DNA of 64,000 bases from an uncultured Bacteroidales bacterium (GTDB taxonomy: Bacteria; Bacteroidota; Bacteroidia; Bacteroidales; UBA932): contig ONEX01000010.1 in NCBI GenBank assembly GCA_900316955.1, forward strand, positions 1 through 64,000, written 5' to 3'. The notes beneath the pieces are model-generated. The model saw only the letters and a program-made list of their open reading frames with translations. It made no database searches and was not told the origin of the DNA. How positions within the stretch are numbered: the stretch's first letter is position 1; each line of letters opens with the position of its first letter. Positions 1-64,000 of this stretch are shown piece by piece. A program made the translations under genes and the position numbers.

Positions 1-67
1 ACTCAGTGTGTCAATATATGAGCTCGTTAGCGTGTAATTGAAGATAACCTTTTTTTGATGATAATCC

Positions 68-889
68 TTGTTATCGTCAATTGACGATAAGAAAGACAAG
101 GCTTTGGTAGAGGGAGCCGTGAAGTTGATTTATCGATCAATATATCCTTTGGTAGAGGAAAACGAATACTATGATTTAGAAGGACTCAATGCGGCGATTC
201 GAGTCGCTTTGGAAATCCACAACAACGCGAATATGACCGGTCGGAATTATAGCCGCCGGGAGCAGTACGAAGAGATAGAGCGCCCCTGCATGGGACCGCT
301 GAACCCCATCCGCTTCGAAATTAAGAAACGCTGCATCGTGACCGTCCATAAGAACGGATATGTCCGGCTGGATAAGCATTTCTATAGCGTGCCGGTGGAA
401 CTGATCGGGAAGAAGGTTCACTTGCATTATGATACGACAACCGTCAAAATCTACTACAAGTACGAATGCGTTGCGACGCATCCGATAGGGGCAAAGCCGT
501 TTGGCTACACGACCAACCCGGACCATCTTCCTAAGTCCCAGCAGAATTACTTGGAATGGGATCCGAGCACACTACTGGATCAGGCGGAGGCCATCGGAGA
601 ACCGGTGAAGGAGTATTTCTCGCGCGTTATCGAATCCCGCCGATATACGGAGCAGGCATACAAATCTTGTAAGGGTATCCTGGCACTCGGAAAGCGAGTG
701 GGGGAGGAGCGTCTTGTCAAGGCCTGCCGTTTGGGGCTGATCCTGCAGAATTACAGTTACCAAGCCATTGAGCAGATCCTTACGAACAGGCAGGAGGATG
801 TGATCCTGGATGAGGAGGAACCGACGAACGACACCGCTCCGACCATCCCTGTGCACAAGAACATCCGAGGAAAGGAGTATTATTCGTAA
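68..889 (+). pseudogene. istA: IS21-family transposase IstA, C-terminal remnant
   Basis: About 265 residues match the C-terminal part of IS21-type IstA: the KDKALVEG segment that ends the catalytic core, then the beta-rich Mu-transposase-like domain (RFEIKKRC, DKHFYSVPVELIGKKV) and the helical tail. Full IstA proteins are about 500 residues, so the N-terminal HTH and most of the DDE core are absent. The only start available is a TTG at 68, and an in-frame TAA lies at 62-64. The gene sits directly upstream of istB, as in intact IS21 elements. It should be non-functional alone, though the fragment is otherwise open. Confidence 0.85.
71..90. repeat. Perfect 20-bp palindrome at the istA truncation point
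   Basis: TTATCGTCAA is followed directly by its exact reverse complement TTGACGATAA. Recognisable IstA homology begins only just after it (KDKALVEG, from about 92), and an in-frame stop lies upstream at 62-64. The palindrome therefore marks the junction where the transposase lost its 5' part. It could be a recombination scar, a target-site feature or an assembly artefact. Confidence 0.6.
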
Positions 890-915
890 CATCATAGTAT
901 CAGCATCATCACATC

Positions 916-1668
916 ATGGAAATTGAAATGAACAAGGACACCCTGGAAAAACTCCGGGAGATGAAACTCTATGGAATGTACAACACCTTCAAGGCAAGCC
1001 TGGAAAACTACAGCCGAAACAACATGACCATCGACAAGTTCGTGAACATGCTTGTCTGTGACGAGTGGGACGAACGGTATAACCGGCACGTCAACCACCT
1101 GATCAAGACAGCGGGATTCCGTTTCCCGGCTTCGATGGAGGAAATCGATTATTCGGTTGAACGGGGACTTGATAAAAACTTGATGGAAAGGTTGGCTGAT
1201 CTTTCTTTCATCAGGGAGAGGAAAAACATATTCATCACCGGAAGTGCAGGCACTGGAAAAACCTTCATCACGACCGCCATAGGCAATTGCGCCTGCCAGA
1301 AGAACTACCGGGTGATCTATGCGAACACGGCACGTTTGATGGGACTGCTCAAAGCTTCGAAGGCCTCGGGAAAGATTCTGCGGGACCTTAAGCGTATCGA
1401 GCGGACGGACCTTCTCATCCTGGATGACTTTGCACTAAGTCCATTCGACAATGTGACCAGGAGCATCCTGATGGACGTCATCGATGACCGTTATGATTCA
1501 CACTCTACCATCATTGCCTCGCAGATTCCGGTCGAGATGTGGTACGATTCCATAGGTGAGCAGACTGTCGCTGACGCTATTATGGACAGAATCGTTCATT
1601 CCGCCATTAGAATTGATCTGACTGGCGAGTCCCTACGTAAGATCAATCATGGAAATAAATTAAAGTAA
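916..1668 (+). CDS. istB: IS21-family transposition helper ATPase IstB
   Basis: This 250-residue protein has the full length of IstB/DnaC-like AAA+ helpers, which load on target DNA and stimulate IstA. Walker A is GSAGTGKT (residues 109-116) and Walker B is LLILDDF (166-172). The N-terminal helical part (MNKDTLEKLREMKLYGM) is typical. It starts 26 bp after istA. The coding sequence looks intact, but it lacks a functional IstA partner in this copy, so the element is probably immobile unless complemented. Confidence 0.93.
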   Translation: MEIEMNKDTLEKLREMKLYGMYNTFKASLENYSRNNMTIDKFVNMLVCDEWDERYNRHVNHLIKTAGFRFPASMEEIDYSVERGLDKNLMERLADLSFIRERKNIFITGSAGTGKTFITTAIGNCACQKNYRVIYANTARLMGLLKASKASGKILRDLKRIERTDLLILDDFALSPFDNVTRSILMDVIDDRYDSHSTIIASQIPVEMWYDSIGEQTVADAIMDRIVHSAIRIDLTGESLRKINHGNKLK

Positions 1669-1723
1669 TACTTTAGATAAATTATGTAAATAACTTTGGA
1701 TTAATATATGGAAATTCCGAAGG

Positions 1724-1929
1724 AAAGTGACCCCCTTCTTCTCTTACGAACGTGACCCCCTCTTCCGATTGAAAGTGATCCCCTGGTCTTGAAAGCGGAA
1801 CCATCAATAGAATGCAGGCTGGTGCGGTTTTTAGTCCCAACAGCCTGCATTTCGAATTCAGATGAAAGGAAAGGTTAACGGGGGTCAGCTATGTGCGGAA
1901 AGAGGGGACCACTTTCGATGGGATTTTCC
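1724..1929. mobile_element. IS21-type right end with multiple terminal repeats
   Basis: IS21 ends carry several transposase-binding repeats. Three forward copies of an AGTGACCCCC-like motif start near 1726, 1751 and 1774. Two inverted copies (GGGGGTCAG at 1880-1888 and GAGGGGACCACTTTC ending at 1916) follow. The IS probably ends near ATTTTCCA at 1929. No matching left end is visible, consistent with a deletion at the istA side. A host-type promoter begins about 12 bp beyond the proposed boundary. Confidence 0.6.
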
Positions 1930-1941
1930 AGCAGCATTTAA

Positions 1942-1973
1942 CTTGTTGATTACCAATTAATTTATTACATTTG
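1942..1973 (+). promoter_or_regulatory. Promoter of the primase gene
   Basis: CTTG at 1942-1945, 20 nt, then TACATTTG at 1966-1973 match the Bacteroidota -33/-7 pattern. Transcription would begin near 1980, giving a leader of about 165 nt before the ATG at 2144. That leader is GC-rich and contains self-complementary segments such as GCGCAATCGCGC, so it may be structured. Confidence 0.6.
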
Positions 1974-2143
1974 TAAACGCATTGGGTTGCCACTCAAGCG
2001 GGGACTACTTGATTACCGGCCGGTATCCTCGGCGTCCCACTTACCCAGCGCAATCGCGCTGCACTCCCTGCCAGGCTCCCGAGAGGACATACAGAGGATA
2101 TGACGCTCCCGTAAGGTTGCGTCTCACGCTTGTATGTTTTACA

Positions 2144-3034
2144 ATGGCTGACAACCAATTATCGTCATTCCCGATCGCCCAATTGCTGATGGCGCTCGAC
2201 GCTCGTCCGGGTAGACACAAAGACACTTTTCATTCACCCTTCCGCGAGGACAAGGAAGCCTCGCTCCACATCGATCCCGACCGGAATATCTGGTATGACC
2301 ACGGAGCTGGTGAGGGCGGGGGGAACGTTGACCTCGTTATGCGATGCCGCGGCTGCTCCGCACGAGAGGCTGCGGAGTATATCCTGTCGCTGCCCCAGGC
2401 CGGGGCGATGCAATGCCGGGCCTCAGAGATTGACAGACCGTCCAGGGCGGAATCATTATCGAGCCGGATTCTCCTTGTCGTTGAATTGCAGCGTCCCTAC
2501 CTGCTGGATTATCTGGCACAACGCAAAATTCCGCTTCGGATTGCGCGGTGGTATTGCAAAGAAGTGATAATCCGTAGCAAGAACTCTTGCAAAACCTTCG
2601 AGAACATCGGCTTTCCTAACAACGTCGGAGGCTACGCGCTCAAGTCACCCAACGGGTTTAAATCCACAACAAAGGGATACATTACCACCATTGATACGGA
2701 GGGTGAATTCACGAAGAAGATCACCTCGGGTACAGTGACCGTGTTCGAGGGATTCTTCGACTTCCTTTCCTGGCTAGCCAGCGAGAAGCGAATGTATCCC
2801 ACGACGGATGTCGTCGTGTTGAATTCTGTTGCCCATGTCGGCCTGGCTGTTTCCTATCTCCGCCTGCACAACTTGATTATTTGTTGTCTAGATAATGATG
2901 ATGCGGGTAGGAGAGCCGTGGAAGCCATCCGGGCCATTCCTACAGGCGGACACGAATTCCGGGTCGTTGACGGTTCTCCCTTCTATGAAGGGTATAACGA
3001 TGTGAACGATTGGTGGGTAGCGATGAATAAGTAG
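2144..3034 (+). CDS. Toprim-domain DNA primase of a mobilizable element
   Basis: This 296-residue protein has a CHC2-primase-like N-terminal region (SPFREDKEASLHI, WYDHGAGEGGGNVDLVM) and a Toprim domain with the conserved glutamate in VFEGFFDFLSW and the acidic pair in CCLDNDDAGRRAV. It would make primers for replication of transferred single-stranded DNA. I chose the ATG at 2144: the open frame extends up to a TTG at 1982, but that extension (Arg/Cys/Pro-rich) has no family resemblance and overlaps the expected leader. Zinc-binding cysteines of classical DnaG are not evident. Similar small primases occur in Bacteroidales mobilizable transposons. Confidence 0.8.
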   Translation: MADNQLSSFPIAQLLMALDARPGRHKDTFHSPFREDKEASLHIDPDRNIWYDHGAGEGGGNVDLVMRCRGCSAREAAEYILSLPQAGAMQCRASEIDRPSRAESLSSRILLVVELQRPYLLDYLAQRKIPLRIARWYCKEVIIRSKNSCKTFENIGFPNNVGGYALKSPNGFKSTTKGYITTIDTEGEFTKKITSGTVTVFEGFFDFLSWLASEKRMYPTTDVVVLNSVAHVGLAVSYLRLHNLIICCLDNDDAGRRAVEAIRAIPTGGHEFRVVDGSPFYEGYNDVNDWWVAMNK

Positions 3035-3090
3035 CTCGGTGCATCTCTGATTTCCTTTCTCCCTTTCACCCCTCGCTACGGGGTCGGTGA

Positions 3091-3123
3091 GTGTCGGGTG
3101 AGACCGACACCCATAGCGATGGG
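3091..3123. repeat. Two adjacent hairpins between the primase and OB-like genes
   Basis: GTGTCGG (3091-3097) pairs with CCGACAC (3104-3110), and CCCAT (3110-3114) pairs with ATGGG (3119-3123). No T-run follows, so a simple intrinsic terminator is unlikely. An origin-type or RNA-processing structure of the mobile element is possible. Confidence 0.45.
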
Positions 3124-3161
3124 CGTCGGGAGAATAAGTCTTATTAACTAATCACAAGGCA

Positions 3162-3425
3162 ATGAAATCAGAGAACGACCTCAAGATTACGGGAGTGGTC
3201 TCTTCCGACGTTACTCCCAACCGGACCAACCGCTATGTCAAATTCCGCCTCTCGCATTATTTCGCGCACGGCGTGGAACCGCTCCATTTAGACTGCATCC
3301 TGATGTTCGGGAACCAGACAGTACTCCCAAAACAGGGTGACCGGGTCCGTATGCGTGCTTATCTCCGTATGAGGAGGGGAATGATTGAGGCAGTGGTGAA
3401 GACTTTGAACTTAACTGAAGAATAA
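3162..3425 (+). CDS. Small protein of the mobilization module, OB-fold-like
   Basis: This 87-residue protein is not recognised with certainty. Alternating beta-like segments (LKITGVVSSDV, RYVKFRLSHYF, DRVRMRAYLRM) and its place among primase, SSB and relaxase genes suggest a small OB-fold, SSB-like DNA-binding protein. It has no signal peptide or membrane segment. It ends 5 bp before the HTH gene, so the two are probably co-transcribed. Confidence 0.55.
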   Translation: MKSENDLKITGVVSSDVTPNRTNRYVKFRLSHYFAHGVEPLHLDCILMFGNQTVLPKQGDRVRMRAYLRMRRGMIEAVVKTLNLTEE

Positions 3426-3430
3426 CATAT

Positions 3431-3742
3431 ATGGAACTTGAAATCGCCATCGCCGAGTATCTGGAGGATATTATCCGTCCCATCATCAAGTCGATAGTCG
3501 AAGATGCCGTTACTGAAGGTGTCTTGAAAGCGCTGGACATCTATCAGAAGGATGACCTCATCACTGTCAAGGAAGCTTGCAAACTGCTCAGGTGCAGCCA
3601 GCCTTCGTTCTATGATCACGTCCATCAGGGGCACATCCAGCTGGTCAAGAATGGCCGGAGCAGCCTTGTCCATCGGAGTAAACTGCTCGAGGATCTTGAT
3701 GCAGGTAAGTTTCGTATTAAGAGGAGCAGACGTGATGGATGA
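3431..3742 (+). CDS. Helix-turn-helix (excisionase/MerR-like) DNA-binding protein
   Basis: The C-terminal half of this 103-residue protein carries a winged HTH of the HTH_17 type: DLITVKEACKLLRCSQPSFY (recognition region) then HVHQGHIQLVKNGRSSLVHR. The N-terminal helix (LEIAIAEYLEDIIRPIIKS) may dimerise. Such proteins are common in Bacteroidales mobile elements as excisionase-like or regulatory factors. No integrase is seen in the window for it to serve, so a regulatory role in the mob module is equally possible. Confidence 0.75.
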   Translation: MELEIAIAEYLEDIIRPIIKSIVEDAVTEGVLKALDIYQKDDLITVKEACKLLRCSQPSFYDHVHQGHIQLVKNGRSSLVHRSKLLEDLDAGKFRIKRSRRDG

Positions 3743-3785
3743 GTCGGGAAGAACGGTGTAAAATTTTGTTTCTACGGCTTATAAT

Positions 3786-3817
3786 ATTGTACGAACTTTA
3801 ATATTTTGCTATCTTTG
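3786..3817 (+). promoter_or_regulatory. Promoter of the mobilization operon
   Basis: TTG at 3787-3789, 20 nt, then TATCTTTG at 3810-3817 fit the Bacteroidota promoter pattern. The transcript would begin near 3825 and read into the mobC-like gene at 3956 through a hairpin-rich leader of about 130 nt. Confidence 0.6.
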
Positions 3818-3833
3818 TTGCGGCGCTGACAGA

Positions 3834-3941
3834 CTCCGAAGTTTTTAACGGAGGGCAAGATGGGTCGTTGTGTCACGAATTGCTTCGTGACCCGGACGAC
3901 AACCCTGCCGGGAATCGGACTGGCTCCGGAGTCGCGTCCGA
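3834..3941. other. Candidate oriT: three hairpins upstream of the mob genes
   Basis: Three inverted repeats lie in the gene-free stretch just upstream of the MobC-like gene: CTCCG/CGGAG (3834-3838 and 3849-3853), GTCACGA/TCGTGAC (3872-3878 and 3885-3891, 6-nt loop) and TCGGAC/GTCCGA (3915-3920 and 3936-3941). Origins of transfer usually lie next to relaxosome genes and contain such repeats. The nick site cannot be placed. Confidence 0.45.
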
Positions 3942-3955
3942 AAAGAGACAATTGA

Positions 3956-4378
3956 ATGGGGACGTACAAGAAAGAACCGCGATGCATCTGGCATCATTTC
4001 CGGGTGACGAAGAAGGAGGAGATCCAGATCCGCCGCGATATGGCCAATGCGGACTACCTCTCGATGTCGAAATACTTTCGCGACATGATCCTGAAGCGGA
4101 AGGTTACGCTCGAGAAGGTGCAAATCACGGACAGGACGACCCGGAACCAGATCAACGACCTCAGCGCGAAGATTGAGCGGATCGGCGTGAACTACAATCA
4201 GGCGGTCCGGGCTCTTCATGGTGCGCTGAATGCGAAGGTCGTCAAAGGCAAGGCAGCGGCTTATTACCTGTCCCTGCTGGCTAGTCTCTCGGATGAAATC
4301 ATCAAGAGGCAGGAAGAGATCATTGACCGTGTGTCGGGGATGGCTCCCTGCCCGGATAACATAGAAGTTCAACCTTAA
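3956..4378 (+). CDS. MobC-like relaxosome accessory protein
   Basis: This 140-residue protein has a ribbon-helix-helix-like start (HHFRVTKKEEIQIRRDMA, then SMSKYFRDMILKR) and a helical C-terminal part with IERIGVNYNQAVRALHG, resembling the MobC/plasmid-mobilization motif that ends in an IxxNxNQxxR-type sequence. Such proteins bind oriT and help the relaxase nick. It lies directly after the candidate oriT and 14 bp before ssb. Confidence 0.75.
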   Translation: MGTYKKEPRCIWHHFRVTKKEEIQIRRDMANADYLSMSKYFRDMILKRKVTLEKVQITDRTTRNQINDLSAKIERIGVNYNQAVRALHGALNAKVVKGKAAAYYLSLLASLSDEIIKRQEEIIDRVSGMAPCPDNIEVQP

Positions 4379-4391
4379 AACAAAACGTGCA

Positions 4392-4703
4392 ATGGCAAAG
4401 ATTATCATTCTGGGAAACCTGACCGCAGATGCGGAACTCAAGTCCACCGTCAAGATCGACAGAACCGTCGAGTTCGTCACCTTCAGCGTGGCGGAGAACG
4501 AGAGGAGGGGGGATGAGAACGTCCCCACTTACTATGATGTCATGATGGGGAAGACTGGTGTGCTGGAGTACCTCAAGAAGGGTCAGAAGGTCCAGGTCAT
4601 CGGCAATTTCCGTTTCTCGATGACCAACAAGGATGGTCGCTCCTTCCCGAACCTTCAGGTGAATGCGCTGAGCGTGGAACTGGTAGGGAAGAAGGCCGAG
4701 TGA
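4392..4703 (+). CDS. ssb: Single-stranded DNA-binding protein (short form)
   Basis: This is a 103-residue OB-fold protein with SSB hallmarks: IIILGNLTADAELK at the start, VEFVTFSVAENE, then YLKKGQKVQVIGNFRF. It lacks the long linker and acidic tail of chromosomal SSB, which is usual for SSBs on mobile elements. It sits between the MobC-like and relaxase genes and would coat transferred single-stranded DNA. Confidence 0.85.
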   Translation: MAKIIILGNLTADAELKSTVKIDRTVEFVTFSVAENERRGDENVPTYYDVMMGKTGVLEYLKKGQKVQVIGNFRFSMTNKDGRSFPNLQVNALSVELVGKKAE

Positions 4704-4735
4704 ACGGCCGAGCGTGAGTTCAGGTTCAAGAGGAT

Positions 4736-6031
4736 TTGACATTGGTCGTGAAGATCCAGGCGGCCCGTGCCTCGATGGACGGGACGATTACGTACAATCA
4801 GCGGAAGGTCGAGAAGGGAGTTGCGCGGGTGCTCTGCGCCGTCAACATCCCATCGGCCTTCCCTGAAGACGTACGGGAAACATTCGCCCGTTACGAGAAC
4901 AGAAACCGGAAGTCCCAAGATGTCTCCTTCCAGCTCTCGATCAACCCGGACCCTTCCCGGCCCGAAGAACGTCTCTCTGACCAGGAGGCTCGAGAACTTG
5001 CTTCGGCATTGATGAAAGGGCTCGGCTACGGCTCGCAGCCCTATGTCGTCTACGAACACCGGGACATCGACAGGGTTCATTATCACGTGGTGTCTATCCG
5101 CACGAATTGGGAGGGGAGGAAGATTAATGATTACAGGGAGAAGTACCGGTGCAGGCAGTTGCTGAAGCAGTATGCCCAGCGGTTCCATTATAAAGTGGGA
5201 GGTGAAGATGGAACGAAGAAGGAGGCGGTGAAGGTTCGTTCTGTGCGCTTCGATCCGAAAGCCGGAGACATATGCAACCAGTACCTGTCCCTGTTCCGGG
5301 AAGCGGTGGATTACCGGTTCTGCACACTCCCGCAACTCAAGGCGGTCTGTGCCTCTAAGGGGCTCATAATGGACACCAGAGACACACCGGTAGGACCAGA
5401 TATTGTGCTCCAGGGCGCTGATGCGAGCGGGAAGCCGGTAGCCCGAATGATTAGCGGTAAGGAAATGAAGGAGAACCTGTACGGCCTCTATGAATCAAGG
5501 GCTTACGTGAACAAAAGACTTGCTCCTGTATCTCGGTCGGAACGGTCCTCGCTTGCCCGTCAGGTGTCTTATGCTTTGACGCATTCCCGCAGCGAGGAAT
5601 CCTTCCTTTCGATGCTCTCCCGACGGGGCATCCACGCATCGGTGTTTCGCTCCCGGGAGGGTAACATCTATGGAGCGACCTTCGTGGACGACCGTTCAAA
5701 GGCCGTTTTCAAAGGCTCTGAACTACCGGGCATCACGACGGCCGCCTATCGCGAGGCGGATATCCGGTGGAATGCTGCTGCATTGAGGGAAGAGGCTGCG
5801 TCAATGGCTCCTTCTGTTCCTGAAATGTCTCCTTCTGTCGCTGCTCAGTCCCTAGATGAAAGGGAAGAGCCCGAGACGGTGGTCGAGGAGCGTGAGGTGG
5901 ATGCGGTGGATACGGCTCTTTCAGTGGCCTCCAGCTTGCTCGGACATACGGGGGATTTCGGATCGGCGTCTCGGGATGATTCGAAGGTGTTCAAGAAGAG
6001 AAAACAAAAAGTCACCAAACGAAAGAGTTGA
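4736..6031 (+). CDS. Relaxase / mobilization nuclease (HUH, MobA/VirD2 type)
   Basis: This 431-residue protein carries the relaxase 3H metal site in EHRDIDRVHYHVV (His108, His115, His117) and a candidate nicking tyrosine near the N-terminus (Tyr20 in GTITYNQRKVEKG). It would cleave oriT and stay covalently bound to the 5' end. The C-terminal third is acidic and then very Lys/Arg-rich. The start used is the TTG at 4736; other near-cognate starts (TTG 4742, GTG 4748) are possible. It is followed 12 bp later by the coupling protein. Confidence 0.9.
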   Translation: MTLVVKIQAARASMDGTITYNQRKVEKGVARVLCAVNIPSAFPEDVRETFARYENRNRKSQDVSFQLSINPDPSRPEERLSDQEARELASALMKGLGYGSQPYVVYEHRDIDRVHYHVVSIRTNWEGRKINDYREKYRCRQLLKQYAQRFHYKVGGEDGTKKEAVKVRSVRFDPKAGDICNQYLSLFREAVDYRFCTLPQLKAVCASKGLIMDTRDTPVGPDIVLQGADASGKPVARMISGKEMKENLYGLYESRAYVNKRLAPVSRSERSSLARQVSYALTHSRSEESFLSMLSRRGIHASVFRSREGNIYGATFVDDRSKAVFKGSELPGITTAAYREADIRWNAAALREEAASMAPSVPEMSPSVAAQSLDEREEPETVVEEREVDAVDTALSVASSLLGHTGDFGSASRDDSKVFKKRKQKVTKRKS

Positions 6032-6043
6032 TACATTTTTGCC

Positions 6044-8233
6044 GTGACACCGGAAAAACGGGAATATGAAAAGATATACTTCTTCCTACTCGTCGCAGCC
6101 TATGTGATTCTTGCGATGAATATCTTCTACTATGCTCAGCCGGTGTTCTCCTCGGTCGGCCTGACGCACCCAGCGCTCCAGCGGATCATGCTCAGCCTCC
6201 GGGCGGGTGGACTCTTCAAGTCTCCTTTCCGCACGAAAGTGTGGGCCTTCCTCCTGATGGTGATTTGCCATATCGTGAGGATGGGGAAGGGGAGGAAAGT
6301 GAACTGGTGGCTGGTCGGGAGTGTGTTCCTGGTCGGCCTTGTCCTTTATGCGATGCAACCTGTTGCAACGTATTATATTGCGACTTCGGTTTTGGGTTTC
6401 GCGATGTGCGCCTGGGCGGTCTCGATGGTCAGCCGGAACCTTCGCTCGTTCAAGCGGGCGGAGAATGATGTCAACGAGACGTTCGAACAGTGCGACGTGC
6501 TCATCAACACGCCGGATTCGATTAACATTCCGACTAAGTATCAGTACCACAAGAAGATACACAACGGGTGGATCAACGTGGTAAACCCGTTTCGGGGTAC
6601 TATGGTACTGGGAAGCCCAGGCTCCGGCAAGTCGTATTCTGTTTATAACCCGTTCATTGAACAAATGGTGAAGAAGGGGTACAGTATGTTCGTGTACGAC
6701 TACAAGTTCCCGGACCTCACGGAAGTGGTGTACAATGAAACCCTGCGCAGGTACCCCCTTCTGAAGAACCCCGCCTTCGGGTCGGTCCCGGGTGCGCCGG
6801 AATATGTCTCGGACCCGTCGGCGCCCAAGTTCTATGTCATTAACTTCAAGGACCCGCGCTACTCCAACCGCTGCAATCCCATCCATCCCTCATACATCCA
6901 GGACCCGGCGGACTCCGCAGAAATCGCCGACATCGTGATGAAGAACGTCGCCCCAGGGACGGTCGAGAAGGAGGACTTCTTCGCAATGTCCGCGAAGGTA
7001 TACCTGGACGCCATCATCTACTTCCTGTCCATATACGAGGGAGGGAAATACTGCACTTTCCCGCACGTGATTGAGCTGATGTCCGTCGACTACAAGAAGA
7101 TTTTCAAGATCCTGTCGCTGTACCCGCAGCTGGAGACGAAGATCAAGCCGTTCGCGTCGGCCCTGGCCGCCGGCGCCCAGGACCAGCTCCAAGGACAGAT
7201 CGCCTCGGCGACCATCCCTTTGAATAAGATGGCGTCACCAGCACTCTACTGGGTGCTCTCGGGGGACGACTTCCGACTGGACTTGAACAATCCCGACGAC
7301 CCGAAGACCATCTGCATCGGCAACGACCCGGACCGGCAGCAGATCTACGGGACCACCCTTTCACTGTTCACTTCCCGGATGTTCAAGCTCATCAACCACA
7401 AGGGGAAGCGCAAGTGCGGCGTGCTGCTGGACGAGCTGCCTACTATATTTATTAAGGGCCTGGATAACTTGATCGCGACCGCCCGCTCGAACAAGGTGGC
7501 CATCGTCATCGGGGCCCAGGACAAGTCCCAACTCATCCGGGACTACACCCAGAAGGAGGCTGATGTCATCTTCAACACCGTGGGGAATATCTTCAGCGGC
7601 CAGGTGAACGGCAAGACGGCCGAGGACTTGAATAAGTCCTTCGGCAAGGAGTTCCGGGAGCAGCAAAGCCAAACGCAGAACATTGATTCAGAGTCGGTTT
7701 CAATCTCCTTCCAGCAGGAGGAGCTGATGCCCATCTCTAAGATTGAGACGCTCACGCAGGGGTATTTCTTCGGGAAGATTGCCGATAATAATGACACTCC
7801 TATCCAGAAAAAGTTCTTCTGTGGTGAAATCCAGATTGACAACGAGAGACAGAATGAACTGCGGAAGACGAACCGGAGACTCCCTCAGATGACCGATTTC
7901 GGGGAGGCGGAGGTTCGAAGGTCTGTGCATGAGCCCCGAATGAAGGCCGGGATTCTCGAGAGCTGGGCAGTAGCCCAGCTCGTCCAGGATGGTGTTATCG
8001 ATTCTGTGGATGTGATGAAGCAGCGGGTGGATGCGATGGTCCGCTCCCTGACGGACAGGGAGGTGGAAAGGATCCTGTCCGCAGAAGCCGACCGTCAGAT
8101 TGACGAACTGATCCAGGGGACGATTTTGAACAACTTCAACCGGATCCGCCAGGATGTCCAGGATATCGTGGACCGACTATTGCCGCCGGTGGTGAATCCC
8201 CAGGGGAAGGGGGCCCTTGTCGATGCGGATTAG
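6044..8233 (+). CDS. Type IV coupling protein, TraG/VirD4 family
   Basis: This 729-residue protein has hydrophobic segments near the N-terminus (YIFFLLVAAYVILAM-like, then two more before residue 140). Walker A follows in GSPGSGKS (190-197) and Walker B in VLLDELPT (around 460). It would dock the relaxase-DNA complex to a transfer channel. The start is GTG. No mating-pair genes are present, so the element likely borrows a helper system. The 3' end overlaps the transglycosylase gene by 11 bp. Confidence 0.9.
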   Translation: MTPEKREYEKIYFFLLVAAYVILAMNIFYYAQPVFSSVGLTHPALQRIMLSLRAGGLFKSPFRTKVWAFLLMVICHIVRMGKGRKVNWWLVGSVFLVGLVLYAMQPVATYYIATSVLGFAMCAWAVSMVSRNLRSFKRAENDVNETFEQCDVLINTPDSINIPTKYQYHKKIHNGWINVVNPFRGTMVLGSPGSGKSYSVYNPFIEQMVKKGYSMFVYDYKFPDLTEVVYNETLRRYPLLKNPAFGSVPGAPEYVSDPSAPKFYVINFKDPRYSNRCNPIHPSYIQDPADSAEIADIVMKNVAPGTVEKEDFFAMSAKVYLDAIIYFLSIYEGGKYCTFPHVIELMSVDYKKIFKILSLYPQLETKIKPFASALAAGAQDQLQGQIASATIPLNKMASPALYWVLSGDDFRLDLNNPDDPKTICIGNDPDRQQIYGTTLSLFTSRMFKLINHKGKRKCGVLLDELPTIFIKGLDNLIATARSNKVAIVIGAQDKSQLIRDYTQKEADVIFNTVGNIFSGQVNGKTAEDLNKSFGKEFREQQSQTQNIDSESVSISFQQEELMPISKIETLTQGYFFGKIADNNDTPIQKKFFCGEIQIDNERQNELRKTNRRLPQMTDFGEAEVRRSVHEPRMKAGILESWAVAQLVQDGVIDSVDVMKQRVDAMVRSLTDREVERILSAEADRQIDELIQGTILNNFNRIRQDVQDIVDRLLPPVVNPQGKGALVDAD

Positions 8234-8990
8234 TCCTGTAGCTTGCCTGTATTTCCTGTTATTGGGGTCCTCGGCCTTCGCCCAGTTGTCACGCCGGGAC
8301 CTGGAGGACATCGAGCGGCATAGGGGAGAGAGCAGGGAAATGTCTGTCGTGGTCGAGACCTGGGATTTCCTGGATGTCGATGAGGATGAGGTAGCTCCGG
8401 AGCATATCGATGTGGGGACCGGGGCTGTGCTGGAGTATTTCTGGGAATCGCCCGACTCGCTTCTTGCTACGATGGTCGCTGACTACATCGCCCGGCATAA
8501 GAAGGGACTGCGGATTGTGCTCGAGAGGTATGAGTTTTATGAAGATGAACTACGAGCAGTCTTTGAGAGGAAAGGGCTACCGGAAGATTTGACGTTGCTT
8601 GCTGCTGTTGAATCTGCGATGAATCCCCGGGCACTTTCGAAAGCTGGTGCGAGGGGAATGTGGCAGCTGATGCCGGCGACGGCCCGGCAGTTCGGTCTCC
8701 GCTGCGACGGGTTCGTCGACGACCGGCTGGACTTCCGCCGCTCGACGGAGGCTGCGGCGTGCTATCTTGAGAGGGCCTATGCGAGATACGGCGACTGGCG
8801 CCTGGCCATCTCCTCGTACAACTGCGGGTATGCCGCCGTCGATCGGGCGATCACTCGTGCTGGCTCCCGGGAGTACTGGGACATCTACCGTTTTCTCCCG
8901 TCCGAAACTCGGGGGTATTTCCCTGCTTTCGCGGCGACCCTTTTTGTGTTTCGTTACATTGGATTGTACCATGATTGCACCACCCAATGA
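8223..8990 (+). CDS. Secreted lytic transglycosylase (SLT family)
   Basis: This 255-residue protein has a signal peptide (MRISPVACLYFLLLGSSAFA) and an SLT goose-lysozyme-like domain with catalytic Glu130 in LLAAVESAMNP, followed by SKAGARGMWQLMPATA and SSYNCG. It would locally open peptidoglycan for DNA transfer. I prefer the ATG at 8223, within the end of the coupling gene, over a TTG six bases earlier, because it begins the signal peptide directly. Confidence 0.87.
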   Translation: MRISPVACLYFLLLGSSAFAQLSRRDLEDIERHRGESREMSVVVETWDFLDVDEDEVAPEHIDVGTGAVLEYFWESPDSLLATMVADYIARHKKGLRIVLERYEFYEDELRAVFERKGLPEDLTLLAAVESAMNPRALSKAGARGMWQLMPATARQFGLRCDGFVDDRLDFRRSTEAAACYLERAYARYGDWRLAISSYNCGYAAVDRAITRAGSREYWDIYRFLPSETRGYFPAFAATLFVFRYIGLYHDCTTQ

Positions 8991-8999
8991 GACCTTCTG

Positions 9000-9032
9000 T
9001 CGGTAAAAAGTCGGTACGAAATCGGTACGAAA
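9000..9032. repeat. Three 11-bp direct repeats at the element/tRNA boundary
   Basis: TCGGTAAAAAG, TCGGTACGAAA and TCGGTACGAAA occur head to tail with an exact period of 11 bp, starting at 9000, 9011 and 9022. They lie between the last mob-module gene and the tRNA-Arg terminator. Their position fits integrase arm-type binding sites or an attachment boundary, but this is inference. Confidence 0.6.
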
Positions 9033-9074
9033 AAAAAGAAAAACCGCACTGGAGCTATCTCCAATGCGGTTTTT
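9030..9074 (-). terminator. Intrinsic terminator of the rplS-tRNA-Arg transcript
   Basis: AAAAACCGCA (9038-9047) pairs perfectly with TGCGGTTTTT (9065-9074), with an inner TGGAG/CTCCA stem. On the minus strand the hairpin is followed by a T-rich tract. It lies 3 bp beyond the tRNA 3' end. Confidence 0.85.
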
Positions 9075-9077
9075 CAG

Positions 9078-9151
9078 TGACTCCAACAGGACTCAAACCT
9101 GTAACCTTTTGATCCGTAGTCAAATGCTCTATTCAATTGAGCTATGGAGCC
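9078..9151 (-). tRNA. tRNA-Arg (anticodon ACG)
   Basis: The minus strand folds as a tRNA. Acceptor GGCTCCA pairs with TGGAGTC (one G-U), the anticodon stem TTTGA/TCAAA holds loop CTACGGA with anticodon ACG, and the T stem ACAGG/CCTGT encloses TTTGAGT. The discriminator is A and no CCA is encoded. It follows rplS on the same strand and abuts the mobile region, as tRNA genes often do at integration sites. Confidence 0.92.
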
Positions 9152-9165
9152 AAGTGCCTTGCGGC

Positions 9166-9540
9166 TTATTCGTTATCAGTAGCTTTGTAGACTCTTTCCT
9201 TGATGCGGGCCTTCTTACCCGTCAGGTCGCGGAGGTAGAAGATGCGTGCGCGACGCACTTTACCGTACTTGTTCACCTCGATGCTGTCGATGAACGGGGA
9301 CTGGAGCGGGAAGATTCTCTCGACACCGATACCGCCGGAAACCTTGCGGACGGTAAAGGTCTTGGTGAAAGGATCCGCACCCTTCATCTGGATGACGACG
9401 CCGCGGAACTTCTGGTCGCGCTCCTTGTCTCCTTCTTTGATCCGGTAGGTCACGGTGATCGTGTCACCTGCCTTGAACTCCGGGAATTCAGCGGCCTTGC
9501 CACCGGCAAAAGCCTGCTCTGCTACTTTAATCAAATCCAT
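9166..9540 (-). CDS. rplS: 50S ribosomal protein L19
   Basis: This 124-residue protein matches bacterial L19 throughout: [23 protein letters not shown]-like [32 protein letters not shown] and [20 protein letters not shown]. The ATG at 9540 (MDLIKVAEQ) is used rather than an upstream TTG. tRNA-Arg lies 14 bp downstream on the same strand. Confidence 0.96.
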
Positions 9541-9611
9541 GTTTTCAATTCTCCTTGCTTGCAACGTTGCCGTTCAACTCCTGGGCAAGAGGTTGCTCCG
9601 TTTTGGGACTG

Positions 9612-9643
9612 CAAATGTAGAAAGATTTTTTGGAACGCGCAAA
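9612..9643 (-). promoter_or_regulatory. Promoter of rplS
   Basis: Read on the minus strand, TTTG (9640-9643), 20 nt, then TACATTTG (9612-9619) match the Bacteroidota consensus closely. It lies about 72 bp upstream of the rplS start. Confidence 0.75.
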
Positions 9644-9649
9644 TATTTT

Positions 9650-10834
9650 TTAGAAAATATTCTTTTCCTTGTCAAAAATCGCCTTGTCGTCCCGGCTGAG
9701 GTCCGGCGTGAAGGTGGAATTGTTCCGGATGGACTCCATCATGTCCTTCTCCGAACGGGAGAGCTTGCGCGGAATCCAGACGAGGATCTTCACGTACAGG
9801 TCGCCGGTGCCGCGGCCGTAGCCCTGGACGGAAGGGAGGCCCTTGCCGCGGAGCTTGATGACCGTGCCGGACTGCGTGCCCGGGTCCAGTTTCACCTTGT
9901 AGCTGCCGTCCAGGCAGGGGACGGAGATCTCGCAGCCCAGCATCGCGTCCATCACGGAGATGATCCGCGTGTAGAACAGGTTGTTCCCGTCGCGGCGCAG
10001 GTTGGAGTGCGTCTCTTCCTTGATGACGACGAGCAGGTCGCCGTTCGTGCCGCCGTGCATGGCGGAGTGGCCCTCGCCGCGCACGGTCACCTGCATGCCT
10101 TCCTCGACGCCGGCGGGGATCTTCACCCGCACCGTCTCGCGGCGGCGCTCCAAGCCCGTGCCGTTGCAGCGCCGGCAAGGATTGGTGATCACCTTGCCTT
10201 CGCCGCCGCACTGCGGGCAGGTCTCGTAGGAGACGGCCCGGCCGAAGAGGCTGTTCACCACCCGCTGCGTCTGGCCGCGGCCGTTGCAGTTCGGGCAGGT
10301 CTTCACGTCGGAGGTGTTCTTGGCGCCCTTGCCGCCGCAGTCGGGGCAGGGCCGGTTGCGCTCGATGGTCACTTCCTTCTCGCAGCCGGTGGCGATCTCC
10401 TCCAGGGTGAGCTTCACGCTCGTGCGGATGTCCCGCCCGCGGTAGGTGCGCTGCTGGGTCTGGCCCCCGCCCTGGGAGCCGAAGCCGAAGTCGAAGCCGC
10501 CGCCCCCGAAGTTGAAGCCGCCGCCGAACACGTTCCGGAGGATGTCGTTCAGGTCGAAGCCGCCGAAGTCGAAGCCACCGCCGCCGCCCATCTGGTCGCC
10601 GGCGAAGCCGAACTGGTCGTACCGGGCCTTCTTGTCGGGGTCGCTGAGCACGGAATAGGCCTCGGCCGCCTCCTTGAAGTTCTCCTCCGCGGTCTTCTTC
10701 TCCGCGTCGGAGGCGTTCACCCAGCGGTCCGGGTGCCATTTCAGCGCCAGTTTGCGGTATGCGGCCTTGATCTCGTCGGCGCTTGCCGACTTGGTCACGC
10801 CCAATACCTCGTAGTAATCTCTTTTCTGTGCCAT
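9650..10834 (-). CDS. dnaJ: Molecular chaperone DnaJ (Hsp40)
   Basis: This 394-residue class I J-protein stimulates DnaK ATPase. In order it has the J domain with HPD ([12 protein letters not shown]), a Gly/Phe-rich linker (about residues 80-135), four CxxCxGxG zinc motifs ([32 protein letters not shown]) and the C-terminal substrate domains. The start is [13 protein letters not shown]. It lies 4 bp downstream of grpE in the same operon. Confidence 0.97.
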
Positions 10835-10838
10835 ATCG

Positions 10839-11405
10839 TTATGCTCCTACGATCACTTTCGCGAAGCGGAGGACCTTGCCGCCCAGGAGGTAGCCCGTCT
10901 GGGCCACGTCGATGACCCGGCCCTTCTGCTCCTCGGTCGGGGCGGGGAAGAGCGTCACGGCCTCGTGGAGCTCGGTGTCAAACACCTCGCCCTTGGCCTC
11001 GATCCGCTCCAGGCCCTTCGTCTTCAGGTAGCCCATGAGCTTGTTGAAGATGAGCTGCACGCCCTCGACGGCCGACTCGTTGCCTTCGGTCTTCTCCAGC
11101 TGGGAGAGGGCGATCTCGCAGTCGTCCAGCACGGGGAGGAGGCCCTTGATGGTGTCGGCGGAGGCCGATTTCACCAGCTCCAGTTTCTCCTCGGCGGTGC
11201 GGCGGCGGAACGTGTCGAACTCCGCCATCAGCCGGAGGTAGTCGTTCTTCTTCTCGTCCATCTCCTTCTTCAAGGCCTCGAGCTCTTCGCCTTTCGCCTT
11301 GAGTCCTTCCTCCTTCGCTTCGAGTTCTTTTTTCAGGGTTTCGAGTTCCTTGGGGTCCGCCTGGGGCGCCTGGTTCTCGCTATTCTTTTTCTTTTTTTCT
11401 GCCAT
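10839..11405 (-). CDS. grpE: Nucleotide exchange factor GrpE
   Basis: This 188-residue protein has a long charged coiled coil (about residues 15-75) followed by the GrpE core: [28 protein letters not shown] and the C-terminal beta domain ending RFAKVIVGA. It releases ADP from DnaK. The N-terminus is Lys/Asn-rich and likely disordered. It is the first gene of the grpE-dnaJ pair. Confidence 0.96.
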
Positions 11406-11459
11406 GGTGCTGTCAATTCATGTCAAACGCGGCCTTGCCGGAACCCCGGTAAAGCCGCG

Positions 11460-11491
11460 CAAAGGTAATCAAATTATCTGCCAGAGGCAAG
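11460..11491 (-). promoter_or_regulatory. Probable promoter of grpE-dnaJ
   Basis: On the minus strand CTTG (11488-11491), 20 nt, then TACCTTTG (11460-11467) fit the -33/-7 pattern, about 55 bp upstream of grpE. No CIRCE-like operator was noticed. Confidence 0.5.
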
Positions 11492-11512
11492 TCCTCTGCC
11501 AAAGTGTCAGTC

Positions 11513-12913
11513 CTAGGCCTCCTTCTTGTGGTCCTTCTTCACCAGGTACTGCTCCTCCTTGTAGGTCATGCCCATGAAGAAAATCGCCAGGAAGCAGGCC
11601 GCGAGCAGCAGGGTGAAGGTCGCGCCCCAGCCCGCCTTCTCGGCGACCAGGCCGATGATCCAGTTCGCGAGGATGAAGGTGCCGAAGAAGTAGCCGAAGA
11701 AGCCCGTCAGGCCCGCGGCGGTGCCGGCCGCGTTCTTCGGGGCGAGGTCCAGCGCCTGCACGCCGATCAGCATTACCGGCCCGTAGATGAAGAACCCGAT
11801 GCCGATGAGGGCGATGATGACGATGGTGAGGTTGTCGATGAAGGCCCAGTACAGGCCGATGAACACGGCGACGAGGGCCATGAAGATCATCGTCGGCAGC
11901 GCGCGGCGGCCCTGGAAGAGCTTGTCCGACAGCCAGCCGCAGAGGAGGGTGCCCGGGATGGCGGCGAACTCGTACGCGAAGTAGGCCCAGCCGGCGCTCT
12001 TGAGGTCGATGCCCTTCTCCGTGAGGATGGTGGGCGCCCAGTCCAGGCACCCGTAGCGGACCATATACACGAAGGCGTTCGCCAGGGCGATGAACCACAG
12101 GAACTTGTTGTTCAGGACGTGGTTGAAGAAGATCTCCTTGGTGGAGATGGCCTTCTCCTGCTTCTCGGAGTAGTTCTTGGGATAGTCGTTGCGCCACTTC
12201 TCCACGGACGGGAGGCCGCAGGACTGCGGCGTGTCGCGCAGCAGGACATAGGCCAGGAGGGCGATGAACAGGGCGACGGCCGCCGGGAACGCGAAGGTGC
12301 CGATGAGGAAGTACAGCTCCGTGTGCGTGCCGTAGAACCAGCTGCCGAACCAGGCCGCGCCGTAGGTGGCCATCGGGCCGACGAGGGCGCCGCCGACGTT
12401 ATGGGCGCAGTTCCAGATGCTCATCATCGTCCCGCGTTCGCTCACGGAGAACCAGTGCGTCATCACGCGGCCGCAAGGGGGCCAGCCCATGCCGTTGAAC
12501 CACCCCACGAGGGCGTTCAGGATGCCCATCACCAGGATCGCAAGGGTCTTGTGCTCCGCGCCGATGAACTGGATCGGGACGATCATGAAGCACATCGAGA
12601 TGGCCGTGAGGACCAGGCCCAGGGGCAGGAACACGCGGGCGTTGGAGCGGTCCGACACGCTGCCCATCAGGAACTTCGAGAGGGCGTAGGCGGCCGCGTT
12701 CAGGCCCAGCACGAAGCCGAGCTCGGTCTTGGCGAAGCCCAGCGGGGCCATCGCCGGGATGGCCATGGACAGGTTCTTCCGCACCAGGTAGAAGCCGGCG
12801 TAGCCGATGAAGGCGCCGATGAATACTTGCAGTCGGAGTTTCTTGTACTTCTGATCCGCCTCGGGTCCGGTCTCTTCCGGGAGATGGGCGGGTTGTTGCA
12901 GGAATTTCAGCAT
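11513..12913 (-). CDS. MFS organophosphate:phosphate antiporter (GlpT/UhpT family)
   Basis: This 466-residue inner-membrane protein has about 12 hydrophobic segments. Family features are GYAGFYLVRKNLSMAIP near the N-terminus, FLMGSVSDRSNARVF, the NGMGWPPCGRVMTHWFS segment, and SIWNCAHNVGGALVGP, typical of GlpT/UhpT/PgtP carriers. It would import glycerol-3-phosphate or a hexose phosphate in exchange for phosphate. The ATG at 12913 (MLKFLQQPAH) is preferred over one 14 codons upstream because it is clear of the likely promoter. It is divergent from the phosphoesterase/Sus operon. Confidence 0.87.
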   Translation of the reverse strand: MLKFLQQPAHLPEETGPEADQKYKKLRLQVFIGAFIGYAGFYLVRKNLSMAIPAMAPLGFAKTELGFVLGLNAAAYALSKFLMGSVSDRSNARVFLPLGLVLTAISMCFMIVPIQFIGAEHKTLAILVMGILNALVGWFNGMGWPPCGRVMTHWFSVSERGTMMSIWNCAHNVGGALVGPMATYGAAWFGSWFYGTHTELYFLIGTFAFPAAVALFIALLAYVLLRDTPQSCGLPSVEKWRNDYPKNYSEKQEKAISTKEIFFNHVLNNKFLWFIALANAFVYMVRYGCLDWAPTILTEKGIDLKSAGWAYFAYEFAAIPGTLLCGWLSDKLFQGRRALPTMIFMALVAVFIGLYWAFIDNLTIVIIALIGIGFFIYGPVMLIGVQALDLAPKNAAGTAAGLTGFFGYFFGTFILANWIIGLVAEKAGWGATFTLLLAACFLAIFFMGMTYKEEQYLVKKDHKKEA

Positions 12914-12943
12914 GTCTCCAAAAAGTATTGCGGTTATCGAGTT

Positions 12944-12980
12944 CAAAGATAACAATAATAAAGATATTTTGTTAACTTTG
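12944..12980. promoter_or_regulatory. Divergent promoter elements: transporter and Sus operon
   Basis: TATCTTTG lies on the minus strand at 12944-12951, upstream of the transporter gene, and TAACTTTG lies on the plus strand at 12973-12980, 26 bp before the phosphoesterase start. Both fit TAnnTTTG, but convincing -33 boxes are not clear. The shared 92-bp region would allow joint control. Confidence 0.55.
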
Positions 12981-13005
12981 AGATGATTTTAAATGCAATT
13001 TAAGA

Positions 13006-14967
13006 ATGAAGGCATTATTCGTCAACAAGATACGGATTATTTCTTTCCTTGCGCTCGTTCTCGTGCTCAGCGGGGCTTCCTGCAAGAAGAACAATCCCGA
13101 GCAGGAAAAGATCGATGTCCAGTTCGAGGTCCCCGCGTCGATGACCATCGACGAGGGCGCCTCCGAGATCAGCTTCCGCGTCCAGTTCGCGAAGCCGCCG
13201 GTGTCCGGCGACAAGATCGTCCTGGGCACCGGGGCCACGGAGTACCCCTGCCCGGTCACTTCGGTCTCCGACACGCGCTTTTCCGTGTCCATCTCCGACG
13301 TCTGGTCCCGCGGCTTCGGCCCCGGCACCTATACGGTGTCCCACCAGCGCGGCGCCACGAAAACCCGGAAGGGGACGATGGACATCGTCATCAAGTACGC
13401 GGGCGAGGAGGAAATCGAGCCCGCGGCCGGCAGCACCGTGTACGGCCGGGTCTCCTGCGAAGGGACCGGCCTCGCGAACGTCGTCGTGTCCGACGGCGTG
13501 GAGGTCGTGAAGACGGACTCCAAGGGCGTGTACCAGATGAAGTCCAAGAAGCATAACGGATACGTTTTCGTCTCCACCCCGAGCGGCTATGAGCCCCTCA
13601 CGAACGGGATCCTGCCCAAGTTCCACGCAACCGTCAATCCCAACGCTTTGACGCCGGAACTCGTCAATTTCCAGCTCAAGAAGGTCGATGGCCAGGAAAA
13701 TCACCGGATGCTGATGCTGGGCGACATCCACCTGGCGGCCCGCAACGACGACAAGAAGCAGTTCGCCGAGTTTGTCAAGGATCTCAACGCCACCGTATCC
13801 GCCACCCCGGTCAAGGTGTACGCCCTCACCCTCGGCGACATGACCTGGGACCTGTACTGGCTTGACAACAAGTATTCTTTCAAGGAGTACCTGGCCGATG
13901 CCGCCGGCATCCAGGGCGTGATGCTGTACCACACTATCGGCAATCACGACCATAGTATGTACTACATGGGCGACTTCGACACGGTCAAGGACTACAAGGA
14001 GAACATCGGCCCCACCTATTATTCTTTCAACATCGGAAAGGTCCATTATGTGGTCCTGGACGACGTGGAGTGCACCAACAGCACGATCAATCTCGACCGG
14101 AAGGACGGAGCCTACGTGCGCGCTTATGACGGTCGCGTGGTCGCCGACGAACTGGCCTGGCTCCGGAAGGACCTCGCGTCCGTCCCGAACGGAACGCCGC
14201 TCGTCGTGACGATGCATATTCCAATGTATAACAACAAGGGCCAATACGGGCTGAAGGAAGCATCGGCCCTGGCGGCCGTCCTCAAGCCTTATCCGGAAGT
14301 CCACCTTTATACGGCCCACACCCATACGGTGTACAACAAGGACGAGCTCGCCACGGACCATCTGTTCGAGCACAACGCCGGCGCCATCTGCGCGACCTGG
14401 TGGTGGACCGGCAAGCTGACGCCGGGCGTGCACATCGGCCAGGACGGTTCCCCGGGCGGATACACCGTCATGGATGTCACGGGGACGGACTTCAAGTGGC
14501 AGTACAAGGCCACGGGGAAGGGAACGGACTACCAGTTCCGCACTTACGACCGCAACCAGATCCATATCACCAAGGATGCGTATTGCCCGAAATATTCGGG
14601 AACCGATTTCAAGCCCTCCATCTGGGGAACAGCCAGTTCCGCCAACGAGGTCTATATCAATGTCTGGAACTGGGATCCGAAATGGACGGTGGAGGTGACC
14701 GAGGACGGGAAGTCCCTGCCGGTCTCGCAGCTTGTCTCCGGCGAGCTGGATCCCCTCCATTACATCGCCTATACGACCAAGCGCTTCAATAGCAACGCGG
14801 CGACCACGTTCAAGACCGAGAAGAACTACCACCTGTTCAAGGTCACGGCCTCCAGCGCGACGTCCACCCTGGACATCAAGGTCACGGACCGCTTCGGCAT
14901 CGTCTATACGGAGACGATGGCCCGCCCGAAGGCCTTCACCACGGAAACGTATTCCATCAATAATTAA
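13006..14967 (+). CDS. Calcineurin-like metallophosphoesterase lipoprotein
   Basis: This 653-residue protein has a lipoprotein signal ending LSGASC. The middle (about residues 235-470) is a calcineurin-type phosphoesterase with MLGDIHLA, TLGDMTWD, IGNHDHS, TMHIPMY and TAHTHTVY, which supply the dimetal ligands. N-terminal beta domains and a C-terminal beta domain resemble the MetallophosN/MetallophosC arrangement of Bacteroidota enzymes. It is first in an operon with SusC, SusD and a surface protein (14-bp gap to SusC), so it may act on a phosphoester-containing polymer or glycan at the cell surface. The substrate is unknown. Confidence 0.87.
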   Translation: MKALFVNKIRIISFLALVLVLSGASCKKNNPEQEKIDVQFEVPASMTIDEGASEISFRVQFAKPPVSGDKIVLGTGATEYPCPVTSVSDTRFSVSISDVWSRGFGPGTYTVSHQRGATKTRKGTMDIVIKYAGEEEIEPAAGSTVYGRVSCEGTGLANVVVSDGVEVVKTDSKGVYQMKSKKHNGYVFVSTPSGYEPLTNGILPKFHATVNPNALTPELVNFQLKKVDGQENHRMLMLGDIHLAARNDDKKQFAEFVKDLNATVSATPVKVYALTLGDMTWDLYWLDNKYSFKEYLADAAGIQGVMLYHTIGNHDHSMYYMGDFDTVKDYKENIGPTYYSFNIGKVHYVVLDDVECTNSTINLDRKDGAYVRAYDGRVVADELAWLRKDLASVPNGTPLVVTMHIPMYNNKGQYGLKEASALAAVLKPYPEVHLYTAHTHTVYNKDELATDHLFEHNAGAICATWWWTGKLTPGVHIGQDGSPGGYTVMDVTGTDFKWQYKATGKGTDYQFRTYDRNQIHITKDAYCPKYSGTDFKPSIWGTASSANEVYINVWNWDPKWTVEVTEDGKSLPVSQLVSGELDPLHYIAYTTKRFNSNAATTFKTEKNYHLFKVTASSATSTLDIKVTDRFGIVYTETMARPKAFTTETYSINN

Positions 14968-14981
14968 CCCATTCTTAGTTT

Positions 14982-17900
14982 ATGAGATTAACTGAAATTC
15001 TCGCCACATCGGTGGTTCTGCTGCTCTCAGGCTTCGGCCTCGCCGCACAGAACCGGACGGTATCCGGAAGGGTGCTCGACGCGGAAGGACTTCCTGTCCT
15101 CGGCGCCGGCGTCGTCCTGGAAGGAACGGCGACCGGCACCGTGACGGACGCGGATGGAGCCTTCAACCTCCAAGTCCCCGCCCGCGAAGTCGTCCTGGTC
15201 GTTTCCAGCCTCGGTTATACTACGGAATCCGTTCCGGTTTCCGCGAACCAGGCAACTGTCAACGTCACGCTCCAGGAGGACAACATCGCCATCGAGGAGA
15301 CCGTGGTCGTGGGCTATGGTACCCAGAAGAAAGTGAACCTCACCGGCGCCATCACGTCGGTGGAGAGCAAGCAGTTGGAGAACCGTACGGCACACAACCT
15401 TACCACGATGCTGCAAGGCTCGGTCCCGGGCCTGAACATCACGACTTCCAGTGGCAATCCCGGTTCCACAGGCAGCCTCAACATCCGCGGCTACACCTCG
15501 ATTAACGGCGGTGACCCGCTGGTGCTCATCGATGGCGTGGAGGGAAGCATCAACCGCATCAATCCGCAGGACGTGGCCTCCATCTCCGTGATCAAGGACG
15601 CCTCTTCCGCCGCCGTTTACGGCGCCCGCGCTGCTTACGGCGTCATCCTGGTCACTACCAAGAACGGTTCCGGGGATGAAGGTGCCCGCGTGCGATACAG
15701 CGGTCGCTGGGGCGTGGAGATGCCCACCACTTCCACCGATTGGGAAACCACCGGTTACTGGTCGGTCTACACCCTCAACAAGTTCTGGTACGAGAGCAAG
15801 GGTTCCAACTACGTGGACTACACGCAGGAAGACATGATGGAACTCCTTAGTCGTATCAACGACAAGACCGAAAATCCCGAACGCCCCTGGGTGGTCGTCA
15901 AGGATGGCAAGTATAAGTATTATGCCAACACCGACTGGTGGCACGAGATGTACAATGACGTGCATCCCACCACCAACCACAGTTTGAGCGTGAGCGGCGG
16001 TACAAAGGCCGTCAAGTACTATCTCTCCGGCGAGTATGACCGCCAGGAGGGCATGGTGAAGGTCCGCCCCGACGTGTACGAGAAGTATAACCTGCGCTCC
16101 AAGATCGATGCCCAGATCACCCCGTGGGCCAGCATCAGCAACAATACCAACTTCTTCGTCGGAACCTACGATTTCCCGGGTCTGGCCGACATCCAGGACT
16201 CCTTCGCCTACGGTGACCGTCATGCCCCGGCCTGCTTCACGCCCCAGAACCCGGACGGAACCTGGGTTTACGTCGTGGACGCCCTGGGCTACCGCGTGGC
16301 CAACGGACGTCACTGGGCCTATGCCAGCGACAACCTGAACATCGAGAAACGTACCGACCTGGCCAACACCACGGAACTGACCCTGCAGCCCCTCAAAGGC
16401 CTTACATTCAAGGCCAATTACACCTATCGGACTTATAACAACCACGATACCCACCGGCGGAACATCCTGACGTATTCCCAATATCCCGGTGTGCTGTCTA
16501 CCTATCAGAATACGGGTGCGTTCGACAACTATATGACGGAAGATATCAAGGAGTATATCCGTCAGACCGTGAATGCTTACGCAACTTATGAGCATTCGTT
16601 TGCCGATGCGCACAACGTGAAGGTGATGGGCGGTTTCAACTATGACGACTATCACTATAAGAGAGTCGCTGCAAAAGGTTACGACCTCATCACCACCGAG
16701 CTCTCGGACCTGGCCCTCATCTCCACGGAGAATCGTCCTCCCGAGGTGGGAGGCAATCAGTCGGCCTGGCGCATGGCCGGTTTCTTCGGCCGCCTGAACT
16801 ATGACTACAAGGGCCGCTACCTGTTCGAGACATCGGCCCGCTTCGACGGGTCTTCCCGCTTCACCACCGGACACAAGTGGGGCTTCTTCCCGTCGGCTTC
16901 CATCGGTTGGCGCCTGAGTGAGGAACCTTTCTTCGCCCCCGCCAAGCGCGTGGTGAACAACTTCAAGATCAGGGCTTCCTACGGCACGCTGGGCAACCAG
17001 AACGTGGGAAACTTCTCCTACATCCGCCTGGTGAACTTCAAGACTTTCGCCGGCTATAACTTCGGCGACAACGCCATGGCCCGCTATACCAACCTGGATG
17101 ACCCCGTGGCTTCCGACAAGACCTGGGAGACATCCAAGCAGACCAACTTGGGCGTCGACTTGGCCTTCTTTGGGAATAAACTGGAGTTCACCGGCGAAGC
17201 ATACATCCGCGACACCGACGGCATGCTCACCGACGGCATGGACCTTCCCGCCGTGTACGGCGCAGGCGTCCCCCAGATGAATGCGGCCGACTTGCGCACC
17301 AAGGGCTATGAACTCTCCCTGAGCTGGAGAGACTCCTTCAATATCCTGGGCAAGGGTTTCGATTACTTCCTGAAGGGCTCCCTCAGTGACTTCCGCTCCC
17401 ATATCACCCGTTTCAACAACGAAACCAAGCTTCTGTCCAATTACTATGAAGGGATGGAACTGGGCGAAATCTGGGGCTTCCATGTCGACGGTCTCTTCGC
17501 CAACGACGACGAGGCGAGGGAATACACCTCCATCGTGGACCAGTCCTACTGCAACGCCAACCTCAACGGCGGCTGGAAGGGCGGCGACCTGAAGTATGCC
17601 GACCTGGACGGGGACCATGTCATCGGCGTGGGCAAGAACACCCTGGCCGACCACGGTGACCAGATCTACCTGGGCAACTCGCTCCCTCGTCTGCACTACG
17701 GCTTCCAGGCGGGCTTTTCCTTGGCCGGGTTTGACGTGAGTGCATTCTTCGAGGGCACCGGCAACCACTATTGGTATCCCGCCCGGCTGAACTTCGACTT
17801 CTGGGGACCTTACTCCTACGGCTATCCTACCTTCCTGGCGAAGAACTTCCTGGACAACTGCTGGAGTGAGGAGAATCCCGACGCCTATTTCCCGCGTCCC

Positions 17901-18710
17901 CGTTCCAACGTGGCCTCCAACGGCGGCGGCGAACTGGGCCGTGTGAACGACCGCTATATCCAGAATGTCCGGTATCTGCGCTTCAAGAACCTGACCATCG
18001 GTTATGAGTTCCCCAAGAAGCTTGTCAACCGGATAGGATTCGAGCAGATCCGCGTCTATCTCTCCGGGGAAAACCTGGCCTACTGGTCGCCGATCAAGAG
18101 AGTGACCCGCCATCTGGATCCCGAAAGCTGTTTCGACCGTGGAGGTAATCCGACGGACGACCTCAACAATACTTCCTATCCCTGGCAGAAGACCTTTATG
18201 GTGGGCGTGAATATCACCTTCGGTGGCAAGGCTCTCAAGGGTTCCTCCTCCAAGTCTTCGGCTCTCGCCCCTGCGGTGCGTGAGGTGATCCGTGAGGTCG
18301 TGAAGGAAAAGATCGTGGAAGTGCCTGTCGAAAAGGTGGTGGAAAAGGTTGTCGAGAAGGTGATTGAAAAACCTGTCTCCGGTCTGCAGGGCGAATATGC
18401 CGACGATCTGTTCTTTGAGCTCGGAAAAGCCGAAATCCGTCCCGAAGAGGCCGTCAAACTGGGCCGTATCAGCCAGATTCTCGCCGAGAATCCGGACGCG
18501 GGCATCGTCATTACCGGTTATGCCGATTCCGGCACCGGCACCCCTGCCTTGAACGACGTCCTGGCCCGGCAGCGTGCCGAGGCGGTTGTCCGGATGCTGA
18601 AGAATGCCGGCGTCTCCGACAGCCGTATCAGTTACTCTTCCGTCGGTTCTGACAAGGATGCTGCGGCATCGCCTGCCTCCAACCGCGTAGCTGTGTGTAT
18701 CGTTAAATAA
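14982..18710 (+). CDS. SusC/RagA TonB-dependent receptor with C-terminal OmpA domain
   Basis: This 1242-residue outer-membrane importer has a signal peptide, a carboxypeptidase-D-like domain (about 25-90), a TonB box and plug (ETVVVGYGTQKK, NIRGYTS, DASSAAVYGARAAYGV) and a beta barrel ending near residue 1080 (MVGVNITFGG). Unusually it continues. A Val/Glu/Lys-rich linker (about 1095-1130, EKVVEKVVEKVIEK) leads to an OmpA-like domain (about 1135-1242) with DDLFFELGKAEI, VITGYADSGTG and LARQRAEAVVRML. Asp1182 and Arg1198 match the residues that bind diaminopimelate in OmpA. The reading frame is continuous and the SusD start overlaps its stop, so this is a genuine fusion. Confidence 0.92.
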   Translation: MRLTEILATSVVLLLSGFGLAAQNRTVSGRVLDAEGLPVLGAGVVLEGTATGTVTDADGAFNLQVPAREVVLVVSSLGYTTESVPVSANQATVNVTLQEDNIAIEETVVVGYGTQKKVNLTGAITSVESKQLENRTAHNLTTMLQGSVPGLNITTSSGNPGSTGSLNIRGYTSINGGDPLVLIDGVEGSINRINPQDVASISVIKDASSAAVYGARAAYGVILVTTKNGSGDEGARVRYSGRWGVEMPTTSTDWETTGYWSVYTLNKFWYESKGSNYVDYTQEDMMELLSRINDKTENPERPWVVVKDGKYKYYANTDWWHEMYNDVHPTTNHSLSVSGGTKAVKYYLSGEYDRQEGMVKVRPDVYEKYNLRSKIDAQITPWASISNNTNFFVGTYDFPGLADIQDSFAYGDRHAPACFTPQNPDGTWVYVVDALGYRVANGRHWAYASDNLNIEKRTDLANTTELTLQPLKGLTFKANYTYRTYNNHDTHRRNILTYSQYPGVLSTYQNTGAFDNYMTEDIKEYIRQTVNAYATYEHSFADAHNVKVMGGFNYDDYHYKRVAAKGYDLITTELSDLALISTENRPPEVGGNQSAWRMAGFFGRLNYDYKGRYLFETSARFDGSSRFTTGHKWGFFPSASIGWRLSEEPFFAPAKRVVNNFKIRASYGTLGNQNVGNFSYIRLVNFKTFAGYNFGDNAMARYTNLDDPVASDKTWETSKQTNLGVDLAFFGNKLEFTGEAYIRDTDGMLTDGMDLPAVYGAGVPQMNAADLRTKGYELSLSWRDSFNILGKGFDYFLKGSLSDFRSHITRFNNETKLLSNYYEGMELGEIWGFHVDGLFANDDEAREYTSIVDQSYCNANLNGGWKGGDLKYADLDGDHVIGVGKNTLADHGDQIYLGNSLPRLHYGFQAGFSLAGFDVSAFFEGTGNHYWYPARLNFDFWGPYSYGYPTFLAKNFLDNCWSEENPDAYFPRPRSNVASNGGGELGRVNDRYIQNVRYLRFKNLTIGYEFPKKLVNRIGFEQIRVYLSGENLAYWSPIKRVTRHLDPESCFDRGGNPTDDLNNTSYPWQKTFMVGVNITFGGKALKGSSSKSSALAPAVREVIREVVKEKIVEVPVEKVVEKVVEKVIEKPVSGLQGEYADDLFFELGKAEIRPEEAVKLGRISQILAENPDAGIVITGYADSGTGTPALNDVLARQRAEAVVRMLKNAGVSDSRISYSSVGSDKDAAASPASNRVAVCIVK

Positions 18711-20611
18711 TGAAACGGATTATGAGAAAGCATATTATCATATCACTGGCTGTTGCATCCGTTCTTGCGGTATCCTGCAATCTGGATAAAGTGCTGACAC
18801 TGACTCCGGAGTCCCAGCTCACCCCTGATTCCTATTTCAAGACGGCGGAAGACCTGCAACTCTTCTCCAACACCTTCTATAACAATCTGCTGGACAAGAC
18901 GCCATTCGACAAGGAGAGTGACGTGTTCGTGAGCATGAATCCCTCCGCCCTCATCCGCGGCGGCTTCGACCGGACCGTGCCCACTTCGGGCGGCGGCTGG
19001 TCATTCACCAACCTGCGCAAGATGAACACCCTCCTGGCCAACATCGACCATTGCGAGGATGCCGCGGCCGTCAAGGAATACTCCGCGCTGGCCAAGTTCT
19101 GGCGCGCCTACTACTATGCCGACATGGTCCGCAAGTTCGGGGACGTTCCGTGGATCGACCACGAGATCGGTTCGGCCGATGAGGACCTCTATTCTGCCCG
19201 GGACAGCCGCGAGACCATCCTCAACCATATGATCGAGGATGTCGACGAGGCGATCATGAACCTTCCCGGCAAGGCCAAGGCCCCCCAGACGGCATACCGT
19301 GTGAACAAGTATACGGCCCTGATGCTCAAGGCTCAGTTCTGCCTCTTTGAAGGCACCTTCCGCAAGTACCACGGTGAGCCTGCCCCGTTTGCCACATCCT
19401 ACACGGCTGCCGACGGTTCCACGCACGACTACAAGTACTATCTGACCCTGGCTGCCGAAGCGGCGGGTGACCTGATGGCGTCCGGCGCCTATTCCATCCA
19501 CAATACGGGCAATCCGTCCACGGACTATCTGACGCTGTTCAACGCCAATGATGCCAGCACCGACGAGATCATCCTTGCGGTGAATTACGACGCCGGCCTT
19601 GGAATCAAGCACGATTGCAGCCGCGAGATCACCAACCAGACCGCCGCCCGTTTCGGGATGGCGAAGAAACTGGTCGATATGTACCTGATGGCGGATGGCA
19701 GCCGTTTCACCGACATCCCGGGCTGGGAGGTGATGCCTTTTGCCGAGGAAGTGGCCGGCCGTGACCCGCGTCTGGCCCAGACCATCCGTACGCCCGGTTA
19801 CAGTTGGAAGGATCCCGGCGTCAGCCACGACGGCCCCGAGTTCAAATACTGCCAGACCGGTTACCAGAGCATCAAGTTTGTCCAGCCCTATGCCCTGGCG
19901 GCGTATTTCGCGGACCAGTCCTACAATGACATGCCGGTATACCGCTACGCAGAGGCTCTCCTCATTTATGCGGAGGCGAAGGCCGAACTGGGGACCCTTA
20001 CCCAGGGTGACATCGACATCTCCATCAAGCTGCTCCGTGACCGCGTGGGCATGCCCAACCTGGACATGGCTGCCGCCAACGCTAACCCCGATCCGTATCT
20101 GATGTCTGCGGAAACCGGTTATCCCAATGTGGAAGGCGCGAACACGGGTGTGATCCTGGAGATCCGTCGCGAGCGTGCCATCGAGCTGTTCCAGGAAGGT
20201 TACGGCCGTTACTTTGACCTCATCCGCTGGAAGGCCGGCTACTGCCTGAACCAGCCGATCTACGGTATGTACATCCCCGGTCCCGGCTACTATGATTTCG
20301 GTGATGACAGCAAGTACACGTTCTACACCGGTTCCAGCAAAGCCTCCGGCAACAAGTACAGGATTTTCAATCCCGACGAAACCGAGGAATACACCGGAAA
20401 TGATGAAACCGTCTACCTGGTGAACCCCGTCACAGGAGAATATGCGACGGCCGGCGTCCGTGACGCCCTGAAGTCAGTGAGCCACTCCTTCGATGAGACG
20501 AAGCACTACTTCTATCCGCTTCCGGAAAAGGAACTCCAGCTGAATGAGAATCTCAAACAGAATCCGGGCTGGGCTGTGAGCCCGTCCGCAGGGACTTCTT
20601 CTAACCAATAA
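18710..20611 (+). CDS. SusD/RagB-family nutrient-binding lipoprotein
   Basis: This 633-residue protein has a lipobox AVSC with Cys23 as anchor. SusD-type TPR helices and motifs follow (TLTPESQLTPDSYFKTAEDL near the N-terminus, YRYAEALLIYAEAKAELG, ILEIRRERAIELFQEGYGRY, FDLIRWK). It forms the lid over the SusC barrel. Its ATG shares one base with the SusC stop (TAATG), indicating translational coupling. A second ATG at 18722 also fits as start. Confidence 0.93.
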   Translation: MKRIMRKHIIISLAVASVLAVSCNLDKVLTLTPESQLTPDSYFKTAEDLQLFSNTFYNNLLDKTPFDKESDVFVSMNPSALIRGGFDRTVPTSGGGWSFTNLRKMNTLLANIDHCEDAAAVKEYSALAKFWRAYYYADMVRKFGDVPWIDHEIGSADEDLYSARDSRETILNHMIEDVDEAIMNLPGKAKAPQTAYRVNKYTALMLKAQFCLFEGTFRKYHGEPAPFATSYTAADGSTHDYKYYLTLAAEAAGDLMASGAYSIHNTGNPSTDYLTLFNANDASTDEIILAVNYDAGLGIKHDCSREITNQTAARFGMAKKLVDMYLMADGSRFTDIPGWEVMPFAEEVAGRDPRLAQTIRTPGYSWKDPGVSHDGPEFKYCQTGYQSIKFVQPYALAAYFADQSYNDMPVYRYAEALLIYAEAKAELGTLTQGDIDISIKLLRDRVGMPNLDMAAANANPDPYLMSAETGYPNVEGANTGVILEIRRERAIELFQEGYGRYFDLIRWKAGYCLNQPIYGMYIPGPGYYDFGDDSKYTFYTGSSKASGNKYRIFNPDETEEYTGNDETVYLVNPVTGEYATAGVRDALKSVSHSFDETKHYFYPLPEKELQLNENLKQNPGWAVSPSAGTSSNQ

Positions 20612-20612
20612 A

Positions 20613-23600
20613 TTGAAGGCCATGAAACTCAATACTTTACTATACTCTCTTGCCGCAATGGCAGCTGGCGCTATGCTGGCTTCCTGCAATCCGAAAGAAG
20701 AGATCGGAGAAGCCAAGGCCGTAGGCGCCAACGAGTCCTATGTGGTCTTCGCCGCGACCGGCGCCCCGTCGCAGACACTCTCTGTCTATGCCGACGGCAG
20801 TTGGGCCGTCGACGTCAACCAGCCTTGGATCCAGGTGTCGCCCATGACCGGACAGGGCATGGGGTCCATCACGGTCTCCGTGGCCGACAATGCCACCGGC
20901 GGCGTCATCGACAGTCCCCGTGAGGGAACCATCATTCTGCAGGGCCGTTTCCGCGAGCGCAGGATGGTGATCACCGTGCACCAGAATGGCGACAACTATT
21001 ACGGGGTGGAGGAGCAGACCCTGGCCCAGGTGGCCGCGTTGGATGACGATGCGTATGCCAAGGTTCCCGACGCTCAAGTCGTCGCCCTTTCCCAAAATGG
21101 CTTCATCGCTGCAGACGAATCCGCCAGCCTGTATGTGCAGGGCACGGGTCCCGCCCTGGGGGACAAGCTTTCTTTCAATGGCAAGAAGATTTCCGTGAAT
21201 GGTGCCCCTGCCTTTGAAATGGACGAATTCCAGGTGAACGGGAACAGCGCCGTGGTTTATCCCGAAGCCAAGGACATCACCGCCTCCCTGGACGGTTATG
21301 ACCCGAACGTGACGGAATATCTTTCCCTCTCCGCCTCGCTGGTGGGGACCACGATCTGGGTGAACTCCAATGTCCAGATTCCCATCCTGGACCCGCTGGA
21401 GAGCCTGGAGCTGGGCGCCATGGATTTGCACAAGGTGGTTTTCAAAGGGTATGGCGTGGGCACGTCGATGCTGGTCGTTTCCGCCGAGGACGGCGGCATG
21501 GACGAGGCCCTCATCCCTTATCCGCTGCGGTTCAAGGTGCGCGTGGACGGGATCAACTATACGTCGGCTACCTGGAGTGAAACCAGCCGGATCCAGCCCG
21601 TCCAGGGCTTGGGCTACATCGAGTATGTGCCCTTCGACCTGGAGAATACGGACGGCAACAACAAGTACAAGCTGGATGTCTCCGACAAGAGTCCCCGTGT
21701 GACAGGGCCCTGGCCGGGAGACTACTGGCTCTTCTATGGCAATGGCGCCATCAAGGCCGGTTCCGAAGTGCGCATCGCCTTCGAGGCCCGTACGTCGGCC
21801 ACCGGACATAAGTTCTGGCTCCTGGAATTCCTGGACGGCGACCAGTGGCGTCCCGCCTGTGAGACGCTCACCACCAATGAAACCGGCGAAGAGATTACCT
21901 ATTCCCACGCGATGAACGCCGACGGCGCCACCAACGTGAAGGCCAACTATGTGGTGAAGTATCGCAAGAACTCCGAGCATGCCCAGTTCCGGTTCCGCTG
22001 CCTGGCCAACTGGCAGGCTTCCGGCGCAGGCCCTCTGGAGAAGCGCAATGGCGGCTCGGCCCGCCTCACCGTGACGGATGTCACGGACGAAACCTATCAG
22101 CCCATCATCGAGATCGTCAAGGAAGGCAACGGCGTGGAGAAGGATCCGGTCTATGCCAACATCCAGGTGGATCCCGAGCTCCTGACCTTCAACGGCACGC
22201 CCGGCGCGCCGAAGGAGCTGATGGTCGTCTCCGACTATGACTGGACCATCTCCACGGCCTACGATTGGCTCCACCTCGACGTGGAAGGCGGCGTGGCCGG
22301 CGAGGAGACGACGGTCACCGTCACCTGCGACGAGAGCGAGCTGCCCGAGCTGCGCGAGGGCACCATCCGCATCGTCTCGGAGGACAGCGAGCGCGTCGTT
22401 CACGTGGTCCAGAGCGCGGCCGGCCAGATGCTGGATCCGTTCATTTCCATCGTGAACGGCAACGAGCGCGAGGTGGGCTACGAGGCCGGCGAGGCGATCA
22501 TCCGCGTCCAGGGCAACGTGGACGTGGAGGCCGAGACCGCCGAGCCTTGGCTGACCATCGCTCCGGCCGATACCCGCGCGCTGGTGGAGTGGACGGAATT
22601 CAAGCTCACTTACGAGGAGAATACCGCGGAGCAGACGCCGCGTACGGGCGTGGTCCGCTTCTACAACACGGAGAAGAAGCTCGAGTCCATCCTCACGGTG
22701 ACGCAGGCCGGCGCGCCCGCTTCCGGCGTGTATTTCCAGGATGACTTCGAGTGGCTGGAGCCGTGGGCGGCCTACACCCAGGACGATGTCGCGAACAACA
22801 GCGTGTTCGGCTCCTCCCCGAACGTCTTCACGAAGACGGAGGTAGCCGGCGCCCTGACCGAATTCCAGAACCGCGGCTACGGCTACATCTGGGGCTGGCA
22901 GAATCAGGACTGGTCCGACGGCCTGCCGGACAACGGCAACAAGCAGACGATGTACCTGATGCACAACTACCTCAAGTTCGGCAAGACCTCGTACAATTCC
23001 GGCATCATCCTACCTGCGCTGTCCAAGATTAACGGGACCGACAATGTCGAGCTCAGCTTCGACTGGTGCTGGTGCATGACGGGCGGCGCCAAGCCCGATG
23101 TCATGACGCTGACGGTGACCGTGACCGGTGGCGGCGTCCTCGCCGACACCAAGACGGAAGTGAGCGGCAACATCGAATCGGCCCAGCCGACGGAAGGGGA
23201 CCAGACCCGTCTCGAGTGGCAGCATGCCAAGGTGGTCATCGTGGGCGCCACGCCGTCCACGCGGATCACGATCCGGCCGACGAACAACGACCCGTCGGTC
23301 ACGTCCACCCGCAAGCAGAACCGCTGGTACCTGGACAACGTCCGGGTCGAGAAGACGGACTATGCGCCTGTGCAGACGGAGTTCTTCGCCGACGATTTCG
23401 AGTGGCTGGAGCCGTGGGCGGCCTACACCGTGGACGATGTCGCGGACAACAGTGTCGCCAACTCCTCTCCGAATGCGTTCACGAAGGCCGAAGTGGCCGG
23501 CGCCCTGACCGAATTCCAGAGCCGCGGCTATGGCTACATCTGGGGCTGGAAGGGCCAGGATTGGTCCGACGGCCTGCCGGACAACGGCAACAAGCAGACC

Positions 23601-24014
23601 CTGTACCTGATGCACAACTATCTCAAGTTCGGCAAGACCTCCTACAATTCCGGCATCATCCTGCCGGCGCTGTCGAAGATTTCCGGTTCGGCTGATGTGG
23701 ACCTCACCTTCGACTGGTGCTGGTGCATGACGGGCAAATCCAAACCGGATGTGATGACGCTGACCGTCACCGTGACGGGCGGCGGCCGCCTGGCCGACAC
23801 CGGCACGGAAGTGAGCGGCAACATCGAGTCGGCCCAGCCCACGGAGGGTGACCTGACCAAGCTCGAGTGGCAGCACGCCACGGTGCGCATCCTGGGCGCG
23901 ACGCCTTCCACGCGTATCACGATCCGCCCGACGAACACCGATCCCGGCGTCTCCAATTCCGCCCGCAATCAGAACCGCTGGTACCTGGACAACCTCCGCG
24001 TAGCAGGGGAGTAA
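20613..24014 (+). CDS. BACON-type surface lipoprotein with duplicated C-terminal module
   Basis: This 1133-residue protein has a lipoprotein signal ending MLASC. Beta-sandwich repeats of BACON type lie at about 40-125, 515-605 and 615-700 (for example GSWAVDVNQPWIQVSPMTG, DYDWTISTAYDWLHLDV, RIVSEDSERVVHVVQSAAG). A middle beta domain contains YIEYVPFDLEN. The C-terminus is two near-identical modules of about 217 residues starting FEWLEPWAAYT. It begins 1 bp after susD, so it is the operon's cell-surface ligand-binding protein (the SusE/F position). No catalytic motif is evident. Confidence 0.85.
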   Translation: MKAMKLNTLLYSLAAMAAGAMLASCNPKEEIGEAKAVGANESYVVFAATGAPSQTLSVYADGSWAVDVNQPWIQVSPMTGQGMGSITVSVADNATGGVIDSPREGTIILQGRFRERRMVITVHQNGDNYYGVEEQTLAQVAALDDDAYAKVPDAQVVALSQNGFIAADESASLYVQGTGPALGDKLSFNGKKISVNGAPAFEMDEFQVNGNSAVVYPEAKDITASLDGYDPNVTEYLSLSASLVGTTIWVNSNVQIPILDPLESLELGAMDLHKVVFKGYGVGTSMLVVSAEDGGMDEALIPYPLRFKVRVDGINYTSATWSETSRIQPVQGLGYIEYVPFDLENTDGNNKYKLDVSDKSPRVTGPWPGDYWLFYGNGAIKAGSEVRIAFEARTSATGHKFWLLEFLDGDQWRPACETLTTNETGEEITYSHAMNADGATNVKANYVVKYRKNSEHAQFRFRCLANWQASGAGPLEKRNGGSARLTVTDVTDETYQPIIEIVKEGNGVEKDPVYANIQVDPELLTFNGTPGAPKELMVVSDYDWTISTAYDWLHLDVEGGVAGEETTVTVTCDESELPELREGTIRIVSEDSERVVHVVQSAAGQMLDPFISIVNGNEREVGYEAGEAIIRVQGNVDVEAETAEPWLTIAPADTRALVEWTEFKLTYEENTAEQTPRTGVVRFYNTEKKLESILTVTQAGAPASGVYFQDDFEWLEPWAAYTQDDVANNSVFGSSPNVFTKTEVAGALTEFQNRGYGYIWGWQNQDWSDGLPDNGNKQTMYLMHNYLKFGKTSYNSGIILPALSKINGTDNVELSFDWCWCMTGGAKPDVMTLTVTVTGGGVLADTKTEVSGNIESAQPTEGDQTRLEWQHAKVVIVGATPSTRITIRPTNNDPSVTSTRKQNRWYLDNVRVEKTDYAPVQTEFFADDFEWLEPWAAYTVDDVADNSVANSSPNAFTKAEVAGALTEFQSRGYGYIWGWKGQDWSDGLPDNGNKQTLYLMHNYLKFGKTSYNSGIILPALSKISGSADVDLTFDWCWCMTGKSKPDVMTLTVTVTGGGRLADTGTEVSGNIESAQPTEGDLTKLEWQHATVRILGATPSTRITIRPTNTDPGVSNSARNQNRWYLDNLRVAGE
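22743..24011 (+). repeat. In-frame tandem duplication, 651-bp period
   Basis: The segment beginning near 22743 recurs from about 23394 with a period of exactly 651 bp (217 codons). GTGGCTGGAGCCGTGGGCGG, for instance, starts at 22751 and again at 23402. Long stretches are identical at nucleotide level, so the duplication is recent or kept alike by gene conversion. Differences are mostly synonymous or conservative. Confidence 0.9.
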
Positions 24015-24021
24015 CACCCCC

Positions 24022-24090
24022 TCATTCCGGGCTTGACCTCCCCGTCATTCCGGGCTTGACCTCCCCGTCATTCCGGGCTTGACCCGGAAT
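24022..24090. repeat. REP-like cluster, three copies of a 23-bp unit
   Basis: TCATTCCGGGCTTGACCTCC followed by CCG repeats at 24022 and 24045. A third copy from 24068 continues as a full palindrome: ATTCCGGG, 5-nt loop CTTGA, CCCGGAAT (24070-24090). It lies 8 bp after the Sus operon and may help end its transcript. Related palindromes occur at 28564-28584 and inside the GH94 gene at 57577-57597. Confidence 0.85.
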
Positions 24091-24153
24091 CTCCCTGACT
24101 TTTTGTCCCTTCGCCCGATTTTTGCAGGACGAAGGGACAAATTGTTTTTGGGT

Positions 24154-24573
24154 ATGGACGAAAAGGAATTCAACAAAGAGTGGAAAGACGGGGAGATCGT
24201 CAAGTACGCGAAGGAGTATGACGAGAACGCCTTCTGGGAGAAGCTGAAGAAGTTCGGCCGGAAGGCGGGCATCAAGGTGTGCTACGCCGCCTTATTGCTC
24301 TATTATGTCCTGAAGAGCCCGCTTACCTCGGGGAAGGACCGGGCGAAGATTATCGGCGCCCTGGGCTATTTTCTCCTGCCCATCGACATCATCCCGGACT
24401 TCATCCCCATCGCCGGCTACACGGACGACCTCGCCGCCCTCACCTGGGGTGTCTATTGCGTCATCAAGAGCATCACCCCCGAAGTGAAGGCCAACGCCGC
24501 CGCGAAGCTCCACGAGTGGTTCGGCGACTTCGACGAGCACCTCCTCGACCTCTTCTTCGAGAAGCACGACTGA
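24154..24573 (+). CDS. DUF1232 (YkvA-like) membrane-associated protein
   Basis: This 139-residue protein carries the DUF1232 core ALGYFLLPIDIIPDFIPIAG followed by YTDDLAAL, a short hydrophobic hairpin typical of YkvA-like proteins. The function is unknown. The N-terminal part is charged and helical. I chose the ATG at 24154 (MDEKEFNKEW); the frame extends upstream through the REP-like repeat, which is unlikely to be coding. Confidence 0.85.
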   Translation: MDEKEFNKEWKDGEIVKYAKEYDENAFWEKLKKFGRKAGIKVCYAALLLYYVLKSPLTSGKDRAKIIGALGYFLLPIDIIPDFIPIAGYTDDLAALTWGVYCVIKSITPEVKANAAAKLHEWFGDFDEHLLDLFFEKHD

Positions 24574-24585
24574 TTGCCATTATTA

Positions 24586-24617
24586 TTTGGATTTATTTTG
24601 TGAAATCCATATTTTTG
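24586..24617 (+). promoter_or_regulatory. Promoter of the 51-residue gene
   Basis: TTTG (24586-24589), 20 nt, then TATTTTTG (24610-24617) match the Bacteroidota consensus. The small gene starts 16 bp after the -7 element, which supports that gene being real and implies a short leader. Confidence 0.7.
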
Positions 24618-24633
24618 CGGAAAAAGGAAACGT

Positions 24634-24789
24634 ATGTGCAAAACGTATCAAACGAAAGAAGAAGCTGTCACCGCCTTTAAGAAAGCGGTAGAGGCTCGGG
24701 GCGTATGGGAAGAAGCCATACGGAAAGGCGTCAGCCGGGAGGAAGTTGAAAAGAGGGGTCTGAAGCCGGCTGAAATCCATGCAGATTAG
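24634..24789 (+). CDS. 51-residue charged helical protein, unknown function
   Basis: The reading frame begins MCKTYQTKEEAVTAFKKAVE and ends KPAEIHAD, then TAG. It is strongly helical and charged, with no signal peptide. Support comes from the consensus promoter just upstream and from an 11-bp overlap of its stop with the start of the next gene, a sign of translational coupling. The pair could be a two-gene unit such as a toxin-antitoxin module, but no family is recognised. Confidence 0.6.
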   Translation: MCKTYQTKEEAVTAFKKAVEARGVWEEAIRKGVSREEVEKRGLKPAEIHAD

Positions 24790-25276
24790 ATTATCCCTAC
24801 CTTCCATCAATCGTACCGCTCCTTATCGAGTCGATAGCTCGAACGGTTATTCGTTCTCTTTTAAGACTCGGTATGGACATGTGTATGAGGTGGGATTCAC
24901 TGAAGATTATATGCTCAGTGATGACGGTCTCGTTTTTCAGTTTTTCATCGCGTGTCTGGATGCGGACCACCCACAAAAAGACAATTGGGTGAAAGAAACA
25001 GTGGTGGCTATCTTGGAAGAGTTCTTCAACAATGACCTGGTCTCTCTGGTCTATATCTGTGATACGCATGATGGACGACAGGCAAGCCGTCAAAGGCTCT
25101 TTGCTTCCTGGTTCCATCAGTATCGGCTATCATCTCTCTACGACTTTTCCTGTAAGTCGTTGTCAGTGGACGGTATAGATTATTATCTATCTTTTCTTTG
25201 TAAGAAGGAGAATCCTCTTCGGGCAGACAGAAAGGATGCATTGGAAGGAATCTATTCCCGAATAGCGGGGAAGTAG
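24779..25276 (+). CDS. Hypothetical protein (possibly the DUF6169 family)
   Basis: This 165-residue soluble protein has beta-rich N-terminal strands (YSFSFKTRYGHVYEVGFTED), a helical middle (KETVVAILEEFFNNDLVSLVYICDT) and a basic end. I recall similar Bacteroidota proteins of unknown function, but the family number is uncertain. Its ATG lies within the last codons of the 51-residue gene, so it is probably expressed with it. Its base composition is more AT-rich than the neighbours, suggesting acquisition. Confidence 0.6.
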   Translation: MQIRLSLPSINRTAPYRVDSSNGYSFSFKTRYGHVYEVGFTEDYMLSDDGLVFQFFIACLDADHPQKDNWVKETVVAILEEFFNNDLVSLVYICDTHDGRQASRQRLFASWFHQYRLSSLYDFSCKSLSVDGIDYYLSFLCKKENPLRADRKDALEGIYSRIAGK

Positions 25277-25281
25277 CCCTT

Positions 25282-25485
25282 TTACATCGTATCCGTCTGC
25301 TTCGCGTCCATCGTCATGATCATCGCGATGACGCCGAAATAGTCGCGGGCCCCTTCGGAGACGTTGTTGGATTTCAGGAGGAGGTCCATCATCCAGCGCT
25401 GGACCTCGTCGATCACTTTCACCCGCTTGCCCTGCCAGAATTCGTAGTTGCTCCGGTAGTCAATGTACACTGTTCCGGTGGTCAA
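25282..25485 (-). pseudogene. Unrecognised protein remnant (67 codons)
   Basis: The minus strand encodes a plausible protein-like stretch (YRSNYEFWQGKRVKVIDEV, then WMMDLLLKSNN and GARDYFGVIAMIMTMD) ending at 25282. The N-terminal side stops at a GTACACTG-rich sequence and no ribosome site or promoter is evident. It reads like the C-terminal end of a larger gene truncated by rearrangement. The parent family is not recognised. Confidence 0.35.
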
Positions 25486-25512
25486 TCAGATGGCTTTCTA
25501 CGGGTGGTTTAT

Positions 25513-25617
25513 TGTACACTGCTTCTTCAATAACTGGTTAGAACGGTCTTATCTAGGAGTTGTGAACATAGAAAAGCCGTTGGAAAGCTACTTTCGTGTA
25601 CGCTGGAGCAGTGTACA
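25513..25617. repeat. 105-bp unit with 11-bp terminal inverted repeats
   Basis: TGTACACTGCT at 25513-25523 and AGCAGTGTACA at 25607-25617 are exact inverse complements. Another TGTACACTG-like copy lies near 25467. The stretch has no credible gene and is AT-rich, so a MITE-like insertion or a pair of binding sites is possible. Confidence 0.45.
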
Positions 25618-25680
25618 TAATTTGCGGAAGGCCGGTGAGGGAAGGAACGGATCGGCATCGATCGTGGCCGATGTCGGGAT

Positions 25681-25719
25681 AAAACAGAAGAAGTCCCGTT
25701 CTCTCGAGCGGGACTTCTT
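25681..25719 (-). terminator. Intrinsic terminator of rpmE2
   Basis: AAGAAGTCCCG (25688-25698) pairs perfectly with CGGGACTTCTT (25709-25719). On the minus strand the hairpin follows the rpmE2 stop by 23 bp and is followed by CTGTTTT. Confidence 0.75.
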
Positions 25720-25737
25720 GTAACCTGTTGATCCGTA
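25720..25737 (-). other. tRNA-Arg fragment, possible attachment-site scar
   Basis: GTAACCTGTTGATCCGTA matches 17 of 18 bases of tRNA-Arg(ACG) at 9101-9118, covering the anticodon loop to the start of the T stem. It lies in the 3' untranslated region of rpmE2, beside a region of gene remnants and inverted repeats. Integrases often use this part of tRNA genes as crossover site, so this may be an old secondary integration scar. Confidence 0.45.
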
Positions 25738-25742
25738 AGAAT

Positions 25743-25994
25743 TTACTTCTTGCGGTTCTTGTATCTCTGGTAGAACATATCGACGCGACCGGCGGTGTCA
25801 ACGAGCTTCACCTTGCCCGTGTAGAACGGGTGGGAAGTGTTGGAAATCTCCAGCTTCACCAGGGGGTACTCGACGCCTTCGACCTCGATGGTCTCCTTGG
25901 ACGGGGCGCAGGACCGGGTGACGAAGATGGTGTCATTCGACATATCCTTGAAAGCTACAAGACGGTAGGTTTCGGGATGGATTCCTTTCTTCAT
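25743..25994 (-). CDS. rpmE2: 50S ribosomal protein L31, type B
   Basis: This 83-residue protein matches type B L31: MKKGIHPETYRLVAFKDMSN, TSHPFYTGKVKLVDTAGRVD and FYQRYKNRK. It lacks the CxxC zinc site of type A L31, as expected for this zinc-independent paralogue. It is a single gene with its own promoter and terminator. Confidence 0.95.
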   Translation of the reverse strand: MKKGIHPETYRLVAFKDMSNDTIFVTRSCAPSKETIEVEGVEYPLVKLEISNTSHPFYTGKVKLVDTAGRVDMFYQRYKNRKK

Positions 25995-26032
25995 TTTACG
26001 TAAAAAAACTAATTGTTAACAATTTTGGACCG

Positions 26033-26064
26033 CAAAGATATGAATCTTTTCCGGTATTTCCAAA
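26033..26064 (-). promoter_or_regulatory. Promoter of rpmE2
   Basis: On the minus strand TTTG (26061-26064), 20 nt, then TATCTTTG (26033-26040) match the consensus exactly. The leader of about 30 nt is AT-rich. The -33 box abuts the stop codon of the upstream namZ-like gene. Confidence 0.75.
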
Positions 26065-27132
26065 TTATTTCATCCGATACGGCTGATCGTCGTACAGGAG
26101 ATAGCGTTTGGCCTTGCGGATCCACTTCTGTTCTTCCAGCTTGATGTGCTCGCGGGCGACGTCGAAGGGGATGGAACCCTTGAGGTACTCTTCCAGCACG
26201 GGGTCCGCCAGCTTGGTCCAGAAGGCTTCCTCGAACTCGAAGGCGGAGTAGTGCTCGGTGAACCAGCGCATGAGGCGGAGGGTATGCATCAGGCTATGGT
26301 AGTCCTCGCCGGGGAGGAGCATGATCTGGAAGCCCTGGCAGCGCTCGCCGGCGTAGCGGCCCGCGGCCGGCGTGAAGGAGCACGGGCGCAGGATCGCGCC
26401 TTCCACCACGGGCAGGTCCACGGGCAGGCCGGGACGCACGAAGGGGGCGCCGATGTACTCGTATGGGCGCGCCGTGCCGATGCCGGGCGTCACGGTCGTG
26501 TTGTTCCACAGGCCGCCGCCGCTGTACATGTAGGAGCTGAACAGGCCCGGGATGTCGGAGGCGGGCGCGATGGTCCACGGCAGCAGCTGCCGGTTGGAAT
26601 CCGTCGCCCGCGCCGAGATGATATGGATCGGGAACTTCGCGCCGATCTCGCCGGCGTACAGGTTCACGAGCTCCCCGAGGGTGAGTCCGTGCCGATGCGC
26701 GACCTTCGGGACGAACATCTCGCCCACGACCGCCGGGATCGTGCCCTCAACCACGCGGCCGGAGGGGTTGATGTGGTCCACGACATAGAGCGAGGGCGCG
26801 TCTTCGCCGAGGAGCTGCAGCATCTCCATCAGCCGCATCACGTCCTTCGTGTAGTTGAAGTAGCGGACACCCACGTCCTGGATTTCCACGACGACGGCGT
26901 CCAGGCCCTGCAACCGCTCCAGGTCGAAGTCGATGTGGTTCGTGCCCGGGGTGAGCTCCGCGTCGCGGGGCGTGAAGACGACCTGCAGGTTGCCCCGCTG
27001 CCGGAAGATGTCGTACATCCAGCGGCTGCGGCCGGTGTCCCAGCAGTTCTGCGTGCAGAAGCAGCCGATCCGGCCCTCTTGCAGGGTCCGGTCCAGCTGG
27101 TCCTCGAGGGGGGTGGTACGGAAGGAGAACAT
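26065..27132 (-). CDS. namZ: DUF1343 protein, NamZ-type exo-N-acetylmuramidase
   Basis: This 355-residue protein has DUF1343 features: IGCFCTQNCWD, QDVGVRYFNYTKDVMRLME, VVDHINPSGR with VVEGTIP, PKVAHRHGLTLGELVNLY and WNNTTVTPGIGTARPYEYIG. Characterised NamZ enzymes release MurNAc from the non-reducing end of peptidoglycan fragments. No signal peptide is visible at the chosen ATG (27132), so a cytoplasmic recycling role is possible. The ATG shares one base with the glmM stop (TGATG), so the genes are coupled. Confidence 0.82.
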   Translation of the reverse strand: MFSFRTTPLEDQLDRTLQEGRIGCFCTQNCWDTGRSRWMYDIFRQRGNLQVVFTPRDAELTPGTNHIDFDLERLQGLDAVVVEIQDVGVRYFNYTKDVMRLMEMLQLLGEDAPSLYVVDHINPSGRVVEGTIPAVVGEMFVPKVAHRHGLTLGELVNLYAGEIGAKFPIHIISARATDSNRQLLPWTIAPASDIPGLFSSYMYSGGGLWNNTTVTPGIGTARPYEYIGAPFVRPGLPVDLPVVEGAILRPCSFTPAAGRYAGERCQGFQIMLLPGEDYHSLMHTLRLMRWFTEHYSAFEFEEAFWTKLADPVLEEYLKGSIPFDVAREHIKLEEQKWIRKAKRYLLYDDQPYRMK

Positions 27133-28544
27133 CAGCCGATGATCTTGTTCGCCACGGCGATGACCTCGTTCGCGAGGGCTTCGGCGCGCTCCATCGTGCC
27201 GGCCTCCGCGTAGATGCGGATGATGGGCTCGGTGTTGGACTTGCGCAGATGGACCCATTCCTTCTTGGCCTCGAAGATGATCTTGACACCGTCGATGTCG
27301 TTGATGTCCTCGTTGGCGTAGATCTTCTTGAGCTCGGAGAGGATGCGGTCGATGAGGGCGGCGTCGCTGAGCTGGATCTTGTTCTTGGCGATGAAGTACT
27401 GCGGGTAGGTCTTCTTGAGCTCGCTGACCTTCATCTTCTTGTGGGCCAGGTTCGACAGGAAGAGGGCCACGCCCACCATCGCGTCGCGGCCGGCGTGGAT
27501 GGCCGGGTAGATGACGCCGCCGTTGCCTTCGCCGCCGATGAGCGCGTTCACCCGGTGCATCTGGGTGGTCACGTTGACCTCACCCACCGCGGAGGCGTAG
27601 TAGATGCCGCCGTGGGCCTCGGTCACGTCGCGGAGGGCGCGGGTCGAGGACAGGTTGGAGACGGTTGCGATGGGCTTTCCGGCCTTCTGGGCGAGCTCGC
27701 ACAGGTAGTCGGCGACGCTCACGAGGGTGTATTCCTCCACGAACGGGTCCCCGTTCTCGCAGATGAAGGCGAGCCGGTCCACGTCCGGGTCCACGCTCAC
27801 GCCGAGGTCAGCCTGCTCGCGGACGACGGTGCGGGAGAGGTCCACGAGGTTCGCGGGCAGCGGCTCCGGGTTGTGGGCGAAATCGCCCGTGGGATTGCAG
27901 TTGAGTTCGATGCACTTGACGCCGAGGCGCTCCAGCAGGCGCGGCATGATGATGCCGCCCACGGAATTGACCGCATCCACCACGACGGTGAAGTTAGCGG
28001 CCTTCACGGCCTCCACGTCCACGGCCGGCAGGGCCAGGACGGCGTCCAGGTGCTTGTCGGTGAAGTCCTCTTCCTCGACCGTGCCCAGGTTGTCGACCTC
28101 GGCGAAGGAGAACTCCTCGGAGGCGGCGAGGTCCAGGACGGCCTGGCCTTCCATCGCGGTGAGGAACTCGCCCTTGTCGTTCAGGAGCTTGAGGGCGTTC
28201 CACTGGCGCGGGTTGTGGCTGGCGGTCAGGATGATGCCGCCGTCGGCCTTCGCGAACAGGACGGCCATCTCGGTGGTCGGAGTGGAGGCGAAGCCGCACT
28301 TGACAACGTCGATGCCGCAGCCCATGAGGGTGCCCACGACGAGCTGTTCCACCATGTCGCCCGACAGCCGGGCGTCCTTGCCCACGACGACCTTGTACCG
28401 CTCGCCGTTCGGCTGCGGCTTCCGCTGGGGGAGGGTGGCGGCGTACGCCGCGGTGAATTTGACGATATCGACAGGAGTGAGGGCGTTGCCCGGAGCGCCA
28501 CCGATGGTGCCGCGGATGCCGGAAATGGATTTGATGAGGGTCAT
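27132..28544 (-). CDS. glmM: Phosphoglucosamine mutase
   Basis: This 470-residue alpha-D-phosphohexomutase would convert glucosamine-6-phosphate to glucosamine-1-phosphate for UDP-GlcNAc synthesis. It has the phosphoserine loop TASHNP (Ser109), the metal loop DPDVDR, the sugar loop GEGNGG and the phosphate-binding RKSNTEPIIRIY. The ATG at 28544 (MTLIKSISGIRG) fits family starts better than one 7 codons upstream. It forms an operon with the namZ-like gene, linking cell-wall synthesis and recycling. Confidence 0.88.
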   Translation of the reverse strand: MTLIKSISGIRGTIGGAPGNALTPVDIVKFTAAYAATLPQRKPQPNGERYKVVVGKDARLSGDMVEQLVVGTLMGCGIDVVKCGFASTPTTEMAVLFAKADGGIILTASHNPRQWNALKLLNDKGEFLTAMEGQAVLDLAASEEFSFAEVDNLGTVEEEDFTDKHLDAVLALPAVDVEAVKAANFTVVVDAVNSVGGIIMPRLLERLGVKCIELNCNPTGDFAHNPEPLPANLVDLSRTVVREQADLGVSVDPDVDRLAFICENGDPFVEEYTLVSVADYLCELAQKAGKPIATVSNLSSTRALRDVTEAHGGIYYASAVGEVNVTTQMHRVNALIGGEGNGGVIYPAIHAGRDAMVGVALFLSNLAHKKMKVSELKKTYPQYFIAKNKIQLSDAALIDRILSELKKIYANEDINDIDGVKIIFEAKKEWVHLRKSNTEPIIRIYAEAGTMERAEALANEVIAVANKIIG

Positions 28545-28563
28545 ATGCTGGTTTTTTCTCGTC

Positions 28564-28584
28564 ATTCCCGGCTTGACCGGGAAT
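28564..28584. repeat. REP-like palindrome in the glmM leader
   Basis: ATTCCCGG, loop CTTGA, CCGGGAAT form a perfect 8-bp stem. The repeat sits between the glmM promoter and start codon, so it would be transcribed as a hairpin about 20 nt upstream of the ATG. Confidence 0.75.
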
Positions 28585-28601
28585 CTCTTTCATTTATCTT
28601 A

Positions 28602-28633
28602 CAAAAGTATTAAATTTGCGCCCCAAATCCAAA
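28602..28633. promoter_or_regulatory. Divergent promoters of glmM (minus) and the DUF486 gene (plus)
   Basis: On the minus strand TTTG (28630-28633), 20 nt, TACTTTTG (28602-28609) serves glmM-namZ. On the plus strand TAAATTTG (28611-28618) lies 16 bp before the DUF486 start. The two -7 elements are back to back. Confidence 0.6.
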
Positions 28634-28634
28634 A

Positions 28635-29012
28635 ATGATTATGCAGCAAGGCATCTGGACCGTCATCATGCTCGTGTTTTCGAACGTCTTCATGACATTC
28701 GCCTGGTACGGTCATCTCAAACTCCAGGAGATGAAGATCTCCACCGGCTGGCCGCTCATCCTCATCATCCTCTTCTCGTGGGGCATCGCCTTCTTCGAGT
28801 ACTGCCTCACCGTCCCGGCGAACCGGATCGGCTTCAACGGCAACGGCGGCCCCTTCAACCTGATGCAGCTCAAGGTGATCCAGGAAGTGATCTCCCTGAC
28901 CGTCTTCACCGTCATCGTCACCTTCCTTTTCAAGGGTCAGGCCCTTCAGTGGAACCACATCGTGGCCTTCTTCTGCCTCGTTTTGGCGGTTTTTTTCGTT
29001 TTTCTGAAATAA
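28635..29012 (+). CDS. DUF486 family small membrane protein
   Basis: This 125-residue protein has four hydrophobic helices. Typical motifs are NVFMTFAWYGHLK, WGIAFFEYCLTVPANRIG and FNLMQLKVIQEVISLTVF. DUF486 proteins are related to small drug/metabolite transporter folds, but the substrate is unknown. A monocistronic gene is likely, as tRNA-Glu follows 46 bp later. Confidence 0.85.
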   Translation: MIMQQGIWTVIMLVFSNVFMTFAWYGHLKLQEMKISTGWPLILIILFSWGIAFFEYCLTVPANRIGFNGNGGPFNLMQLKVIQEVISLTVFTVIVTFLFKGQALQWNHIVAFFCLVLAVFFVFLK

Positions 29013-29058
29013 AAATTTGGAAATTCGAAATAAAGCCGTATCTTTGTATTCCCAATCT

Positions 29059-29133
29059 GCTGGGTTCGTATAACGGTTAGTACTCGAGATTCTCAATCTC
29101 GCAATAGGAGTTCGATTCTCCTACCCAGTACCA
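29059..29133 (+). tRNA. tRNA-Glu (anticodon CTC)
   Basis: The sequence folds as a cloverleaf. Acceptor GCTGGGT pairs with ACCCAGT (terminal G-U), the anticodon stem CGAGA/TCTCG holds loop TTCTCAA with anticodon CTC, the T stem AGGAG/CTCCT encloses TTCGATT, and CCA is encoded (29131-29133). The D stem is a short GTA/TAC. Confidence 0.9.
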
Positions 29134-29167
29134 AAAAAGAGACAGTTTCAGACTGTCTCTTTTTTTT
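29134..29167 (+). terminator. Intrinsic terminator after tRNA-Glu
   Basis: AGAGACAG (29138-29145) pairs with CTGTCTCT (29153-29160), extended by flanking A and T runs, and is followed by T7. It directly follows the tRNA. Confidence 0.9.
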
Positions 29168-29175
29168 GCTTTCTT

Positions 29176-29314
29176 TGGCCGCAATTGCGGAAAAGAGTCA
29201 TTATACGTCGCTTCGATTGCAGATGCGGCCATAAAACACCCTGTTTTTCCCAAAATGACGGACGCGTCGTCATATAGAATGTATTGCTGGCCGTGTTTTC
29301 CGCAATTGCGGCCA
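29176..29314. repeat. 139-bp unit bounded by 19-bp perfect inverted repeats
   Basis: TGGCCGCAATTGCGGAAAA (29176-29194) and its exact reverse complement (29296-29314) enclose about 100 bp with no gene. Each arm itself contains the palindrome CCGCAATTGCGG. It lies between the tRNA-Glu terminator and the end of the convergent winged-helix gene. A MITE-like element or a long-stem structure is possible; nothing else was seen in this gap. Confidence 0.7.
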
Positions 29315-29363
29315 TCTGGGGAGGTGGTGGTCCGCGTTACTGCAGCATCTTAGTCAGGTTGCT

Positions 29364-30086
29364 TTATTGCAGCATCTTCAGAATCTGTTTCTCCGTGGCG
29401 GTCGGGGCGATCGAGCGGATGTGCTCTACGAGAAGCGCCAGCGATTCGGCAGGGGAGTGGTCCACGTCCAGGGTGCGGGCTTCGCCGAAGGGGAAGCCGC
29501 CGGGACCGGGGATGGCATCGACACAGAAGAGAGATTCCGGCGTGCAGAAGGAGGAGACCTGCCAGCCGTTGTAGTGGAGGTCGGGGCCGCGGTAGACGCG
29601 CGTGATGTCGCCGGTGACCACGCGGCACTGCATCTGCAGGCGCGTCATCAGGGCGTCGGCCGCGCTTTTCTTCACGCCCAGCAGCGCCCGGATTTCCTTG
29701 ATGCCGATGCTGCCGTGCTCCGCCAGATAGTCCATCACCAGCCGCTGCTCGGCCGTGGGCTGGTACTTCGGAAGGCTCCGCCGCCAGTTCATCAGCTCCG
29801 CATACCATTCCACCGTCGCGAACGCGGCCTTGCCGCCCCAGAGGAACTTGCCGTAGGCGACGTCCCCGCTCTGGACGACCGGGATCTTCCAGTCCCAGGG
29901 CGTCTTGCGCAGGTCCTCCTGGCCGTCGAACCAGTTCTCCCGCGCGGTCATTTCCTCGATGGAGTAGCCTGGGATGGGGTTTTCGAAAAACGGGACGATG
30001 CCCAGCGTCTCGATGACGCCGAGCATCGTCTCCGCAGATACGACGGTTGCCGGGAGTCCGGCATCCTTTTTCCGGTCGAACGACAT
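29364..30086 (-). CDS. Winged-helix protein, possibly AlkZ-related
   Basis: This 240-residue protein has a distinctive N-terminal region (GIVPFFENPIPGYSIEEM, ENWFDGQEDLRKTPWDWKIP) and a winged-helix part (TAEQRLVMDYLAEHGSIGIKE, LLGVKKSAADALMTRLQMQC). It resembles Bacteroidota and Clostridia proteins called AlkZ-related, distant kin of DNA-crosslink glycosylases; activity is unproven. The ATG at 30086 shares a base with the upstream stop (TAATG), so it is coupled to the outer-membrane gene before it. Confidence 0.6.
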   Translation of the reverse strand: MSFDRKKDAGLPATVVSAETMLGVIETLGIVPFFENPIPGYSIEEMTARENWFDGQEDLRKTPWDWKIPVVQSGDVAYGKFLWGGKAAFATVEWYAELMNWRRSLPKYQPTAEQRLVMDYLAEHGSIGIKEIRALLGVKKSAADALMTRLQMQCRVVTGDITRVYRGPDLHYNGWQVSSFCTPESLFCVDAIPGPGGFPFGEARTLDVDHSPAESLALLVEHIRSIAPTATEKQILKMLQ

Positions 30087-30730
30087 TACCTTCTCATCGG
30101 CCTTCCGCCGCCCGTATTGAACGCCCAGCTGATGCCGAAGCCGATGTGCGAGAACGTGGACGCCTTGCTCAGGTACCATTGGTAGTGGACGCTGATGCGC
30201 AGGCATTCGAACAGTTCGACGCCGGCGCGCGGGCTGAGCACGATCGACTGGGTCCATTCCCCCTTGTCCGCGAACTCGCTCTTCTCGAATCCGAATCCCG
30301 GGCCGACGCCCAGGCCGAAGTAGGGATTGAAGCCGCTGTACGGGAACAGGTTGAAGTCCGTGACCACCAGGGGCGTGCCCTGCCAGAACCGGGCGTCCGG
30401 TCCATAGGGCTCGCTGGCGGCGGTGTAGGATCCCTTTCCGAACGTGGTGGAAAGCTGCAGGCCCATGTCCACGACCGGGTTGATCTTCACCCGATATTCT
30501 CCGAAATAGCCCAACCGGTCGGGCCGGAACGTGTTCCCGGCCTTGCTGAAGTGGTTGAACATGATGCCCACTTCGAAGGCACCGTCCATATAGTACCGGC
30601 TGGGGCGGTATCCGCCGCCTCCGTGGTTGTAACCATAGCCACGGCCGCCGCCGGGGCGTCCGGGGCCGTACTGGGCAAAGGCGGTCATCCCGACGGCCAA
30701 TGCGACAAGGGTGATCAGTGCTCTTTTCAT
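30086..30730 (-). CDS. Outer-membrane beta-barrel protein
   Basis: This 214-residue protein has a signal peptide (MKRALITLVALAVGMTAFAQ), a Gly/Tyr/Arg-rich mature N-terminus (GRPGGGRGYGYNHGGGGY) and an eight-strand-like barrel: alternating aromatic strands and a final GFGISWAFNTG. The function is unknown. A TACTTTTG element at 30759-30766 on the minus strand is its likely -7 box. Confidence 0.7.
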   Translation of the reverse strand: MKRALITLVALAVGMTAFAQYGPGRPGGGRGYGYNHGGGGYRPSRYYMDGAFEVGIMFNHFSKAGNTFRPDRLGYFGEYRVKINPVVDMGLQLSTTFGKGSYTAASEPYGPDARFWQGTPLVVTDFNLFPYSGFNPYFGLGVGPGFGFEKSEFADKGEWTQSIVLSPRAGVELFECLRISVHYQWYLSKASTFSHIGFGISWAFNTGGGRPMRR

Positions 30731-30767
30731 GGCGTGCAACGTTTTATCCGGCCTTATGCAAAAGTAA

Positions 30768-30804
30768 GACCAGAAAGATCTTCCGGGGAAGAATCTTTCC
30801 GGTC
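30768..30804 (-). terminator. Hairpin downstream of the V-ATPase operon
   Basis: GACCAGAAAGAT (30768-30779) pairs with ATCTTTCCGGTC (30793-30804) with one mismatch. It lies 20 bp past the ntpK stop. The following minus-strand sequence TTACTTTTGC is only moderately T-rich and also forms the next gene's -7 element. Confidence 0.6.
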
Positions 30805-30823
30805 CTGGAGAAAGGGGATGTCC

Positions 30824-31267
<444 letters not shown>

Positions 31268-31275
31268 TTATTTGT

Positions 31276-33060
31276 TTATTGTTTCTTGAGCGGATTGTAG
31301 TTGCGGCCTTCGGCTTCGTAACCGGAATTTTTGAAGAACTCCAGGAAGTTCAGTCGCAGGGGATGGACGAAGGCGCCCAGGGCGCACATCGCGATGTTCA
31401 GCGTATGGCCCACGACCACCAGCAGGATGAACGGAATCCAGAGGACCCAGTTGTGCCCGTCGCCGAGCACCATCTTGCCCATATCGTTGAAGGCCATGCC
31501 CAGCATGCCGCCGGCCAGGCCGAGGGCATACAGGCGCAGGTAGCTGAGGACGTCGCCCAGCAGGCCGGTCGCCGTGTTGTACGTGTCCCAGAGGCCCAGG
31601 CCCACGTTCGCGAGCTTGTTGCGGTCCGGGTTGTTCAGCGGGAAGATGCCGATGGCGGAGACGACGCCGATCACGATGATGATCCACTTCGTGAGCTGCG
31701 CGTCCAGCACGCCCGCGAGGGCGAGGGCGCCCACGAGGACGCCGCCCACGATCAGGAGCGTCCATCCCAGGGTGCCGAGCGAGCCGGCGAATCCCTTCAC
31801 CTTCACCTCCTGGATGGCCTTGACGACCATCGCGAGGCACAGGTGGATGACGCCCACGACGAGGGCGAGGACCATTCCGCCGGCGTATCCGGCGATCTCG
31901 TCCGGGAGGAAGAGACCCTTGATGGGCTCGAAGACCTTCCACTGGGAAATGTCGATGGAGAAGAATGTGTGCAGGAAGAATCCGACCACGACGGTTCCCA
32001 CGCCGAGGGTTACCACGAGCGGGGCCATATCCTTGAAACTGTCCACCTTCTTGAGAAGGAACCCGATGAGGATGAGAACCAGCCCGTAGCCGGCGTCACC
32101 CATACACAGGGCGAAGAACAGCAGGAAGAACACGGAAATGAAGGGCGTCGGGTCGAAACCGTTGTAGGCCGGGCGGCCGTACATGTCGGTGAGGACCTCG
32201 AACATCTTCACGAACTTGTTGTTGCGGAAGCTGATGGGCGGATTGTCTTCCACCTGCGCGTCGTCCTTGAGATAGTACACGCCCGTTTCCTCAATGGCCT
32301 TGGTGACAGCCTCTTCGTTCTCCGTGGGGGCGTAGCCCACGAGGGTGACGATGGTGTTCTCCGCGGCGGGAACAGCGGCCTGCTTGGCGAGGTAGAGGTC
32401 CAGTTTGGAGAGCCTTTCGCGGCTTTCGGCCTCGAACTCGTCCTGGCGCTTCTTCGCGGTCAGGAGGATCGCCTTCTCGTGGTCGATCTCGGCCTGGACT
32501 TCGGCGATTTCCTGCTGGATGGCCTCGAAGCTGCGGCGCGGGCCGCGGACGCGGTCGGGCAGGGTGTCCGGACCGGCCACGACGAACCAGACCTTGCCGT
32601 CGGCCTCTTTCACGACCTGGACGGGGTAGTTCTCCACCCAGAGCGGATCGAAGGACTTGGCGGAACTGACATGGAACTGGACCGGGACGCCGGCGTCGGA
32701 GAGCTTTCTGAGCAGTTCCGGGTCGAACGCGCCCCACGGCTCCGCGGCGGCGGCCTCTTTCTCGAGGGCCTTCATCTGCTCGCCGAGCTGTTCCAGGGTA
32801 TCCAGGGCCGCGGCGGTGGCGTAGGTGAGGTCACCTTCGACCGGGGCGGGCTGGAGCGTTTCCGGGAAGAAGATCTTCCCGAGGGACTGGACGAGTTCCT
32901 TGCGCTGCTCCACGCCGCGGAGCAGTTCGCCGGACGGCCCGTCCACGGGCTTCACGCTGCGGGTGATATCGACAAGGCCGATCTCCTGGAGTTTCTCCAG
33001 CAGGCCTTCCTGTTCACCGTTCAGCAGGATGAAGGAGTATTTGGTCATCGGACTGATCAT
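31276..33060 (-). CDS. ntpI: V-type ATPase subunit I (stator, a-subunit homologue)
   Basis: This 594-residue protein has a cytoplasmic N-terminal half with coiled coil (EAIQQEIAEVQAEIDHEK) and a membrane half with about seven helices, including GDAGYGLVLILIGF and GDVLSYLRLYALGLAGG, whose arginine faces the rotor carboxylate. It forms the ion path with subunit K. Its ATG overlaps the subunit D stop by 4 bp (ATGA). Confidence 0.95.
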   Translation of the reverse strand: MISPMTKYSFILLNGEQEGLLEKLQEIGLVDITRSVKPVDGPSGELLRGVEQRKELVQSLGKIFFPETLQPAPVEGDLTYATAAALDTLEQLGEQMKALEKEAAAAEPWGAFDPELLRKLSDAGVPVQFHVSSAKSFDPLWVENYPVQVVKEADGKVWFVVAGPDTLPDRVRGPRRSFEAIQQEIAEVQAEIDHEKAILLTAKKRQDEFEAESRERLSKLDLYLAKQAAVPAAENTIVTLVGYAPTENEEAVTKAIEETGVYYLKDDAQVEDNPPISFRNNKFVKMFEVLTDMYGRPAYNGFDPTPFISVFFLLFFALCMGDAGYGLVLILIGFLLKKVDSFKDMAPLVVTLGVGTVVVGFFLHTFFSIDISQWKVFEPIKGLFLPDEIAGYAGGMVLALVVGVIHLCLAMVVKAIQEVKVKGFAGSLGTLGWTLLIVGGVLVGALALAGVLDAQLTKWIIIVIGVVSAIGIFPLNNPDRNKLANVGLGLWDTYNTATGLLGDVLSYLRLYALGLAGGMLGMAFNDMGKMVLGDGHNWVLWIPFILLVVVGHTLNIAMCALGAFVHPLRLNFLEFFKNSGYEAEGRNYNPLKKQ

Positions 33061-33668
33061 ACCTCCGAGGCCTCCTCCTCCTCTGCCGCGTGGCGCTGCT
33101 TGACGATCTTCTGGGAGGCCTTGGAGAGGTTCTCCTCATCCTCCATGTACCGCTTGATCTTGCGGATCGCTTCCTGGAATCCAGGAATCTGGACCTTCTC
33201 GTACAGGTTCACCTTCTGGGTCGTCTTCTTCCGCTGGTAGTCCAGGATGCGGGCCTTCTCCCGGTACACCTCCGACTCGATGCCGAGCCGGGAGAGCTCC
33301 TTGAGGATGGCCACGCCGTCGGCGTACCAGGCCGGTTTGGCGAAGGCGTTGAACGGGTGGATCTCGTAGTGGATGTCCCCGAGGGCCGGGGTCTTCACGC
33401 CCGCGACCTTCACGGTGTGCAGGTCCACGTCCGTGATGGCCACGAGCCCCGGATCGAACTCGTTCCAGAGGGAGGCGAGATAGTCGTAGCGGTCCATGGC
33501 GGCTTCCAGGTCGGCAATAAGACGGTCGCTCTCGCTCTTGGCCTTGCGCACTTCCAGCCGTAGGGCGCTCTCCTTGTTCTGCAAGGTAGGAAGCGCCTTC
33601 TGCCGAACCTTCAGCTGCTTGCCGATCTCGTTCAGCGACGTTTTATTGTATTGGAATTTAACAGCCAT
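33057..33668 (-). CDS. ntpD: V-type ATPase subunit D (central stalk)
   Basis: This 203-residue protein is a long antiparallel coiled coil (NKTSLNEIGKQLKVRQKALP at the start, LSRLGIESEVYREKARILDYQ, KVNLYEKVQIPGFQEAIRKI), typical of the rotor shaft. The C-terminus is Glu-rich. It lies 6 bp after ntpB and overlaps ntpI. Confidence 0.92.
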   Translation of the reverse strand: MAVKFQYNKTSLNEIGKQLKVRQKALPTLQNKESALRLEVRKAKSESDRLIADLEAAMDRYDYLASLWNEFDPGLVAITDVDLHTVKVAGVKTPALGDIHYEIHPFNAFAKPAWYADGVAILKELSRLGIESEVYREKARILDYQRKKTTQKVNLYEKVQIPGFQEAIRKIKRYMEDEENLSKASQKIVKQRHAAEEEEASEV

Positions 33669-33674
33669 AGGGGT

Positions 33675-34988
33675 TTAGTTCTTCCAGTATTTGTCCACGA
33701 GGGCCTGCTTGATGCCGGTTTCGGCCGGGGTGAAGTACTTCGCGAACAGCTTCCAGGCGGTGTCCAGCATCTCGGTGATGGAGATGTTCACGTCGATGGC
33801 GAGCAGTTCGCGGGCGTAGTCCTTCGCGTAGTCCAGGCAGCGGACGTCGTAGTCGGAGAGGTCGAAACCGTTCTCCAGCTTGGTCTTCGCGTTCTGGGCG
33901 TCGGCGTACAGGCGGACGGAGGCGTTCATGACCTGGGAATGGTCTTCGCGCGTCTTCTTGTTCTGGACGAGCTGCTTCAGACGGGACAGGGAGCGGAACG
34001 GGTCGATGATGACCTTGCCGGTGTCGGTGTCCGCGCGGAGGAACAGCTGGCCCTCGGTGATGTAACCGGTGTTGTCCGGGATGGCGTGCGTGATGTCGCC
34101 GTCGTTCAGGGTGGTCACCGCGATGATGGTGATGGAACCCTCGGTCGGGAGCTGCACGGCCTTCTCGTAGATCTTCGCGAGGTCGGAGTACAGGGAGCCC
34201 GGCATGGAGTCCTTGGACGGGATCTGGTCCATGCGGTTGGACACGATGGACAGGGCGTCCGCGTACAGGGTCATGTCGGTCAGGAGCACGAGGACCTTCT
34301 CATTCTTGTCCACGGCGAAGTACTCGGCGGCGGTCAGGGCCATGTCCGGCACCAGGAGGCGCTCCACCGGGGGATTCTCGGTCGTGTTGATGAAGCAGAT
34401 GATCTTGTCCAGGGCGCCCGCGGCCTCGAAGGAGTTCTTGAAGAACAGGTAGTCGTCGTTGGAAAGGCCCATGCCGCCGAGGATGATCTTGTCCACGTCG
34501 GCGCGGAGGGCCACATCGGCCATCACCTGGTTGTAGGGCTGGTCCGGGTCGGCGAAGAACGGGATCTTCTGGCCGGACACGAGGGTGTTGTTCAGGTCGA
34601 TGCCGGCGATGCCGGTCGGGATGAGCTGAGACGGCTGGCGGCGCTTGTACGGGTTCACGGAAGGACCGCCGATCTGGCGCTCCTCGCCCTCGATCTCGGG
34701 ACCGCCGTCCAGCGGATGGCCGTAGGCGTCAAAGAAGCGGCCGGCGAGCTGGTCGGAGACCTTGAGCACGGGCGGTTCGCCGAGGAAGGTGACTTCAGCG
34801 TCGGTAGGGATGCCTTCGGTGCCGGAGAAGATCTGCAGGGTCACGACGTCGCCCTTGATGCGCACGACCTGGGCGAGCTTGCCGGCCACGACGGCCAGTT
34901 CGTCATTGGACACGCCCTTCGCGCGGAGCGAAACCGTCGCCTTGGTGATGCCTTCCAGCTGGGTGTAGACTCTTTGGTATGCTTTCAT
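33675..34988 (-). CDS. ntpB: V-type ATPase subunit B (regulatory)
   Basis: This 437-residue member of the rotary ATPase family lacks a canonical P-loop, as B subunits do. Matching segments include GRFFDAYGHPLDGGP, LIPTGIAGIDLNNTLVSGQK, ALTAAEYFA and DMTLYADALSIVSNRMDQIP. The ATG at 34988 (MKAYQRVYTQLEG) leaves a 4-bp gap from the ntpA stop. Confidence 0.95.
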   Translation of the reverse strand: MKAYQRVYTQLEGITKATVSLRAKGVSNDELAVVAGKLAQVVRIKGDVVTLQIFSGTEGIPTDAEVTFLGEPPVLKVSDQLAGRFFDAYGHPLDGGPEIEGEERQIGGPSVNPYKRRQPSQLIPTGIAGIDLNNTLVSGQKIPFFADPDQPYNQVMADVALRADVDKIILGGMGLSNDDYLFFKNSFEAAGALDKIICFINTTENPPVERLLVPDMALTAAEYFAVDKNEKVLVLLTDMTLYADALSIVSNRMDQIPSKDSMPGSLYSDLAKIYEKAVQLPTEGSITIIAVTTLNDGDITHAIPDNTGYITEGQLFLRADTDTGKVIIDPFRSLSRLKQLVQNKKTREDHSQVMNASVRLYADAQNAKTKLENGFDLSDYDVRCLDYAKDYARELLAIDVNISITEMLDTAWKLFAKYFTPAETGIKQALVDKYWKN

Positions 34989-34992
34989 GGTC

Positions 34993-36735
34993 TTATGCAA
35001 TCATTTGGTTGACGGTATCCTGGTAGCCCTGGAAGGCCTCGCCCTGGAACTCGGAGTAGTTCATCTGGCGGAGCACGTTGATCAGGTCCTTGAAGAAGGC
35101 CCGGCACTTCTCGAAGTCTTCGAAGTCATATTCCTTGTCGCAGATGCCCAGCACGAGGTCCAGCATGTAGCGCTGGCGCTCGATCGGGCACAGGGCGTCG
35201 ATCGCGTCGAAAGCGTCCTGCTGCAGGATGACGAAGTCCACGAGCTCGGACTTCCAGAAGTTCACGTGGTAGCTCATCGGCACGCCGTCGTCGCCGAGGA
35301 TGTTGATCTGCTCGCTGGCTTCCTTGCCGCGGCGGATGATGTTCTTGGCGGTCTTGACCTTGCCGACCCAGCCGGGTTCGACGGTCTCGTCCAGGTACGC
35401 CTCGATCTCCGGATACTCCAGGTACTTGGAGTAGGAATCCAGCGGGGAGACGGCCGGGTAGCGCTTCTGGTCGGCGCGGCTCTGCTCGAGGGCGTAGAAG
35501 CAGCGGGCGGCCTTCTTGGTGGACTCGGTGACGGGCTCCTTCAGGTTACCGCCGGCCGGGGACACCGTGCCGATGAAGGTGACGGCGCCGGTCTGGCCGT
35601 TGTTCAGCACGACCATGCCCGCGCGGGCGTAGAAGTTGGAGATGATGGCGGAAAGGTCCACCGGGAACGCGTCGGCGCCCGGGAGCTCCTCCATACGGTT
35701 GGACATTTCACGGAGGGCCTGGGCCCACCGGGAGGTGGAGTCCGCGAGGAGGAGGCACTTGAGGCCCATCGCGCGGTAGTATTCGCACAGGGTCATCGCG
35801 GTATAGACGGACGCCTCACGGGCGGCCACCGGCATGTTGGAGGTATTGCAGATGATGGTGGTGCGCTCCATCAGGTGGCGTCCGGTGTGCGGGTCGATCA
35901 GCTCCGGGAACTCGGTGAAGATTTCCACGACCTCGTTCGCGCGCTCGCCGCAGGCCGCCATGACGATGACGTCGGCGTCGCCCTGCTTCGCGATGGCGTG
36001 CTGGAGGACCGTCTTGCCGCAGCCGAACGGGCCCGGGATGAAGCCCGTGCCGCCTTCGGCGATGGGGTTCAGCGTGTCGATCACGCGGACGCCCGTCTCC
36101 ATGATGCGGTTGGGACGCGGCTTCTCCTTGTAGCCCTTGATGGCCACCTTGACGGGCCATTTCTGGGTCATCGTGACATTGACATCCTCGCCGTCGGCCC
36201 CGGTCAGGACTGCGATGACGGTGTCGATGTTGTACTGTCCGGCGGGAACGACGGACTTCACGGTGTACGCGCCCTGGAAGGAGAACGGGACCATGATCTT
36301 GTGGGGAAGCCAGCCTTCCTTGACCTCGCCCAGCCAGTCGGCCGCGATGACCTTGTCACCGGGCTTGGCGATGGGGGTGAAGTCCCAGAGTTTCTCGTGG
36401 TCCAGCGGGTCGGTGTATTCGCCGCGCTTGAGGAAGACGCTCTCCATCGTGGTGAGGTCGTTCTGCAGGCCGTCGTAGACGCTGGAAAGCAAGCCCGGAC
36501 CCAGGGTGACCTGGAGCATCCGTCCTTCGAACTCGACCTTGTCACCGCCCCGGAGGCCGCGGGTGCTCTCGAACACCTGTACGGAGGCGTACTTCCCGTT
36601 GACCTTGATGACTTCGGCCATCATCTTGACGCCGGAGAGGTCGATGTAGCAGATTTCGTTCTCCGCCACCGGTCCGTCCACCAGTACGGTCACAAGGTTC
36701 GAGACGATACCCGTAACAATACCTGTAGTTTTCAT
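34993..36735 (-). CDS. ntpA: V-type ATPase subunit A (catalytic)
   Basis: This 580-residue catalytic subunit has the P-loop GPFGCGKT (235-242), followed by MAACGERANEVVEIF and DSTSRWAQALREMSNRMEE. The extra non-homologous region of A subunits precedes the P-loop (about 110-190). It is an ATP-driven ion pump or synthase together with ntpB, D, E, I and K. Confidence 0.97.
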   Translation of the reverse strand: MKTTGIVTGIVSNLVTVLVDGPVAENEICYIDLSGVKMMAEVIKVNGKYASVQVFESTRGLRGGDKVEFEGRMLQVTLGPGLLSSVYDGLQNDLTTMESVFLKRGEYTDPLDHEKLWDFTPIAKPGDKVIAADWLGEVKEGWLPHKIMVPFSFQGAYTVKSVVPAGQYNIDTVIAVLTGADGEDVNVTMTQKWPVKVAIKGYKEKPRPNRIMETGVRVIDTLNPIAEGGTGFIPGPFGCGKTVLQHAIAKQGDADVIVMAACGERANEVVEIFTEFPELIDPHTGRHLMERTTIICNTSNMPVAAREASVYTAMTLCEYYRAMGLKCLLLADSTSRWAQALREMSNRMEELPGADAFPVDLSAIISNFYARAGMVVLNNGQTGAVTFIGTVSPAGGNLKEPVTESTKKAARCFYALEQSRADQKRYPAVSPLDSYSKYLEYPEIEAYLDETVEPGWVGKVKTAKNIIRRGKEASEQINILGDDGVPMSYHVNFWKSELVDFVILQQDAFDAIDALCPIERQRYMLDLVLGICDKEYDFEDFEKCRAFFKDLINVLRQMNYSEFQGEAFQGYQDTVNQMIA

Positions 36736-36757
36736 TCGATCTATCTTTAAATAATTA

Positions 36758-37399
36758 TTATTCGGAATACTTGACGCCCTTGTAGGTGCCGCGGACGTCC
36801 TTCAGGAGGCGGCGGAACACGTCCCGTCCCACTTCCTCGTCCAGGTTCAGCCAGCGGGTCACGATGTGGAGCTTGGCGATGTAGGCGAGGACGGCTTCGA
36901 TGTCGAAGTAGTGGAACGTCGAGAGGCTGTCGACCTTGTCCCAGAGGAGGTCGTCCAGCTCTTTCTCGCGGGAGACGAGGTCTTTTTCGGCCAGGATGTT
37001 GTCCACCTTGAGCGCTTCCTCGAACTCGCCGCCCGTGAAGCGGAAGCCGTCGATGTCCACGTCCTCCGCCTCGGGATCCTCCCCGGTCATCACGTCCTGG
37101 TCGGGCTCGCGGCCCAGCTGGGCGTTCAGGTAGCGGACCTTGGCGTTGCGGAGGTTCAGGTCGAACCGGAAATACTCCCGGAGGAAGCGGTTCCGGTGCT
37201 TGAGGGCCGCTGCGTAGAAGTCCGCGTTCAGCTCCTTGTCGGAGAAGCCCTTCAGCAGGAATTCCACGAGGCCCTGGTCCTTTTCGTCAAGGTCCCGCTT
37301 GATGTCGGAGATCACCGAGTTGAACCCGGCCTGACCGGCGTACTTGAAGTCCATGGTCAGGTAGGGGAGACTCGAGATGATATATTCGAAATTGCTCAT
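36758..37399 (-). CDS. DUF2764 protein of the V-ATPase operon (candidate C/d-subunit equivalent)
   Basis: This 213-residue helical protein starts EYIISSLPYLTMDFK and contains HRNRFLREYFRFDLNLRNAK and AVLAYIAKLHIVTRWLNLD. The 7-gene order E-DUF2764-A-B-D-I-K is the one I know from Bacteroidota, spirochaete and chlamydial V-ATPase operons. No NtpC, F or G gene is present, so DUF2764 may replace the C/d subunit that links shaft to ring. That is inference from position. Its start overlaps the ntpE stop by 4 bp. Confidence 0.8.
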   Translation of the reverse strand: MSNFEYIISSLPYLTMDFKYAGQAGFNSVISDIKRDLDEKDQGLVEFLLKGFSDKELNADFYAAALKHRNRFLREYFRFDLNLRNAKVRYLNAQLGREPDQDVMTGEDPEAEDVDIDGFRFTGGEFEEALKVDNILAEKDLVSREKELDDLLWDKVDSLSTFHYFDIEAVLAYIAKLHIVTRWLNLDEEVGRDVFRRLLKDVRGTYKGVKYSE

Positions 37400-37998
37400 C
37401 CGAACAGGAGTTTCTTCGTCGCGGGCCGCAGGTAGCTGCCGATGAGGTCCTTGAAGGTGTCGTCCGTGAGGCTCACGAAATAGCCGCCGTCCTTGGGGCC
37501 GATCTTGAATCCGCCGGCGACCTTCTTGGAGAAGGAGGCGTCGACGCCCTTGCCGAGGAGCTTGCCGAGCTCGTTCTTGACGAAGGGCTCGAGCGCGGCC
37601 TTCAGGCTTTCCGGAAGGATGAGGGAGAGGTCCGCGGGCTCGTCGGCGGAGAATTTCTGCGCCACGGCGGTGATGATGCCCTTGAGGTAGTCTTCATTGG
37701 CGAGGGCCTTGTCCACGGTGCCGTCCACGACTTTCGCGACCACGAGGTTCTCGATGTCCGCGCGGGTGGCCTGGACGGCCTGCTGGGCGGCCATCTTCAC
37801 GTCGCCCTCGACCTTGACCTTGAAGTCCTCGGCGTCCTTGCGGGCCTTGGCGAGGATGGCCTCGGCCTCTTCCTGCGCCTGCTTCACGATGCCTTCGGCC
37901 TCGGACTGGGCTTTCTGGAGAAGGGCTTCGCCGTCCTGTTTTCCCTTGGCGAGACCTTCCTCGTACAGCTTCTGGGTGAGTTCTTGGAGTTTGTCCAT
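37396..37998 (-). CDS. ntpE: V-type ATPase subunit E (peripheral stalk)
   Basis: This 200-residue protein has an N-terminal Ala/Glu/Lys-rich coiled coil (about 10-85; ALLQKAQSEAEGIVKQAQEE) and a globular C-terminal domain with LPESLKAAL and GGFKIGPKDGGYFVSLTDD. It is the first gene of the operon and would join the catalytic head to subunit I. Confidence 0.9.
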   Translation of the reverse strand: MDKLQELTQKLYEEGLAKGKQDGEALLQKAQSEAEGIVKQAQEEAEAILAKARKDAEDFKVKVEGDVKMAAQQAVQATRADIENLVVAKVVDGTVDKALANEDYLKGIITAVAQKFSADEPADLSLILPESLKAALEPFVKNELGKLLGKGVDASFSKKVAGGFKIGPKDGGYFVSLTDDTFKDLIGSYLRPATKKLLFG

Positions 37999-38041
37999 AT
38001 CGTATCAGTGTTTGTTTATTAGTCTTCGGTTATCTAACCAA

Positions 38042-38049
38042 CAAATATA
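38042..38049 (-). promoter_or_regulatory. -7 element of the V-ATPase operon
   Basis: TATATTTG on the minus strand lies 44 bp upstream of ntpE and fits TAnnTTTG. A -33 box at standard spacing is not clear. Confidence 0.5.
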
Positions 38050-38104
38050 ATAAAAAATGGCCAAAACTCAAGGTTCCGGCCAAAAAACGAAGGGAGAATG
38101 TCAA

Positions 38105-39382
38105 TTAAAAAAGGTACGTCGTCGCCATCGAGACGGTCAGGTCGGACAATTGGGGGTTGAAACCCTTGCCCACTTCCAGGGAAAGGATGAAATTCGTGTT
38201 CATATGGATCTTGCCGCCGATGCCGGCGCTGCCGTGGATCCGCTCGGTGGCATCCTGCCAGAGCGGGCGGCTGTCCGTCAGGGGCCTCAGCTTCCGGTGC
38301 TCGTCGCCCCGGAATTCCCGGGTGATGGCGGCCACGTCGAAGAAAGGGTTGACGACCAGGTCGAAATGCTGCTTGAACAGATTGAACTGCAGGACTTTGG
38401 CGCGGAGCTCGAAGTTGCCCCAGGCATAGCCCGCGGCCATCAGCCGGTTGTACTTGTAGCCCCGGACGGTGTAGCGGCTTCCGAGGCCCTCGAACTCCTC
38501 GTACTGGTAGATCAGGTTGGATATCTCGTTGAGGTTGTACCACGGCATCTCCCCGGCGAACTGGTGCTGGAACCCCAGGTGGTAGGCGAATGTGAGGCGG
38601 CCGAAGATGAGGGGCACATAGTGCCGGAACTGGCCGACGAACTGCGCGTAGTGGTATTGCTTGTGGGAAAGGTCCGCGACGCCATTGACATACGCCTCCC
38701 AGTACATGCCCTTGTTCGGCACCCATTCCACGTCCCGGCTGTCGTAGGTCAGGCCCAGGCGCCCTTCCAGGCTGGTCCCGCCCCGGGCTTCCTCGGGCCG
38801 GATCAGATGGACGGCCTGGTAATACCGGTACAGCGTCTCCCCGTTGTCATAGTTCTTGAGGTCGAAATCCGAGATGCGGACGTTCCGCACGAGCGCGCCG
38901 GCCATCCAGCTCAGCTTCCCCCGGATGGGCTTCTGGAATGTCGCCACCGCCCGCAGCACCTGCCGATGGTCCGTGTAATAGGCCTCGCGCGTGTCCGCGT
39001 TGAGGTCCAGCTCCCGGAAATAGGGCGAATGGAGGCCGTTGAATCCGTAGAAGTTGTTCATTGACGCATCCCGGTAGGTGAGCGATCCCGTCACCCGGGC
39101 GCCTTTCACGAGCGTCTTGGAATCGAAAAGCCCGTGCAGATACCACGACCCCTTCGTCGCCCACGCCCCGCTCACCGCAATATGATGCTGGAAATTCGGA
39201 TAATCCGTTCCGTCCCCATAGTAGAAGAAATCGCAGAACGCGCCCAGGTTCAGCCCGATGTCCGAATTGTAGCTCACATCCGGAAACGGCGTGAACACCC
39301 ACCCCGTCTCGGGCTCCTCCTGCGCCCCCGCCGCAAGGGCGGTCATCCCGGCGGCCACGACGGCTGTCAAAAACTTTTTCAT
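38105..39382 (-). CDS. Omp85/BamA-TamA-like outer-membrane barrel protein
   Basis: This 425-residue protein has a signal peptide (MKKFLTAVVAAGMTALAAGA). No POTRA-like domains are visible; the barrel appears to start soon after the signal peptide. The segment GSRYTVRGYKYNRLMAAGYA contains the VRGY motif of the Omp85 barrel lid loop, and it ends LSDLTVSMATTYLF with a terminal Phe. Such POTRA-less barrels are common in Bacteroidota and their roles are unknown. The ATG at 39382 begins the signal peptide. Confidence 0.78.
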   Translation of the reverse strand: MKKFLTAVVAAGMTALAAGAQEEPETGWVFTPFPDVSYNSDIGLNLGAFCDFFYYGDGTDYPNFQHHIAVSGAWATKGSWYLHGLFDSKTLVKGARVTGSLTYRDASMNNFYGFNGLHSPYFRELDLNADTREAYYTDHRQVLRAVATFQKPIRGKLSWMAGALVRNVRISDFDLKNYDNGETLYRYYQAVHLIRPEEARGGTSLEGRLGLTYDSRDVEWVPNKGMYWEAYVNGVADLSHKQYHYAQFVGQFRHYVPLIFGRLTFAYHLGFQHQFAGEMPWYNLNEISNLIYQYEEFEGLGSRYTVRGYKYNRLMAAGYAWGNFELRAKVLQFNLFKQHFDLVVNPFFDVAAITREFRGDEHRKLRPLTDSRPLWQDATERIHGSAGIGGKIHMNTNFILSLEVGKGFNPQLSDLTVSMATTYLF

Positions 39383-39558
39383 CCCGTGTCTTTTGTTCCG
39401 GACAAAGATAACCATTTCCCACCAAAAAAACACCGGGGGCCTGCCGGGCCCTGCCCCGGGGCCATGCCAATGCCGTGCCCGGCGCTGTCGGGGGGGCAGT
39501 ACGCTATGCTTCGTAATATGCTGATAGTTAGTATATTATTTAGCCTCCGTGCTAACCC

Positions 39559-40422
39559 CTAATACTCCAGCAGGAACCCGATGCTCCACGTCCTGTACTC
39601 CGGTCCATGCGGCGCGGTAAAAGCAGGTGTCGGGCTATAACGGAATCGTACGCCGAACCCGTTACAGGTGAGCGAAGTCATCAGGTCGACGGTTGCCAGG
39701 TTGGGCTTGATGTTGTCCACGAGTTCAATGACATGATTCCCGTTCAAATGATAGTGGGTACGTGTGTGGTTGACCAAGTTCCAATGCAGTTCGGCGCCGG
39801 CTGATGCCCTCCACGAGAGATTCTTTCCAAACACGAACGTGTATTGCAGCGGCAGAGAGTAGCGGAGCCTCAGGATGGTAGAGGTCCCCAGCTTCGAGGC
39901 ACCGGCTGGATAATCAACCCAGGAGAGCATTCCGCTTGTCTGTGATAAGTGTTGTTCGTTATTCTGGATTTCTGTCATCGCATAACCGACCGTCCACCCC
40001 AACGAGAGATAGTGATTCTTCAAACCGGGATAGTACCTTAGGCTGATTATCCCGAGATCCGCGGAATTCTCCCGCGTTTTCCAATGACCGAACAGATCCT
40101 CACCACCTAATACGCCCTCGAAGAGCCCTACCTCTTCCATACCGAGTAAGGCGATCTTCCAATGGGAAAGATTTTTCTTCCGGGTAAAGGGTGTCTCGAA
40201 GTTCAATCGGTCGGAAACCGCTTCCACCTCCGAACCAGCCTTCAAGGAATTCGAATAATGGAAATCCGGCTTGTCCGCAGTCCCGTCGATACTGACGGAA
40301 AGGCTCCCGGGCGATGAAATCACCTGTACGGAGGAAGGGTTTTCAATGCGCAGGGTGTCTGCCAATTGGGCTTGAGCAACAGCCGGAATCAGGGCAAGAA
40401 CCCAGACAATTATTCTTTTCAT
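39559..40422 (-). CDS. Secreted barrel-like protein of the sigma-factor operon
   Basis: This 287-residue protein has a signal peptide (MKRIIVWVLALIPAVAQA). The rest is rich in amphipathic strands (LRLRYSLPLQYTFVFGKNLS, YRTWSIGFLLEY) and ends in a tyrosine, consistent with an outer-membrane barrel. It is the last gene of an operon with a sigma factor, an anti-sigma factor and a small secreted protein, so it may be the regulon's envelope effector. No family is recognised. Confidence 0.65.
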   Translation of the reverse strand: MKRIIVWVLALIPAVAQAQLADTLRIENPSSVQVISSPGSLSVSIDGTADKPDFHYSNSLKAGSEVEAVSDRLNFETPFTRKKNLSHWKIALLGMEEVGLFEGVLGGEDLFGHWKTRENSADLGIISLRYYPGLKNHYLSLGWTVGYAMTEIQNNEQHLSQTSGMLSWVDYPAGASKLGTSTILRLRYSLPLQYTFVFGKNLSWRASAGAELHWNLVNHTRTHYHLNGNHVIELVDNIKPNLATVDLMTSLTCNGFGVRFRYSPTPAFTAPHGPEYRTWSIGFLLEY

Positions 40423-40435
40423 ATGCGATAAGTTG

Positions 40436-40912
40436 TTAATTCTTAAACAATTGCTTCAATTCATCCAAGGTTGCGTCGCCGGACATATATACCAGCGTAA
40501 CGTCATAGCGGGTTTCCTTTGGGAACACCTGTAAACAAAGGTATTTGTTTCCTTCCACCGGCATATCGTACCGGGAGGAATGGACTTCTGCTCGGAAGCG
40601 GAACAAGGCGTATGTCAATACACCACCGGTATACTCACTTTGCCGGTCTTCAGCCCCCTTCCCATCCTCGAGCAATAGTGCTTGGATGCGTGACAACTCT
40701 GCTGGCGTGGCTGTGAACTTCACACTTCGGAATACGCGGAGTTTATAGGGAGCCAACTGGGTTCCATTGATGTATGTTTCCTTGATCCGGGAAGATGGAA
40801 TCAATTTCCCGTCGAACACTGGATTTATTCCGTACCCGGATTGAGCTGACAACTGAATCACGGCTAACAGCGCCCAAAGCGCAAGGATCATCCGTTTCAT
40901 CATCATATTCAT
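40436..40912 (-). CDS. Small secreted protein (possibly the DUF6108 family)
   Basis: This 158-residue protein has a signal peptide (MKRMILALWALLAVIQLSAQ) and a compact alpha/beta mature part (RVFRSVKFTATPAELSRIQ, YDVTLVYMSGDATLDELKQL). I recall similar Bacteroidota proteins beside ECF sigma/anti-sigma genes, but the family name is uncertain. Its start overlaps the anti-sigma stop by 4 bp. Confidence 0.6.
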   Translation of the reverse strand: MNMMMKRMILALWALLAVIQLSAQSGYGINPVFDGKLIPSSRIKETYINGTQLAPYKLRVFRSVKFTATPAELSRIQALLLEDGKGAEDRQSEYTGGVLTYALFRFRAEVHSSRYDMPVEGNKYLCLQVFPKETRYDVTLVYMSGDATLDELKQLFKN

Positions 40913-41343
40913 TTCAAAAGGGTTTCCAATTCTTTCTCAATGTCTGGCGCAGTACCGAACAGACTGGAGAGGGTGGCCTCCATGCTTTCCAGTGCGAGTT
41001 CTTTGTCTGTGCTCTTTTCACCGTATGCCAGTATGTAGCATTGATTCTGGCGCTGGTTGTACAGGCCGATGGCTGCGACCAGGGCCAGGCTGGCGGCGAC
41101 GACGATGGCCGCCCAGGCGAGCCGGTGCGTGGTTCGCCGTTGCCGCGCGGGCCGGTGGTTCTCTTCCTGCGCCCCGTACACGGCTTTCCCCGTCGCGAAG
41201 AAGCCGGCCACCACTTTTATTTCATCGAAGTCGGGATCGTCGGTCGATGCCAGGAAGGCTTTCAACGCGCGCTCCTCGTCCTCGGTGAGGAGGGCGTCGA
41301 ACCAGCGCTCGGAAAGGTCTATGTAATATGCCTTATTCTTCAT
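40909..41343 (-). CDS. Anti-sigma factor-like single-pass membrane protein
   Basis: This 144-residue protein has a soluble N-terminal part (YYIDLSERWFDALLTEDEER), one membrane helix (LAWAAIVVAASLALVAAIGL) and a periplasmic C-terminal part. Its start lies inside the last codons of the sigma gene (11-bp overlap). This layout is typical of anti-sigma factors that hold their ECF partner at the membrane. No zinc-binding HxxxCxxC motif is present. Confidence 0.72.
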   Translation of the reverse strand: MKNKAYYIDLSERWFDALLTEDEERALKAFLASTDDPDFDEIKVVAGFFATGKAVYGAQEENHRPARQRRTTHRLAWAAIVVAASLALVAAIGLYNQRQNQCYILAYGEKSTDKELALESMEATLSSLFGTAPDIEKELETLLK

Positions 41344-41809
41344 GGTATCGTTTTCTGTATTGTTCTCGAATGGTTTTTCGGGCTCTGGAGAGTTGCATCC
41401 GTACAGCAGGGGGCTGCATGCCTAGATCTTCTGCTATCTTTTCCAAAGTGACACCTTCGTATTCGTGCCGCCGGATGATTTGTCTCTGGATATCGGTCAA
41501 TGCTGTAGTGACCATCTCCTCGACCTGCCGGAACCGTGTCTCCAGGTCTTCGGTATCTTCTTCCGGCAGGTCTCCCGCGAGCGGTACCGTCTTTCGCTTC
41601 CGGAGCTGGTCGATGGACACGTTCCGCACCGTCCTGGTCAACAGTGCTTCCGCCTCCTTTTCGTTCCGCACCGGGTAGCGCCCCCAAAGTTTCAAGAAAG
41701 CGTCCTGCAAGGCATCCTCGGCCGCTTCTGCGTCCGCGAGCACTTTCCCCGCCCGAGCCTTCAGCCGCAGTCGGATCCGCTGGTATGTCTCTGTCAGGAT
41801 GTCTGCCAT
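41333..41809 (-). CDS. ECF-type RNA polymerase sigma factor
   Basis: This 158-residue protein has sigma region 2 (AEAAEDALQDAFLKLWGRYP, then TRTVRNVSIDQLRKRK) and region 4 (LTDIQRQIIRRHEYEGVTLE, KIAEDLGMQPPAVRMQLSRA). I use the ATG at 41809 (MADILTETYQRIRLRLKARA). It heads an operon with an anti-sigma factor and two secreted proteins, which it probably regulates along with itself. Confidence 0.85.
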   Translation of the reverse strand: MADILTETYQRIRLRLKARAGKVLADAEAAEDALQDAFLKLWGRYPVRNEKEAEALLTRTVRNVSIDQLRKRKTVPLAGDLPEEDTEDLETRFRQVEEMVTTALTDIQRQIIRRHEYEGVTLEKIAEDLGMQPPAVRMQLSRARKTIREQYRKRYHEE

Positions 41810-41906
41810 CTTGTTGTTTCTCTGCCCTTTAAACGCAAAGATGGACAAAATGTAACAAGAAACACATAAAATACCTACTGAAACAACACAAGTTATCAAC
41901 AATCCC

Positions 41907-42086
41907 TTGCAGATTGCGGGCGGCGTCGTGCCCTATGGACCGGAGAATCGGGAAGTGGTGGCCGTCAAGGGGCTCGATCATTTCGTCATCGAGGTGCTGT
42001 ACCTGCTGCGAAACCCTTTCAAGGCAAAGATCTGTTACCCGGGCGACTACCCGTGGAGTTCGGTCGGAATGTACTTTTCCAGGCGC
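41907..42086 (+). pseudogene. REP-associated (IS200-like) tyrosine transposase remnant
   Basis: The plus strand encodes about 60 residues ending DHFVIEVLYLLRNPFKAKIC and YPGDYPWSSVGMYFSR, which resemble the C-terminal part of Y1/RAYT transposases (the Y-LRNP-KA ... YPWSS-YF pattern). The N-terminal HUH site is missing and the frame runs on into the antisense of the ABC-F gene, so it is a fragment. It matters because REP-like palindromes occur several times in this window. Confidence 0.6.
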
Positions 42087-42092
42087 GGCCCG

Positions 42093-43880
42093 TCAAATCT
42101 CCGACAATTCCAGCCAGCGGAGCTCTTTTTCGTCGATGATGTCTTGGAGTTCGCCGTAGCGGGTGGAGGCGGTTTGGAGCTCGGTGGGAGAGAGGGTGCC
42201 GGAGGAGAGTTTGGCCTCGAGGTCGGCCTTTTCGGCTTCCAGGCGGGGAAGTTCCTCGTCCAGGGCCTTGAGTTCCTGCTGCTCTTTCCAGGTGAGTTTG
42301 CGCTTTTTAGATTCCTTCGCTGCGCTCGGAATGGCAGTTTGCCTCGGCTTCTCTTCCTTCTGGGCCGCCTTCTGCGCCGCTTCGTAGTCCTTGATGAAGG
42401 TGCGGTATTCGGTGTAGTTGCCGATGAAGTCCTTGACGACGCCGTCGCCGCAGAAGACGAAGAGGTGGTCCACCAGGCGGTCCAGGAAGTGGCGGTCGTG
42501 GGAGACGATGATCAGCGAGCCCTTGAACTCCAGCAGGTATTCTTCCAGGATATCCAGGGTGACGATGTCCAGGTCGTTCGTGGGCTCGTCCAGGATGAGG
42601 AAATTGGGCTGCTGCAGGAGGATGGTCAACAGGTACAGCCGCCGCCTTTCGCCGCCGGAGAGCCGCGAGACGGGGTTCATCCACATGTCGTGCGGGAACA
42701 GGAACCGCTCCAGCAGGTGCGTGCTCGGGACGGTGTCCATCACCGTCTGGTCCGGGTCGAACTGCATGCCGGCCTGGTGGTAGTAGCCGATCTTCAGCGA
42801 TTCGCCGAGGTCCACGATGCCGGTCATCTGCCCGCCCATCGACGGGTTCCATTTCCCGGTGATGAGGTTCAGGAAGGTGGTCTTCCCGGCGGCGTTCCGG
42901 CCGACGATCCCCACGCGCTCATACCGCTGGAAATTGTAGCTGAAGTGGCTCAGGTAGCATTTGTCCTCCCACCAGAAGGAAACGTCCTTGCAGTTGATGA
43001 CCTTGTTGCCGAGGTAGGTGCCTTTGATCTGGATTTCGGACATGTCCACCTGCTTGGACACATAGGTGTCCTCGGCCCGCTCCTTCAGCTCCCAGAAGGC
43101 CTGCTTGCGGTATTTGGCCTTGCCGGTGCGGGCGCACGGGGAGGCGTGCATCCATTCCAGCTCCCGCCGGAGGACGTTCCGGACCTTGTCCGTCTCCGCG
43201 TTGTAATTGTCGATGCGCTCCTGCCGCTTCTCGAGGAAGTTCATGTAGTCGCCGCGGTAGATATAGACCTTGCCCCGGTCCATCTCCATCACCGTGTTGC
43301 ACACGCGGTCCAGGAAATAGCGGTCGTGCGTGACCATGAACAGGGTGCTCCGGGCGTGCTTGAGATGCTGCTCCAGGAACTCGATGGCGTCGATGTCCAG
43401 GTGGTTCGTGGGCTCGTCCATGATGTAGAAATCGGCCTCGGAAGCGAGCATTTGGGTAAGCGCCACCCGCTTGACTTCACCGCCGGAGAGGTCTTTCATC
43501 GGCTTATCCCAGTCCGTGAGGGAGAACTGCGTCAGGAGCCGCTGCACCCGGCGCTCGTACTCCCACAGATGGTCCTGGTCCAGGTGCTCCGTCCATTCGG
43601 TGGACCCGTCCATGATCTGCCGGAAGATGCTCTTCTCGGGGTCGTAGGCGTATTCCTGCTCCAGGAAAGCGATGCGGATGTCCTTGAGGAACAGGATCTT
43701 CCCGCCGCTGTCGGACTTGTCCTTGCCGGCGAGGATCCGCAGCAGGGAGGTCTTCCCGGTGCCGTTCGGCGCGATGAGCGCGACCTTGTCGCCCTCGTTG
43801 ATGTTGAAGTCGATATGCTCGAACAGCACCTTGGGGCCGTACGACTTGGAAATGTTCTCGATCTGCAGGTAACTTGCCAT
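42093..43880 (-). CDS. ABC-F family ATPase (Uup-like)
   Basis: This 595-residue soluble protein has two ABC domains: Walker A APNGTGKTS and GRNAAGKTT, signatures LSGGEVKR and LSGGERRR, Walker B FYIMDEP and FLILDEP. A helical linker (about 225-290) joins the domains and a C-terminal coiled coil (about 515-590) follows, as in Uup. ABC-F proteins act on ribosomes or nucleic acid. The short stretch before the coiled coil (AIPSAAKESKKRK) is encoded by a REP-like sequence. Confidence 0.9.
   Translation of the reverse strand: MASYLQIENISKSYGPKVLFEHIDFNINEGDKVALIAPNGTGKTSLLRILAGKDKSDSGGKILFLKDIRIAFLEQEYAYDPEKSIFRQIMDGSTEWTEHLDQDHLWEYERRVQRLLTQFSLTDWDKPMKDLSGGEVKRVALTQMLASEADFYIMDEPTNHLDIDAIEFLEQHLKHARSTLFMVTHDRYFLDRVCNTVMEMDRGKVYIYRGDYMNFLEKRQERIDNYNAETDKVRNVLRRELEWMHASPCARTGKAKYRKQAFWELKERAEDTYVSKQVDMSEIQIKGTYLGNKVINCKDVSFWWEDKCYLSHFSYNFQRYERVGIVGRNAAGKTTFLNLITGKWNPSMGGQMTGIVDLGESLKIGYYHQAGMQFDPDQTVMDTVPSTHLLERFLFPHDMWMNPVSRLSGGERRRLYLLTILLQQPNFLILDEPTNDLDIVTLDILEEYLLEFKGSLIIVSHDRHFLDRLVDHLFVFCGDGVVKDFIGNYTEYRTFIKDYEAAQKAAQKEEKPRQTAIPSAAKESKKRKLTWKEQQELKALDEELPRLEAEKADLEAKLSSGTLSPTELQTASTRYGELQDIIDEKELRWLELSEI
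42311..42332. repeat. REP-like sequence inside the ABC-F gene
   Basis: On the coding strand it reads ATTCCGAGCGCAGCGAAGGA then AT, with ATTCC/GGAAT ends. This is a sequence type I know as a widespread dispersed repeat in bacteria. It encodes IPSAAKES in the flexible linker, keeping the frame. Confidence 0.55.
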
Positions 43881-43907
43881 GGGAAGACAAAGATACGCAT
43901 TTTCCGC

Positions 43908-43939
43908 AAAAAACGAGGCCGCCCCGAAGGACGGCCTCG
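43908..43939 (-). terminator. Intrinsic terminator after the xylanase-esterase gene
   Basis: CGAGGCCG (43914-43921) pairs with CGGCCTCG (43932-43939). On the minus strand T6 follows. It lies 18 bp past the stop of the GH10-CE1 gene. Confidence 0.85.
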
Positions 43940-43957
43940 CAGTAGGTTAGGTTCAGT

Positions 43958-46270
<2,313 letters not shown>

Positions 46271-46279
46271 TTACACTTA

Positions 46280-46310
46280 CAAATATAGTCTTTTTGTATG
46301 AAAAACCAAA
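46280..46310 (-). promoter_or_regulatory. Promoter of the xylanase-esterase gene
   Basis: On the minus strand TTTG (46307-46310), 19 nt, then TATATTTG (46280-46287) match the consensus, 39 bp upstream of the start codon. Confidence 0.7.
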
Positions 46311-46338
46311 ACCCGAACTAAAAAAAACGTTTTTCGCG

Positions 46339-47571
46339 TTATTGCCAGCGCTTTTCGGCTTTTTCGACTTCGCGGCGGAGGGAGGCGGGGAGGTTGTCCA
46401 CGCAGCGGTTGCATTTCATTTCCAGGGTGTACATGCGGGCGATGCAGTAGTTGGAGTGGCCGCAGGCGCTGCAGGTGGCGGCTCCCGTGCGGAGCTTGTT
46501 GACGAAGTCGGTGTCGTGCACCAGGGCGCGGGCCATCTGGAGGCCCTGGAAGCCGGCGGCGAGCACTTCTTCCATCTTGGCGAGCGAGGTGAGGCCGCCC
46601 ACGTAGATGAGCGGCAGCCTGACCGCCTCGCGGAACTGCTTCGCATCCTCCAGGAAATAGCCTTCCCGGTAGGGGACGGTGGGGATGACCAGGCGGCCGG
46701 CCAGGTGCAGGAAGGCCTGCAGCCACCAGAACTTGCGCGTGTCCATGTAATAGGCCATCGTCCGGATGGGCATGGCCCCGCGCATCACTTCCATCGGCGC
46801 CTTGCTCACGAAGCCGGCGGACAGGACGAGCGCGTGCACGCCCAGCCGTTCCAGCTCCCGGGCGACCTCCAGGCATTCCGCCCGCTGCATTCCGCGCTTG
46901 AAGCCGTCGTGCATGTTCATCTTGACGACGACGCCCATGTCGTTTCCGGCGTGTTCCATCACCCGGCGGATGACCCGCTGCATGAACCGCATCCGGTTCT
47001 GCAGCGAGCCGCCGTACTCGTCGCGCCGGTGGTTCGTGTAGGGGGAGAGGAACTGGCTGATGAGGTAGCCGTGGCCGGCGTGGATCTCCACGCAGTCGAA
47101 ACCTGCCTCGCGGGCGAGGTCCACCGCCTTTCCGAAATCTTCCACCAGCGCATCGATCTCGGGGACCTTCAGCCCCCGGACGAAGGTCGGGGAATACAGG
47201 TTGAAGCCCGAGGACGCGCCCACGGGCATGCAGCCGCAGGTGGCCCGGTGCGTCATGTTGCCGCAGTGGCCCAGCTGGATGGAGCACTTGGCGCCTTCCG
47301 CATGGACGGCGTCAGTGATCCGCTTCAGGCCGGGAACGATCTCCGGCCGCATCCACAGCTGGCCGTCGAAGGACAGGCCGCTGCGGTTCACGGACGCGTA
47401 GGCGAGGGTGGTCATGCCCACGCCGCCCCGCGCCACGGCGACGTGGTAGTCATACAGGTCCTGCGACGGGGCGTTGCCGTAGGCCATGTTCTCGAAGGCC
47501 GCCGAACGGATCACCCGGTTGCGGAGGGTGACCGGGCCGATCGTGACGGGTGTGAAGACGGGAGAGTCCAT
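46339..47571 (-). CDS. Old Yellow Enzyme-family flavin oxidoreductase
   Basis: This 410-residue FMN barrel has SIQLGHCGNMT, EIHAGHGYLISQFLSPYTNH and DEYGGSLQNRMRF, all hallmarks of the family. The C-terminus carries a Cys cluster (CSACGHSNYC, then MKCNRC) as in Fe-S-containing BaiCD/2,4-dienoyl reductase-type members, but the NAD(P)-binding domain of those longer enzymes is absent. It would reduce an activated C=C bond. It lies 3 bp after a steroid-5-alpha-reductase-like gene, suggesting a joint pathway. Confidence 0.87.
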   Translation of the reverse strand: MDSPVFTPVTIGPVTLRNRVIRSAAFENMAYGNAPSQDLYDYHVAVARGGVGMTTLAYASVNRSGLSFDGQLWMRPEIVPGLKRITDAVHAEGAKCSIQLGHCGNMTHRATCGCMPVGASSGFNLYSPTFVRGLKVPEIDALVEDFGKAVDLAREAGFDCVEIHAGHGYLISQFLSPYTNHRRDEYGGSLQNRMRFMQRVIRRVMEHAGNDMGVVVKMNMHDGFKRGMQRAECLEVARELERLGVHALVLSAGFVSKAPMEVMRGAMPIRTMAYYMDTRKFWWLQAFLHLAGRLVIPTVPYREGYFLEDAKQFREAVRLPLIYVGGLTSLAKMEEVLAAGFQGLQMARALVHDTDFVNKLRTGAATCSACGHSNYCIARMYTLEMKCNRCVDNLPASLRREVEKAEKRWQ

Positions 47572-47574
47572 AGG

Positions 47575-48345
47575 TCAATAGATGAACGGGATGATGCGCT
47601 TGACTTTCCGGGTGTCCAGCTGCTCCGGGAATTCCCGGTTGTACAGGTCATAGATCCGGGCGGCCCGGGGCGCCAGGTTGGCGAAGGTCCACAGCGAGAA
47701 GACGGCGCCGGCCCAGGACCAGGTGAGGATGGCGAATCCGGTCCATTCCAGCCATTCCCCGAAGTAGTTGGCGCTGGTCACGTAGCGGAACAGGCCGCCC
47801 TGGGGCAGGTAATGGGCCGTGTCGCCCGGCTTGCGGAGGTTCCGGATGATCCCGTCGGACTGGATGTTGACATACATCCCCGCGAAGAAAAGCAGCGTTC
47901 CCGCGATGAAAGGCAGGCTGAGCAGCCAGGAGGCCGGATACCGGTCCGCGGGGGAGACATAGAAGATCCAGCCTCCCTGCATGAACGCGTTGAGCGTGTT
48001 GAACAGCGCGCCCATGATGACGATGGCCCAGGGCATGCGGTTGTGGCCGTGCATGTGCCGGGGAAAGACGAACGAGCGGTGGAAATAGTGGACCTCGAAC
48101 AGCGCGAGGAACACGAGCCGCACGAGATCCGTCCGCCGGTCGGAGAACCACCAAAGCGCCAGCATCGCGATGAACACCGGCGCCTCCATCAGGACCCACC
48201 CCACGTGGTTGTCCATGGAGGGGCCCCATCTGGGGTTGTAGAACTTGCCGTAGCCGGCGTCGATGAAGTACAGCCCCAGGAAGATGAAGACGGCCACGAT
48301 GGCCATCACGGCGAGGAAGATGTTGAACGTCGAGACGAGGCTCAT
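47575..48345 (-). CDS. Steroid 5-alpha-reductase-like membrane protein
   Basis: This 256-residue protein has about six membrane helices. The C-terminal domain shows SRD5A-family features: SANYFGEWLEWTGFAILTWS, AARIYDLYNREFP and the closing RKVKRIIPFIY. FVFPRHMHGHNRMP also fits. Enzymes of this family reduce the 4,5 double bond of 3-oxo steroids with NADPH. The partner OYE gene follows in the same operon and a CE1 esterase precedes it by 10 bp. The natural substrate is not shown by sequence. Confidence 0.85.
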   Translation of the reverse strand: MSLVSTFNIFLAVMAIVAVFIFLGLYFIDAGYGKFYNPRWGPSMDNHVGWVLMEAPVFIAMLALWWFSDRRTDLVRLVFLALFEVHYFHRSFVFPRHMHGHNRMPWAIVIMGALFNTLNAFMQGGWIFYVSPADRYPASWLLSLPFIAGTLLFFAGMYVNIQSDGIIRNLRKPGDTAHYLPQGGLFRYVTSANYFGEWLEWTGFAILTWSWAGAVFSLWTFANLAPRAARIYDLYNREFPEQLDTRKVKRIIPFIY

Positions 48346-48355
48346 GGCGCGCAGG

Positions 48356-49492
48356 CTACTTGAACAGCTTCTGCGCGAAGATGGTCAGGTAAATGCGCCA
48401 GTTGCGCCAGATGTGGCCGCCGTCGGACTCGTAGTACTCGCAGGGATAGCCGTGCTGGTCGCAGTAGTCCTTCAGGATGAGGGAGTTGCGCTTGACGCCG
48501 TCGTCCTTGCCGACGCCGATCCAGAAGAGCTTGGGCTTGGCGGCGAAGAGGGCGGCGAGCTCCGGATCGTTGTCCCCGCTGGGGACGGCGACGCCGGAGA
48601 ACTGGCCCACGTAGCCGAAGGTGCCGGGATAGCGGCGGGCGAGGCGGGAAGACTGGCGGCCGCCCATGGACAGGCCGGCGACGGCGCGGGAATAGCCGTC
48701 CTTCTTCACGCGGTAGTGCTTCTCGATGAACTTCATGACGTCCGGGAAGCTCTCCTCGATCTCGGCCGTGGAGTCGGAGCGGCTGTTCGCCATCGTGGGC
48801 TGGAACATGTTCACGGCGGCGCCCGGCGAGGCGCTGTTGAAGTACACACCGTTCGGCATCACGACGAGCATCGGCTGGGCCTTGCCCTCGGCGATGAGGT
48901 TGTCCATGATCTGGGCCGTGCGGCCGAGGTCGAGCCAGGCGTCCTCGTCGCCGCCGGAGCCGTGCAGGAGGTACAGCACCGGGTATTTCGCCTTGGGGCT
49001 GTCCTCGTAACCGGCCGGGGTGTACACGGACAGGCGGCGCTTCATGCCCAGGGTGGGGCTGTCGTACCAGACGTGGGACACGGTGCCGTGCGGAACGTCA
49101 TGGACCTCATAGTACCAGCCCTTGTCGCCCTTTTCGGCGCTGAGGGTGAAGATGTTGGTCCAGGTGGCGATGTCGCGGTTCTGGTAGATGTTGTTCGGGT
49201 CCATGGTCCGGACGCCGTCCACGATGAAGCTGTAGGAGTACAGCTCGCCGGTGAGCGGTTCCGTCGTGTAGGTCCACATCCCGTCGCGGCCCTCCTTCAT
49301 GTCCACGCGCCCGGGCAGGAAGTCGCCCTGGAGCTGCACGGTGACGGCCTTGGGGCCGCGGTAGCGGAAGGTGACCGTGTGGTCGGGGTTGATTTCGGGG
49401 GAGGTGATGCCCGAAGCCGGGCCCAGCGCCTGCTGGGCGGAGGCGGCGGCGCCCATGAGGAGCGCCGCTGCCAGGATGAGGGTTCGTTTCAT
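48356..49492 (-). CDS. CE1-type esterase with N-terminal CBM48-like domain
   Basis: This 378-residue secreted protein has a signal peptide (MKRTLILAAALLMGAAASAQ), a beta-sandwich (about 30-120, TVTFRYRGPKAVTVQLQGDF) and an alpha/beta hydrolase with LLHGSGGDEDAW, nucleophile Ser in AGLSMGGRQSS, and a His in SDGGHIWRNW. Relatives are feruloyl or acetyl-xylan esterases. It lies 4 bp after GH3 in one operon. Confidence 0.88.
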   Translation of the reverse strand: MKRTLILAAALLMGAAASAQQALGPASGITSPEINPDHTVTFRYRGPKAVTVQLQGDFLPGRVDMKEGRDGMWTYTTEPLTGELYSYSFIVDGVRTMDPNNIYQNRDIATWTNIFTLSAEKGDKGWYYEVHDVPHGTVSHVWYDSPTLGMKRRLSVYTPAGYEDSPKAKYPVLYLLHGSGGDEDAWLDLGRTAQIMDNLIAEGKAQPMLVVMPNGVYFNSASPGAAVNMFQPTMANSRSDSTAEIEESFPDVMKFIEKHYRVKKDGYSRAVAGLSMGGRQSSRLARRYPGTFGYVGQFSGVAVPSGDNDPELAALFAAKPKLFWIGVGKDDGVKRNSLILKDYCDQHGYPCEYYESDGGHIWRNWRIYLTIFAQKLFK

Positions 49493-49496
49493 ATCG

Positions 49497-51794
49497 TTAC
49501 TTCATTAAGAGCACGCGGTGGGCGGGCGTCTCCGCAGCGGCGGCCTCGGCGGTCGCGGTGCAGCGGATGTCGCGGGAAGAGGCGCCGAACAGGAAGGTGT
49601 AGGTGCCGGCGTCCACCTTCCAGGCGGAGGCTTCCTCGTCGAAGGAGGCGAGCTCGGAGGTCGGGAAGGTGAGGGTGAGCTCCTGGCTTTCGCCCGGGGC
49701 GAGTTCCTTGGTCTTGCCGTAGGCCTTGAGTTCCTTGACCGGCTTGTCCAGGGTGCCGGCCGGGGCGCTCACGTACAGCTGGACGGCTTCCTTGCCGGCC
49801 ACGGAGCCGGTGTTCTTGACGGTCACCTTCGCGGTGACGGTCGTGCCGTCGTTGGCGACAGCCGGGGCGCTGTACTCGAAGGTGGTGTAGCTGAGGCCGT
49901 AGCCGAACGGGTAGGAGACGGGGAGATTCTGCTTGTCGAACCAGCGGTATCCCACGTAGATGCCCTCTTCGTACCGGGTCACGTCCACGTCCTTCTGGCC
50001 GATGTCTTCGCGGCGGTTCGTGAAGTACACGCCGGTGTCGGAGTCGATCGGGAAGTTCGCGCTGGAAGCGTGGTCCATCAGGTTCACCGGGAAGGTCATC
50101 GGGAGCTTGCCGGACGGGCTCTTCGCGCCGGTGAGGATGTCGGTGACGGAGTTGCCGCCTTCCTGACCCGCCTGCCAGGCGAGGAGGACGGCGTCCGGAA
50201 CGTTCTTCCAGGAGGCGGTCTCGATGACGCCGCCGATGTTCAGCACGACGATGACCTTCTTGCCCTTCGCGTGGAAGGCGGCGGTCACCTTGTTCAGCAG
50301 TTCGCGCTCCTTGGGGGAGAGGACGAAGTCGGCGCTGGTGCGGTCGAAGAACTCGCCGGAGTTGCGGCCGAAGGTGATGATCGCGACGTCATTGGCCTTG
50401 GCGGAGGCGGCCAGCTCGGCGTTGCCGGGAACGAGCTCGGCCGGGCGCGGCGTGGGGTAGAAGGCGGAGAGGCCGTCGTCGGGCAGGCTGGCCTTGTAGG
50501 CGGCCGCCTCGTCGGCGATGTGCTTCAGGGTGGCTTCCTTGTTGCTTTCGTCCACGTTGAAGCCGGCGTTCTTGAGTCCGTCCAGGAGGGACACCGTGTA
50601 GGCGCGGTTCACGTTGCCTGAACCGGTGCCGCCGGCGATGAAGTCGAAGGAGGTGCAGCCGAACACGGCCACGTTCTTGACGTCCTTCAGGGGCAGGATG
50701 CCCTTGTTCTCGAGGAGGACCATGCCTTCCAGCGCGCTCTGGCGGGTGACGGCGGCATGGGCCTTCAGGTCAGGCTTGTTGGAGTAGGCGTACCCCTTGG
50801 CCTTCGGGCTGCGGGCGACGAGTTCCAGGCAGCGGCGGACGCAGACGTCGAGTTCGGCCTCGGAAAGGCTGCCGTCCTTGATGGCATTCAGGATCTGCTC
50901 GTACTGCAGGTCGGTGCCCGGCTGGAGCATGTCGTTGCCGGCGGCGATCTGCTCGGCGCCGTTGTCACCGCCGTACCAGTCGGTCATCACGAGGCCCTTG
51001 AAGCCCCATTCGTCGCGGAGGACGGTGGTCTGCAGGTCCTTGCTCTGGGAGGTGTAGGTGCCGTTGATCTTGTTGTAGGAGCTCATCACGGTCCAGGGAT
51101 CGGATTCCTTAACGGTGATCTCGAAGCCCTTGAGGTAGATCTCGCGCTGGGCGCGGGGGGAGATGACGGCGTTGTTGCCGGTGCGGTTCGTCTCCTGGTT
51201 GTTGTAGGCGAAGTGCTTGATGGAGGTGCCCACGTCGTTGCTCTGGACGCCGCGCACATAGGCGGCCGCGGTCTTGCCGGCGACCACCGGATCCTCGGAA
51301 TAGTACTCGAAGTTGCGGCCGTTCAGCGGGTTGCGGTGGATGTTCAGGGCCGGAGCGAGATAGACGTCGGCGCCGTACTCGTGGACCTCTTCACCCATGG
51401 CCTTGCCCACGTTCTCCACCAGTTCCTGGTTCCAGGTCGAGGCCAGGAGGGTGCCGATGGGGAAGTGCGTGCAGTAGTAGGTGTTCTCGTCGCCTTCGCG
51501 GGTCGGGTCGATGCGGAGGCCGGCGGGGCCGTCGGCGAGGACGATGGACGGGATGCCCAGCCGCTCGATGGGATAGGTGGTGCCGGCGGCGCCGGGGACG
51601 ATCTTCTTCGTGGCGCCCACGACGGCGGACTCGCCGTTCGCGCCGGCCATGCCGGTGCCGATGACGAAATGGACCTTCTCCTCGAGGGTCATGGCCTTGA
51701 GGACCTTGTCAATGGAGTCTTTTCCGAGCTGGGGCTCGCTCTTGCAGCCGGCGAGGGCCAGGACTGCGGCGCTGATGAGCATGATTTTCTTCAT
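49497..51794 (-). CDS. GH3 beta-glucosidase/xylosidase lipoprotein
   Basis: This 765-residue protein has a lipobox LAGC (Cys17). The GH3 N-terminal domain has LADGPAGLRIDP, KHFAYNNQE and nucleophile Asp272 in LVMTDWYGG; the C-terminal GH3 domain and a fibronectin III-like domain (about 650-750) follow. It would cleave beta-linked glucose or xylose from oligosaccharides or glycosides. It is the first gene of the GH3-CE1-5AR-OYE operon. Confidence 0.92.
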   Translation of the reverse strand: MKKIMLISAAVLALAGCKSEPQLGKDSIDKVLKAMTLEEKVHFVIGTGMAGANGESAVVGATKKIVPGAAGTTYPIERLGIPSIVLADGPAGLRIDPTREGDENTYYCTHFPIGTLLASTWNQELVENVGKAMGEEVHEYGADVYLAPALNIHRNPLNGRNFEYYSEDPVVAGKTAAAYVRGVQSNDVGTSIKHFAYNNQETNRTGNNAVISPRAQREIYLKGFEITVKESDPWTVMSSYNKINGTYTSQSKDLQTTVLRDEWGFKGLVMTDWYGGDNGAEQIAAGNDMLQPGTDLQYEQILNAIKDGSLSEAELDVCVRRCLELVARSPKAKGYAYSNKPDLKAHAAVTRQSALEGMVLLENKGILPLKDVKNVAVFGCTSFDFIAGGTGSGNVNRAYTVSLLDGLKNAGFNVDESNKEATLKHIADEAAAYKASLPDDGLSAFYPTPRPAELVPGNAELAASAKANDVAIITFGRNSGEFFDRTSADFVLSPKERELLNKVTAAFHAKGKKVIVVLNIGGVIETASWKNVPDAVLLAWQAGQEGGNSVTDILTGAKSPSGKLPMTFPVNLMDHASSANFPIDSDTGVYFTNRREDIGQKDVDVTRYEEGIYVGYRWFDKQNLPVSYPFGYGLSYTTFEYSAPAVANDGTTVTAKVTVKNTGSVAGKEAVQLYVSAPAGTLDKPVKELKAYGKTKELAPGESQELTLTFPTSELASFDEEASAWKVDAGTYTFLFGASSRDIRCTATAEAAAAETPAHRVLLMK

Positions 51795-51830
51795 ATCGTA
51801 AGTAATGGTTTCAGTGTCTTATATGTTCGG

Positions 51831-51838
51831 CAAAGATA
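51831..51838 (-). promoter_or_regulatory. -7 element of the GH3 operon
   Basis: TATCTTTG on the minus strand, 37 bp upstream of the GH3 start. No clear -33 box at standard spacing. Confidence 0.5.
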
Positions 51839-51916
51839 CGGAGAATCTCGAAATCCTTTCTTATTTGCATGTTCAATTATTATTTCCGATGTTTGTATTT
51901 GGTAATTGATACAAAT

Positions 51917-53965
51917 ATGAAAAAGATCGCCACCCTCCTGACGGCCCTCGCCATCGTTCCGTTCCTGTGGGCCCAAAACCCGTATCTGCCGCTCTGGGAG
52001 CACCTTCCCGACGGAGAACCCCGTGTGTTCGAAGATCCCGACCAGCCGGGAAAGTACCGCGCGTACATCATCGGCTCCCATGACCTCACCTATACTGCGT
52101 ACTGCAGCGGCGACATCCGCATGTGGTCGGCCCCGGTGGAGGACCTGAGCCAGTGGCGGGACGAGGGAATCCTCTTCTCCTGGTTCGTGGACGGCCAGTG
52201 GGACACGATGTACGCGCCGGACCTCGTGGAGGTTCGGGACCGCGTCACGGGCAAGAAGACCTACTACCTGTACCCGCATTCCCGCGGGCGCGGAAGGGTG
52301 GCCACCGTGTGCAAGTCGGACCGCCCTGACGGTCCGTTCGTCCCGGTCAATGTCACCGAGGACGGCCGCGGTGTCCTGCCCGGCTCGCTCATCGACTTCG
52401 ACCCTTCGGTCTTCATCGAGACCATCACGGACAAGAAGGACAAGGACTACGGCATCGGCTTCCGCGCCTATGTCTATTACGGGTTCCAGCACTCGACGGC
52501 CTGCGAGCTGGACCAGAATACGATGTATTCCATGCGGCCCGGCACGGAGCTCCATGACTATTTCATCCCGGCCAGCTCCCAGTACGGCCAGGTCCGCGAT
52601 CCCGAAGGGACGCAGTACCCGGCGCTGTACAAGGGCCAGAACCCGGGCGACTTCAACTTCTTCGAGGCCTCCAGCATCCGCAAGGTGGGGAACAAGTACG
52701 TGATGGTGTTCTCCGGCTACAGCGGCCCGGATTACGGCCTCTCCTCCACGAACTCCGCGCTCCGCTACGCCTTCGGCGACTCGCCGCTCGGCCCGTGGCG
52801 CTCCGGCGGCGTGCTCGTGGACTCCCGCGGCGTCGTTCCCGACGAGAACGGCGAGCATCTGACCACCTCCAACGCCGCGCACAACACGCACGGCTCCCTG
52901 CAGGAGATCAACGGCCAGTGGTATGTGTTCTATCACCGCCCGCCGCGCGGCTTCGGCAACGCCCGCCAGTCGATGGTGGCGCCCGTGAAGATCGAATGGG
53001 ACGACAAGAAGGTGGCCGACGGAGGACAGCTCAGCATCACCGGCTACGACCCGTATGCGAAGGACGAAGCCTGGACGGCTTCCGCCGCGGACGGGACGGT
53101 CTATACCGGCGCCGAGGTCACGAGCGAGGGCTTCCAGGTCTTCGGCCTGCCTCCGTACGCCTACTATTCCGCCGGTTACGCCTGCTACCTGTCCGACCAG
53201 GACTGGATGCAGGACAACCACGACGTCTGGTGCAATGACATGGACGTGGCCGGTGTCACCAACGGCGGCATCGTGGGCTTCAAGTACTTCGGTTTCGGCG
53301 GCCTGGACAAGTGGAACAAGGGGGTGAACCCGTTCGTGGGAACCAAGAAAGGCGACGGCACGCAGCTGGACCTGTACCTGACGCCCGGCCGTCACGGCGC
53401 GTTCAAGATCCATGTGATGCTGGACGGTCCGTATGCCAATGCGACCTGGAAAGGCCGCGAGATCGCGGTGGTCGAGGTCCCGGACGGCAAGCGGGGTGAA
53501 CTCCTGCACCTGACGGTACCGGTCCCGGCCGTGGAAGGCCTCGCCGGCAAGCACGCCATCTTCCTGGTGGCGGAGGGCGCCGACATCCAGCGTCCGCAGA
53601 TGGACCCGCGCTTCGCCGCTTTCGCCGCGCGGAATCCCCGCCGTCCGGACGGCCTGTTCGACCTGCACGGCATCGGCTTCTCCAAGCCCGGCGCCCCCTG
53701 CGTCCGTCCGACCGTGCCGCAGGTGAAGATCTTTGCCGATGGGAAACAGCTGGCCGTTCCTACGACGCCCGTCCGCTTCACGAACGCGAACGGCATCATG
53801 GACCAGCTCCACTATCAGGTGTACGCGCCGCTCGAGGACGGTTCCGTCCTGCAGGTGAGCGCCTCCGATCCCGACGTCCGGATTTCCACCGGACCCGTCG
53901 TGAATGGCCGCGCCACCGTCAAATGCTCCTGGAAGGGGCTGGAGAAGATCTACTGGATCAACTAA
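51917..53965 (+). CDS. Secreted GH43-like glycoside hydrolase
   Basis: This 682-residue protein has a signal peptide (MKKIATLLTALAIVPFLWAQ). The five-bladed propeller has PRVFEDPDQPGKYRAYI near the N-terminus, TMYAPDLVEV, and NFFEASSIRKVGNKYVMVFS with a candidate acid Glu. A C-terminal beta region with GFQVFGLPPYAYYSAGYA and IHVMLDGPYAN resembles a carbohydrate-binding module. The likely activity is arabinofuranosidase or xylosidase. The start at 51917 is chosen for the signal peptide. It is convergent with the CoA ligase gene. Confidence 0.82.
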   Translation: MKKIATLLTALAIVPFLWAQNPYLPLWEHLPDGEPRVFEDPDQPGKYRAYIIGSHDLTYTAYCSGDIRMWSAPVEDLSQWRDEGILFSWFVDGQWDTMYAPDLVEVRDRVTGKKTYYLYPHSRGRGRVATVCKSDRPDGPFVPVNVTEDGRGVLPGSLIDFDPSVFIETITDKKDKDYGIGFRAYVYYGFQHSTACELDQNTMYSMRPGTELHDYFIPASSQYGQVRDPEGTQYPALYKGQNPGDFNFFEASSIRKVGNKYVMVFSGYSGPDYGLSSTNSALRYAFGDSPLGPWRSGGVLVDSRGVVPDENGEHLTTSNAAHNTHGSLQEINGQWYVFYHRPPRGFGNARQSMVAPVKIEWDDKKVADGGQLSITGYDPYAKDEAWTASAADGTVYTGAEVTSEGFQVFGLPPYAYYSAGYACYLSDQDWMQDNHDVWCNDMDVAGVTNGGIVGFKYFGFGGLDKWNKGVNPFVGTKKGDGTQLDLYLTPGRHGAFKIHVMLDGPYANATWKGREIAVVEVPDGKRGELLHLTVPVPAVEGLAGKHAIFLVAEGADIQRPQMDPRFAAFAARNPRRPDGLFDLHGIGFSKPGAPCVRPTVPQVKIFADGKQLAVPTTPVRFTNANGIMDQLHYQVYAPLEDGSVLQVSASDPDVRISTGPVVNGRATVKCSWKGLEKIYWIN

Positions 53966-53982
53966 GTTCCTGATTCGAAATA

Positions 53983-55605
53983 CTACACCGCTTGCAGCAG
54001 GCCTTTCGCGAGGTCTGCTGCCGCGTTTTCACGCGCTTCCACGTGGCGTTTCTTGCCGGTGGCCGTGTAGGGGACGGCGTCCACGAAGCGGTAATAGCGG
54101 GGCCGCTTGAAGTTGGCGATATAGGGGCTCTCCTTGCAGAAATCGTCCAGTTCGGAGACGGTCAGGGCGCCGTCCTTCGGGACGATGTAGGCCGTCACGA
54201 GCTGGCCCCGGACCTTGTCGGGAACGGAGGTGACGACGCAGTCCTTGACTTTCGGATTCATCGCGAGGACGGCTTCCACCTCGGTGGGATAGATGTTCTC
54301 GCCGGAGGAGATGATCATGTCGTCGCGGCGGCCGACGATGGTGATGAAACCCTTCCCGTCCCAGGTCGCCAGGTCGTTGGTGTAGAGGAATCCCTTGTAA
54401 TACTTGCGCTCCGTCTCGGATTCGTTGTCGTAGTAGAGATAGGGCGACTTGGCGGGGGAGGAGAGGATGACCTCGCCGATTTCGAGGCCGTCCTGGGCGG
54501 CCAGGTCGTCGGGTTCGGTGCGGCGGCCGTCGTGGAGGCGGACCACGCGCACGTCGTCATCGACACAGGAAGCCCCGGCGGAACCGGCGCCTTCCGGCAG
54601 GTCGAAGGGGCGGAGGAAGGTGTTCCAGAAGGTTTCCGTGGTGCCGTAGCCGTTGAAGATGTTCGGGGTGAGCACGCGCTGGTAGCGGATGCAGGCCGCT
54701 TTCTCCAGGGGACTGCCCATGGTGACGATTCCCTTGAGGGAGGAGATGTCATGGGCGGATTCCTCCTGTTCGTCGGCGAGGCTGCCGAGGACGGTGGGAA
54801 CACCCACGAGGAAGGTGATTCCGTACCGGGTGACGTACTCGAGCGCCGTCTTCGCGTCGAACTTCGGGAGGACCACGATGGCCGCGCCGGCGTAGAAGGC
54901 CGGGCAGGGACCCGCGCAGTGCAGGCCGCCGCGGTGGAACCAGGGCGTCGTGTTCATCGTCACGTCCCGGTAGCTCATCGGGAAATGGATCATCACGTCG
55001 TGCGCGGAGAGGACCTCGTTGATGCTCGTGAGCGGGATGGCCTTGGGATGGCCGGTGGTGCCGGACGTATAGAGGCGGGCCGTCTCGTCATAGATGTTGT
55101 GGACTATGTCCGGCTCGGCCTCCGACGCGCCTTCGATGAAGGTTGAATAGGAAGAGGCGCCCCAGGGAGTGCCGTCCCCGATGGCCAGGAGGATGTCCGG
55201 CCGATGGTGGGCCAGGCCGAGGGCTTGCTCGACGGTTTCCCGGCAGGGGGCGCAGAACAGCAGCGCCTTCGGACGGGAGTCGTCGATGCTCCAGGCCAGT
55301 TCGCCCGGGCTGAAGCGGAAGCTGACGGGGCAGCAGATGGCGCCCGTCTTGTGGGCGGCGACATAGCCGATGGCGAACTCCGGGCAGTTGCCCAGCTGCA
55401 TCATCAAGACGTCCCCCTTCCGGAGGCCGGCGTCCATCAGGGCGTTCGCGAAGCGGTTGCATTCGCGGTCCAGTTCCCGGTAAGTCCAGCTCCGGCCGTC
55501 GGCGGGCGAGATCATCGCCGGGCGGTTCCCGTATCGCCGCACGTTCCGCATGAAGCCTTCGATCCAAGTATAGCGCGATTCGAATATCTGTCTGAAGTTG
55601 TCCAT
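53983..55605 (-). CDS. AMP-forming acyl-CoA ligase
   Basis: This 540-residue adenylate-forming enzyme has the P-loop-like LYTSGTTGHPKA, GYGTTETFWN, TNDLATWDGKGFITIVGRRD, the hinge and SSGENIYPTEVE. The C-terminal lysine motif is TATGKKRHVE. It would activate a carboxylic acid as AMP ester and CoA thioester. The substrate is unknown; hydroxycinnamates freed by the nearby feruloyl-type esterases are one possibility. It is divergent from an AraC regulator. Confidence 0.87.
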   Translation of the reverse strand: MDNFRQIFESRYTWIEGFMRNVRRYGNRPAMISPADGRSWTYRELDRECNRFANALMDAGLRKGDVLMMQLGNCPEFAIGYVAAHKTGAICCPVSFRFSPGELAWSIDDSRPKALLFCAPCRETVEQALGLAHHRPDILLAIGDGTPWGASSYSTFIEGASEAEPDIVHNIYDETARLYTSGTTGHPKAIPLTSINEVLSAHDVMIHFPMSYRDVTMNTTPWFHRGGLHCAGPCPAFYAGAAIVVLPKFDAKTALEYVTRYGITFLVGVPTVLGSLADEQEESAHDISSLKGIVTMGSPLEKAACIRYQRVLTPNIFNGYGTTETFWNTFLRPFDLPEGAGSAGASCVDDDVRVVRLHDGRRTEPDDLAAQDGLEIGEVILSSPAKSPYLYYDNESETERKYYKGFLYTNDLATWDGKGFITIVGRRDDMIISSGENIYPTEVEAVLAMNPKVKDCVVTSVPDKVRGQLVTAYIVPKDGALTVSELDDFCKESPYIANFKRPRYYRFVDAVPYTATGKKRHVEARENAAADLAKGLLQAV

Positions 55606-55757
55606 TTTTCCGTTTTTTTACTGGCAGAACAAAATTAGGAAATGGGTGGATTTTGGGCAAATTATGGCAGAAAAAGGGTTGTTCTTGTGGGAAATATGGA
55701 AATGTATTTGTAACTTTGCGAAAACGCTGTGGGAAAAATAAACATTTTTGTGGCCTT

Positions 55758-56693
55758 ATGGAACATCCGCTGGACAAAACTCTGCACCTGGACATGGTGC
55801 CCCGGACCTCGAAGACCTTGTACGTGAAGGACGAATTCGTCATTTCCGACAACCTCTCCATCCGGGTCCCGCCGGGCATCGCCGCCCTCCTGGAGAAGGG
55901 GAGGCCTACGCGCACCCTGCGCCCGAACTGGCTGGAGTTTCCCTACCGGATCGGTTTCAACGCGATCCTGTTCGTGGAAACGGGCGTGGTGGACTGCATC
56001 CTCAACACGGAAACGTTCCGCATCACGAACCGGTCCGTCCTGCTGATTCCCTCGGCGACGCTCCTGCGGGACCTGAACTGGCAGGCGGGAACCCGCTACA
56101 TCCTGTTCGGCTACAACGACGGGAAGCTCTTCTCCGCCATGACCTCCCGCTCCGCGAAGATCCTCAAGGCGTCGATGATCGCTCCCTTCGTCCTGACCAT
56201 GGACCGGGAGCGGATGGACCGCTACATGCATCTGATCAAGGTCCTCATCCACGTGGCGAGCGGCGGTCCGGACTATGATTTCCAGGACGACATCATCAGC
56301 GGCGCCGCCCAGATGTTCAGCGGCGGCCTGGCGCGGCTCGTCGTGGAAAGGACGGACCGGCGGACCCGGGTTCCCCGCGAGATGACCGTCACGCAGGATT
56401 TCATCCGGCTCGTCCAGGCCCGCTGCCTGGAGCACCGCGACCTGGACTACTATGCCCGGGAGCTCTGCATCACCCCGAAATACCTCTCCCGCATCGTCAG
56501 CAAGGTCGCCGGGAAGAAAGCGCTCCTGGTGATCCAGGAGAATGTCATCGCCGAGGCGGAGGCCCTCCTCAAGGAAGGAAAATACAACATCCAGCAGGTC
56601 AGCGACCTCCTGCATTTCCCGTCTCCCTCCTATTTCTGCCGCTATTTCCGGAAGGCCACCGGCCAGACCCCCCGGGCGTACATGCTGGGGTAG
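55758..56693 (+). CDS. AraC-family transcriptional regulator
   Basis: This 311-residue protein has an N-terminal cupin-like sensing part (about 25-180) and a C-terminal double HTH (about 215-311): LDYYARELCITPKYLSRIVS and IQQVSDLLHFPSPSYFCRYF, then TGQTPRAYM. The ATG at 55758 is chosen; TAACTTTG at 55711-55718 is a likely -7 element. It probably controls the divergent CoA ligase gene and/or the GH94-GH28 operon 58 bp downstream. Confidence 0.88.
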   Translation: MEHPLDKTLHLDMVPRTSKTLYVKDEFVISDNLSIRVPPGIAALLEKGRPTRTLRPNWLEFPYRIGFNAILFVETGVVDCILNTETFRITNRSVLLIPSATLLRDLNWQAGTRYILFGYNDGKLFSAMTSRSAKILKASMIAPFVLTMDRERMDRYMHLIKVLIHVASGGPDYDFQDDIISGAAQMFSGGLARLVVERTDRRTRVPREMTVTQDFIRLVQARCLEHRDLDYYARELCITPKYLSRIVSKVAGKKALLVIQENVIAEAEALLKEGKYNIQQVSDLLHFPSPSYFCRYFRKATGQTPRAYMLG

Positions 56694-56698
56694 CGCGT

Positions 56699-56729
56699 TT
56701 TGAAAGCTGGCGGGAAAACCGTATCTTTG
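56699..56729 (+). promoter_or_regulatory. Promoter of the GH94-GH28 operon
   Basis: TTTG (56699-56702), 19 nt, then TATCTTTG (56722-56729) match the consensus, 22 bp upstream of the GH94 start. It lies just after the AraC gene. Confidence 0.7.
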
Positions 56730-56751
56730 AATAATCTATTGTCAGCCAACG

Positions 56752-59217
56752 ATGAAAAGTTTCGGACATTTCGACGACGCGCACCGCGAATACGTCATCA
56801 CGGATCCCGCCACCCCGTGGCCGTGGATCAACTACATGGGCACGGAGGATTTCTTCTCCCTGATTTCCAACACCGCCGGCGGCTACTGCTTCTGCAAGGA
56901 CGCCAAGTTCCGCCGGATCCTGCGGTACCGTTACAACGGGGTGCCGATGGACGACGGCGGGCGCTATTATTATATCAAGGACGGCGACACCGTCTGGAAT
57001 CCGGGCTGGAAGCCCTGCAAGACGCCGCTGGACTTCTATGAGTGCCGCCACGGCATGGGCTATACCCGTGTGACGGGGGAGAAGGACGGCCTGAAGGCCG
57101 ATGTCCTTTTCTTCGTGCCCATCGGCCACCGCTGCGAGGTGCACCGGGTGAAGCTCACGAACACGGGCGCGGTGAAGAAGACCTTCCAGCTCTATTCCTT
57201 CGTGGAATGGTGCCTCTGGAACGCCTCGACGGACATGGAGAACTTCCAGCGGAACCTGTCCACGGGCCAGGTGGAGATCGAGGGGAACGTCCTGTACCAC
57301 AAGACCGAATACCGCGAGCGCCGCGACCATTACGCCTTCTTCGGCGTGAATCGCGCATTCGACGGCTTCGACACGGACCGCGAGACCTTCATCGGCATGT
57401 ACAACGGGTTCAACGCACCGCAGCAGGTGCTCGCCGGGACTTCCGGGAACTCCGTGGCCCATGGCTGGAGCCCCGTCGCCTCGCACCGCTTCGACCTGAC
57501 GCTCGAGCCTGGCGCCTCGGAGGAGCTCATCTTCGTCCTGGGGTATGTGGAGAATGCGCCGGAGGAGAAATTTGAGATTCCGGGTCAAGCCCGGAATGAG
57601 GGGGAGGGTCAAGCCGGGCATGACGCCGTCGTCATGGCCGACCCCAATCGGCCATCTCAGGTAATCAACAAGGCGAAGGCGCGGGCGATGATGGACGCGT
57701 TCGCGACCGGGGCGCAGGTCGATGCGGCCTTCGCGCGGCTGCGGGCGTTCTGGGACGATCTCCTGGACCGCTTCATCGTGGAATCCGAGGTCCCGGAGCT
57801 GGACCGGACCGTGAATGTCTGGAACCAGTACCAGTGCATGATCACCTTCTTCTTCAGCCGGAGCGCCAGCTATTTCGAGAGCGGCATCGGCCGGGGCATG
57901 GGCTTCCGCGACTCCAACCAGGACCTCGCGGGCATCGTCCACCTCATCCCGGACCGCGCCCGGCAGCGCATCATCGACATCGCCTCCACGCAGTTCCCGG
58001 ACGGCGGCTGCTACCACCAGTACCAGCCTCTTACCAAGCGCGGGAACAACGACATCGGCGGCGGCTTTAACGACGATCCGCTGTGGCTCATCTTCGGCAC
58101 CGTCGCCTATATCCGCGAGACGGGGGATTTCGGCATCCTACAGGAGCCGGTTCCTTTCGACAACCAGCCCGGAACCGAGGTCTCCCTGCTGGAACACCTG
58201 AAAATCAGCTTCCGGCACGTGACCGACAACCTGGGCCCCCACGGGCTCCCGCTCATCGGCCGGGCCGACTGGAACGACTGCCTGAACCTGAACTGCTTCT
58301 CCGACAACCCCGACGAATCCTTCCAGACCACCGAGAACAAGACCGAAGGCTCAAAGGCGGAATCCCTGATGATCGCCGGCCTGTTCGTTGCCGAGGGACG
58401 CGATTTCGCGGAACTCCTCTCGCATCCTTCCGTGGCCGAGGATCCCGAGTATGTGCTGGGCGTCAAGGAGGCCGTGGCCGCCATGGAAGAGGCCGTGAAG
58501 AAGTACGGCTGGGACGGCGAGTGGTTCCTCCGCGCCTACGATTATTACGGCCGGAAGATCGGCTCCAAGGAATGCGAGGAGGGAAAGGTCTTCATCGAAA
58601 GCCAGGGCTGGTGCACCATGGCCCGGATCGGGGCCGACGAAGGGCTCTGTGACAAGGCTTTGGACTCCGCCGTCAAGTATCTGGAATGCGAGCACGGCCT
58701 GGTCCTGAACAACCCCGCCTACACGAAGTACTATATCGACTACGGCGAGATCAGCTCCTACCCGCAGGGTTACAAGGAGAACGCCGGCATCTTCTGCCAC
58801 AACAACCCCTGGGTGATCATCGGCGAGGCCATGGCCGGCCGCGCGGAGGACGCCTGGCGGCACTATCGGAAGATTACGCCGGCCTTCTGCCAGGACCAGG
58901 GGCTGCGTAAGGTGGAGCCCTATGTCTTCTGCCAGATGGTCGCCGGCAAGGACGCTGCCCGGCCCGGCGAAGGCAAGAACAGCTGGCTCACCGGCACGGC
59001 CGCCTGGACCTGGAAGGCCGTGAGCGAGGCCCTGCTGGGCATCAAGCCGCAGTTTGACGGCCTCCTCGTCGAGCCTTGCATCCCCATCGGCACCTACCGT
59101 GTCCACCGCCGCTTCCGCGACGCCGAATACGACCTCATTATCCGCAACGCGGGGAAGGGAGGGAAGGTATTCATCCCTTACAAGCCCGGAAAGCAGACGC
59201 TGGAAGTGGAGGTGTAA
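56752..59217 (+). CDS. GH94 cellobiose-phosphorylase-like enzyme
   Basis: This 821-residue cytoplasmic enzyme has GH94 motifs: [48 protein letters not shown] and [14 protein letters not shown] with the catalytic Asp, plus [12 protein letters not shown]. It would phosphorolyse cellobiose or a related disaccharide to a sugar-1-phosphate, saving ATP. Residues 276-292 ([16 protein letters not shown]) come from a REP-like insertion between the N-terminal beta domain and the barrel. GH28 follows 4 bp later in the same operon. Confidence 0.92.
57577..57624. repeat. REP-like palindrome inserted in frame in the GH94 gene
   Basis: ATTCCGGG, loop TCAAG, CCCGGAAT (57577-57597) is the same palindrome as at 24070-24090, in reverse orientation, followed by a partial second copy (GGGTCAAGCCGGGCATGAC). 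The reading frame remains open and the insertion falls in an inter-domain stretch. Confidence 0.85.
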
Positions 59218-59221
59218 GCCT

Positions 59222-60637
59222 ATGCGCCTGACAAGAATCATCCTGGCCCTTTTCGCCATCCTTTCCGGAAGCATCCTCTCCGCCCAGGACCGGATTGTCG
59301 TGACCGCGCCGGAAGCGCCCTTCCCGTTCGAGCCCCTGGAGATGTTCGTCTTTCCGCAGAAAGACTTCCCTATTACGAAATACGGGGCGAAACCGGGCGA
59401 TGTGAAAGCCAATACGGCGGCGTTCGCCAAGGCGATGGCGGCATGCAACAAGGCCGGCGGCGGCCGTGTGGTCGTCCCGGCCGGCGAATGGCTCACCGGC
59501 CCCATCCATTTCAAGAGCAACTGCAACCTGTATCTGGGCGAGGGGGCGAAGGTCGTGTTCGAGGATGACCTGAGCCTTTACTATCCCGCCGTCCAGGCTT
59601 CCTGGGAAGGGGCGGAATGCATGAACGTATCCCCGCTCGTCTATGCCTTCGAATGCGAGAACATCGCCATTTCCGGCCCCGGGATGCTGGCCCCGAAGAT
59701 GGATTTCTGGCGGACATGGTTCGCCCGTCCGGATTCGCATATCCAGGCGACGAGGCAACTCTATGCAATGTGCTCCACGCAGGTTCCCGTGGAGGACCGC
59801 CACATGGAGCGCGAAGGCGTGCAGATGCGTCCGCACCTGATCCACTTCAACCGCTGCACGAACATCCAGCTGGATGGTTTCAAGATCCGGGAGAGCCCGT
59901 TCTGGACCATCCATACCTTCATGTGCAAGGATGTCTGGGCCCATCACCTGGATGTCTATGCCCATGGACACAACAACGACGGCATCGACCTGGAGATGAC
60001 CCAGCATGCGATCGTGGAGGACTGCACCTTCGACCAGGGCGACGACGCCGTGGTAATCAAGGCCGGCCGGAACCAAGACGGCTGGGCGCTGGACATGCCC
60101 ACGCAGGACGTGGTCGTGCGCCGCTGCGAGGTGGTGCAGGGCCACTGCCTCCTGGGAATCGGCAGCGAGATGTCCGGCGGCGTCCGCAGGGTGTACATGC
60201 ACGACTGCCATTCCGGCGACCAGGTCTATCGGCTGTTCTACATCAAGACGAACCACCGCCGGGGTGGCTTCATCGAGGACGTGACCGTGGAAAATGTGTC
60301 TGCGACCAAGATGCTGCGGGTGTTCGAGATCGACACGGACGTCCTGTACCAGTGGCGCGACATCGTTCCCACGTTCGAGACCCGCATCACCCGGATCCGG
60401 AACATCTCCATCCTGCACGCGGAAGCGGAGCAGTCCGAGGCGGTGTACGAACTCCGGGGCGACGCCCGCGACCCCATCGACGGCATTCGGATCGAGGACA
60501 TCCATGTGAAGCGGCTGACTAAGTTCGACAACAACGCCGAATATGTCCGGAACCTGCAGGTCCGGAATATTCAGGTCGATGCCGTCGGGGAAGGGGAAGG
60601 GACCTCTATCCTGTCCGGTTTCGCACCAGGAAGATAG
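59222..60637 (+). CDS. Secreted GH28 polygalacturonase-like enzyme
   Basis: This 471-residue protein has a signal peptide (MRLTRIILALFAILSGSILS). The parallel beta-helix carries GH28 motifs: NNDGIDLE, CTFDQGDDAVVIKAG with the catalytic Asp pair, and GHCLLGIGSEMSGGV in place of the usual GHGxSIGS. It would cut galacturonic-acid-containing pectin or oligomers. The ATG at 59222 is chosen for the signal peptide and its 4-bp distance from GH94. Confidence 0.88.
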   Translation: MRLTRIILALFAILSGSILSAQDRIVVTAPEAPFPFEPLEMFVFPQKDFPITKYGAKPGDVKANTAAFAKAMAACNKAGGGRVVVPAGEWLTGPIHFKSNCNLYLGEGAKVVFEDDLSLYYPAVQASWEGAECMNVSPLVYAFECENIAISGPGMLAPKMDFWRTWFARPDSHIQATRQLYAMCSTQVPVEDRHMEREGVQMRPHLIHFNRCTNIQLDGFKIRESPFWTIHTFMCKDVWAHHLDVYAHGHNNDGIDLEMTQHAIVEDCTFDQGDDAVVIKAGRNQDGWALDMPTQDVVVRRCEVVQGHCLLGIGSEMSGGVRRVYMHDCHSGDQVYRLFYIKTNHRRGGFIEDVTVENVSATKMLRVFEIDTDVLYQWRDIVPTFETRITRIRNISILHAEAEQSEAVYELRGDARDPIDGIRIEDIHVKRLTKFDNNAEYVRNLQVRNIQVDAVGEGEGTSILSGFAPGR

Positions 60638-60645
60638 ACGGTCGA

Positions 60646-60765
60646 CTAGAGCACCCGGTGAATGACCGAGGGACCCACGGAAACCGCATCGGCCCCGAGG
60701 GCCATGCATTTGTAGGCGTCGAAGCCGCTGGTGATGCCTGCGCCAGCAACGCGGTTGACCCGCAC
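60646..60765 (-). pseudogene. C-terminal fragment of an FMN-barrel (glutamate-synthase-like) enzyme
   Basis: The minus strand encodes NRVAGAGITSGFDAYKCMAL, GADAVSVGPSVIHRVL and a stop. This is the phosphate-binding end of an FMN-dependent TIM barrel such as the glutamate synthase or hydroxy-acid oxidase family. Only about 40 codons remain; upstream of it the sequence becomes AT-rich at the HigBA module. The parent gene was probably cut when that module arrived. Confidence 0.55.
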
Positions 60766-60823
60766 CAAAAATGAGGTGGGACCTGCGCCACGGCGCTGTG
60801 AATTCAAGATATTTACAGAAATA

Positions 60824-60867
60824 TTATCATAATAATTATGATAATTAAAGAATAATTCGTATATTTG
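60824..60867 (+). promoter_or_regulatory. Promoter and palindromic operator of higBA
   Basis: TTATCATAAT, central A, ATTATGATAA (60824-60844) is a perfect palindrome that overlaps the expected -33 region. TATATTTG at 60860-60867 is the -7 element, 20 bp before the higB start. This layout suits autorepression by the antitoxin. Confidence 0.7.
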
Positions 60868-60887
60868 TCCATGAACTGAACGGAGAA

Positions 60888-61208
60888 ATGGACGTATATA
60901 TGGACGATGACCTGTTTGAACTGTATTCGACGGGGAAGAACAGGAAATACAAGGAGGTTGCACGGAATCCTGAACTGAGAAGTGGTTTCTCCCGTGCGGT
61001 CCGTACCATGATGTCTGTCGATTCAGTCAATCAACTGAGTTCCTTCAGTTTCTTGCATTACGAGCATCTGAAGCATCAGTTGGCAGGTTTGTCATCTGTC
61101 CGACTCTCAAATCGGTATGTGCACAGACTGATCTTTGAGGAGATTGATGGCGGGGTTGTAATTAGACTGATAGAAATAAACAATACACATTATGGAAACA
61201 AGAAATGA
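60888..61208 (+). CDS. higB: HigB-like toxin (RelE/ParE superfamily)
   Basis: This 106-residue protein has the small RelE/HigB fold pattern: YSTGKNRKYKEVARNPELRS, a helix, LSSFSFLHYEHLKHQLAGLS, then the strand-rich SVRLSNRYVHRLIFEE and VVIRLIEINNTHYG, typical of ribosome-dependent mRNA interferases. The gene order toxin-then-antitoxin and the 17-bp overlap with higA are as in HigBA systems. Confidence 0.8.
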   Translation: MDVYMDDDLFELYSTGKNRKYKEVARNPELRSGFSRAVRTMMSVDSVNQLSSFSFLHYEHLKHQLAGLSSVRLSNRYVHRLIFEEIDGGVVIRLIEINNTHYGNKK

Positions 61209-61665
61209 AACTTGGCACCGGGCAAACGATGTCCCTTCGGCTTTTCCTGTACATCCGGGAGAAATCCTGGGAAGGGAGTTGAAGGAACGCGGGATCAGCC
61301 AGAAACAGTTTGCCGGGCTCATCGGGATGCAGCCTTCGCATTTGAGTGCGTTGATTCATGGGATGCGTTCCTTTACACCGGCAGTGGCTGAGAAAATCGC
61401 ATCCGGCCTGACCGGCATTTCTGCCGATTATTGGACGCGGATGCAAAGCAGTTACAACCGGGACAACCAGAGAAAGAGGGGGAACACTTCTCACCTGGTT
61501 ACCGGATATGGGAGCGTCCAGGAAGCGCCTGCTTGGGTACTGAACGATCCCGGACGATTCAATGGGGACCAGTGTCACTATGCTTTGTCCATCCCGACTG
61601 GTGACAAGGTCCTATTTGAGCAAATGGCGGCCCGTTTGGGCTGGACGCTGGAGAAAATTGACTAG
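61192..61665 (+). CDS. higA: HigA-like XRE antitoxin
   Basis: This 157-residue protein has the VHPGEILGRELKERGISQKQ motif and an XRE helix-turn-helix (FAGLIGMQPSHLSALIHGMR) typical of HigA, followed by ALTGISADYWTRMQ-like helices. It would neutralise HigB and bind the upstream palindrome. Its stop overlaps the convergent SGNH hydrolase gene by 4 bp. Confidence 0.88.
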   Translation: METRNETWHRANDVPSAFPVHPGEILGRELKERGISQKQFAGLIGMQPSHLSALIHGMRSFTPAVAEKIASGLTGISADYWTRMQSSYNRDNQRKRGNTSHLVTGYGSVQEAPAWVLNDPGRFNGDQCHYALSIPTGDKVLFEQMAARLGWTLEKID

Positions 61666-62531
61666 ATTACCCGGCAGGGGAGGACGAGGGACTGATACAG
61701 GAGGACTTCCGCCAGGCGCCGGTGGCCGGCTTCGTTCGGGTGGAGCCGGTCCTTGACCGTATCCTTGTAGAATAAGGCGGCATCCTCCTCCAGGATGGGA
61801 TACATTCCGGAAACGGCGTGCAGGTCGATGACGTTCACGCTCCAGACGTTGGCCGCTTCCTTGATAGCGTCGATGTACGCGTCCAGGTACAGGCCGATGC
61901 GGTTCTGCCAGGTTTCCTCGGGCTGGTAGTTGTCGTCGCCTGCATCGAAGAGGGCGCGGTGCACGGGTGTCAGGAAGGTGATGGGCGTTCCCGGGAAGGT
62001 CTCTTTCAACAGACGGACCGCGCGGTTGATCCGGCCCTTGAAGGTTCCCTCGTCATAGACGAATGTGCGGTGGAGCCGCTGGAAAACCCGCTTTGGCTCG
62101 CCCACGGCCGCTTCCACCTCTTCCACGGCTTCCGTGTACCATTCCCCGATGGGAATGCCGGAATTGTAGTCGTTGGTGCCCAGGAAAATGCAGATCATGT
62201 CCGGCTGTACGCCAGGGGCGGTCGCCTGGAACATCCTCACTTCCGCTTCCACGTCTTTCATCTGCCAGCCACTGATGGCGGGTACATAGGCGGTGATGCC
62301 CAGCCAGTCCGAGAGCCAGTCGTAATAATGCCGGTCCACGATGTGGGAAGCGACGCAGTCGCTGATGGAATCCCCGATGAACAGGACCTTCTTGCCTGTC
62401 CAGGGATGCCGGACCAGGCCGGTTTCCGCCGTCGGCGCCGCCGGCTCGATGACGGCCGCCCGGAACCGGTTCTGCGCTCGGACGGACAGGACGCAGAGCG
62501 ACAGGAGTACGAGAATCGTGACTTTTTTCAT
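61662..62531 (-). CDS. Secreted SGNH/GDSL hydrolase
   Basis: This 289-residue protein has a signal peptide (MKKVTILVLLSLCVLSVRAQ). The SGNH blocks are block I FIGDSISD with the nucleophile Ser, Gly in SGWQMKD, Asn in FLGTNDYN and block V VKDRLHPNEAGH with the catalytic Asp and His. It is probably a carbohydrate deacetylase/esterase, fitting its neighbours. The ATG at 62531 is chosen for the signal peptide. Confidence 0.88.
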   Translation of the reverse strand: MKKVTILVLLSLCVLSVRAQNRFRAAVIEPAAPTAETGLVRHPWTGKKVLFIGDSISDCVASHIVDRHYYDWLSDWLGITAYVPAISGWQMKDVEAEVRMFQATAPGVQPDMICIFLGTNDYNSGIPIGEWYTEAVEEVEAAVGEPKRVFQRLHRTFVYDEGTFKGRINRAVRLLKETFPGTPITFLTPVHRALFDAGDDNYQPEETWQNRIGLYLDAYIDAIKEAANVWSVNVIDLHAVSGMYPILEEDAALFYKDTVKDRLHPNEAGHRRLAEVLLYQSLVLPCRVI

Positions 62532-62543
62532 ATGCAACATTTG

Positions 62544-62631
62544 CAAATATACGTAAAAATACCTTGTTTTACATAGGGGAAAATAGTTTGTCGCAGGTGC
62601 AAACCTTTCCCGGAATTAATCGGTACTTTTG
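62544..62631. promoter_or_regulatory. Divergent -7 elements: SGNH hydrolase and the partial esterase gene
   Basis: TATATTTG lies on the minus strand at 62544-62551, 12 bp upstream of the SGNH gene, and TACTTTTG on the plus strand at 62624-62631, 24 bp upstream of the esterase gene. Clear -33 boxes are not visible. Confidence 0.45.
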
Positions 62632-62655
62632 CGACAGAACAACACGATACGCGAT

Positions 62656-64000
62656 ATGAAACGATTTCTTTGCATGGCTTTCGTCCTGACGATGAGCGTC
62701 GGGGCGTTTGCCCAGCCGGGCCGGATGCCGCAGCAGGTAATCCTGACCGCCCGCGCCACCAGTACCATCCAGTATGGCGGTCCTACCCGCGCGGAAGGCC
62801 GTTCGTACAACTTTACCCCCGTGTTTTTCATCTATCCGGATGGAAAGCTGGACGAGGCCGGTGCGGAGGCCCTGCTGCAGGAACTGGATATCCAGCCGTT
62901 GCTGGACAGCGAATACGGCAACGCGATGGTCATCAATCCCGTCGGGGACAAGTATGCCGCTGATGCGGATTTCGAGGCATTCGTGAACCTCTTCAATGCC
63001 AGCCGCGGCCCGGGGAACCTGAAGGTCGTGGGCATCGGCCAGGGGGCGACGTTCGTCAACCAGGTGATCGCCCAGAAGGCGGGTGGCCAGATTGCCGGCA
63101 TCCTGTCGGTGGGCGGCAAGCCCGGCAAGGCGGTCGATGCGGCCGGCGTGCCCGCGTATATCGCGGGGAAGGGGGCCGCGAAGGTGGCGAAGCCTTACCA
63201 GGCCGCCATCGCCGCCCACGCCGATGAACCCCTGCTGAAGGTGGTCGTGAACCCGGCCGAAAAGGCGTCCCTGAAGGAGGTCTTCGCCGAAGCCTGGAAA
63301 GAAGTGCTGGGCCGCAACTATCGGTATAACAATTACAACCATACCCATTACGAGGGCGCGCAGTTCGGCCAGTACGGGTCCTATGAACTGGAACCCTATC
63401 TGGACTGTGAATCCCTGGGCATCAAGCGGATCATCGTGGAACAGCCCGTGGGAAGGGGCCAGCGCGGGCAGGATGCCCCCAAGCAGCTCTGGTACGAGTA
63501 CTGGCCGGAGGAACTGCTGGAAAACGCCCCGGCGCGCAGCGTCCCCGTCATGGTTCTCCTGCATGGAAACCAGAACGATCCCCGTACGCAGGCCGAGACC
63601 TCCGGCTTCATCCAGGTGGCCGCCGAGGACCGTTTCTTCGTCGTGGAGATGGAGTGGCAGGGAACGCCCAACTACCAGGCCATGGGCCACGACGGCATCG
63701 AATCCGTCCTGTACCAGCTGTTCGCCAAGTATCCCCAGCTGGACCCTTCCCGCGTGTATGCCGAGGGCCTTTCCGCCGGCTCGATGACCGCGACCGCCCT
63801 GGGAATCAAGAAGTCCCATCTGTTCGCCGCCGTGGGCGGCCATTCCGGCGGCCTCCTCGTCAGCCCGGTGCCGGGATTCCCGTCTTTCGGCCCGCTCTGG
63901 GACGAGGCTGTCCAGAAACGGGGCGCCGTGGAAATGCCTTACTGCTCCGTCTTTGGCACGAAGGACAACGTAGTCCCTTACATCCGTCCCGACAATTGGC
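62656..64000 (+). CDS. Secreted alpha/beta-hydrolase esterase (PHB-depolymerase-like), 3' end outside the window
   Basis: The frame is open from the ATG at 62656 to the window end (448 codons, incomplete). A signal peptide (MKRFLCMAFVLTMSVGAFAQ) is followed by an N-terminal region (to about residue 215) and a hydrolase domain with VMVLLHGNQNDPRTQAETSG, FFVVEMEWQG and nucleophile Ser373 in EGLSAGSMTATAL, as in LpqC/PHB-depolymerase-type esterases. KDNVVPYIRP near the end should hold the acid residue; the His lies beyond. It is probably another plant-polymer esterase. Confidence 0.82.
   Translation, partial: MKRFLCMAFVLTMSVGAFAQPGRMPQQVILTARATSTIQYGGPTRAEGRSYNFTPVFFIYPDGKLDEAGAEALLQELDIQPLLDSEYGNAMVINPVGDKYAADADFEAFVNLFNASRGPGNLKVVGIGQGATFVNQVIAQKAGGQIAGILSVGGKPGKAVDAAGVPAYIAGKGAAKVAKPYQAAIAAHADEPLLKVVVNPAEKASLKEVFAEAWKEVLGRNYRYNNYNHTHYEGAQFGQYGSYELEPYLDCESLGIKRIIVEQPVGRGQRGQDAPKQLWYEYWPEELLENAPARSVPVMVLLHGNQNDPRTQAETSGFIQVAAEDRFFVVEMEWQGTPNYQAMGHDGIESVLYQLFAKYPQLDPSRVYAEGLSAGSMTATALGIKKSHLFAAVGGHSGGLLVSPVPGFPSFGPLWDEAVQKRGAVEMPYCSVFGTKDNVVPYIRPDNW

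Follow-up and report, generated by a model that had tools for sequence, protein, structure and literature searches.

The SRD5A-like and OYE-family genes that stand behind GH3 and CE1 genes in the 64,000-nucleotide stretch of DNA analysed here (the window) are best read as a relocated Bacteroidales 5alpha-reductase/5beta-reductase (5AR/5BR) cassette that would flip the A/B ring junction, a reading to which we give a probability of about 0.65. In the proposed mechanism, the OYE would interconvert a 3-oxo-5beta steroid or bile acid and the 3-oxo-Delta4 form, the NADPH-dependent SRD5A-like membrane enzyme would take the 3-oxo-Delta4 form to a flat 3-oxo-5alpha (allo) product, and the two would jointly flip the junction. 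The cassette would have been inserted behind GH3-CE1 and then read from the GH3 promoter. In the sequence, its position behind GH3-CE1 is that of a predicted terminator in a sister species, and the flanking dehydrogenases are missing. The dehydrogenase of the published cluster acts at position 3.

Gene layout and transcription signals

Four genes lie on the minus strand in the following order: a GH3 glycosidase (49497-51794, 765 aa), first in the predicted transcript, a CE1-type esterase (48356-49492, 378 aa), the SRD5A-like membrane reductase (47575-48345, 256 aa; the proposed 5AR) and the single-domain OYE-family flavin reductase (46339-47571, 410 aa; the proposed 5BR partner). The single strand and the gaps of 4, 10 and 3 bp that the original prediction had reported are confirmed by the ORF coordinates. 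A gene which that prediction left out, encoding a bifunctional GH10-CE1 xylanase/feruloyl esterase (43958-46240, same strand), starts 98 bp past the OYE and directly 3' of it. GH3 is preceded by the element TATCTTTG (51831-51838, minus strand), a match to TAnnTTTG, which we take to be the Bacteroidota-type -7 consensus. No further minus-strand match was found between this element and 46288, and a promoter-like TAnnTTTG site at 46280-46287 lies ahead of GH10-CE1, which apparently has its own promoter. The motif has 26 matches in the window, compared to 9.7 expected. Inside the four-gene unit, a sigma-70-type scan gave one promoter-like match at 47618-47591 and one terminator-like match at 48307-48289, with totals close to shuffled ones (2 versus 1.1 and 10 versus 6.4, respectively). 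The 46 bases 3' of the OYE have no stronger predicted fold than shuffled versions. The four genes probably form a common predicted transcript, in which the pair would be transcribed from the GH3 promoter.

The two reductases

The SRD5A-like protein matches the Pfam family Steroid_dh (PF02544) with E=1.2e-40 and 139.4 bits (cut-off 22.6). Its nearest solved structures are the bacterial PbSRD5A (7c83, 7e-48) and human SRD5A2 (7bw1, 9e-38), and homology to both is near full-length. In the alignment, Glu54 and Tyr87 are the equivalents of human E57 and Y91, which are kept in 132 of 132 aligned relatives. The Gln56 of the human/PbSRD5A 'QEY' signature is Met53 in the window protein, and only E-Y of the full Q-E-Y signature (Q56, E57 and Y91 of human SRD5A2) is found. 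Since all 132 relatives have Met at this position, we do not regard it as a window-specific defect. Seven of the eight NADPH residues are identical, the exception being human H231, which is replaced by Ile. Judged from the alignment, the human-type active site is incompletely kept. In human SRD5A2, Q56A/L abolishes activity, and H231A is the sole variant without a significant drop (PMC7815742). In the quick tree the protein falls among the pair-bearing Bacteroidales sequences, and its dN/dS between the window and the close species G595 is 0.167, compared to 0.111 for the OYE.

Oxidored_FMN (PF00724, E=2.8e-56) is the sole Pfam domain found in the 410-aa OYE, and the BaiCD-type C-terminal FAD/NAD domain is missing. 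Against the BaiCD equivalog model the protein scores 197.9 bits, with a cut-off of 825. The original prediction had likened it to BaiCD-type proteins; by these values it is not one. The C-x2-C-x3-C-x11-C sequence is the iron-sulphur motif of BaiCD and the long Fe-S flavoenzyme 5beta-reductases. This motif was not found in the OYE, where C-x-H-x3-C-x10-C stands in its place in the tail, invariant in 48 aligned sequences; residues H164, H167, Y169, C370, H372, C376 and C387 are invariant across the 48. The structure model has the OYE fold (pLDDT 86.7) and is confident except for approximately 251-270 and the Cys/His tail (371-390), which is modelled at low confidence. Among solved structures, generic OYEs and naphthoyl-CoA reductase come nearest to it in fold, and therefore we draw no substrate from the OYE structure. 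The Firmicutes steroid 5beta-reductases of the BaiCD/ci2350 type (PMC11722256) share the OYE/FMN barrel and the catalytic Tyr region, whereas the window protein consists of the FMN barrel only, with a tail that has three conserved Cys and one His. For the OYE partner, PMC10382948 puts forward the 5BR role as a hypothesis, and a table in another review (PMC12692668) has 5beta-reductase entries only for H. hathewayi and Lachnospiraceae.

Conservation of the gene pair

In a sample of 199 genomes of the family, the window's included, both SRD5A and OYE are present in 75. The OYE is downstream of SRD5A, on the same strand and adjacent, in 75/75. Because the same order and neighbours recur in every genome with both genes, the adjacency is beyond chance. 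At least one short-chain dehydrogenase (SDR) stands beside the pair in 89 of the 108 pair-bearing rows examined, with records of Parabacteroides, Bacteroides, Phocaeicola and Odoribacter among them. Pairs with neither SDR nor xylan genes nearby account for 17 rows, and GH3-CE1-GH10 surroundings are seen in two, namely the window and G595. Among named loci, represented by the best 80 of 590 confirmed candidates, SRD5A is present in 67, an SDRb-type dehydrogenase in 63 and SDRa in 27, while GH3, CE1 or GH10 was found in none of the sequence stretches covered. Named records of the same four genera among these 80 have the pair in the same order, and Parabacteroides massiliensis has the order SRD5A-OYE-SDRb. 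One relative (L210) has a 42%-identical CE1-like gene on the opposite strand, past two SDRs from the pair.

Neither the window nor G595 has an SDR adjoining the pair. A close SDRb is missing from the window genome (best match 34%, E=1.8e-6), and its sole close SDRa homologue (57% identity) is on another contig, C12. The search for remains of the old cluster around it returned the SDRa as the sole cluster-type protein among the called genes; judged by eye, the genes around it are of SusC/D type, umuC type and housekeeping type. A bile salt hydrolase was also considered for the window genome and rejected: the lone CBAH-family match, a choloylglycine-hydrolase-like protein, is of C45/AAT type and is not a recognised bile salt hydrolase (36.1 bits, cut-off 350).

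According to a review (PMC10382948), the P. merdae 5AR gene lies in a cluster with genes for a predicted 3beta-HSDH and an NADH:flavin oxidoreductase, and alloLCA derivatives were no longer formed once the 5AR gene had been disrupted. The window has the same SRD5A-type 5alpha-reductase and adjacent NADH:flavin oxidoreductase as this Bacteroidales 5AR/5BR/3beta-HSDH cluster (P. merdae and others; PMC10382948, PMC10672800), but its pair lies between CE1 and GH10-CE1 without an adjacent dehydrogenase. The likeness to the P. merdae cluster is one of description, and the sequence link runs via P. massiliensis and other named relatives. Since the 3beta-HSDH (SDR) component is absent, we do not class the locus as a complete cluster. 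The steroid-reductase pair of the original prediction holds insofar as it corresponds to the neighbouring 5AR and putative 5BR genes of gut Bacteroidales (75/75 adjacency, SDR flanks, PMC10382948), and fails as regards the BaiCD type. By its sequence, the pair is supported in kind as the 5AR/putative 5BR type of gut Bacteroidales. In the rumen, alloCA is among the bile acids raised after bile-acid addition (PMC11193847); the excerpts of this work and of work on bile acids in chicken (PMC12575232) do not mention 5AR. Among the papers listed on Bacteroidales 5alpha-reductase together with xylan or polysaccharide utilization loci, titles and beginnings of abstracts describe no such locus, which does not prove its absence.

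Xylan-type neighbours and origin of the arrangement

The GH3 gene has GH3 N, GH3 C and Fn3-like domains (PF00933, PF01915 and PF14310) and eight NCBIfam matches, seven to GH3 glycosidase models, all under cut-off. The N-terminus of its product was judged by eye to be lipoprotein-like. The CE1-type esterase has, besides an N-terminal domain, a PF00756 Esterase domain (E=5e-24), which presumably corresponds to 'CE1' in CAZy terms. Its best NCBIfam match is the xylanase/feruloyl esterase model, at 146.6 bits far under the cut-off of 1200, and from its sequence the product of 48356-49492 is likely a feruloyl esterase. GH10-CE1 combines PF00331 (E=1.2e-101) with PF00756 and scores 1117.6 bits against NF041944, under the cut-off of 1200; the GH10 xylanase and feruloyl-esterase-type domain that mark a xylan/feruloyl locus are both found in this gene. 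As in gut Bacteroidota xylanase/feruloyl-esterase loci of the NF041944 type, GH3, CE1, GH10-CE1 and a GH43-like gene (labelled by eye, with no Pfam match) stand together, and likewise in G595 and in the sister species G654. Unlike ordinary loci of this type, the window carries two steroid-reductase-type genes at the position of the predicted terminator of G654. Between the window and G595, dN/dS is 0.11-0.18 for GH3, CE1 and the pair alike. We infer that GH3 and CE1 ahead of the pair are xylan enzymes outside the steroid reaction.

In G654 the order is AraC-ACS-GH43-like-GH3-CE1-GH10CE1-ABCF without the pair, and a search of its genome for SRD5A and OYE gave nothing at E<=0.001. Within the interval between CE1 and GH10-CE1 (46241-48355, minus strand), the pair takes the place of approximately 79 bp of G654. 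This replaced segment includes a strong predicted terminator hairpin after CE1 (-31.6 kcal/mol, z -6.5, plus a T-run). The quick SRD5A tree unites the window with G595 (SH-aLRT 95) inside a 22-row group (98). An SDR neighbour is present in 19 of the other 20 rows of that group, and the remaining one ends at a contig end inside the OYE. Deep placements in this quick tree are unsure because of its long branches (HsSRD5A2, PbSRD5A and others). Because gene identities among the window, G595 and G654 do not settle which two are sisters, we only infer that the pair was inserted in the window lineage rather than lost from G654. The arrangement looks as if a steroid cassette minus its dehydrogenases had recently been transplanted into a xylan locus, and the pair is probably a passenger of a plant-fibre-type operon that does not form a single steroid-conjugate pathway with the genes ahead of it. 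We make no claim that the pair came from another genus by horizontal transfer. The window OYE is 88% identical to that of a genome of another genus (G052) and 78-79% to that of one of the same genus (G129), but same-genus G732 has 85% OYE and 81% SRD5A identity, and the tree groups the window with same-genus rows via an open fork (support 86).

Alternative explanations

The pair could be a true steroid-type 5alpha/5beta module whose substrate is other than a bile acid, such as plant or animal stenones, sex steroids or an internal terpenoid. The plant-fibre operon setting suggests a plant-derived input, and one relative among the best 80 of 590 (L170) carries an 'ADurb' isolate label, which we take to mean anaerobic digester material. 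The sequence gives no substrate readout, the 17 of 108 pairs mentioned above have no dehydrogenase neighbours, and PbSRD5A responded mainly to progesterone (PMC7815742). However, the P. merdae gene disruption ties the Bacteroidales cluster to bile acids (PMC10382948), and many record titles among the best 80 of 590 named relatives have gut sources or gut genera. We consider this alternative unlikely.

The OYE could instead be a hydroxycinnamate-type reductase for ferulate freed by the neighbouring CE1 domains, with the SRD5A-like protein as a bystander. The pair is flanked by two genes with CE1-type domains, and OYE-family enzymes are generally known to reduce many activated double bonds. A CE1-like gene near the pair is nevertheless seen only in the window, G595 and L210 among the 108 rows, and the OYE adjoins SRD5A in all 75 family genomes with both, which makes this explanation improbable.

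The pathway of the original prediction, in which GH3 strips sugars and CE1 strips acyl groups from a steroid or terpenoid conjugate before the reductases reduce its ring, is consistent with the close spacing on one strand, the single TAnnTTTG element before the four genes and the dN/dS values and arrangement common to the window and G595, but we rejected it as very improbable on neighbourhood conservation and the empty site in G654: the arrangement occurs in 2/108 rows, both from close species, G654 retains GH3-CE1-GH10 without the reductases, the pair has other neighbours elsewhere, and the adjoining GH10-CE1 indicates feruloylated xylan.

Conclusions

The 5AR/5BR/3beta-HSDH bile-acid cluster is known, and the preferred reading, a relocated cassette, makes the present locus a variant with the pair inside a xylan locus and without the dehydrogenases. 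The sister genome has the full glycosidase-esterase block without the reductases, a caution against inferring a pathway from adjacency alone. Tentatively, replacement of the terminator may have put the ring-flattening cassette under the fibre-operon promoter, with allo steroids made upon dietary xylan; we regard this as possible rather than likely. If true, fibre sensing would be directly linked to steroid chemistry at the genetic level. IsoalloLCA and other allo bile acids are reported to inhibit Gram-positive pathogens, among them C. difficile (PMC10382948), and to promote the development of regulatory T cells (PMC12697870). Should a fibre-responsive promoter now drive the cassette, diet could steer allo bile-acid chemistry in some gut Bacteroidales.

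Conservation and neighbourhood of the reductase pair

The pair, an SRD5A-like gene (47575-48345, minus strand; proposed 5AR) and an OYE gene (46339-47571, minus strand; proposed 5BR), is real and conserved, and is already known as a gene pair. Among 199 family genomes, the window's own included, we found an SRD5A match in 83, an OYE match in 81 and both in 75, with OYE downstream on the same strand in 75/75. The gap between the matches has a median of 22 bp and is near 640 bp in three genomes (G125, G135 and G145); in G135, the only one of these fetched at length (L081), an extra 204-aa gene lies in between. SRD5A alone occurs in eight family genomes and OYE alone in six, some matches being partial or remote. 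One OYE match (G138:C97:15335-16564) has an internal TAA, perhaps decay, an assembly error or a match overrunning the stop. Class-wide (395 genomes), SRD5A matched in 53 (threshold 1e-10) and OYE in 125 (1e-20), ordinary OYEs at about 30% identity forming the majority among the matches listed.

A scan of named genomes, covering fetched stretches for the top 80 among 590 confirmed candidates, gave SRD5A in 67 loci and the short-chain dehydrogenase types SDRb and SDRa in 63 and 27 respectively; none of the 80 stretches contained CE1, GH3 or GH10. Three of the 13 loci without SRD5A end at a contig edge just before OYE, and six Parabacteroides records (L106-L111) show OYE-SDRa only. OYE followed by SDRa, with no SRD5A in the stretch, was seen in L066-L070, L072 and L106-L111, which are Parabacteroides records and genomes from other families of the class.

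The neighbour table comprised the window and 140 loci, 141 rows in all, with at least two genomes entered twice (L064/L142, L093/L150) and ten loci picked for CE1. The pair is present in 108 rows: at least one SDR lies beside it in 89, neither SDRs nor xylan genes lie near it in 17, and GH3, CE1 and GH10 lie near it in two, the window and the close species G595. One SDR-flanked row (L210) has, in addition, a 42% CE1-like gene nearby on the opposite strand. Eleven pairs without an adjoining SDR (L073, L074, L076, L077, L080, L081, L096-L099, L102) have a glutamine-cyclotransferase-like gene upstream in 11/11 and a CTP-synthase-like gene in 9/11 (names by eye). Pfam identifies SDRa and SDRb as short-chain dehydrogenases, and no NCBIfam model exceeded its cut-off among the 25 best matches listed for each; from the published Bacteroidales 5AR/5BR/3beta-HSDH cluster we infer that they would be hydroxysteroid dehydrogenases.

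Predicted transcription

ORF coordinates bore out the arrangement and spacing that the original prediction gave for GH3 (49497-51794), CE1 (48356-49492), SRD5A and OYE, whose Pfam matches are GH3, Esterase (PF00756), Steroid_dh and Oxidored_FMN. With 26 matches against 9.7 expected, the window is enriched in the Bacteroidota consensus motif TAnnTTTG. Minus-strand sites lie ahead of GH3 (51831-51838) and ahead of GH10-CE1 (gene 43958-46240; site 46280-46287), with none on that strand between them. A sigma-70-type scan, whose model is unsuited to these organisms, gave one promoter-like (47618-47591) and one terminator-like (48307-48289) match inside the unit, its totals being close to those of shuffled sequence. 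Because the TAnnTTTG sites frame the unit and the internal matches are near shuffle level, GH3-CE1-SRD5A-OYE is likely a single predicted transcript; GH10-CE1 likely has a separate predicted start. On the plus strand, 51869-53965 encodes a 698-aa protein, by eye secreted and GH43-like and with no Pfam match at 0.001, conserved in G595 and a second close species, G654.

Probable insertion into the GH3-CE1-GH10 block

G654, of the same genus, has AraC, ACS, GH43-like, GH3, CE1, GH10-CE1 and ABC-F at 94-98% protein identity, and a search of its genome (rated 95% complete) at E<=0.001 gave neither an SRD5A nor an OYE match. There a hairpin of -31.6 kcal/mol (z -6.5) with a T-run comes after the CE1 stop and precedes the GH10-CE1 promoter region. 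About 79 bp of this interval is absent from the window and G595, where the pair occupies its place with a left breakpoint exactly at the CE1 stop; the stretch 3' of OYE in the window folds no better than shuffles. In a quick SRD5A tree (131 rows, SH-aLRT support only, the careful search being unfinished) the window and G595 cluster (95) within a 22-row group (98). An SDR is present in 19 of the other 20 rows, the exception being truncated within OYE by a contig end.

No other site like this turned up among the loci seen, and the pair branches within SDR-linked pairs, which makes insertion into the block the simpler reading. Six-gene nucleotide identities among the three species (91-97%) disagree on which two are sisters, so loss from G654 is a possible but less simple alternative. 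Eight further genus loci (L198-L205; CE1 relatives at 69-79% identity) have no GH10-CE1 adjoining CE1, so the block itself was observed in three species only. The dN/dS between the window and G595 (0.167 for SRD5A, 0.111 for OYE) shows that the pair is maintained. Standing in a xylan operon with no dehydrogenases beside it, the pair represents a variant specific to this lineage.

Residues of the two reductases

PbSRD5A and human SRD5A2 can be aligned with the SRD5A-like protein along almost its entire length. We compared this protein with 132 relatives: 112 pair-type or near rows (including several repeat fetches) plus 20 distant rows from Bacteroidia. The window and 132/132 relatives carry equivalents of E57 and Y91. 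NADPH residues are retained save N160 in two single rows, Y235 in one, and H231, which is absent in the 112 near rows and kept in the 20 distant ones. Whereas human SRD5A2 has Q56 in its Q-E-Y motif, the window and 132/132 relatives have Met. Because human Q56A/L mutants are described as inactive in PMC7815742, either this lineage would tolerate Met or its substrate may differ; the P. merdae 5AR disruption reported in PMC10382948 favours tolerance.

The OYE consists of one FMN barrel. H164, H167, Y169 and the tail C370-x-H372-x3-C376-x10-C387 are invariant in 48 aligned sequences. The usual iron-sulphur motif has four Cys, whereas this short OYE has C-x-H-x3-C-x10-C at residues 370-387, perhaps left over from the iron-sulphur site that longer relatives have. 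In L068, a relative from a different family within the class, the tail reads C-x2-C-x2-C-x10-C. Two sources speak against the proposed 5BR role: PMC10382948 terms it a hypothesis, and one table of PMC12692668 places 5beta-reductase activity under H. hathewayi and Lachnospiraceae only.

Proposed pathway

In the published scheme, as outlined in reviews, 5beta-reductase converts 3-oxo-LCA to 3-oxo-Delta4-LCA, 5alpha-reductase produces 3-oxo-alloLCA, and 3beta-HSDH completes isoalloLCA. Compared with the published cluster, the window has 5AR-type and putative 5BR genes but no adjoining dehydrogenase. It would retain genes for the first two steps, and the third would need to be supplied by a 57% SDRa homologue on another contig or by other microbes. 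The idea that GH3 and CE1 strip a conjugate whose ring the pair then reduces is not supported. Elsewhere in the window's genome, a C45-type acyltransferase/hydrolase (G000:C28, L225:7588-8739) is matched by Pfam's choloylglycine hydrolase model as well; by NCBIfam it does not qualify as a bile salt hydrolase. The testable question is whether capture of the pair by the GH3 promoter links steroid chemistry to plant fibre.
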